Assembly: GCA_025457745.1 (NCBI GenBank)
Contig: JALOTT010000001.1
Span: 1-37,592, forward strand
DNA: 37,592 bases
Source of the DNA: Verrucomicrobiota bacterium
GTDB taxonomy: Bacteria; Verrucomicrobiota; Verrucomicrobiia; Limisphaerales; JADLHS01
Direction: 5' to 3'
Shown: positions 1-37,592 of the stretch, piece by piece
Position numbering within the stretch: position 1 is the first letter of the stretch
Layout: each line of letters opens with the position of its first letter
Translations under genes and position numbers: made by a program
Notes under the pieces: model-generated
What the model was told of the DNA's origin: nothing
Seen by the model: only the letters and a program-made list of their open reading frames with translations
Databases searched by the model: none

Positions 1-1
1 G

Positions 2-703
2 GTGGAGCCGGCAAATGATCTTCAGCACCCTCCCACACCCGCCTCGCCGCAAACGACTCGGCAAGAAAACTTTGGGCCTAATCTAACCGCCATTCGCGTT
101 CACGCCGCTTCGACGTCCGAATTGCAGGCCACGGTGAAGCGACCTGAAGGTCGCGCGCCACTCACGCCAGACGATCATCGCGCCGCGATTGCCGCCGCCG
201 CGCAGGAGTTGAACGAATTGCGCGAACACTGGCTCAATCCGCCCGAATGGACGGAAACGCGCTACCTGGAATTTCCCGGCAGCGTGGGCGGCCCGTGGGA
301 TCGTTACATTGACAAAACGACCATTCGCGAGGTAGGGCGCGTCACTCCGTGCGCGCCGTCGTCCGCATCCAAAGAGCGGCGGGCAGAGGACTGCCCGCCC
401 TACCTGATCGGCACGGTGCGTTATCCGCGCCTGGCACCGCGCGACGCCGATTGCGCCGCCAAGCTGAAAAAACGCACGCTCACGAATCTTTACAACGAAC
501 GCCCCGCCTGGCTTGACCTCGCCCACAAGAAACTGGACGCCGCCGTGGCCGCCGCCTACGGTTGGCCAGCCAATCTCAGCGACGAACAGATTTTGGAACG
601 GCTGCTGGCCTTGAACCTGGAGCGCGCAGCAGAAGAAGAAAAGGCGGCAAAGGTGAAGAAGCCGCAAAAGACCCGCGAGAAGCACGCGGGCGAAGTGATA
701 TGA
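2..703 (+). CDS. Class I SAM-dependent DNA methyltransferase, C-terminal part (5' truncated by window edge), with in-frame palindromic insert
   Basis: Family-like C-terminus '[73 protein letters not shown]'; insert [24 protein letters not shown] encoded by an inverted repeat at 330-405. Confidence 0.75.
330..405. repeat. Palindromic element inside methyltransferase CDS (GGTAGGGCGCGTCACTCCGTGCGCGCC family)
   Basis: Terminal arms AGGTAGGGCG (330-339) and CGCCCTACCT (396-405) are exact reverse complements; left 27 nt recurs at 30753. Confidence 0.85.
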
Positions 704-804
704 AGAAAGCCGAGACCGCCGTAAATAATAAGGGGCAGGCCATCGCCAAGTTGGCTGCCTTGCTTCCCGCCCACCTTGGTCGCGCCTTCAAAGGAACGCT
801 ATGA
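700..804 (+). CDS. 34-aa small ORF ([34 protein letters not shown]) linked by ATGA overlaps to both neighbours
   Basis: ATG at 700 overlaps upstream TGA (701-703); its own TGA (802-804) overlaps the downstream ATG at 801. Confidence 0.4.
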
Positions 805-1277
805 GAAAACCAGTTGTCCGAAAGACCAAGCCCGGCAAGTCACAAGAGTTGAATTCTGACGCCCCACGCTGCGGGCTGTGCGGCAAACGCGGCGGACTCA
901 TCCGGACCGAGTGTTGTGGCCAGTGGATTTGCGACGACGAGGACAACTACGTGCTCTTCTCCTACGCACGAAACAGTTGCCATCGCAATCACCGCCGCTA
1001 CACGCTTTGCGCCTTCCACCACGGCGAAGGTCATCCTGGTGGCTGGCAGACCTGTCCCCAGTGCCGCGAGTCCTTTCCGACCGAGATTTACGTCTCGTAC
1101 GGCACGAATGAATACAACTTCGTGAAGCTGGAGAACCCGCCTGCGTACGAACCCACGCATTGTGGCGGCTGCGGCGTGGTGATCAAGTTGAGCGACGGAG
1201 GTTACTCTGAAGGGCCGAAAGGCATTTTGTGCGAGAAATGCACGCAGAAGGCGTTTCCGATTTCCAAACTGGACTGA
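801..1277 (+). CDS. Cysteine-rich (zinc-ribbon-like) hypothetical protein
   Basis: ORF with several CxxC motifs (CGLCGK, CPQC, CGGCG, CEKC). Confidence 0.65.
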   Translation: MRKPVVRKTKPGKSQELNSDAPRCGLCGKRGGLIRTECCGQWICDDEDNYVLFSYARNSCHRNHRRYTLCAFHHGEGHPGGWQTCPQCRESFPTEIYVSYGTNEYNFVKLENPPAYEPTHCGGCGVVIKLSDGGYSEGPKGILCEKCTQKAFPISKLD

Positions 1278-1337
1278 GCACTTGCGACAAAGCATAAAAC
1301 GGAAGTCCATCGTCTGACTTCCGGGTTTGAATCTGGT

Positions 1338-1400
1338 GGTGGGGCGCGTTACTCCCTGCCTGCCGCGTTTGGCTCTCAGACGATTGCGAGCCCTGCCAAA
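1338..1400. repeat. Probable degenerate copy of the GGTAGGGCGCGTCACTCC element
   Basis: GGTGGGGCGCGTTACTCCCTGCC at 1338 resembles the 330 and 30753 copies; right end GCCCTGCC near 1390. Confidence 0.45.
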
Positions 1401-1660
1401 CTTACCGTCGTGCTTTCGGCAATACCGTCGTACCGGTATAAACCGCGTTTTTTTGGCGCGGCAAGCTGCCCTTTCTTGCGACCAACCGACATTTTGCCAC
1501 ACGCAGCTTGACCTTTGGCGGCAAATCCGCATCCTATACATCCCGGCAGAACCCGCAGCGTCGCAGTCGCCGTCCCGCATCAGCGGGACAGCGTTTCCCG
1601 GTCGCATCCGTTGAGTGCGTCGGTTATTATGACGGGGTGAGGAAGTCGGTGACATTTGAT

Positions 1661-3493
1661 ATGCAGCACATCCGAAATATCGCGATCATCGCGCACGTTG
1701 ATCACGGCAAGACCACGCTCGTGGATTGCCTGCTCAAACAATCCGGCACCTTCCGCGCCAACCAGCACGAGTCGCAGGAGGAGCGGCTCATGGACTCGAT
1801 GGACCTGGAAAAGGAAAAGGGCATCACCATCCGCGCCAAGAACGCCGCGTTCAAATACAAGAATTACCACATCAACATCGTGGACACGCCCGGCCACGCG
1901 GATTTCGGCGGCGAAGTCGAGCGCATCATGAACATGATTGACGGCGTGCTGCTGGTGGTGGACGCCGCCGACGGCCCGCAGGCGCAGACGCGCTTCGTGC
2001 TGCGCAAGGCGCTGGAAGCCGGCGCGAAGCCCATCGTGGTCATCAACAAGATTGACCGCGACAACGTGAACCCGAAGAAAGTCCTCGACGAAGTGTTCGA
2101 GTTGTTCGAGTCGCTCAACGCCACCGACGAGCAACTCGATTTCCCGTTCATCTATTGCTCGGCCAAAGGCGGCTACGCCAAGACGGAACTCGAACACGTC
2201 AGCGGCACGATGGAGCCGCTCTTCGACGCCATCGTGAAACATATTCCGCCGCCGCGCGCGAAGGCGGGCGTCGGCTTCCAGGTGCTCGTTGCGAACCTGG
2301 ATTACAGCGATTACCTCGGCCGTATCGCTTTTGGAAAAATCTACGAAGGCAAGGTCAAGCTCGGCGACGAAGCCATCTGCCGCCACGGTCAAGGCCGGAT
2401 CACCAAGGGCAAGATCACCGCGATCTTCCACTTTGAAGGCATGAAGCGCATCGAGGTCCAGGAAGCCCACGCCGGCGACATTGTGGGGCTAACCGGCTTC
2501 GAGGACGTATTCATCGGCGAAACCATTTGCGATTCCGAAGCCCGCGCCGCGCTGCCGTACATCCCGATTGATCCGCCGACGATCCAGATGGAGTTCGCCG
2601 TCAACGACGGCCCGCTTGCCGGCAAGGACGGCAAGCTCGTCACCGCCCGCCACATTTGGGAACGGCTGGTGAAGGAGACGCGCACGAACGTCGCCCTCAA
2701 GATCAAACAAACGAACGACCCGAAAATCTTTGCCGTCAGCGGACGCGGCGAAATGCAGATCGCCATTCTCGTCGAGCAAATGCGTCGTGAAGGCCACGAA
2801 GTCCTCGTCTCCCGGCCCGAAGTGCTCTGGAAAAAGGACGCCAACGGCAACTCGTTGGAGCCGATTGAAAAACTGTTCGTGGAAGTTCCGAACGATTGTC
2901 TTGGCTCGGTCATGGAAAATCTTTCCAGTCGCAAGGCGCAAATCACGAACATGAACCACGTCGGCAATCAGGTTTCCGTGGAAGCCCTCGTGCCCATGCG
3001 CGGCCTGATCGGCTTCGAGACCGACCTCGTCAATACGACCAAGGGCATGGGCGTGATGAGCCATCTGTTTCATGAATACGGCCCGGATTGCGGTGAGATT
3101 GCGGCGCGCAAAAACGGCTCGCTCGTCAGCATGGAGGCGGGTGACGCGACGTCCTACGCGCTGAACATGGTGCAGGAACGCGGCCGGCTGATGGTCGAGC
3201 CCGGCGACGCGATTTACGTGGGCATGATCGTCGGCGAGAACGCCCGCGAGAACGACATTCCCGTGAACCCGGTCAAGGAAAAGCGATTGACCAACATGCG
3301 CTCACAAGGGGACGGCAAGGGCATTCAACTTAACTCGCCGCTCAAGCTCAGCCTCGAACGCGCGATCGAGTACATTGACGTGGACGAATACGTGGAAGCC
3401 ACGCCAAAAAATTTACGTCTGCGCAAAAAAATCCTCGATGAGAACCAGCGCAAGCGCTCCGAGAAATCCCGCGTGCTGAAGTTTGTGGAGTAA
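1661..3493 (+). CDS. typA: Translational GTPase TypA/BipA
   Basis: [31 protein letters not shown]..., full-length EF-G-like GTPase; ORF opens at 1508 but the conserved N-terminus begins at ATG 1661. Confidence 0.95.
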
Positions 3494-3545
3494 AAAAGGT
3501 GGAGCGCCGCAATCGCGGGCATCGCCTTGCTAAATCCTCGGCAAG

Positions 3546-4223
3546 CTACTTCTTCTTCGAATGTTCGGTGAGCCGCTTGACCAGTTCTAAAGCGCTGTCG
3601 GTCGCCTTCACCTTTTTGTCGAACAGGATGTCCTGCATGGACACGAATTGATCGTAATAAATTCGGTTGGCCTCATCGTCGGCCGAGATCGCGCCGCCTT
3701 TGATGGCCGCGCCGCCGTAGAGTCCCGCGCGGTCGTTATAGACGAGCACCGGATGTTCGGTGAGTGAGATTTTCCCTTCTTCACCTGCGCTGGCATCGCC
3801 GGCGGTGCCGCGCGCTTCGCCGGCGAAGTTGATCTTCGCATCGGTCAACATGCGCACAGCGTTGGTGTGCATGAGGAGAATCGCGTAAAAAACTTTTTCG
3901 CCGCCGACTTGAAGTCCCAGGCTGGCTTCGTTGGCGTGGACGAATGCCGCAGGACTCCAGTTCCCCGTCTTTAGGTCCCTGACCAACGCCACACCGCGGC
4001 CGCCTTGATAGGCGAAAATGAAGCCGGCCTTGGTGCAGTCCAGCAGGATGACGCCCTTGGCCTAGCGAAGCATGTCAGCGGGAACGCGCTTTCCCGGATT
4101 CGACTGCAGGGACTCGAATTTGGCTGTGAGCTTGTGGATTCGGTGGTCCAGTTCCGCTTTATCGAGCGCGAAGGTCGAGGTGGCGAAGCCCAGCAATAGT
4201 AAACCAAGGGTCAATGTTTTCAT
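3546..4223 (-). pseudogene. SYLF/Ysc84-like lipid-binding secreted protein interrupted by one in-frame TAG
   Basis: N-part MKTLTLGLLLLGFATSTFALDKAELDHRIHKLTAKFESLQSNPGKRVPADMLR*, then in the same frame AKGVILLDCTKAGFIFAYQGGRGVALVRDLKTGNWSPAAF...; TAG at 4064-4062. Confidence 0.8.
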
Positions 4224-4341
4224 GAACAAATCATGACCCAGCAAACCGGTTTGCGCAAAGGTCAATGCCGGCTGCGGATGGAAATGATTGAACGCGAGCG
4301 CCAAGTCGCGCCCGGTGGGCGTCGAGCGTTGCTGCAAAGGC

Positions 4342-4365
4342 AGGGACGCGGTGGAACGCGTCCCT
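4342..4365. repeat. Perfect hairpin AGGGACGCG-gtggaa-CGCGTCCCT downstream of the DUF465 gene
   Basis: 9-bp exact arms, 6-nt loop; could be a terminator-like hairpin or a solo repeat. Confidence 0.6.
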
Positions 4366-4373
4366 ATCAGTTC

Positions 4374-4649
4374 TTAGTTCGCCACGCCTGATCCCTGACA
4401 CGTAGGGCAGGGAGCGGGGGCGTGGCGGATGAGGTGATAGATGTAATCCTTCAACTTCGCCCGGCGCATCTTCAACTCCTCGGTTTCCTGGTCGGTGGCG
4501 AAGTCTATTTCTTCTTCGATGCGACAAATTTCGTCATCGAGCCGGTGGTATTCATCGTAGAGGTGGCGGAAGTGTTGGTCGCTCTTAAGCCGTTTGATGG
4601 TTTCGCGGTGTTCGGGAAACTCACGCAGGATGGGGTGATGCAGGTCCAT
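4374..4649 (-). CDS. YdcH/DUF465 family protein
   Basis: MDLHHPILREFPEHRETIKRLKSDQHFRHLYDEYHRLDDEICRIE... matches DUF465 pattern. Confidence 0.85.
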   Translation of the reverse strand: MDLHHPILREFPEHRETIKRLKSDQHFRHLYDEYHRLDDEICRIEEEIDFATDQETEELKMRRAKLKDYIYHLIRHAPAPCPTCQGSGVAN

Positions 4650-4755
4650 GGGACATTCGCTCAGTTAAGTTGTTTTGTTACGGTCATCGTAGCCAAGGCC
4701 AGAAACATTAAAACGGGAGTTGCCCGCCGCCGCCAGTTTTTTCTTTCGATCCGCG

Positions 4756-7146
4756 TCATTTATTTCCCGGCGATCCGACGAATTCCATCCCGACCACGCA
4801 GACGTCGTCATCAAATTCATGGTTCGCGGCAAAATCCCGGACTTCGTTCAACACTTCATCGAACAATTGAGCCGCGGGTGATGGCAGCCGCTTCCGCACG
4901 GCGGTGGCGAGCTGGTCTTCGGTGTAAAGTTCCTGATTGGCGGCGTGAACCTCGTAAAGCCCATCGGTGAACAACATCACCAGGTCGTGCGGCGCGAGCG
5001 TCGCTTGGGAAGTCTGGTAATGCGCCTGCTCGAACAGGCCGAGCGCCGGCTGGTTTCTGCCCGAGGCATTCTTGAGCGTCTCAACTTTGCCCGCGCCGCG
5101 CCGGATGTGCAGCGGCTTGGGATGGCCGGCGTTGGCGTAACGCGCTTTGCCGGTGCTGGAATTGGCCACGAGGCAAAACGCCGTCGTCAACACCGGCGTG
5201 CCGGTATGTTTGAGGATGGCGAACAGTTCAGAGTTCAACTTGGTCATGAACCGACCCGGCTCGTGGGCCAACGGGCGAAGCCCCTCCACCAGCGCCCGGA
5301 TCATCGCCGTCACCAAAGCCGACCGCACGCCGTGCCCGGCCACGTCGCAGATGAACACCGCCGCCTCCGTGTCCGAGAGCGCCGTGACGCTGAAGAAATC
5401 CCCGCCCACCGTGCCGCTGGGATGATAGCGGTGCGTGAATTGAAACGCGCTTTCCGCCGGCGCGGCGTTGCGTGGGAAAGCCGGCAACTGCTGCGGCAGC
5501 ATGGCCAGTTGAATTTCCCGCGCCATCTTGAGGTCGTCCTCCATCACCGCGTTTTTCACGCGCAACTCCTCCTGACTGCGGGCGAGTTCGGCATTGGCCT
5601 GGTGAATTCGTTCCTCGGCCATTTTCTGCTCCGTGATGTCCCAGAACATTCCTTGCAGGCTTACCACTTTGCCGTTCGCGTCGAAAATGGGCATCTTCAA
5701 AACGTGAATGAACCGACGCTCGTGGCTTAGGAATTTGCTTTCCTCGATCTGCTCGAAGATTTTGCCGCCCCGGATGACCGACAAATCGTCCTGGTCGCGC
5801 TTTTCCGCGAGTTCCCGCGGCAGAAAATCGTAAATCGTCCGTCCGAGAATCTGATCCAGCGGGCGGTTCAGCATTTTACAGAACTGCGGATTGGCGAAGA
5901 TGTAGCGTCCCTGGAGGTCCTTGCGGAAAATGCACTGCGGCATCACCTCGACCAGGGAGTGGTAAAGCGCCTCGGAATTCCGAAGGTTTTCCTCCATCTG
6001 CCGCTCTTTGGTGATGTCCCAGAAAATCCCTTGCACGCCGATGGTCCAGCCGGTGGCGTCGTAAAGCGGCGTCTTGACCACCTGCACAAACATTTTTTCC
6101 CGGCCCGGCTCCTGATGCTCTTCGATCGTCTGAAACGCCTGGCCGGTTTCCATCACGCGCCGGTCGTCGTCGCGATATTTCCTGGCGAGTTCCTCGGGAA
6201 AAAAATCGAAATCCATCTTGCCGACAATCTCGTCCAGCTTCTTGCCCAAGAGATTACAAAAACGCTGGTTGGCGAAAATGAAGCAGCCCTGCGTGTCCTT
6301 GCGAAAGATGTTTTGGGGGATGGTTTCGACCAGCGAATGGTAAAGCGTCTCCGAATCGCGCAGGTTTTCTTCCGCCTGCCGGCGTTGCGTGATGTCCTCG
6401 ACCGTGCCCTCGTAGTAAAGCAACCGGCCGCCGGCGTCGCGGATGGCGCGGCAGTTTTCCGAAATCCAGATCATGCTGCCGTCCTTGCGGAAAACCTGAG
6501 ACTCGAAACCGGCGATCGTGTCGTGCTCCTGCATGATGCGGACGAATTCATCGCGCCGGCCCGGTTGCACGTAAAGCCGGCGGCCGATGTCCGTGACGCT
6601 CGTCATCAACTCCTCCGGCGTGGCATAGCCGTGGATGCGGGCCAGCGCCGCGTTGGCCATCAAATAGCGACCCTCGGGCGTGGTTTGGAAAATCCCCTCC
6701 GCCAGATGATCGAAGATTCCCCGATATTTTCCCTCGGCCGCCAGCAACGCCATGTCCGCTTCGTGCCGCTCGACGGTGTAACGGATCGAACGCAGCAGCC
6801 AGCTCGGAGTGAGCTGGCCCTTCACCAGATAATCCTGCGCGCCCGCGTGCACGGCTTCGAGGGACAGTGTTTCGTCGTCCGCCGCGCCGATCACGATCAC
6901 CGGCACGTGCGGCGCCTGTTCCTTCAGCAAGGAAATGTTCAGCAACCCCGCGCCATCCGGGAGAAAAAAATCGAGCAGCACCACCCCGAACGGATCCTGC
7001 ACGAGACGGGCAATGGCTTCGGCCAGCGAAGTGACAGTGACGACATCAGCCACGGTGTCGCGCGCCTGGTCGAGCATTCCACAGACGGTGCGGGCGAACG
7101 CGTCGTCGTTCTCGATGAGCAGGACCTTCAGTGGTTCTGTGGCCAT
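4756..7146 (-). CDS. Response regulator receiver with multiple PAS domains and SpoIIE-type PP2C phosphatase
   Basis: Receiver (LKVLLIENDD...VVLLDFFLPDG), repeated PAS/PAC segments, C-terminal HRYHPSGTVGGDFFSVTALSDTEAAVFICDVAGHGVRSALVTAMIRALVE. Confidence 0.92.
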   Translation of the reverse strand: MATEPLKVLLIENDDAFARTVCGMLDQARDTVADVVTVTSLAEAIARLVQDPFGVVLLDFFLPDGAGLLNISLLKEQAPHVPVIVIGAADDETLSLEAVHAGAQDYLVKGQLTPSWLLRSIRYTVERHEADMALLAAEGKYRGIFDHLAEGIFQTTPEGRYLMANAALARIHGYATPEELMTSVTDIGRRLYVQPGRRDEFVRIMQEHDTIAGFESQVFRKDGSMIWISENCRAIRDAGGRLLYYEGTVEDITQRRQAEENLRDSETLYHSLVETIPQNIFRKDTQGCFIFANQRFCNLLGKKLDEIVGKMDFDFFPEELARKYRDDDRRVMETGQAFQTIEEHQEPGREKMFVQVVKTPLYDATGWTIGVQGIFWDITKERQMEENLRNSEALYHSLVEVMPQCIFRKDLQGRYIFANPQFCKMLNRPLDQILGRTIYDFLPRELAEKRDQDDLSVIRGGKIFEQIEESKFLSHERRFIHVLKMPIFDANGKVVSLQGMFWDITEQKMAEERIHQANAELARSQEELRVKNAVMEDDLKMAREIQLAMLPQQLPAFPRNAAPAESAFQFTHRYHPSGTVGGDFFSVTALSDTEAAVFICDVAGHGVRSALVTAMIRALVEGLRPLAHEPGRFMTKLNSELFAILKHTGTPVLTTAFCLVANSSTGKARYANAGHPKPLHIRRGAGKVETLKNASGRNQPALGLFEQAHYQTSQATLAPHDLVMLFTDGLYEVHAANQELYTEDQLATAVRKRLPSPAAQLFDEVLNEVRDFAANHEFDDDVCVVGMEFVGSPGNK

Positions 7147-7213
7147 GACTTGATCTGTTTTGCGACCGGACGATTCAAACGAATAATACATTCGCGCCCG
7201 GCCTTATTGAAAC

Positions 7214-8096
7214 ATGGCAGGCCTGCCGCGCGGTCGCAAGCCGTTTGACTTTGACGGCGCTTTGACAACCATCCAAGCAGCAGCCAGAATGGAATTGTCC
7301 CCGGAAACGCCTTGGAGCAACAACCCCGAAATCACGGCGGACTATTGCGGTTACCTGCGTGACACGCTGGAGCGCGGTTTCGCTCACAACGGGAAAATGT
7401 TTTCGACCGGGCGTCGTCGGCATCCACCTTTTCACCAACGGTGCGGTGGGCGGTCTGATGACCACCCACCCGGTTGTGACCGTGCGCGATCCGTATTTGC
7501 AGCAGGACTACAAAGAACCTTCGCATGACAAATCCCGCGCCGTCGGATACCAACTCGCCGCGCGCGTCCTGCCCAGGCTCGCGGAAAACACCCCCGCGCC
7601 GGCGGACATTGCGCCGATCGGCATCCGCGCCCGCACCATCGAAATACCCGTGCACAACAAAACTGTTTCTCGCGGCGGCGTTGCTGGGGTTGATGGATCG
7701 CGGACACTCACATTGGAAAAAACGCGCACCGAAGTCGCGCTTATCACAATTGGTGAGGCCAGTATCGCCTGCGTGCCGGGCGAGATTTATCCGGAGATCG
7801 TCAATGGGGGAATCGAGCATCCGCCGGGCGCTGATTTCGACATCGAACCGCTGGAGGTGCCGCCGTTGCGCGAACTCATGCCCGGGCGGATCAAGTTCGT
7901 CTTCGGCCTGGCGAATGACGAGCTTGGCCACATGATTCCGAAGAGCGAATGGGACGTGAACCCGCCGTATCTCTACGGTGCGAAGGGTCACGCTTACGGC
8001 GAGATCAACTCCTGCGGTCCGGAAACGGGCCGCATCGTTCACGCAGCCCTCGCCGAACTATGCCGGGAAGTGAAGTCCGCCGGCAACGGCCGGTAG
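7214..8096 (+). pseudogene. N-terminally truncated, frameshifted neutral/alkaline ceramidase-like protein
   Basis: Frame of ORF 7214 gives ...ITADYCGYLRDTLERGFAHNGKMF; the frame of ORF 7359 continues RPGVVGIHLFTNGAVGGLMTTHPVVTVRDPY...GLANDELGHMIPKSEWDVNPPYLYG. Homology changes frame near 7395-7410. Confidence 0.65.
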
Positions 8097-8150
8097 GAAG
8101 CACCCAGAAGAATCGAACGAAACACTCGGGGCTTACCGTCCGGGCGAAAC

Positions 8151-11100
8151 TTATTTGAGTTGCAGATACGCCCGGCTGCCGGTGTTCTTCACGCCGCCCG
8201 GCTGGTTCTCGGTCAGAAAAATCCGTTCCGCCTCGGCTTTGCCGCTTTGGAGAATGTATTCACGCACAGCCTTGGCGCGGTCGGCGGCGAGGGTCGCGAG
8301 GTCGGCGTCGGTGACAACCATTGCATCCATCAAAGCTTGTGCCATCTCGTTCACGTCCGCAGCGGGGCGGGCTTCGCCACCGCCGGCCGGCGACGGCGTG
8401 GACGCAACGCCCGCGTCCACAATTTCCTTCCCCGGCTTCGGCGGGCGCAGCAGCGCGGCGGCACCTCTCGGCATCTCGGCCGGGCGTCGGGACGCGGTCG
8501 GCGGTATTTCTGCCGCAATGTTGGCGATTTGATTTGTCGTCGGTCGCGTCAACGCCATGTCGCCTTTCTCCAGCGCAGTGACGTAAAGGGTTGTCACCCA
8601 TTTGGCCCGATCTTCCGGCGCGAGGGTGATTTGTTCCGACGTCGCGGTCGCGCGCTCGGACTTGCGGAGGGACATCCATTGCTTCGTGCGCAGTTGCTGA
8701 TAGAGCCGGACCTGGCGCAAACCCTTGCGGTCGGCGTCCGGGTCCACGCTGCCCTCGATTTCGAGTTGCAACGCGGGCCGTTCGTAAAGGCCACTGGCCA
8801 GCGAATCGAGCTTGGACTTGCCGTCGGTCAGGAGCAGCGAACTGCCCGGAGGGAAATCCTGGTAGCTGATTTCCTCGCCCTTGCCGCCGAAGAGCGAACC
8901 GAGCACCGCGAACGGCGACGTGATAATTTTGGTGATGACGTTGAGAATCGCGCGGCCGATGACTTTGCCGAGCCGGAATTGCGGGTCGTCAAGGCTGCCT
9001 TCCACCGGCACGTCGAGTTCAATCCGGCCATTGCGGTCTTTCAGCACGGCCACGCCGAGTTTGACTGGCAGCTTGGTCGCGTCGGGGCTGTCAACCTTTT
9101 CGCCGAAAGTGAACTGGTCGAGAATGATCAGGTTCTTCGCCGCGAGCTTGCGGTCGCTGATCTTGTAGGCCAAATCCACCCCCAGCTTGCCCTTGGCGAT
9201 GCGATAGCCCGCAAACTTTCCCGAATACGGACTGGTTGGCGTCAAATCCGCGTCCTTCATCGTAATCTTCAAATCCATGGTCAGGTTCTTGCCGAGCGGA
9301 TTGATGGTGCCGGTGATTTCGACCGGGCCACCGTTGTCTACCTTGGCGTGCAGATTCACGTCCGCGTGCTGAAGCTCATCGGAGGAGAGCCTGGAAATCG
9401 TGCCGCCCAGTTGTTGAATCGCCATGTTGACCGCCGGGGTGATCGAACGGTCGGTGAGGCGCAATTGCGCGTTGGAAAATACCACGCTGCCGATGGAGAT
9501 CTTTGGCAGCGAACGGGCCGTCGGCGCGTTCGTTTCAGGAGCGGGAACTGAGGTGGCGACGGCGGTTTTGTTTGCGCGTTTGAATTTCGCCGGTTTCTCC
9601 GCCGCTGGCGCGGGCGCGTTCGTATTCTCGATGTGCAACGCCGCGAGCAAATTGATCGTGCCGTTGGTTTCAATCACGACGCGCGCGTAGGCGTCGTCCA
9701 CCGCGATTTCCTTGATGGTCACCGCGGGCGGATTCAGGTTTGCGTCCAGGCCGGACACGCGCACCGAACTCCACTTCAACAAGTCCTCCGCCAGCACGCC
9801 GTCCGCGCTCGCAAAATCATCCAGCCGTGCATCGCCTTGAAACGTCACTTCCGGCAGTCCGCTGGTGGCTGTGCGCAGGCGGAGCTTGCCGGTGAGGCTC
9901 AATTTGCTGTCGAGGATGAACACGTTGACCTTGGGCTCGAGATACGGGTCGAGCGGTTTCAATTCAAGTTTGTCCAACGTGATCTGAACGTCGGCGGTCG
10001 GCAGAGCGAACGACGTCTCGGCATCCACCTTGACTGTGCCGTTGGTGTTCCAACGCAATGTAAGCGTGGCGGTCAGGTTGGTGCCCGGCACGTTGGAAAT
10101 GTTCTTGGCGGTGAGTGAAATGTTGTCAAGTTCCAGCCGCGCCGGTCGGGAGTTCACGAGGTCTTCGAGGCTCACCGCGCCGTTGGTCAGATTCACCTCG
10201 CGAATGACGCCGTTCCAGGCGTTCGTGCTGCTCAAGAGCATGGCGACCGCATTGGTGACGGAACGCAACAGCAGGAGGATGCCGCCGGGCGCGTTGGTGG
10301 CTCCGTCGGCAGGTTTGGAAAGTTCAACCACGTTCAACGCCGCGTCGGCGTTGCGACGCAGCCGTAGTCTTCCGCCGTCGCTGGTGATTGAATTGATTTC
10401 CGCGGTGCGGGCCATCGCATCCACGCTCGCACCGGACACGGCAAATTCCGGCAACTCGACGATGTTCGTGCCGCTGCCCGGGTCGGCGAGCTTGAAGGAA
10501 TGTAGCGCGAACGCGGCGTTGGTCACGGACGCGACGCGGTTGCTGGCGCTGAGTTCAAAGCGGTACGTTGCCCCCACGTCCACCGTCCCGTCCTTGACGA
10601 CGAAGCGCACGAAGTCCTCGTAGAGCGGCGCGTATTTGGTGAGCGTGATGTTTTGCAGTGCGAACTCACCCTGTGAGCGCAGCGGGTCGAGGAAGAAATA
10701 TCCGCGCCACGCGAATTTCTCCCCGGCATCGGTCGTGCCATTGAAGGAATAGGGATTTCTGTTGTCCGGATCAGTGCGGAAATTCGTGAGCGTCACATCC
10801 AGCGGCCCAAACACGCGCGCGAACGGGGTGCGCGGCGTCAGGTCGGTGAAAGACGCCGTGGCGCCGCCGATCTGCAGCCGGCTGATACGAAGGGCGAGCG
10901 GTTTGGACGGCTTCGGCGGCGTTGCCGGTGTGTTGGTGGGCGTGAACTTCGTAATCAGGTCGGTAAAGTTCAGCGTGTAATCCTTGTTGACTTGCACACG
11001 CACGAAAGGTTTGGTCGTGCTGACTTCCTCGAACACCCACGGCTTGCCGAAGAACGAGGTGATCTGAAAATTCACACGAACCTCATCCCACGAAATGAAC

Positions 11101-11348
11101 GGTTCGCCGTCCTTGTCCTTGATGAGCAACCCGCGCACAGTGGCCGAGAGAACAAACGGATTGAGCCGCAACTTCTGGATCGAAACCTCCCGGTCAAGCT
11201 GTTTGGACAACTGCTTCACCGCCACGGCGCGGATGATGGGCGGCAAAATCAGGAAACCAATCAAGGTGTAGGCAAGCAACGCCCACCCGGCCCGGCGCAG
11301 CCATTTACGCCGACGCAGCGGAGGCGGAGTGAGAAATGAAGTGTTCAT
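8151..11348 (-). CDS. DUF748/AsmA-like envelope protein
   Basis: N-terminal TM (WALLAYTLIGFLILPPIIRAVAVKQLSKQLDREVSIQKLRLNPFVLSATVRGL), long repetitive beta-rich body typical of DUF748; start ATG at 11348. Confidence 0.85.
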   Translation of the reverse strand: MNTSFLTPPPLRRRKWLRRAGWALLAYTLIGFLILPPIIRAVAVKQLSKQLDREVSIQKLRLNPFVLSATVRGLLIKDKDGEPFISWDEVRVNFQITSFFGKPWVFEEVSTTKPFVRVQVNKDYTLNFTDLITKFTPTNTPATPPKPSKPLALRISRLQIGGATASFTDLTPRTPFARVFGPLDVTLTNFRTDPDNRNPYSFNGTTDAGEKFAWRGYFFLDPLRSQGEFALQNITLTKYAPLYEDFVRFVVKDGTVDVGATYRFELSASNRVASVTNAAFALHSFKLADPGSGTNIVELPEFAVSGASVDAMARTAEINSITSDGGRLRLRRNADAALNVVELSKPADGATNAPGGILLLLRSVTNAVAMLLSSTNAWNGVIREVNLTNGAVSLEDLVNSRPARLELDNISLTAKNISNVPGTNLTATLTLRWNTNGTVKVDAETSFALPTADVQITLDKLELKPLDPYLEPKVNVFILDSKLSLTGKLRLRTATSGLPEVTFQGDARLDDFASADGVLAEDLLKWSSVRVSGLDANLNPPAVTIKEIAVDDAYARVVIETNGTINLLAALHIENTNAPAPAAEKPAKFKRANKTAVATSVPAPETNAPTARSLPKISIGSVVFSNAQLRLTDRSITPAVNMAIQQLGGTISRLSSDELQHADVNLHAKVDNGGPVEITGTINPLGKNLTMDLKITMKDADLTPTSPYSGKFAGYRIAKGKLGVDLAYKISDRKLAAKNLIILDQFTFGEKVDSPDATKLPVKLGVAVLKDRNGRIELDVPVEGSLDDPQFRLGKVIGRAILNVITKIITSPFAVLGSLFGGKGEEISYQDFPPGSSLLLTDGKSKLDSLASGLYERPALQLEIEGSVDPDADRKGLRQVRLYQQLRTKQWMSLRKSERATATSEQITLAPEDRAKWVTTLYVTALEKGDMALTRPTTNQIANIAAEIPPTASRRPAEMPRGAAALLRPPKPGKEIVDAGVASTPSPAGGGEARPAADVNEMAQALMDAMVVTDADLATLAADRAKAVREYILQSGKAEAERIFLTENQPGGVKNTGSRAYLQLK

Positions 11349-11429
11349 CGTTGATCCAGCGTTTGCCGGTATTGTTGCGTCAGTCGTGAGCCAACCGGAA
11401 GTCAATTCCTGAGTCAATGCAACGTGCGT

Positions 11430-11633
11430 TCGCGCCTTTGGGATGAAGATTCAGAATTTCCTCGATTCCGTCCCGCGCGAAAATGCGGTGGCTGCCCCGA
11501 ATGCGCATTTCTCAAACCCCATCCGGTGCAACAAATGACACAGCCCGTCAAAAGGAATGTTCGCGTCGGTGGGGCCGAGGAGGATTCGTTCCAGGAGTTT
11601 CGCGTGTTTGCTCCTGGGTTGGCCGTGTCCGGC
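11430..11633 (-). pseudogene. HicA-like toxin remnant, frameshifted, no start codon, C-terminally truncated
   Basis: Minus strand: QPRSKHAKLLERILLGPTDANIPFDGLCHLLHRMGFEK, then in a shifted frame RIRGSHRIFARDGIEEILNLHPKGANA. Together these match the HicA pattern. Confidence 0.65.
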
Positions 11634-12746
11634 TTAAAACTGCTTCAAGAACCGCACGTCGTTTTCGTAGAAGAGGCGGATGTCGTTGATGCCATAACGG
11701 AGCATGGCGATGCGTTCGATGCCGAAGCCGAACGCCCAGCCGGTCCAGACTTCGGGATCGTAGCCGACGGTCTCGAACACCTGCGGATGCACCATGCCGC
11801 AGCCGGCGATCTCCAGCCAGTCCTTGCCCATCTTCTTTACGAGCGCGTTGGTGAAATCAATCTCGTAGCTCGGCTCGGTGTAGCTGAAGTAGTGCGGACG
11901 GAAACGAATCTTCACGTCGTCACCCATCAGTTCGCGGAAGACGAACTCGACCGTGCCCTTGAGGTCGCCGACAGTGACGTTCTTGTCCACGTAAAGCCCC
12001 TCAATCTGGTGGAAGGTGGGATTATGCGTGGCGTCGGCATTGTCGCGGCGATACACCCGGCCCGGCACGATGATGCGCACGGGCGGCGGCTGGGATTTCA
12101 TTACGCGGATCTGGACGGAGCTGGTGTGCGTTCGGAGCAGTAGCGGGGCAGGCGTCCCGCCTGCCGTAGTCCCACCGGCCGTGCCGGCTGGTGGTTGTTT
12201 GCCTTCAGGCGGGACGCCCGAAGCGACGGTGACAGGCGGGGACGCCTGCCCCACTACCGGCTTTGCCAGGTAGAACGTGTCTTGCATGTCGCGCGCGGGA
12301 TGATCGGCGGGGGTGTTGAGGGCATCGAAACAATGATACTCATCCTCAATCTCCGGTCCATCGGCGACAGCGAAACCGATCTTGCGGAATGCCCGCACGA
12401 TGTCTTCGGTGACTTGTGTGAGCGGATGAAGTTTGCCGAGCGTGCGGCGGCGTCCGGGCAGGCTGAAATCCGTCGGCTCTTTGGGCAGCGCGGCGGTCAG
12501 TTCAAGCTCTTCGCGGCGAGCCGCGAGCGCGGCTTCGAGTTCGATCTTGGCGGCGTTGATCAGTTTTCCGGCGGCGGGTCTTTCCTCTTTCGAGAGCGTG
12601 CCGAGCTGTTTCATCAGCGCGGTGAACTTGCCGTGCGGGCCGACCCACGCGCCTTTGGCATGGTCGAGCGCCGCGGGGTCGGGCGCGGCTTTGAGTTCCG
12701 CAAGCGCGGTTTGTTTGAGTGGTTCGATTTCGTTCAGCAAAGACAT
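11634..12746 (-). CDS. pheS: Phenylalanine--tRNA ligase alpha subunit with ~40-aa in-frame repeat-derived insert
   Basis: MSLLNEIEPLKQTALAEL...ARDMQDTFYL[insert]LLRTHTSSVQIRVM...GRVYRRDNADATHNPTFHQIEG...GWAFGFGIERIAMLRYGINDIRLFYENDVRFLKQF. Confidence 0.95.
   Translation of the reverse strand: MSLLNEIEPLKQTALAELKAAPDPAALDHAKGAWVGPHGKFTALMKQLGTLSKEERPAAGKLINAAKIELEAALAARREELELTAALPKEPTDFSLPGRRRTLGKLHPLTQVTEDIVRAFRKIGFAVADGPEIEDEYHCFDALNTPADHPARDMQDTFYLAKPVVGQASPPVTVASGVPPEGKQPPAGTAGGTTAGGTPAPLLLRTHTSSVQIRVMKSQPPPVRIIVPGRVYRRDNADATHNPTFHQIEGLYVDKNVTVGDLKGTVEFVFRELMGDDVKIRFRPHYFSYTEPSYEIDFTNALVKKMGKDWLEIAGCGMVHPQVFETVGYDPEVWTGWAFGFGIERIAMLRYGINDIRLFYENDVRFLKQF
12138..12258. repeat. Palindromic GC-rich element inside pheS
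   Basis: AGTAGCGGGGCAGGCGTCCCGCCTG (from ~12139) versus reverse complement of CAGGCGGGGACGCCTGCCCCACTACC (12233-12258): near-identical arms. Confidence 0.85.
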
Positions 12747-12756
12747 GCTGAGATTT

Positions 12757-12790
12757 AGCCACAAAAAAGTACAAAAGGCACAAAGAAATT
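12757..12790. repeat. 10-bp-phased ACAAAA direct repeats upstream of pheS
   Basis: ACAAAA at 12761 and 12771, ACAAAG at 12780. Confidence 0.5.
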
Positions 12791-12996
12791 TTTGGGTGTC
12801 CCTTCTTTGACAGCTGTCGTGGAGCTTTCAAAACCGGTGTCTTCCTACCCGCCGCGGCAGGCTGGCCATTACCGATTTTAACGCGGAACTGGTATCAATT
12901 CTTGCACGCTTGAAAGCCGCAGGATCTGGAAATCCTGGTTGGTCGCGCGCGTTGAGAACGCTTGTTTCTCCCGCAACTCGCCTGCACACTGTCGTC

Positions 12997-13512
12997 ATGC
13001 AAGTGCAACTGGTTATGACAGTGATCGGCAAGGACCGCACGGGTCTCGTCGAATCGGTCGCCCGCCTCGTGGCCGACCACGGCGGCAACTGGCTGGAGAG
13101 CCGCATGTGCCGGCTGGGCGGCGAATTCGCCGGCATCCTGCGCGTGCAGGTTCCTGCCGACCGCCACGCCGCATTGGAAGCCGCCCTTTGCAAACTAACC
13201 GGGCTGGCCATCGTGGTGCGCCCGGACGAAGCCGGTCGCCCCGTGGAGCAACCGCAACTCGCCTCGCTCGAAGTTGTGGGCCAAGACCGACCCGGCATTT
13301 TGCGGGAGATGACCCGCGCCCTGGCCGCGCAAGGCGTCAACGTCGAGGAACTCGCCACCGAATGTATCAGTGCGCCCATGTCCGGCGAACAACTTTTTCA
13401 GGCGCGCGCCAAATTGCGGTTGCCCGCCGGCGTTACCGCGAACGCCCTGCGCCAATCCCTCGAACGCGCCGCGTCCGAGATCGGCGTGGAGTTCACGATC
13501 ACGCAAGTGTGA
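12997..13512 (+). CDS. ACT-domain protein, GcvR (glycine cleavage repressor)-like
   Basis: Two ACT-like repeats: MQVQLVMTVIGKDRTGLVESVARLVADHGGNWLESRMCRLGGEFAG... and LEVVGQDRPGILREMTRALAAQGVNVEELATE. Confidence 0.85.
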   Translation: MQVQLVMTVIGKDRTGLVESVARLVADHGGNWLESRMCRLGGEFAGILRVQVPADRHAALEAALCKLTGLAIVVRPDEAGRPVEQPQLASLEVVGQDRPGILREMTRALAAQGVNVEELATECISAPMSGEQLFQARAKLRLPAGVTANALRQSLERAASEIGVEFTITQV

Positions 13513-13685
13513 ACGACAAGGGCGAATCCTGCGCGAATATCCGCGCGGCCCAAACCCGGGTGGCATCGCGTCAGCGAGCGGCCAAAGTGAGGAATAGTTG
13601 TTAAAAAGCCAGGCGTCCACGCTGATCGCGTATTGTGGCGCATTGTGGCTTTTCAAACAGGCGGGGACGGTCACGTTCACACATC

Positions 13686-15797
13686 ATGGAACAAGCCCAA
13701 GCACAGGCGCTTTTGAAGCAGACGCTCGGCCCGAACGCGGAGTTCCGCGAGGGCCAGTGGGAGGCGATTGATCAGATTGCCAATCAGCGTCGCCGGCTGC
13801 TCGTGGTCCAACGCACCGGCTGGGGCAAGAGCATCGTCTATTTTCTCGCGGCGAAAATCCTTCGTGACGCCGGAGATGGACCGACGCTGCTCATCAGCCC
13901 GCTCCTGTCACTGATGCGCAACCAACTGCTCGCCACGGAAAAGCTCGGCGTGCGCGCGGCCACGATTCACAGCGAGAACGTGCAGGACTGGGGCGAGGTC
14001 GAAGCGGCGCTGGCGGGCAATCACCTCGACTTGCTCATGGTATCGCCGGAGCGGCTGGCCAATCCGGATTTCATGCAAAAGCTCTTGCCGCTCCTGCAAG
14101 GCCGCGTCGGATTGTTCGTCGTGGACGAGGCGCATTGCATCTCGGATTGGGGACACGATTTCCGCCCGGACTACCGTCGCATTTTGCAGGTGATGAAGTT
14201 ACTGCCACCCGGCGTCCCGGTGCTCTGCACGACCGCGACCGCCAACGACCGCGTGGTGCGCGACATTGAAACGCAGATTCCGCAACTCCAAGTCCTGCGC
14301 GGCCCGCTCGTGCGTTCATCGCTCCGGCTTTACAACGTCTGCCTCGCCCACCAATCCGACCGGCTGGCGTGGCTCGCGCATTTTCTGCCGCAACTGCCGG
14401 GCAACGGCATCGTATATTGTCTCACCATTCAGGACGCGCGCCGGGTCGCCGCGTGGTTGCAGCGAAACAACATCTCCGCCCGCGCCTATCACGCCGACCT
14501 CGAAGGCGCCGAGCGCGTCGCGACCGAGGGGCAATTACTCCACAACGAAGTCAAAGCGCTCGTCGCCACCGTCGCGCTCGGCATGGGTTTCGACAAACCC
14601 GATCTAGGTTTCGTCATTCACTTTCAGCGGCCTGGCTCGGTCGTTGCCTACTATCAACAGGTCGGTCGCGCCGGGCGCGCAATGGATTCTGCGTTTGGGA
14701 TTCTTCTCAGCGGCAGCGAGGACGACGAGATTTCGGATTACTTCATCCGCACCGCGTTCCCGCCGGTCGAAGTGCTGCAAGGCGTGCTGGCGGCGCTCGA
14801 AAAACGCGGGCCGCTGACGGTGGATGACATCGGCGCGGAACTGAACCAGGGCCGCGGCGCGATCGAGAAAGCGCTCAAGCTCCTCGAAGTGGATGGTGCG
14901 GTGACGCACGACAAACGCGGCTACTCGCGCACCGCAAATCCCTGGCAACCGGATGCGGCGCGCTTCGAGCAAGTCACGCGCTTACGGCGGGATGAAGTCG
15001 AGCAGATGCGCCGCTATGTCGAACATAAAGGTTGTTTGATGGAGTTTTTGGCGCGGGCGCTGGACGATCCGAACGCCGCGCCGTGCGGCAAGTGCATGAA
15101 TTGCACGAAACACACCGAACGGCGGATCGTGCCCGCGGAACTGACGCAAGCGGCGGTGGACTTCCTGCGCGGCGACGCGCTGGTGCTTGAGCCGCGTTTG
15201 CGCTGGCCCAAACCGTTGCTCGAAGAAATTCGATCCGCGCTGCCTACAGCCGTGGAGTTTGGCGACAAGGGCGCGCTGAAAACGACCATCCCGGAAAAAC
15301 TTCGCGCCGATACCGGACGCGTGCTGTGCATCTGGGGTGATTCCGGCTGGGGCGACGAAGTCGCGCGCGGCAAATACGAAGCGGGTCGGTTCAGCGACGC
15401 GCTGGTGGAAGCTTCCGCTGCGCTCGTGCGCGAAAAGTGGAAGCCCGCCCCGCCTCCCGGGTGGGTCACGGCTGTGCCCTCGGCACGGCGCGCGGAACTC
15501 GTCAACGGCTTTGCCCAGCGGCTGGCGTCGAAGCTCAATCTCCCCTTCGCACCCATTCTGCGCCGCGCCCGAGTCATCCGCCCGCAGAAAGAAATGCAGA
15601 ACGGCGTTCAGCAGGTGCGCAATCTACTTGGCGCATTCGCGATTGAGGGCACGCCGCGGCCAGGCGGGGTGCTGCTCGTGGATGATGTGGTGGATTCGGG
15701 ATGGACGCTGACGTTGCTGGCGGTACTATTGCGGCAACGCGGCAGCGGGCCGGTGTATCCGTTTGCGCTGGCGAAGGCCTCACCACGAGGCGGCTGA
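13686..15797 (+). CDS. RecQ-family ATP-dependent DNA helicase with C-terminal phosphoribosyltransferase domain
   Basis: Helicase motifs (QRTGWGKSIVYF, VVDEAHCISDWGHDFRPDYR, QQVGRAGRAMDSA), C-terminal PRTase signature GVLLVDDVVDSGWTLT. Confidence 0.92.
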   Translation: MEQAQAQALLKQTLGPNAEFREGQWEAIDQIANQRRRLLVVQRTGWGKSIVYFLAAKILRDAGDGPTLLISPLLSLMRNQLLATEKLGVRAATIHSENVQDWGEVEAALAGNHLDLLMVSPERLANPDFMQKLLPLLQGRVGLFVVDEAHCISDWGHDFRPDYRRILQVMKLLPPGVPVLCTTATANDRVVRDIETQIPQLQVLRGPLVRSSLRLYNVCLAHQSDRLAWLAHFLPQLPGNGIVYCLTIQDARRVAAWLQRNNISARAYHADLEGAERVATEGQLLHNEVKALVATVALGMGFDKPDLGFVIHFQRPGSVVAYYQQVGRAGRAMDSAFGILLSGSEDDEISDYFIRTAFPPVEVLQGVLAALEKRGPLTVDDIGAELNQGRGAIEKALKLLEVDGAVTHDKRGYSRTANPWQPDAARFEQVTRLRRDEVEQMRRYVEHKGCLMEFLARALDDPNAAPCGKCMNCTKHTERRIVPAELTQAAVDFLRGDALVLEPRLRWPKPLLEEIRSALPTAVEFGDKGALKTTIPEKLRADTGRVLCIWGDSGWGDEVARGKYEAGRFSDALVEASAALVREKWKPAPPPGWVTAVPSARRAELVNGFAQRLASKLNLPFAPILRRARVIRPQKEMQNGVQQVRNLLGAFAIEGTPRPGGVLLVDDVVDSGWTLTLLAVLLRQRGSGPVYPFALAKASPRGG

Positions 15798-15806
15798 AGA
15801 GTCTTG

Positions 15807-16829
15807 ATGAACGCACACGAATATCTCGGCGATGACGGGCAGGCAATGTTGCTGCTCTGCTCTTCGCTCGCAGTGCCAGCGACCGCGAAGGAGACGGTCC
15901 TGTCTCAGTTGAAACTGAGCGAATGGAATCAGCTTGAGCGCAAGATCCGCGAGTCTTCATTACGAAGCCCCGCCGCTCTGCTGGGACGAACGGCGGAGGA
16001 ACTTGCGAAGGCGCTTGCACTGCCGACCGACGAGGCCGAACGAATCGCCCGGCTGTTGGAATTCGCCGGCCAACTTTCAGCGGAACTCCAAAACCTGTTT
16101 GAGCACGGACTCTGGGCGGTGACGCGTGCGGACGAGCTTTACCCGGCGCATCTGCGAGACACATTGAAACATCAAGCGCCGACAGTGCTGTTCGGTGCTG
16201 GCAACATCCACTTACTGCAACGCGCCGGTGTCGCCGTTGTTGGCTCACGCAACATTGACGAAGCGGGCGCGGCGTTCGCGCGCGAGGTTGGCACAAAAGC
16301 CGTTTCAGCAAAATTACCAGTTGTTTCCGGTGGCGCGCGCGGCACGGACCGCATTGCGATGCAAGCGGCGCTCGAAGCCGGCGGCATTGCGTTCGGCGCG
16401 CTGGCAGACAGTTTGGAACGCACGACCCGTCAGGCCGACGTGCGCGAGTTCGTAAACGATGGGAAACTGGTCTTGCTCACGCCCTACGCGCCCACCGCCG
16501 GCTTCTCTGTTGGCGCGGCGATGGGACGGAACAAATTGATTTACGGCCTGGCGGAATTCGCCGTGGTGGTGAGCAGCGACCATCAAAGCGGCGGCACCTG
16601 GGCTGGCGCAGTGGAAGCGTTGAAAGCGAACTGGTGTCCCGTGCTGGTACGCGATGGCGACGCTGTGCCGCGCGGGAACAAAGAATTGCTCAAGGTCGGC
16701 GCGACGGCATTGCCAACGGTTGAATTGGCGGAAATCTCCGACCTGTCGGCTTGGATGACGCGACACACGGCGACCAAGCCGGTCGAGGCAGATCTGTTTG
16801 ACTTGGCGTTGCGCGAGCGTCCGAAGTAG
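15807..16829 (+). CDS. DprA/Smf-like DNA-processing protein
   Basis: GVAVVGSRNIDEAGAAFAREVG...VVSGGARGTDRIAMQAALEAGG...GRNKLIYGLAEFAVVVSSDHQSGGTWAGAVEAL. Confidence 0.88.
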   Translation: MNAHEYLGDDGQAMLLLCSSLAVPATAKETVLSQLKLSEWNQLERKIRESSLRSPAALLGRTAEELAKALALPTDEAERIARLLEFAGQLSAELQNLFEHGLWAVTRADELYPAHLRDTLKHQAPTVLFGAGNIHLLQRAGVAVVGSRNIDEAGAAFAREVGTKAVSAKLPVVSGGARGTDRIAMQAALEAGGIAFGALADSLERTTRQADVREFVNDGKLVLLTPYAPTAGFSVGAAMGRNKLIYGLAEFAVVVSSDHQSGGTWAGAVEALKANWCPVLVRDGDAVPRGNKELLKVGATALPTVELAEISDLSAWMTRHTATKPVEADLFDLALRERPK

Positions 16830-17255
16830 TCAACGCGCTTTTCGCCGGAGAGCGTCCTTGAACATCCAGTAGTGTCGCGCCAGCCGCTCCTTGTAGGCTT
16901 GGTCTTTCACCACGTCGCGGAATAGGTTCAAGAGGATGGGCGAGTGCCGCGATTGCGGATTCAGGGGATCAAGGGATGCCTCCATCACTTCTCGGGCATA
17001 CTCCTCCAGTCCAAGTTTCCGTTTGTAGAATTCCAGACCTTCCCAGCCGTAGTTGATAATGGTTAGCGTGTCGCCCGTGCTCCGGGCGACGACCTCGATC
17101 ATCACACGGCGGCAATCACAGTCCAACTCGTCGCAATACAATTCCAGCAAGGCGTAATCATCCGCCGGAAGATCAGCGACGCCAGCGGTGGTGATGGTAC
17201 GGGTTTCGCGCGTTCCCAACTCGGGAAAGCGGTGAATGAACGGCGACATTGGCAT
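16830..17255 (-). CDS. Hypothetical protein
   Basis: 141-aa ORF convergent with the DprA-like gene; low-complexity-free, plausible composition (DCDCRRVMIEVVAR). Confidence 0.6.
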   Translation of the reverse strand: MPMSPFIHRFPELGTRETRTITTAGVADLPADDYALLELYCDELDCDCRRVMIEVVARSTGDTLTIINYGWEGLEFYKRKLGLEEYAREVMEASLDPLNPQSRHSPILLNLFRDVVKDQAYKERLARHYWMFKDALRRKAR

Positions 17256-17287
17256 GGCGGGAGCAGTTGCTTAGGACATAAGCCAGC

Positions 17288-17653
17288 TTACGAAGACAGC
17301 ACTAGCTCGTGGACCGGATAACCGAGAATCCCCCGGACACTGCCGGAATCGTCGGCCACCTGGAAAAGCTCTCCGTTGATCTCGTAGCGCGCGTTCCATT
17401 CCACGCCGAACTGTTTGCGGTTTTCAGTGATCCCCAACGGGATCGTCTGGCCCTCGCGCGCGAGGCAGCGAGCCAGATGATCTTCAGGATCAAGCATCCA
17501 CGCGTCGCGATTGGCGCAGAAAAAGATGACGGGGCCGAGTCGTACCGCACGTGTGTCACCCCGTAACGCGCATTGTTGGATTCGGATCGCTTCCTGTGTG
17601 AAACTTGTCTTGTCCAGTTCGGCGATCCGGACATCGGTCTTGGATGTCGCCAT
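17288..17653 (-). CDS. Hypothetical protein directly downstream of SNF2 helicase
   Basis: 121-aa ORF with 3-bp gap to the SNF2 gene, same strand. Confidence 0.55.
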   Translation of the reverse strand: MATSKTDVRIAELDKTSFTQEAIRIQQCALRGDTRAVRLGPVIFFCANRDAWMLDPEDHLARCLAREGQTIPLGITENRKQFGVEWNARYEINGELFQVADDSGSVRGILGYPVHELVLSS

Positions 17654-17656
17654 GAG

Positions 17657-20482
17657 TCAAAGCTCCTCCAAGCATTGAAGCACAGGTTGCCACGGATGAG
17701 CGACATCCGCCTGCAACGCGCGCAATGGCGTCAGCGCGTCCTTCCAGCAGTGCGACAATGGGGGCAGCAGTGCCTCTTCGAATGTCGGCGGTTCGGGCAT
17801 GCGGGCTTCGACGGCCAACGCACGACCCAGTGCAAGCGCCGCGTCCAACAATGCCGCGCGGGCTTCCTCGACCAGTTCGCCACCGCCGAGCAACCGCGCC
17901 ATCTTGAATTTGCGCGCCGCTTGGGTGCGATGCGTATCAGCTTTGGCGCGTTCCTCGGCGGAGAGCGGCGCGGGTGAATCAGCCTCCGGCTCCGGGAACA
18001 GCGGGCGGTTCGCGCGGGTCGTCACCGAAATCAATCCCGCCGCGGCCAGGCGCTCCAAGGCTTCGTGCGTGGCGCGATCCACTACTTCGAGTTGCACCGG
18101 CGCAAGCGGATCACTTTTGCCCGGGCCGAAAAAGTCCTGATGCAAATCGCTCAACCGTTCGCGCCATTGCGCCGCGTCGCGGTCCACGACGACGTAGAGT
18201 ACCGAGTGCGTGCCGGCGCTGGGATAGCGCTCTTCGCAGTGGAGCAACGCGCCGTTGATCCGCTCGCGGGCCTTGCGGGCGAAACCCAGCGGGCGGTCGG
18301 CGGGGAGCGAGGATTTCAGATTTGCGATTTCAGATTGCAGATCGCCGTCCGGCCCCGTCGCGGCGGGCTTGGCGACGACCAACTGCTCCAGCTTCGCCAG
18401 GAATGCCTGCCGACCGGTGCGCAGTCTGATCTCTTGGAGGTTGCCCTTGAGATCAAGCACGCCGTCGGAAAGCGCCTGCTTGTGCGCCAGTGTTTCGAGC
18501 ATCTTCTGTTCGATGGTTTTTTCGGAGACGAGGTTGATCACCGTCACCGGTTTGGTCTGGTGCTTGCGCCAGGCGCGGGCGATGCGCTGTTCGAGCTTCG
18601 CCGGGTTCCACGGCAGGTCGCAGTTGATGACGACGCTGGCGTTCTGGAGGTTCAGACCGGTGCTGCCGCTGTCGGTGCTGAGAAACACGCGGCAGGCGGG
18701 ATCGTTCTTGAAACAATTGATCTCGGCGCGCCGGCGGCGCTGCGGCACGGTGCCGGTGTGCCAGGCGAAGCCGAGGTCGAGCTTCTCACACAACTCGCGC
18801 ACCAGTTGGAGCATCCGCTCCCATTCGGAGAAGATGATGACCTTGGCGTCGTTCTCGCGACATTCCTCCAGAATCTTTTCCAACTCGCCGAGTTTCGGGC
18901 ACACCTTGTCTTCCGGGTCGAGGATGTAATTGGTGTCGCACGTCATCCGCATCATGTTCAAATGCCGCAGCAGCTTTTCCTGCTCTTGCTGCGTGAGTGG
19001 GCGGCGCTTGGCAAGGTGCGCCAGCCGGGCGACGACGCCCTCGTGGCCATCGTATTCGCCCTGCTGCTGCGGGCTGAGCGGGACGAAATGATTCCGGTCA
19101 GTGCGGTCGGGAAGTTCGGTTTCCACCTCGGCCTTGCGGCGGCGCAGCATGTGCGGCGCGATCCGTTCGTGGAGTTGTCGCAGGTTGCGGTAGCCGGCAG
19201 GCCGCCCGCGGTCGTCCAACTCGTAAAACTCGCGATTGAAACGGAACAACGGGCCGAGCACTGAGGGGTTGAGGAAATCCATCAGCGAATGAAGTTCGTC
19301 AATGCGGTTCTCGATGGGCGTGCCGGTGAGAACGAAGGCGTAACGGCTGCGAAGGCGTTTGATGGCCTGCGTGGTCTTGGTGCTCCAGTTCTTGATGCGC
19401 TGCGCCTCGTCGAGCACAATGATGTCCGGCTGGAGCCGCGCGTTGACTTCCAGCGCGTCGGCCAGCATCTGCTCGTAATTGACGATGGTGAAGAAGGGCG
19501 TCGCGCCTGTCTCTGATTGATTTTCAAGACCGGAAGAGCGAGACAGGCGTGACGCCTGTCCTACGTACGCTTTGAACCGCTGATGCCGCGCACCGAATAC
19601 AAGTTGCAGCGGCAAATCCGTGAAGCGCTGAATCTGCTCCTCCCACTCGGTCTTGAGCGACGCGGGTGTGACCACGAGCACGCGTCGCGCCTGACCCAGC
19701 CGATGCAGCAGCGCGCACGCGGCGATGGCCTGAATGGTTTTGCCCAGGCCCATTTCGTCCGCGAGCAGACCGCGTTCGGTGAAGGCCAGATGCAACATGC
19801 CTTCGCGTTGATACGGAAACAGCGGCACTTTGGTTTCGTGCGCCGGCCACTCGCCGCTGTGCACGCGCAATTCGTAATCGCGCCGCAATTGTTTGCGCTC
19901 CTCGGCCCGCTGCCGCAATTCCAGCCACGGCGCGACTTCCTGCGAAACGCGCAATTCGGGAAAATCCGCCTGCCGCAAGCGCTCCAGCGCCGCCACGGCA
20001 TCCTCCGGCGAGCCGTTTTTCAAAACGCCGCCGGCGTCGAACCATTCGCGCACGGCCTTCGGCAACGAGCCGCTGCCGTTGAGCAAACGCAGCGTGCCGC
20101 TTCCGGCATCCGGCACGAGATCCAGGCGATCCGAACCCTGCTTCGCCGCCGCTTGGAACAAACGCTTGAACCGCCGCTCCAGCAGCAACAGCACCGCCTC
20201 GACGTGCTTGCACGTGCCAAGCCCGTTGATGCGGAAATCCACGCAGTCGCAGGCGAACTGCCGCCCGGCCACGTCACGAATCTCGACCAAATACTTCAGC
20301 CCGCTACGCGACGCGACGCGAAAGTTGGAGAAGATGGGGTGGCGCGGGTCGGTGTTCGCGATGACGAACGCTTCGTCGCGCGCCCGTTGCCGGCGGCGAT
20401 TGATTTCGTCTTCGTCGGTGGTGCGCCAATTGTGGATCGAGGGAATGGTGACTGCGCTGGCGGCTTTAGTTTTCGTTGCCAT
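17657..20482 (-). CDS. SWIM zinc-finger-like plus SNF2-family DEAD/H helicase, with in-frame repeat insert
   Basis: CDCVDFRINGLGTCKH (SWIM-like), GLLADEMGLGKTIQAIAACALL, VLDEAQRIKNW, VLTGTPIENRIDEL, STDSGSTGLNLQNASVVINCDLPWNPAKLEQRIARAWR. Confidence 0.92.
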   Translation of the reverse strand: MATKTKAASAVTIPSIHNWRTTDEDEINRRRQRARDEAFVIANTDPRHPIFSNFRVASRSGLKYLVEIRDVAGRQFACDCVDFRINGLGTCKHVEAVLLLLERRFKRLFQAAAKQGSDRLDLVPDAGSGTLRLLNGSGSLPKAVREWFDAGGVLKNGSPEDAVAALERLRQADFPELRVSQEVAPWLELRQRAEERKQLRRDYELRVHSGEWPAHETKVPLFPYQREGMLHLAFTERGLLADEMGLGKTIQAIAACALLHRLGQARRVLVVTPASLKTEWEEQIQRFTDLPLQLVFGARHQRFKAYVGQASRLSRSSGLENQSETGATPFFTIVNYEQMLADALEVNARLQPDIIVLDEAQRIKNWSTKTTQAIKRLRSRYAFVLTGTPIENRIDELHSLMDFLNPSVLGPLFRFNREFYELDDRGRPAGYRNLRQLHERIAPHMLRRRKAEVETELPDRTDRNHFVPLSPQQQGEYDGHEGVVARLAHLAKRRPLTQQEQEKLLRHLNMMRMTCDTNYILDPEDKVCPKLGELEKILEECRENDAKVIIFSEWERMLQLVRELCEKLDLGFAWHTGTVPQRRRRAEINCFKNDPACRVFLSTDSGSTGLNLQNASVVINCDLPWNPAKLEQRIARAWRKHQTKPVTVINLVSEKTIEQKMLETLAHKQALSDGVLDLKGNLQEIRLRTGRQAFLAKLEQLVVAKPAATGPDGDLQSEIANLKSSLPADRPLGFARKARERINGALLHCEERYPSAGTHSVLYVVVDRDAAQWRERLSDLHQDFFGPGKSDPLAPVQLEVVDRATHEALERLAAAGLISVTTRANRPLFPEPEADSPAPLSAEERAKADTHRTQAARKFKMARLLGGGELVEEARAALLDAALALGRALAVEARMPEPPTFEEALLPPLSHCWKDALTPLRALQADVAHPWQPVLQCLEEL
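18310..18345. repeat. Short tandem GATTTCAGATTTGC-type repeat inside SNF2 CDS, encoding QSEIANLKS
   Basis: GATTTCAGATTTGCGATTTCAGATTGCAGAT. Confidence 0.55.
19498..19569. repeat. Palindromic GTAGGACAGGCGTCRCGCCTG element inside SNF2 CDS
   Basis: GCGTCGCGCCTGTCTC (19498-19513) versus reverse complement of GAGACAGGCGTGACGC (19540-19555): 15/16 identical; encodes VGQASRLSRSSGLENQSETGAT. Confidence 0.85.
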
Positions 20483-20917
20483 CACACAATGATTGGCACG
20501 GCGGCGCAACCGTCAACGCTGAGTTGTTTGGGAATGTTCACCGGCTGTTCACCGCCTGCTGACAGCTTGTTGGCCGCGGCAGGAGCGCGAGCCGCCGAGT
20601 CCGTTCGGCGGGGAAGTGGTGTGTGCAAACGACGCGGCGGGAGTATGTTCCTGCCATGAAAATCACTTCCCCTCTCTTTGAAGCCTTCCTCAAATGCCCG
20701 AGCAAGTGCCATCTTCGTTCGCTGGGCGAAACCGGTTCTGGAAACGAATACGCTGAATGGGTTCGCGCTCAGGACGAATCCTATCGGCGCGAGGCAGCCC
20801 GGCGATTGCAGGAAGCCGTCCCGGAAACCGAACGTGTCGCTGCCCCACCCGGCATCGAGAGCTTCAAGACCGCCAAGTGGCGGTTGGCGGTGAATGTCGT
20901 CGCACAAACGCCGGACA

Positions 20918-20982
20918 GGAGCGCGGACAGCCTTGTCCGCGAGTCCCAGCCGGATGAAGAAACGCGCGGACTCGGCGGTCCT
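20918..20982. repeat. GGAGCGCGGACAGCCTTGTCCGC palindromic-family element in RecB-like fragment
   Basis: GAGCGCGGACAGCCTTGTCCGCGAGTC followed by GCGCGGACTCGGCGGTCC; related by eye to the element at 32199. Confidence 0.6.
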
Positions 20983-20992
20983 CATCATGAAA

Positions 20993-21068
20993 CTCGTAGC
21001 AGTGGACGTGAGTCCGCTCCATCTATTTCTCACGAAAGTCAGAGCCGACTCGCGTCGGCTGCTACGAA
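20993..21068. repeat. CGTAGCAGYSGACGTGAGTCSGCTC palindromic element in RecB-like fragment
   Basis: Left CTCGTAGCAGTGGACGTGAGTCCGCTC; reverse complement of right end TTCGTAGCAGCCGACGCGAGTCGGCTC; shares GAAAGTCAGAGCC with the nuoM element. Confidence 0.85.
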
Positions 21069-21268
21069 CTTGGAATCCCGCCTCCACGCCATCCAGCGGA
21101 TTCCGTCCGAGGGCCGGGGCAGACCCGCGCAATTCATCCCCATCCGCTTCATCTACCGCAACAAGCTCACCAAAGACGACAAGCTGCTGCTGGCGTTCGA
21201 CGCGCTGATGCTTTCCGAAATCCTCGGACGCGAGATCAGCTTCGGCAAAATCATCCACGGCGACCCGC

Positions 21269-21364
21269 GTAGCCGCGCTCGTGAGCGCGCGGACACACTT
21301 GCGGCGAACCCGTCGGAACAGCCAATCGTGCCGGAAGCTTCCGCGCTTTCACAAGCGCGGCTAC
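21269..21364. repeat. GTAGCCGCGCTYGTGA palindromic element in RecB-like fragment
   Basis: Arms 21269-21284 and 21349-21364, 15/16 complementary. Confidence 0.8.
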
Positions 21365-21456
21365 AGCCACAGGTTTTGAAAGTGAAGACCTCGGCGCTGG
21401 CCGGCGAAGTGCGGAAGCGTCTCGAGAAAATGACCGCGCTGCTCGCCAGCCGGTAA

Positions 21457-21811
21457 TAAACACCGTCCTTCGGTGACCGGAGCAATTCGTTCTCGAAGGT
21501 CCAATGTTCAAGGTCCGGCGAACTGTAAACCCGGTGACGGTTGTTGATGCTGAAGCCGGCGCTCTTTCCGTAGGCGGTGCCGTAAAGATAATAACGGCCT
21601 CCGAAGAATTGAAGGCAACCGTCGTGGGCGTCAATGATCTTGCCGGCCACGTCCCGCCGGGGTTCGGCGTTGTTGACGGTGGCCGTCCGAAAATTCTTCG
21701 ACTTCCCCGCCCCGTCTTGGGGTGAGCGCATTGACATGCACGAAGTTGTGAACGCCACCAGCAGGATGACGCACACGAGTCGAGGGCCGTGCGGCTTGGA
21801 AAAATTTGGCA
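21457..21811 (-). pseudogene. N-terminal fragment of a secreted GH43-like (arabinanase-like) protein
   Basis: MPNFSKPHGPRLVCVILLVAFTTSCMSMRS...DVAGKIIDAHDGCLQFFGGRYYLYGTAYGKSAGFSINNRHRVYSSPDLEHWTFENELLRSPKDGVYYR, then runs into the reverse strand of the RecB-like fragment. Confidence 0.6.
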
Positions 21812-21977
21812 TCACGAGTGGCAGCGATTCAGCCGGGCAATCCCCGAAGCGGAGAGCGCCAAGGTTCCGATGTCGAATACGAGCTTGGCCATGCGAACAG
21901 AGGGGAGACGGACGAAAAAACCAGGATGGGAAACCTGTCGCGTGGACCAAGCTTTCCATCCCGGTTTGGTTATTGGA

Positions 21978-22019
21978 CTATTTCTTTTTCTTTCCTGCTT
22001 TTTTCTTCTTGGCTGCCAT
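21978..22019 (-). CDS. Possible very small lysine-rich ORF (MAAKKKKAGKKKK)
   Basis: ATG at 22019, TAG at 21980-21978; upstream in-frame ATG extends it by MGVIR. Confidence 0.25.
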   Translation of the reverse strand: MAAKKKKAGKKKK

Positions 22020-22175
22020 GCGAATCACCCCCATTCATTTTTGTTGGTTTATATTGCATTTGGTTCATGCAAATCAGTTATAGCTTTTCGAGCTTTTCCG
22101 GTTGTATGAAAAATAACCGCTCGCTGGCAATCATTATTTCTAGGAACTGGACGAAATGTTTTACCCGCCTTTTTT

Positions 22176-23399
22176 CTACGCGCCAAATTTGTCGAACATT
22201 TTTGCGTTGGCCTGCATGAGGCGGATCAAAAACTTCGCCTCGAATACGCCGAGCGAACCGGAGTTTGCGCCGGTCTCGGTGAAACGTTCCAGCTTGTCCG
22301 AGCCGCTCAACGCCGAGTGCAGCAATGCCGGCTGCGGATGCCACGAGTGGCCCTTCACCGCGCACGGTGTCGAGTGGTCGCCGGTGATGGCGAGCACATC
22401 CGGCTTCTTCCGCAGCAGAATCGGCAGCGCAGCGTCGAAGTCCTCGATGGCCTTTTTCTTTGCGGCAAAGTTGCCGTCTTCGCCGGCTTTGTCCGTGTAT
22501 TTATAGTGGATGAAAAAGAAGCCGAAGTTGTCGAACTCGGTCAAATAACGCTCGAACTGCTCGGCGATCGTCTGCGGGCCTTCGATCTTCTTCATGCCCA
22601 CGAGTTGCGCGAGGCCCTTGTACATCGGATATACCGCGAGGCACGCCGGCTTGAGTTTGTAGCGGTCCTCGAACAGCGGAATCTCCGGCTGATGCGCGAT
22701 GCCGCGCATGAGAAAGCCATTGGCCGGCTTTTCTTTTGCGATGATCGGCAGCGCCGCCTTGTAAAAATCCGCGATCAACTTCGCCATTTTCTTCTGCTTC
22801 GCGCTCTTGGGGTCGCGCGGTCTGACGGTCGGGATGACAAAACCTTCGCGGTTCGGGTCCGCGTCGGTCAACGGCCCTTCCAGCCCCTGCCCGCGGAAGA
22901 TAACGACAAAGCGATGTTCCTTGCCGGCCTTGATGATGACCTGGGTGTCGCCGATTTTTTTTACCTTGGCGGCAAGCATCGCGCAAAGCTTCTCGCACGT
23001 CTCGGTCGGAATGCGTCCGGCGCGGCGATCGGTGACGATGCCTTTGGGGTTAAGCGTAGCAAAATTGGCGCGCGCGCATACGTCACCCGGTTTCAGTTCC
23101 ACGCCGAGGCCGAGCGCCTCAATCACGCCGCGGCCCACCTGAAATTCCAGCGGGTCGTAACCAAAAAGTCCGAGATGCCCCGGCCCGCTTCCGGGCGTGA
23201 TGCCGGGCGCGACGGGAATCATGCGGCCCTGCGCGGAATTTCTGGCGAGCGCGTCGAGGTTTGGCGTCACGGCGGCTTCGAGCGGCGTGAGATAGCCTTG
23301 TTCGGGTGTGGCCAGATCGCCCAACCCGTCGAGCACGACGAGGGCGAGCTTGGCGTTGGTTTTCAGTGTCAGTTCGGAATATTGTGCGTCTAAATTCAT
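22176..23399 (-). CDS. apgM: 2,3-bisphosphoglycerate-independent phosphoglycerate mutase (archaeal-type/ApgM)
   Basis: KLALVVLDGLGDLATPEQGYLTPLEAAVTPNLDALARNSAQGRMIPVAPGITPGSGPGHLGLFGYDP...DVLAITGDHSTPCAVKGHSWHPQPALL. Confidence 0.93.
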   Translation of the reverse strand: MNLDAQYSELTLKTNAKLALVVLDGLGDLATPEQGYLTPLEAAVTPNLDALARNSAQGRMIPVAPGITPGSGPGHLGLFGYDPLEFQVGRGVIEALGLGVELKPGDVCARANFATLNPKGIVTDRRAGRIPTETCEKLCAMLAAKVKKIGDTQVIIKAGKEHRFVVIFRGQGLEGPLTDADPNREGFVIPTVRPRDPKSAKQKKMAKLIADFYKAALPIIAKEKPANGFLMRGIAHQPEIPLFEDRYKLKPACLAVYPMYKGLAQLVGMKKIEGPQTIAEQFERYLTEFDNFGFFFIHYKYTDKAGEDGNFAAKKKAIEDFDAALPILLRKKPDVLAITGDHSTPCAVKGHSWHPQPALLHSALSGSDKLERFTETGANSGSLGVFEAKFLIRLMQANAKMFDKFGA

Positions 23400-23520
23400 G
23401 GGAAAATCATGCGGCCAAGCGCGCCGCAGCGTCAATGGAAATGCGGGCGTGGTGAAGCGGACTTCAAGCCGGGTGTTAATCTGCCTTGCCTCGCCGGGTC
23501 GCTTGCCGTTTCCTTCTCAC

Positions 23521-23796
23521 ATGAAGCCGGGGCGAACACTTGTGGAACTGGGTGCAGAACGCTGCTCAGATGCCGAACTCTTGGCGATACTTCTCGGCAG
23601 TGGCGGACGGGGTTACTCGGCGCTCGATAGTGCCAACGCTCTGCTGGACAAATACGGCACCTTGGCGGGATTGATGAATCGTCCGCTGGATGAAATCGCA
23701 GAAATCAGAGGCGTCAAAGCTGTGCGTGCGATTCGGCTCGCCGCCGCGTATGAAGTCTGTCAAAGATTGTTGAAAGAAGTCGCACGCGACACTTGA
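23521..23796 (+). CDS. RadC/UPF0758 N-terminal-domain protein lacking the C-terminal MPN/JAB domain
   Basis: MKPGRTLVELGAERCSDAELLAILLGSGGRGYSALDSANALLDKYGTLAGLMNRPLDEIAEIRGVKAVRAIRLAAAYEVCQRLL; 91 aa; stop TGA 23794-23796. Confidence 0.8.
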   Translation: MKPGRTLVELGAERCSDAELLAILLGSGGRGYSALDSANALLDKYGTLAGLMNRPLDEIAEIRGVKAVRAIRLAAAYEVCQRLLKEVARDT

Positions 23797-26405
23797 TGAA
23801 AACCCGCGAACTGGCCCAAGCACGCATTGGCAAGGTGAAGCCGCCTGCTTTCGAGCACATCAACCGGCAGATTCCGCCAGAGCCGCACACGGCCATGTAT
23901 GTGTGGCACAAGTATTGGTCGCGCAAGACGTGGAACGTGGTCGGCGAACACATCAAGGCTTACACCAAGGCACATCAAATCGTTTTCGATCCGTTCGCCG
24001 GCAGCGGCGTGGTGGCCATCGAAGCCGCGCGCAACAAACGACGAGCCATCGTGTGCGACCTCAATCCGGTGGCGAGCCACATTGCGGAATTGACGCTGCG
24101 TCCGGTAAACACGCTAAAACTCCTGGAGGCATTCGAGCGCGTTCGTGAGCGCGTGCAGAAGCAGGTCGCCGAACTTTACACCGTTCACTGTTTGAAATGT
24201 GGCAAGCCCTTGATTGCGGATTGCTGTGTGCGCGAAGGCGATGAACTCGTCGAAGTGCGCTACAAAGGTTGTCCCCACTGCGAACATCGTTGCGAAACCG
24301 GCTGCAAGCCCAAGAAGAATGACCTTGAAGCGCTGGCTGAACTCGAAGGCAAGCGCATTAAAGAATGGTATCCGCGCAACAGGCTTTTTTATCCCGATGG
24401 TGAAGCATTCAAGGAAAAACAAAAATACGATTCACTCGACCAGCTATTCACGAAGCGCAACTTACGCGCGGTGGCGATGATTTATGAGGCCATCGAACAA
24501 GAGAGCAGCCCGCAGTTGAGGAAATTTCTGTTCGGCGCATTTACTTCGATGATTCACCTTTGCACGCGGATGATGCCGGTCGGCAATCCTGCGCCGTCCA
24601 ATCATTACACCCATTTCAGTTCTCCCGGCTGGACGCAGCACAGCTATTGGTCCGCGCCGCAGTTCATGGAACAGAATGTTTGGGAAAAATTTGAAGGCGC
24701 AGTGATCGGCCATCAGGGCATCATCAACGCCAAGAACGAAACCAACGAGCTTTTGAGAGACGTGAAAGTCACGGATGACTGGCGCAAAGTTCTTGATGGC
24801 GAAGCCGACATCGCGGTCGTCACGGATGATTGCGTCGAGTTGATGAAGAAAATGCCGGACGAGTGCGTGGACTACATGTTCACCGATCCGCCCTACGATG
24901 CGTCCATTCAGTACGGCGAACTTTCATATCTTTGGAACGCATGGCTGAAGGCGGATTATCGCTACACGGAAAACATTGTGACGCATGAAGTCATCCGCAA
25001 CGAGCGGCAGAAGAAACCGTTCGAGGTTTATCACTCCCTACTCAACAGTAGTTTTCAAGGTTTCTACCGCGTGTTGCGACCGGAGCGTTGTCTGACGCTG
25101 ACGTTTCACAATCCGACGTTCATGGTTCGTAACGCCACGGTACGCGCGGGTGTGTTCTCCGGCTTTGACTATGAACACATTCATCATCAGCCGCTCGGCC
25201 AGGTTTCCGCCAAGGCGATGATGCAACCGTTCGGCAGCGCGCAAGGAGACTTTTATCTGCGGTTTGTCAAAACCGCGCGCCCGTCGCGGCAGATGGAAGA
25301 AATCAGCGAAGATCGTTTTCGCCGCATCGTCATCGAGACTTGCCGCGAAGTCATCGCCAGGCGCGCTGAACCGACACCTTACACGATTCTCATCAATCAG
25401 GTTGATCCTAAACTAGCCAGGCTAGGACTGTTTGGCACGCTGCACACTGGCTTGGACGTGAAAGCCGTTCTCGAAGAAAGTGTGGGCAGAGAATTTGCCT
25501 TGGTTGAAGCAAAACTTGGCGGCGCGGCGGGCAAGCTCTGGTGGTTCGCGGACAGGGCTTTTGCCGCCCGGCTGGAAGCTATCCCTCTCACTGAACGGGT
25601 GGAAGAAACCGTGTTCCGTTGTCTGAATGAGAAAGGCCGCGTCACCTTCACTGAAGTTTGGGACACAGTCGCGCGCGAGTTCCCCAATTCGCTCACGTCG
25701 GACAGCACCAGCATCACTGAGGCATTGGAAATCTATGGCCGCAAGGTCGGCGGCGGAGCGTGGATGCTGAAGGAGGAAATCCGAATTCATTTGGATCGAC
25801 ATAGCGAGTTGATCGCCATCCTCGCGAAGATTGGAGTGGCGCGCGGACACGGCATCTGGATCGGCCAGCGGGAACAGCGCGAGTTGGCAAGCGGGCTTGT
25901 CGAGGAAGTCCGGTTGCGTGATCTGGTCACGGGGAAAGGAAAGCCCGCTGTTTTGAAGGGCGTGAAGAATCTCCGGCCCGTGCTCGACATGGACTTGCTT
26001 TGGCTCAAAGGCGATGAAGTTGTCCGCGCGTTTGAGGTGGAATGCACCACGACCATGACGAGCGGGCTTCAACGCGGCTCAAATCTTCCGACCGATGTGC
26101 CCAAAACCATGGTCATTCCCGAAGAGCGGGAAAATGACTTTGATCGAAAAATGAAGTCGCCGTTGTTCAGCGAGCATTTCGGCAAAGACAATTGGACGCT
26201 CGCCTATTTCAACACGCTCCGCGAAGCCTTCTCCAAGACCAAAGCCAAGACAGCCTTGGAATCCTTGTTCGGCAAAAAGAAAGCCACGAGCCGAGCCCGT
26301 TACGAGAGTAAGCCGGCGGAGAATCAAGCGCTTTTTGAACTTCCCGAAACGGGCCGGGCTACGGCGTCCGCTTACGTGATGAAGGATGACGGTGCGGGCG
26401 ATTAG
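23796..26405 (+). CDS. Large DNA methyltransferase with internal Cys-rich region and possible C-terminal nuclease-like domain
   Basis: FDPFAGSGVVAIEAARN (~23984), CLKCGKPL...CPHCEHRCETGC, TDPPYDASIQYGELSYLWNAWL (~24883), C-terminal AFEVECTTTMTSGLQRGSNL (~26028). Confidence 0.85.
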   Translation: MKTRELAQARIGKVKPPAFEHINRQIPPEPHTAMYVWHKYWSRKTWNVVGEHIKAYTKAHQIVFDPFAGSGVVAIEAARNKRRAIVCDLNPVASHIAELTLRPVNTLKLLEAFERVRERVQKQVAELYTVHCLKCGKPLIADCCVREGDELVEVRYKGCPHCEHRCETGCKPKKNDLEALAELEGKRIKEWYPRNRLFYPDGEAFKEKQKYDSLDQLFTKRNLRAVAMIYEAIEQESSPQLRKFLFGAFTSMIHLCTRMMPVGNPAPSNHYTHFSSPGWTQHSYWSAPQFMEQNVWEKFEGAVIGHQGIINAKNETNELLRDVKVTDDWRKVLDGEADIAVVTDDCVELMKKMPDECVDYMFTDPPYDASIQYGELSYLWNAWLKADYRYTENIVTHEVIRNERQKKPFEVYHSLLNSSFQGFYRVLRPERCLTLTFHNPTFMVRNATVRAGVFSGFDYEHIHHQPLGQVSAKAMMQPFGSAQGDFYLRFVKTARPSRQMEEISEDRFRRIVIETCREVIARRAEPTPYTILINQVDPKLARLGLFGTLHTGLDVKAVLEESVGREFALVEAKLGGAAGKLWWFADRAFAARLEAIPLTERVEETVFRCLNEKGRVTFTEVWDTVAREFPNSLTSDSTSITEALEIYGRKVGGGAWMLKEEIRIHLDRHSELIAILAKIGVARGHGIWIGQREQRELASGLVEEVRLRDLVTGKGKPAVLKGVKNLRPVLDMDLLWLKGDEVVRAFEVECTTTMTSGLQRGSNLPTDVPKTMVIPEERENDFDRKMKSPLFSEHFGKDNWTLAYFNTLREAFSKTKAKTALESLFGKKKATSRARYESKPAENQALFELPETGRATASAYVMKDDGAGD

Positions 26406-26420
26406 CCCAGGCTGTGGCTG

Positions 26421-26633
26421 GTGCGCTGCTTGCGGACGACTTTTTGGACGGGCGCCGTCAACATCGGACGGACCATTTCGGGACTGCTGGCGGGAATTGT
26501 TTTCGTGGACTGGCTTGCAGTCGTGCCGACAGCGCAATTTCCGCAAGTGCTGAACATCACGTTTTTGATTTTGGTTGGCGCGGCGCTGTTGTTTCAACGA
26601 TTCGTTCTGGCCACCCAGCCATTGGCCCTGTAA
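26421..26633 (+). pseudogene. Possible C-terminal remnant of a membrane protein (perhaps UbiA-type prenyltransferase)
   Basis: FWTGAVNIGRTISGLLAGIVFVDWLAVVPTAQFPQVLNITFLILVGAALLFQRFVLATQ: two TM-like stretches, no matching N-terminus upstream. Confidence 0.35.
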
Positions 26634-26692
26634 TCCGGGCCAAGAAGGAAAGCTTGAACACGCAAGAAGTCTTAGTTAATTTCAATCTGGTT

Positions 26693-28363
26693 ATGACCAC
26701 CGAAGCGCCAGTCAAGTTGACGCACAACGAACAGATCAAAGCCGCGATTCCGACGCTCGCGGGCACGATCACTGCGACCATCGCGGACGAGAGTGCGGAT
26801 CACTTTTCGGAAGACGACAACCAGTTCCTCAAATTCCACGGTTGCTACCAGCAGGACGACCGCGATTTGCGCAAGACGGGCAAGAAATACATCATGATGA
26901 TCCGTGGGCGCATCCCCGGCGGCGTGATGGCACCGAAGCAATGGTGCGTGTTCGACAACCTCTCGACACAATACGGCAACGACACGCTCCGCATCACGAC
27001 GCGCCAGAGCATCCAGTTTCACGGCGTGGTGAAATCCGGTTTGCGTCCGGTGGTGAAAGCCATCAACGAATCGCTGCTCTCCACGCTCGCGGCCTGCGGC
27101 GACGTGAACCGCAACGTCCTCGCCCCGCCGATACCGGCCTACACGAAGGCGCGCCAACAGGTTTATGAGGATTGCGTGCGCGTGGCCGACGCATTGCGCC
27201 CGCAGACCAAGGCATATCACTCGATCTGGATTGATGGCGTGCAACTCAACAACGAAGCACCGGAAAACAAAGACTTCGTGGACCCGCTTTACGGCAAAAC
27301 CTGGCTGCCGCGAAAATTCAAGGTGGCGTTCGCGATTCCGCCCGTCAACGACGTGGACGTGCTGACGAATTGCCTCGGCCTCATCGCCATCGTGGAAAAT
27401 GACAGGCTCGTCGGCTACAATCTCGCGGTCGGCGGCGGTATGGGTCGCAATCACGGCAACGAGGCAACGTACCCACGACTGGCCGACGTGATTGGATTCT
27501 TCACGCCGGACAAAGTCCTGGACGTGGTGAAGGCCGTGCTCACGATTCACCGCGATTTCAGTGACCGCACTGACCGCAAACACGCCCGCCTCAAATACGT
27601 CGTGGCCGAGCGTGGCGTGGATTGGACGCGCGCCGAGGTCGAGCAACGCGCCGGCATCAAGTTCAGCCCCGTCCGCGCCTACAAGTTCACGACGATGAGC
27701 GACCCTTACGGCTGGCACAAAGCCGCGGACGGAAAATGGTTTTTCTCGTTGTTCGTCGAAACGGGCCGCGTCAAAGGCGCGCAGAAAACTGCGTTGCGTC
27801 AGGTCGCGGAAAAATTCCCCGCGATTGAATTCCGTTTGACCACAAACCAGAATGTCGTCCTCGCCAACGTCACCGAAACCGACAAAGCCGCCATCGCCGC
27901 GTTGCTCGCGTCGCACGGCCTGAAAACCGAGAATCAGGCGAGCGTGCTGCGCGCGGCGGCGATGGCTTGTCCCGCGCTGCCCACGTGCGGCCTCGCGCTG
28001 GCGGAGAGCGAGCGCATGTTGCCCGGCCTCGTGGATCGTATCGAAAAACTGTGCGCCGAAGTCGGACTTGCGGGCGAGGAAATCATCATCCGCTCAACCG
28101 GTTGCCCGAACGGCTGCGCGCGGCCTTACATGGCCGAACTCGCGTTCGTCGGCAAAGCGCCGGGACGCTACCAGGTCTGGCTCGGTGGCAACGTTTCAGG
28201 CACGCGGCTCAATCGGGTTTGGAAGGAAATCATGAAGGAAGCGGATTTGGAAACTGAATTACGCCCCTTGCTCGCGCGTTTTGCGAAGGAACGCCCCGCC
28301 GGCGAACGCTTTGGCGATTGGTGCAACCGGGTTTTTCTCAATGAAACCGCCGCCGCTGCTTAA
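26693..28363 (+). CDS. cysI: Assimilatory sulfite reductase hemoprotein (nitrite/sulfite reductase family)
   Basis: HGCYQQDDRDLRKTGKKYIMMIRGRIPGGVM..., TTRQSIQFHGV, ACPALPTCGLALAESER, IIIRSTGCPNGCARPYMAELAFVGKAPGRYQVWLGG. Confidence 0.93.
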   Translation: MTTEAPVKLTHNEQIKAAIPTLAGTITATIADESADHFSEDDNQFLKFHGCYQQDDRDLRKTGKKYIMMIRGRIPGGVMAPKQWCVFDNLSTQYGNDTLRITTRQSIQFHGVVKSGLRPVVKAINESLLSTLAACGDVNRNVLAPPIPAYTKARQQVYEDCVRVADALRPQTKAYHSIWIDGVQLNNEAPENKDFVDPLYGKTWLPRKFKVAFAIPPVNDVDVLTNCLGLIAIVENDRLVGYNLAVGGGMGRNHGNEATYPRLADVIGFFTPDKVLDVVKAVLTIHRDFSDRTDRKHARLKYVVAERGVDWTRAEVEQRAGIKFSPVRAYKFTTMSDPYGWHKAADGKWFFSLFVETGRVKGAQKTALRQVAEKFPAIEFRLTTNQNVVLANVTETDKAAIAALLASHGLKTENQASVLRAAAMACPALPTCGLALAESERMLPGLVDRIEKLCAEVGLAGEEIIIRSTGCPNGCARPYMAELAFVGKAPGRYQVWLGGNVSGTRLNRVWKEIMKEADLETELRPLLARFAKERPAGERFGDWCNRVFLNETAAAA

Positions 28364-28419
28364 CGGATTTGGGTCATTCCGACGGTCGCAAGCCCCACCG
28401 CAACGCGTCACCTCACACC

Positions 28420-28650
28420 ATGCCCAAAGAAAGACCCTACCGCAGCCTGATCAAAGCGATCTCGTGGCGTGTCACCGGCACGTTGGATACGATCCTGATT
28501 TCGTTCGTGATCACGGGCCAGGCCAGGTTTGCCTTCACCATCGGCTTTGTCGAATTGTTCACGAAGGTCTTTCTCTACTATGTCCATGAGCGGATTTGGG
28601 ACCGTCTGTCCTTTGGCAGAGTCAAGGGCAAGCAAGACTACGAAATCTAG
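28420..28650 (+). CDS. DUF2061 membrane protein
   Basis: RSLIKAISWRVTGTLDTILISFVITGQARFAFTIGFVELFTKVFLYYVHERIWDRLSFGR. Confidence 0.88.
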   Translation: MPKERPYRSLIKAISWRVTGTLDTILISFVITGQARFAFTIGFVELFTKVFLYYVHERIWDRLSFGRVKGKQDYEI

Positions 28651-28666
28651 CCGGGGCCACCAACTC

Positions 28667-29338
28667 ATGAACTCCTGGACTCCAGAAACGATCTCCGCCG
28701 CCAACGCGGAGCTGCGCGACAAGTCCGCGCTGGACATCGTAAAGTGGGCCATCGTCCAAGCCAGAGGCCGCGCCATCGTCTCCACAAATTTCCGGCCTTA
28801 CGAAGCCGTCATCCTGCACCTCGCCACACAAGCGCAGCCCGACATCCCGGTACTTTGGGCCGACCACGGCTACAACCGCCCCGCGACCTACAAGCACGCG
28901 GAGCAGTTGAAAAAACAGCTTAAACTCAACCTCAAAGCCTACGTGCCAAGGATGACCGCCGCGCACTACGATGCGATTCACGGCGGCGCGCCCGCGCCCA
29001 CGCCGGAAAACGAGGAGCGCATCAAGGAGTTCAGCGCCGTGATGAAGCTCGAACCGTTTCAGCGCGGCATGAAGGAACTCGCGCCAACCATCTGGCTCAC
29101 CGCGCTCCGCAAGGTGCAGAACCCAAATCGCGCCAATCTCGACATCGTCGTCGCCGACGGCAATTTCAACACGATCAAGGTCAGCCCCGTCTTTTACCGG
29201 AGCGACGCGGACATGGAGAATTATCTCAAGCAACACAACCTGCCAAACGAGTGGGATTACTTCGACCTCGCGAAAGCCGATGAGAAGCGCGAGTGCGGCT
29301 TGCACGCGGCGTGGGGCGGGAAGGCCTTAGAAAATTAG
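28667..29338 (+). CDS. cysH: Phosphoadenylyl-sulfate reductase family protein
   Basis: PAPS-reductase-type N-terminus, VLWADHGYNRPATYKHAEQLKKQLKLNLKAYVPRMT, ECGLHAAWGG near the C-terminus; within cys cluster. Confidence 0.85.
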   Translation: MNSWTPETISAANAELRDKSALDIVKWAIVQARGRAIVSTNFRPYEAVILHLATQAQPDIPVLWADHGYNRPATYKHAEQLKKQLKLNLKAYVPRMTAAHYDAIHGGAPAPTPENEERIKEFSAVMKLEPFQRGMKELAPTIWLTALRKVQNPNRANLDIVVADGNFNTIKVSPVFYRSDADMENYLKQHNLPNEWDYFDLAKADEKRECGLHAAWGGKALEN

Positions 29339-29369
29339 ACACGGATTTCACGGATTATCACGGATTCAT
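29337..29369. repeat. Left 33-bp inverted arm flanking GxxExxY gene
   Basis: AGACACGGATTTCACGGATTATCACGGATTCAT; 31/33 match to reverse complement of 29743-29775. Confidence 0.95.
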
Positions 29370-29371
29370 TT

Positions 29372-29746
29372 ATGCCAGAACTGCTTTATCGCGAGGAGAC
29401 GCGGCAACTCATCGGCTTTTGCATGGAAATTCATCGTGAATTGGGCAAGGGACATGATGAAGTCATCTACAAGGATGCGTTGGTGGTGGAATTGAGCCGG
29501 GCAAACATTCCGATCGCCCGCGAAAACAAATACGAAGTGAAATACAAGGGTGTGGTTCTCCCTCATTCCTATCGGGCGGACTTCGTGATCTGGAACAAAG
29601 TGTTGTTTGAAGCGAAAGCGGTAGAGGCGCTGACCGACGCCCACATCAAACAGGTTTTGAACTATCTGGCCGCGTCCAAGCTCCGGCTGGGATTGCTTGT
29701 TAATTTCGGCGCCGATTCACTAGAATGGAAGCGCGTCATTTTATGA
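29372..29746 (+). CDS. GxxExxY family protein
   Basis: LIGFCMEIHRELGKGHDEVIYKDALVVELSRANIPIARENKYEVKYKGVVLPHSYRADFVIWNKVLFEAKAVEALTDAHIKQVLNYLAASKLRLGLLVNFG. Confidence 0.92.
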   Translation: MPELLYREETRQLIGFCMEIHRELGKGHDEVIYKDALVVELSRANIPIARENKYEVKYKGVVLPHSYRADFVIWNKVLFEAKAVEALTDAHIKQVLNYLAASKLRLGLLVNFGADSLEWKRVIL

Positions 29747-29775
29747 ATCCGTGTCAATCCGTGAAATCCGTGTCT
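29743..29775. repeat. Right 33-bp inverted arm flanking GxxExxY gene
   Basis: ATGAATCCGTGTCAATCCGTGAAATCCGTGTCT. Confidence 0.95.
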
Positions 29776-29777
29776 CA

Positions 29778-30713
29778 ATGAGTTCGTATCACCTGGATCA
29801 CCTGCAGTTTCTGGAGACGGAAGCGATTCACATCATGCGTGAAGTCGCCGGCGAATTTGAGCGCCCATCGCTCTTGTTTTCGGGCGGCAAGGATTCCATC
29901 TGCCTGCTACGCCTCGCGGAGAAGGCCTTTCGTCCGTCGGACATTCCGGTGCCGTTTCTCAACATCGAAACCGGCCACGAATTTCCCGAGTTGCTGGAAT
30001 TCCGTGATCGCCGCGCGAAAGAACTCGGCGCGAAGCTCATCGTTCGCACGGTGGAGGAAGCCATTGCCAAGGGCGCCGTTCCAGCGCCCGGCGAGGTCAG
30101 CCGCAACAAGCTTCAAATTCCCGCTTTGCTGGGCGCGATCGAGGAATTCCGGTTCGATTGTTGCATCGGCGGCGCGCGGCGCGATGAGGAAAAGGCCCGC
30201 GCTAAGGAACGGTTTTTCAGTCCGCGCGACAACTTCGGCCAGTGGGATCCTAAAACCCAACGGCCGGAAATCTGGAATCTTTACAATGCCCGGCTGAACA
30301 CCGGCGAAAACATGCGGGTGTTTCCGCTGTCGAACTGGACGGAAATGGACGTTTGGCAGTACATCAAGAAGGAAAACCTCGCCGTGCCGAGCATCTACTT
30401 CAGTCACGAGCGCGAGTGCTTCCGCCGCAATGGGCAATGGCTGCCGGTCCCGCCACCGCACACTAATTCGTCCAGGCCCGATCCTTACGACGGTGCGCGG
30501 CCGAAACCGAACGAGCAACGCGCCCAGCTTGTCGTCCGCGTGCGCACCATTGCCGACATGATCAGCACCGGCATGATCGAATCCCGCGCGGACAGCGTGG
30601 ACGACATCATTGTCGAAGTCGCCGCCGCGCGCGTAACTGAACGCGGCTCGCGCGCCGATGACAAAGCCAGCGAAGCGGCGATGGAAGACCGGAAGAAAGC
30701 CGGTTATTTTTAA
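29778..30713 (+). CDS. cysD: Sulfate adenylyltransferase subunit 2
   Basis: LDHLQFLETEAIHIMREVAGEFERPSLLFSGGKDSICLLRLAEKAF..., AVPSIYFSHERECFRRNGQWLPV. Confidence 0.95.
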   Translation: MSSYHLDHLQFLETEAIHIMREVAGEFERPSLLFSGGKDSICLLRLAEKAFRPSDIPVPFLNIETGHEFPELLEFRDRRAKELGAKLIVRTVEEAIAKGAVPAPGEVSRNKLQIPALLGAIEEFRFDCCIGGARRDEEKARAKERFFSPRDNFGQWDPKTQRPEIWNLYNARLNTGENMRVFPLSNWTEMDVWQYIKKENLAVPSIYFSHERECFRRNGQWLPVPPPHTNSSRPDPYDGARPKPNEQRAQLVVRVRTIADMISTGMIESRADSVDDIIVEVAAARVTERGSRADDKASEAAMEDRKKAGYF

Positions 30714-30866
30714 CCACTAATGGACACGAATATACACGAATCAATTTTTGCAGGTAGGGCGCGTCACTCCGTGCGCGCCGATCACACGAGACCAAACCCC
30801 GGCGCGCACGGAGTGACGCGCCCTGCCAAGAATAGTTCGCGTCCATTCGTGTTCATTCGTGGTTGA
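30712..30866. repeat. Composite palindromic element between cysD and cysN: outer CACGAAT-phased arms, inner 28-bp hairpin
   Basis: Inner GGTAGGGCGCGTCACTCCGTGCGCGCCG (30753-30780) pairs with CGGCGCGCACGGAGTGACGCGCCCTGCC (30800-30827), 27/28; outer AACCACTAATGGACACGAATATACACGAAT and GTCCATTCGTGTTCATTCGTGGTT. Confidence 0.9.
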
Positions 30867-30877
30867 GCTTATTTCCC

Positions 30878-32197
30878 ATGCCCCACACGCAACATCCCAT
30901 CGAAATTTTGAGGTTCAACACCTGTGGTTCGGTGGACGACGGCAAATCCACGCTCATTGGCCGTCTGCTCTACGACTCGAAATCGTTAATGGAAGACCAG
31001 CTTGAGACGTTGGAAAAATCCGCCGACATCACCGGTGGCGGCCAAATCAACCTCGCCAACCTGACCGACGGACTCCGCGCCGAGCGCGAGCAGGGCATCA
31101 CGATTGACGTGGCGTATCGTTACTTCGCCACGCCCCGCCGCAAATTCATCGTCGCCGACACGCCGGGCCACGTGCAATACACGCGCAACATGGTCACCGG
31201 CTCGTCCACCGCAAACCTCTCCGTCGTGCTCGTGGACGCGCGACAGGGCGTCATCGAGCAGAGCCGCCGCCACACGTTCATCGCGGCGACGCTCGGCATT
31301 CCTCACTTGGTCATCGCCGTCAACAAAATGGATTTGGTGGGTTGGGATCGGGAGCGATTTCTTGAAATACGCGACGACTTCGAGGCTTTCCTGCCACGCC
31401 TCGACATCTTCAAGGACGTGAAGTTCATTCCCATCAGCGCGCTTAACGGCGACAACGTCGTTGACCCCTCGGCGCACACGCCGTGGTATGAAGGCCCGAC
31501 GCTGCTCCGCCATCTGGAAAACGTGCACATCGCCAGCGACTGGAACATGAGCGCGTTCCGTTTTCCCGTGCAGTGGGTTAACCGCCCATACAATCCGACG
31601 AACCCGGAGCTTCACGACTTTCGCGGACTCAGCGGACAAATCGCGGGCGGCATCGTCAAAGTCGGACAAAAGGTTTTGGTGTTGCCCAGCAGCCTCAAGA
31701 CCACGGTGAAACAAATCTGGACGCTCGACGGCCCGCTGCCGGAAGCCTTCTGCCCGCAATCCGTCACGCTCGTGCTGGAACACGACCTCGACGTGAGCCG
31801 CGGCGACATGCTCATCGGCCCGGAAAACCTGCCGGGCATGAGCGCGGACTTGCAGGCGCGGATTTGCTGGATGCACCCCCGCGCGTTGCAGGCCGGTCGG
31901 AAATTCTTCCTCAAGCACACCACGCAGACCGTGCAAGCCGTCGTCACTCGCCTCGAAAACCGCGTGAACATTCATACCTTCGACCCCGAACCCGACCCGG
32001 CGGAACTGGCATTGAATGATCTGGGTGAAGTCCGCTTGAAGACCGCCAAGCCGCTGGTATTCGACGGCTATAACATCAACCGGCTCACGGGCGCGTTCAT
32101 TCTCATGGAGCAGGGCACGAACGCCACGGTCGCGGCGGGCATGCTCAATTCACCCAGCGAATTGGTGAAGCCCGAATACACTGACTTCGCCATCTAG
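30878..32197 (+). CDS. cysN: Sulfate adenylyltransferase subunit 1 (GTPase)
   Basis: LRFNTCGSVDDGKSTLIGRLLYDSKSLMEDQLETLEKSA..., ADTPGHVQYTRNMVTGSSTANLSVVLVDARQGVIEQSRRH. Confidence 0.95.
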   Translation: MPHTQHPIEILRFNTCGSVDDGKSTLIGRLLYDSKSLMEDQLETLEKSADITGGGQINLANLTDGLRAEREQGITIDVAYRYFATPRRKFIVADTPGHVQYTRNMVTGSSTANLSVVLVDARQGVIEQSRRHTFIAATLGIPHLVIAVNKMDLVGWDRERFLEIRDDFEAFLPRLDIFKDVKFIPISALNGDNVVDPSAHTPWYEGPTLLRHLENVHIASDWNMSAFRFPVQWVNRPYNPTNPELHDFRGLSGQIAGGIVKVGQKVLVLPSSLKTTVKQIWTLDGPLPEAFCPQSVTLVLEHDLDVSRGDMLIGPENLPGMSADLQARICWMHPRALQAGRKFFLKHTTQTVQAVVTRLENRVNIHTFDPEPDPAELALNDLGEVRLKTAKPLVFDGYNINRLTGAFILMEQGTNATVAAGMLNSPSELVKPEYTDFAI

Positions 32198-32198
32198 A

Positions 32199-32276
32199 CC
32201 GGAGCGCGAGTTGTCCTCAACTCGCAGCACATTGGTTTTTTCGGGCCGCTGCGGATTGGGACAATCCGCGCTCCGG
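32199..32276. repeat. Palindromic CCGGAGCGCG...CGCGCTCCGG element just after the cysN stop
   Basis: Terminal 10-bp arms CCGGAGCGCG (32199-32208) and CGCGCTCCGG (32267-32276), with internal GAGTTGTCCTCAACTC and GCGGATTGGGACAATCCGC hairpins. Confidence 0.8.
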
Positions 32277-32313
32277 CACCAGCGCTGGGCTGCGCCATTC
32301 CAGCATTAATCGT

Positions 32314-32337
32314 TCGCGTACTCATTGACGTACGCGA
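32314..32337. repeat. Hairpin TCGCGTAC-tcattgac-GTACGCGA upstream of nuoL
   Basis: 8-bp exact arms in intergenic space. Confidence 0.5.
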
Positions 32338-32385
32338 CGCTGGTTTCCTATGCTTTGCGCGTTTCCGCCGTGAATTTCACCTGGG

Positions 32386-34332
<1,947 letters not shown>

Positions 34333-34361
34333 CACCGATGACACACAACGTAATTCGACTT

Positions 34362-34507
34362 TCATTAGCACCTGGCTTTAGCCAGGTGTCTAATGCGGGC
34401 GGAGCGGAAAAACCGTTTCAACGGTTTCTTCGTGCGGGCAGCAAACCTTTGAAACGGTTTGCGCGTTACGTCGTCGCAAACACCCGGCTGAAGCCTGGTG
34501 CTAATGA
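34362..34507. repeat. Palindromic TCATTAGCACCTGGCTTTAGCCAGGTGT element between nuoL and following gene, with nested AAACCGTTTC hairpins
   Basis: Left arm 34362-34389 and right arm 34480-34507 are largely complementary; inner AACCGTTTCAACGGTTTC and AAACCTTTGAAACGGTTTG. Confidence 0.85.
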
Positions 34508-34540
34508 GATAGGCGATGTGATAATCAATGGAGGCGTGGC

Positions 34541-34924
34541 GTGCTGATTGTCGGCCACAACTACACTCGTGATGAAATCGCCCAAGAGTTGGGCGGCAGC
34601 ACGATTGAATTTCTTCCGAGCGTCAATGGTCGCGTCGTGTGTGCCTGCTTGCGGACGGACCTCAATCCAGACGCGCCACGAATTATTTTGCCCGGGCACG
34701 GCCCACAAATTCAGGCGTCTGCTGAATCGCTTTGCGCTCAACACGGCGCTATCCGTGTCTTTATCAAGCGGCGGGTAAACGCTTGGGAGTATGTCGGCGA
34801 TTTCGAGGTCGAGCGATTCTCGCTCGATTCTCAAGAGATCACGAAACAGGAAACTCATGCTCAGAGAAGCGGAGAGCAAGGAATCAGCAGGATCATTTAC
34901 ATGAAGGAGGTTCTTAGGCCATGA
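34541..34924 (+). CDS. Hypothetical protein
   Basis: GHNYTRDEIAQELGGSTIEFLPSVNGRVVCACLRTDLNPDAPRIILPGHGPQIQASAESLCAQHGAIRVFIKRRVNAWEYVGDFEVERFS; looks like a genuine conserved domain but family not confidently named. Confidence 0.65.
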   Translation: MLIVGHNYTRDEIAQELGGSTIEFLPSVNGRVVCACLRTDLNPDAPRIILPGHGPQIQASAESLCAQHGAIRVFIKRRVNAWEYVGDFEVERFSLDSQEITKQETHAQRSGEQGISRIIYMKEVLRP

Positions 34925-35514
34925 ATACACGCAACACGTTTCTAGTTGTCACGACCTCGCTCCTTTTTCTGGCAGGATGTGCGAACCCTCAGTTTACTCA
35001 GTATCGAAAAGAGTTTACGCCGACGAACTGGCGAACCGTAGCGATTCTGCCGTTTTCTGGTGATGCCCGTTTCACGACGATGGCAGCCGACACTTTTACG
35101 ATTAGGTTTTTGGGCATTAAGAGCCTGCGCGTCATTCAACCGTCTCAGACCGAAGTGTTCGTTAAGCGGTTGGGGATCGTCGCGACGCCAAATGGTTACG
35201 ATGTTTTGGAAGCCCAGCGCATCGCGAAGGAGATTGATGCGGATGTGATCATTATGGGCGTCGTGACCAGCCACAATGATGGGATGACGATGAATGGGTT
35301 TTGCACTGCAAAGGTCATTGACGCTGCTTCAGGTGAAATTATCGCGGCATGTCATTATCCAAGCGGGTTGCTTTTCGGCTATAGCGAGCACCAAGGCGTA
35401 GTTTCGGCGACGGACAGGGCGGCCAAGGAAATTCTTAGAATACTCAACGAGTTGGAAGCGAGAAACAAGTTAGTCCCTGCTAAGACAACAACCAGGGAGG
35501 AGAAGAGAATATGA
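34921..35514 (+). CDS. Predicted lipoprotein
   Basis: Signal plus lipobox TTSLLFLAGCANP; overlaps upstream gene by ATGA. Confidence 0.75.
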   Translation: MNTRNTFLVVTTSLLFLAGCANPQFTQYRKEFTPTNWRTVAILPFSGDARFTTMAADTFTIRFLGIKSLRVIQPSQTEVFVKRLGIVATPNGYDVLEAQRIAKEIDADVIIMGVVTSHNDGMTMNGFCTAKVIDAASGEIIAACHYPSGLLFGYSEHQGVVSATDRAAKEILRILNELEARNKLVPAKTTTREEKRI

Positions 35515-35551
35515 ATATTTTCCAAGTCTCTGTGGCTAATTTGAAATTGTG

Positions 35552-37156
35552 ATGTCCATATTGACCTACATCTTCCTGCTTCCGTTGCTCGCCGCCATCG
35601 CGCTGGCGTTTGTGCCGCGCAACTTTGCCGTCATCATGCGCGCCGCGGCGGTGGGCGTGACGTTCGTCACGATGCTGCTCGCGTTGTTGATGTTCTGGCA
35701 GTTCAACGGCGCGACGGCGGACGCGAGCGGCTACAAGTTCGTCAGCACCATTCCCGGGCTCGGCGCGGAATCGCTCGGCATCGCCTGCAAGTTGGGCGTG
35801 GACGGCTTGAACGTCGGACTGGTCTTGATGGGCGCGATCGTCGCGTTCGCGGCGGCGTGCTGTTCGTTCGAGATCAAATCGCGCGAGAAGGAGTTTTATA
35901 TCCTGCTGCTCGTGATGACCGGCGGCATCCTCGGCGCGTTCATGTCGCTCGACTTGTTCTTCTTCTACTTCTTCCACGAACTCGCGCTCGTGCCGACGTT
36001 CATCATGATCGGCGTGTGGGGTCGCGGCGAGCGGAAGAACTACGCGACGTTCCAGATCACGCTCTATCTCAGCATTGGCGCGCTGCTGGCGCTCATCGGC
36101 CTGATCGCGCTTTACCTGCAAGTGCCGGTGGACCTGCGTGCTGCGGACAAAGTGGGATTCAGCATCCCAGCGCTGACGGAGTATTTCGCAGACCCGGCAC
36201 ACACAATGGCCGCGGGCGCGCAGTATTTCATCTTCCCGCTGCTGCTGTTCGGGTTTGGAATCCTCGTTTCGCTCTGGCCGTTCCATTCCTGGGCGGCGCT
36301 GGGCTACGGTTCTGCCCCAAGCGCAACGGCGATGTTGCACGCGGGCGTGCTGAAGAAGTTCGGGCTTTATGGTTTGATTCGCGTGGCGCTGCCGTTCATG
36401 CCGCAGGCGGCGCAAGGCTGGATGCAAATCCTCGCGTGGCTTTGCCTCGGCAACATTCTCTACGTCGGTTGGGTGGCGATGCGGCAGAAGAATCTGAACC
36501 TGCTGATCGGCAATTCCAGCGTGGCGCACATGGGCTTCGTCTTCCTCGGCATCGCGAGCCTGAACCTCATCGGGGTGACGGGAGCGGTCGTCATCATGGT
36601 GGCGCACGGCTTCCTTGCGGCGCTGACGTTTGGCTTGAGCGGCTACATCTACAACCAGACCGGCACGCTGGAGATGAACGAACTCGGCGGGCTGGCGAAG
36701 AAGCTGCGCTTCGTTGGGGTGGCGCTGACGATGGCGGCGATGGCCGGTTGCGGTCTGCCCGGCTTCCTGAATTTCGTGGGCGAAGTCACGGTGTTCTTCG
36801 GGGCATGGCAAGTGCCGGCGTTGCGTATCGTGACGGTGCTGGCAGTTTGGGGCGCGCTGATCATCGGCGCGGTTTACATGTTGCGGATGGCGCGAACAGT
36901 CCTGCATGGGCCGCTGCCAGAAAAGTGGTCGGGCCTCGTGGACGCGAGTCCTTGGCGCAAGCTGCCCTACGCGGTCTTGCTTGCGAGTTTGCTGGTGTTT
37001 GGCTTCTTCCCGAGTTTGCTGACGGAGAAGATCAAGCCGGAGGTGGAAAGGATTGTGAACATGGCGACGACTGGTGGCAGCGGACGTGAGTCCGCTCAAA
37101 CCTCCGTTGTGGAAAGTCAGAGCCTCCTCACGTCGGCTGCCACGAAATCAGAATGA
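35552..37156 (+). CDS. nuoM: NADH-quinone oxidoreductase subunit M with repeat-derived C-terminal tail
   Basis: FFFYFFHELALVPTFIMIGVWGRGERKNYATFQITLYLSIGALLALIG..., SLWPFHSWAALGYGSAPSATAMLHAGVLKKFGLYGLIRV, NLLIGNSSVAHMGFVFLGI. Confidence 0.95.
   Translation: MSILTYIFLLPLLAAIALAFVPRNFAVIMRAAAVGVTFVTMLLALLMFWQFNGATADASGYKFVSTIPGLGAESLGIACKLGVDGLNVGLVLMGAIVAFAAACCSFEIKSREKEFYILLLVMTGGILGAFMSLDLFFFYFFHELALVPTFIMIGVWGRGERKNYATFQITLYLSIGALLALIGLIALYLQVPVDLRAADKVGFSIPALTEYFADPAHTMAAGAQYFIFPLLLFGFGILVSLWPFHSWAALGYGSAPSATAMLHAGVLKKFGLYGLIRVALPFMPQAAQGWMQILAWLCLGNILYVGWVAMRQKNLNLLIGNSSVAHMGFVFLGIASLNLIGVTGAVVIMVAHGFLAALTFGLSGYIYNQTGTLEMNELGGLAKKLRFVGVALTMAAMAGCGLPGFLNFVGEVTVFFGAWQVPALRIVTVLAVWGALIIGAVYMLRMARTVLHGPLPEKWSGLVDASPWRKLPYAVLLASLLVFGFFPSLLTEKIKPEVERIVNMATTGGSGRESAQTSVVESQSLLTSAATKSE
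37074..37143. repeat. Palindromic GTGGCAGCSGACGTGAG element at the 3' end of nuoM
   Basis: Left 37074-37097; right 37120-37143 mostly complementary; GAAAGTCAGAGCC shared with element at 20993. Confidence 0.8.
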
Positions 37157-37592
37157 ACCTTTCTTTGATGACATTGGAAATCTCGGTGGTGGCACTCGGC
37201 CTCGTGATGCTGCTGGCGGATTTGTGGCTGCCGGCGGAGCGCAAACGCGCGCTGGGTTACGCGGCAGCGGCGGCATTGGGACTCTTGTTCCTCAACAGCT
37301 TCACCGGCCATTGCAGTTGCGCCCTCAGCGGCGAGGCGTTCGGCGGGATGTTCGTGCAGGATGGGCTTTCGGTTTTCTTCAAGCGTTTCTTCCTGCTCGC
37401 AGCGGTTCTGGTGCTGATTCTGGCCGTGGAGTTCTCCGACCGCATCGCGGCGGGCGTCTCGGAGTATTACTCGCTCATCGTCTTCGCGCTGGCAGGAATG
37501 TTGTTCGCCGCGTCGTCAAACGACTTCCTGATGCTGTTCGTCTCCATCGAACTCATCACGATCACGTTCTACGTGCTGACGAGCTTTCAACG
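37153..37592 (+). CDS. nuoN: NADH-quinone oxidoreductase subunit N, N-terminal part (runs off window)
   Basis: ATG at 37153 overlaps nuoM TGA; MNLSLMTLEISVVALGLVMLLADLWLPAERKRALGY...EYYSLIVFALAGMLFAASSNDFLMLFVSIELITITFYVLTSFQR. Confidence 0.9.
   Translation, partial: MNLSLMTLEISVVALGLVMLLADLWLPAERKRALGYAAAAALGLLFLNSFTGHCSCALSGEAFGGMFVQDGLSVFFKRFFLLAAVLVLILAVEFSDRIAAGVSEYYSLIVFALAGMLFAASSNDFLMLFVSIELITITFYVLTSFQ

Follow-up and report, generated by a model that had tools for sequence, protein, structure and literature searches.

What kind of element places one small nuclease-like gene between two inverted arms inside a sulphur-assimilation operon, and how did it come to lie there? The question is raised by a 439-base cassette (29337–29775) that occupies all of the DNA separating the stop codon of cysH from the start of cysD in a Verrucomicrobiota bacterium. 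The window, that is, the entire stretch of DNA analysed, comprises the first 37,592 nucleotides of contig JALOTT010000001.1 (assembly GCA_025457745.1), and the features under discussion are listed in Table 1.

Table 1. Positions in the window of the cassette, the adjoining host genes, and the neighbouring gene-less element.
Feature	Position	Strand	Basis or remark
cysH, upstream host gene	28667..29338	+	Stop codon overlaps left arm
Left arm	29337..29369	+	Repeat search; CACGGAT x3 at 29340, 29349, 29359
GxxExxY gene (TIGR04256/PF13366), 124 aa	29372..29746	+	Profile match, fold, catalytic residues
Right arm, inverted	29743..29775	-	Repeat search; ATCCGTG x3 at 29747, 29757, 29766
cysD, downstream host gene	29778..30713	+	ATG start 2 bp past right arm
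Gene-less sibling element, CACGAAT arms, between cysD and cysN	30714..30863		Arms 30714-30741, ~30834-30863

A repeat search of the window gave two arms of 33 nt each, complementary at 31 of 33 positions (94%) and 373 nt apart. Their local alignment score is 27, whereas the highest score reached by any of 500 doublet-preserving shuffles was 13. The left arm begins within the cysH stop codon (TAG, 29336–29338), and the stop codon of the GxxExxY gene (TGA, 29744–29746) lies inside the right arm. The arm identity, the two stop codon overlaps, and the 2-bp gap to cysD described in the initial annotation were thus confirmed by the search and the shuffles. The spacing of the CACGGAT units, previously given as 10–11 bp, was measured as 9 and 10 bp, and the associated idea of one unit per helical turn holds in part, but the units range from 8 to 12 bp over the GxxExxY family. 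No Rfam family match was found within the window.

Other palindromes are present in the same region. A G+C-rich palindrome of another repeat family (TAGGGCGCGTCACTCCGTGCGCGCC and its mirror) is nested in the CACGAAT element between cysD and cysN, at ~30750–30827, and one resembling it is seen at locus L066 (2741–2821). A further palindromic structure (CACCTGGCTTTAGCCAGGTG with its mirrored copies) lies in the spacer after nuoL (window 34340–34510); in three other genomes (G001, G005, and G006) a GxxExxY gene lies between two palindromes in the spacer after nuoL (L179, L185, and L196).

In profile searches, the window ORF matched TIGR04256 (GxxExxY) with 134.1 bits against a cut-off of 35, and PF13366 with 121.9 bits against 22. 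Residues E30, D70, E80, and K82 make up a complete PD-(D/E)XK site and are invariant in 39 aligned sequences; E30, D70, and K82 are also invariant in 19 more divergent GxxExxY sequences. The predicted structure has a pLDDT of 94.4, and its best fold match is Cas4 SSO0001 (E 3.5e-5, TM ~0.6), followed by other RecB/lambda-exonuclease folds. The protein is accordingly modelled as a minimal, stand-alone RecB/Cas4-like PD-(D/E)XK nuclease, with its predicted catalytic residues intact. It is the only ORF of the cassette, which encodes no DDE, HUH, or other transposase of known type. A Holliday-junction resolvase was considered and dropped: T7 endonuclease I was the sole PDB sequence match (E 0.31, not significant), and by fold Cas4, RecB, and lambda exonuclease ranked at the top, with a Hjc only 38th. 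The viral matches of the protein include a PD-(D/E)XK nuclease encoded by a haloarchaeal tailed virus, and none of the phage records has a GxxExxY protein.

The architecture recurs widely. Arms were scored by aligning the upstream flank of a gene with the reverse complement of its downstream flank, and a score of at least 13 was taken to represent arms. In the first sample (69 GxxExxY loci, taken from 57 genomes that belong to the same taxonomic order as the window), arms are present at 54 loci (~79%), with a median score of 19; the controls gave 4.5% for mismatched flanks and 0.9% for displaced intervals in the same loci. The second sample consists of 80 loci with named organisms from several phyla, derived from a narrower search around the window protein. 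Arms are present at 69 of these, and in most the word is CAC(R)(R)ATT or closely similar to it; such arms range over Verrucomicrobiota, Bacteroidota, Ignavibacteriota, and Cyanobacteria. The mismatched-flank control is 18% in this sample, because the arm word is shared, and the sample is smaller than it appears, because one orthologous site in Flavobacterium, a single old insertion, accounts for 20 of the loci. The expectation that arms would be found near other GxxExxY genes is therefore borne out at most of them. The protein is also present in 8 plasmid records; among the six opened, arms at threshold were found in Bacteroides and Sphingomonas, and the others have short arms or none.

Loci of PF05635, a four-helix bundle family, were chosen because this family names the 23S rRNA intervening-sequence protein. 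Arms are present at 28 of the 41 loci (controls: 2.1% for mismatched flanks and 1.4% for displaced intervals), with a period of 7 bp in 25 of the 28, 8 bp in two, and 14 bp in one, and with words that differ from those of GxxExxY. The periods of the GxxExxY arms are 8 (13 loci), 9 (19), 10 (16), 11 (4), and 12 bp (2), and never 7 bp. A second PF05635 set from across the phylum has arms at 15 of 30 loci, with periods of 7 (11) and 8 bp (4). No Rfam (rRNA) match was found in the 40 loci searched around four-helix genes. A composite form, in which a gene lies between two complete palindromes and not simple arms, is also seen (L168, L170, L172, L179, L084, L085, and L099); at L099 a single gene-less element supplies both palindromes, as near-identical copies in direct orientation.

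The arm word is coupled to the protein. The sharing of arm 5-mers tracks protein identity, with a Mantel r of 0.43 for GxxExxY and 0.61 for PF05635 (0/2000 permutations), pairs from the same genome and pairs sharing the cys site being excluded. Another GxxExxY clade has the arm words CGCAAAGA and AACTCAGG. At the orthologous Flavobacterium site, the outer units of both arms agree at both variable positions in 18 of 18 species, among which four different arm words occur. Because the arms match in spite of the four words, the two arms change together; the permutation count at this site is not a probability, because the species are related. The initial annotation had suggested that the arms are a protein-binding array, perhaps for the encoded protein. 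This coupling of arm word and protein clade fits that view, and we infer from the sequences that the protein may bind and cleave its own arms.

Gene-less copies of the arms are numerous. The 4.37-Mb assembly to which the window belongs contains CACGRAT-N1-5-CACGRAT 71 times and the reversed pattern 0 times. Array pairing gave at least six gene-less inverted pairs in this genome, one of which lies between cysD and cysN of the same operon. Elsewhere in the genome, a CACGRAT-type arm lies on the assembled side of the GxxExxY loci of contigs C340 and C430. The C248 locus is flanked by CAAAGACG units at one end and the C371 locus by CCAACGGATG units at both; three of these contigs start inside or beside the GxxExxY gene. 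C371 carries a 281-aa ORF (L040, 2250–3062; genome G000) with a tandem pair of GxxExxY domains, flanked by inverted CCAACGGATGAAAAGTG-like units.

When the arms and flanks of another cassette (L079) were searched in its genus, more than 40 matches, nearly all of them arms, were found in its own genome (G008), 16 in all in G007, and 2–6 in four other congeners. The median number of CACGRAT arrays is 10 in genomes with GxxExxY and 1.5 in those without (p 0.013). G002 and G033 have 62 and 29 such arrays, respectively, and no detectable GxxExxY gene. Gene-less arm copies far outnumber cassettes, and most of them may be inert. On contig C111 of G021 (L302 and L303), CACGGAT palindromes are dense (~35–40 array matches in ~21 kb), some being near-identical copies 180 bp apart.

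The arrangement cysH-GxxExxY-cysD, which might have been ancestral and invariant, is not invariant: many relatives have an empty spacer or another occupant. The cysH|cysD spacer is empty (0–33 bp) at L103–L106, L113, and L125–L129. It holds a gene-less palindrome at L107, L110, L115, L119, L120, and L131 (L109 is less clear), a four-helix cassette at L112, L114, L118, and L121, and a GxxExxY cassette at L102, L108, and L117, and also at L093, L202, and L203. Members of a single genus differ in this respect: the spacer is empty in L103 and L104, contains a palindrome in L107, and contains a four-helix cassette in L112. At least 17 state changes are counted on a CysD tree of modest support. A protein with 74% identity lies in cysD|cysN instead (L208), and members of the same clade (L204, L205, L207, and L209) are at other sites, some of which, by eye, precede a valS-like start.

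A weakly supported branch (56/86) separates the GxxExxY proteins of the cys operon from the others; therefore a single old arrival followed by many losses is possible. Between the window and L202, however, the cassette protein is 88% identical and CysD 78%, which counts against pure vertical descent. The turnover of the spacer favours the earlier description of the locus as a minimal mobile cassette, but the cassette at the cys site looks old and not freshly moved. In the genus of G008, neither a recent insertion with an identical empty site nor a target duplication was caught; one of the two elements compared there has a neighbour gene that is not conserved, and the other lacks a clear empty site.

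Inserts of other kinds are also seen in the relatives. By eye, the cysD-cysN spacer holds a two-gene insert resembling an antitoxin and PIN-domain pair at L124 and L125, and a nucleotidyltransferase-like pair at L112 and L120. L203 comes from a metagenome-assembled genome labelled Akkermansia muciniphila, the CysD and GxxExxY of which are identical to those of G018 over the compared parts; the label looks wrong.

The cassettes tend to be co-directional with their neighbours, which were called crudely, by the longest open frame. For GxxExxY, downstream neighbours are on the cassette strand in 18 of 20 cases and upstream neighbours in 17 of 22; for PF05635, the numbers are 8 of 8 and 10 of 12. 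Both neighbours are co-directional in 5 annotated plasmid records, including fabD-GxxExxY-fabG in Sphingomonas. Such co-direction may arise from read-through expression, from an RNA step, or from the removal of opposed insertions. In the predicted RNA fold, the window arms pair as a terminal stem.

With a probability of roughly 0.6, the best reading is that the cassette is a minimal insertion element belonging to a widespread family, the nuclease of which recognises the arms of its own element and works in trans on copies that lack the gene. The basis of this reading is the architecture, its recurrence across phyla, the unit length specific to each gene family, the link between word and clade, the joint change of the arms, the intact catalytic residues, the turnover of spacers, and the gene-less copies in the same genome. 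Points against it are that no fresh insertion was caught, that the cys-operon cassettes may stem from one old arrival, that G002 and G033 have arrays with no detectable gene, and that no known transposase is encoded. Three other explanations have to be weighed against it. The element might act at the RNA level, its arms forming a transcript stem cut by RNase III as in rRNA intervening sequences, and its ORF being cargo or acting on RNA. The predicted terminal stem, the covariation of the arms at the Flavobacterium site, and the co-direction with neighbours (18:2 downstream) are all consistent with this, and there is a precedent in Coxiella, where RNase III cuts a 428-nt intervening sequence out of the rRNA; this sequence codes for S23p and has both a terminal stem of 28 bp and, upstream of the ORF, three tandem heptamers (PMC4990558). 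Pairing alone, however, explains neither the conservation of CAC(R)(R)ATT across phyla within one protein clade nor the repetition of words inside an arm, and the protein has a predicted DNA-nuclease fold with catalytic residues. We therefore regard an RNA-level element as unlikely.

Still less probable is that the arms are ordinary REP- or MITE-like extragenic repeats, spread by some other enzyme, between which GxxExxY genes were merely caught. Gene-less arrays do outnumber genes by far, even in genomes lacking the gene, and composite palindrome-gene-palindrome structures occur; but the contrast between bounded genes and displaced intervals (~79% versus 0.9%), the dependence of unit length on gene family and of the word on protein clade, and the excess of arrays in gene-bearing genomes all speak against chance capture. 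An immobile host gene with regulatory inverted repeats of its own would account for the old vertical persistence at one Flavobacterium site and for the weak single group of cys-operon proteins. This explanation is largely refuted by the occupancy data, since the spacers of relatives are empty or differently filled; close relatives are, moreover, at different sites, and there are dozens of gene-less copies. It is considered highly improbable.

If the cassette is an insertion element, each inverted arm, with about three copies of a word of 8–11 bp, would be bound by the encoded protein, which would bring the paired ends together and cut there. Copying or movement into spacers immediately downstream of stop codons would follow, for the cassette itself and, in trans, for gene-less palindromes. 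In the polycistronic mRNA, the arms would pair into a stem enclosing the ORF, as those of 23S rRNA intervening sequences do, and this stem would perhaps make an insertion within an operon tolerable.

The 23S rRNA intervening sequences (S23p/PF05635; Coxiella, Leptospira; PMC4990558) are architecturally the closest known elements. Like the cassette, they are ~430 nt long with one small ORF, have paired terminal inverted arms with tandem short repeats in the arm, and are presumed selfish. Unlike them, the cassette lies in a protein operon and not in rRNA, its ORF is a TIGR04256 PD-(D/E)XK nuclease and not the S23p/PF05635 four-helix bundle, and its units are of 9–10 bp and not heptamers. The four-helix cassettes outside rRNA do have 7-bp units and are of the same plan as the Coxiella intervening sequence; the window cassette is a sister type outside rRNA.

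Other known systems share fewer traits. MITEs and their parent insertion sequences likewise combine gene-bearing with many gene-less copies having common terminal inverted repeats, but the cassette has no DDE transposase, no target duplication was seen, and its arms consist of tandem words that vary by element. In REP/RAYT systems, intergenic palindromes are also linked to a small single-gene enzyme; RAYTs, however, are Y1 tyrosine transposases (PMC3733652), whereas the cassette enzyme is of the PD-(D/E)XK type and its arms lack a GTAG or CGTC tag. The TAACTGA heptamer repeats of Beggiatoaceae and others are similarly short tandem words in intergenic regions, near start codons and within operons, but are described as direct repeats with neither an inverted partner nor an enclosed gene (PMC4679880). 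It may be, as a guess, that they are a solo-arm state of the 7-bp type. The window protein resembles Cas4/RecB in its predicted fold and E-D-ExK active site. It is only ~60% of the length of SSO0001, its single cysteine in 124 residues leaves no room for the four-cysteine iron-sulphur cluster of Cas4, and its operon has no adjoining cas genes.

A broader proposal is put forward tentatively, as possible and not as the favoured outcome. These elements would form a separate class of transposable elements, namely single-gene cassettes moved by a stand-alone RecB/Cas4-like nuclease, for which the short words of the paired inverted arms would serve as a phased recognition array. These words would drift between elements, with both arms and the protein changing along, and the unit length would be set by the protein family (8–11 bp with the nuclease and 7 bp with the four-helix protein); of the four-helix type, the 23S rRNA intervening sequences would be the part already known.

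A very large number of genomes have annotated GxxExxY proteins. No paper on GxxExxY cassettes was found in the literature searched, which covered few subscription journals, and the cassette family is apparently undescribed. The present analysis provides GxxExxY proteins with a genomic context and with a directly testable candidate substrate, their own arms. It also places the 23S rRNA intervening sequences, whose origin has been a question for decades, alongside a larger group of cassettes in intergenic DNA, and points to a candidate source for the palindromic short-word repeats scattered across many bacterial genomes. With protein and arms changing in step, the family would be a natural series in which to study how recognition by a nuclease shifts.
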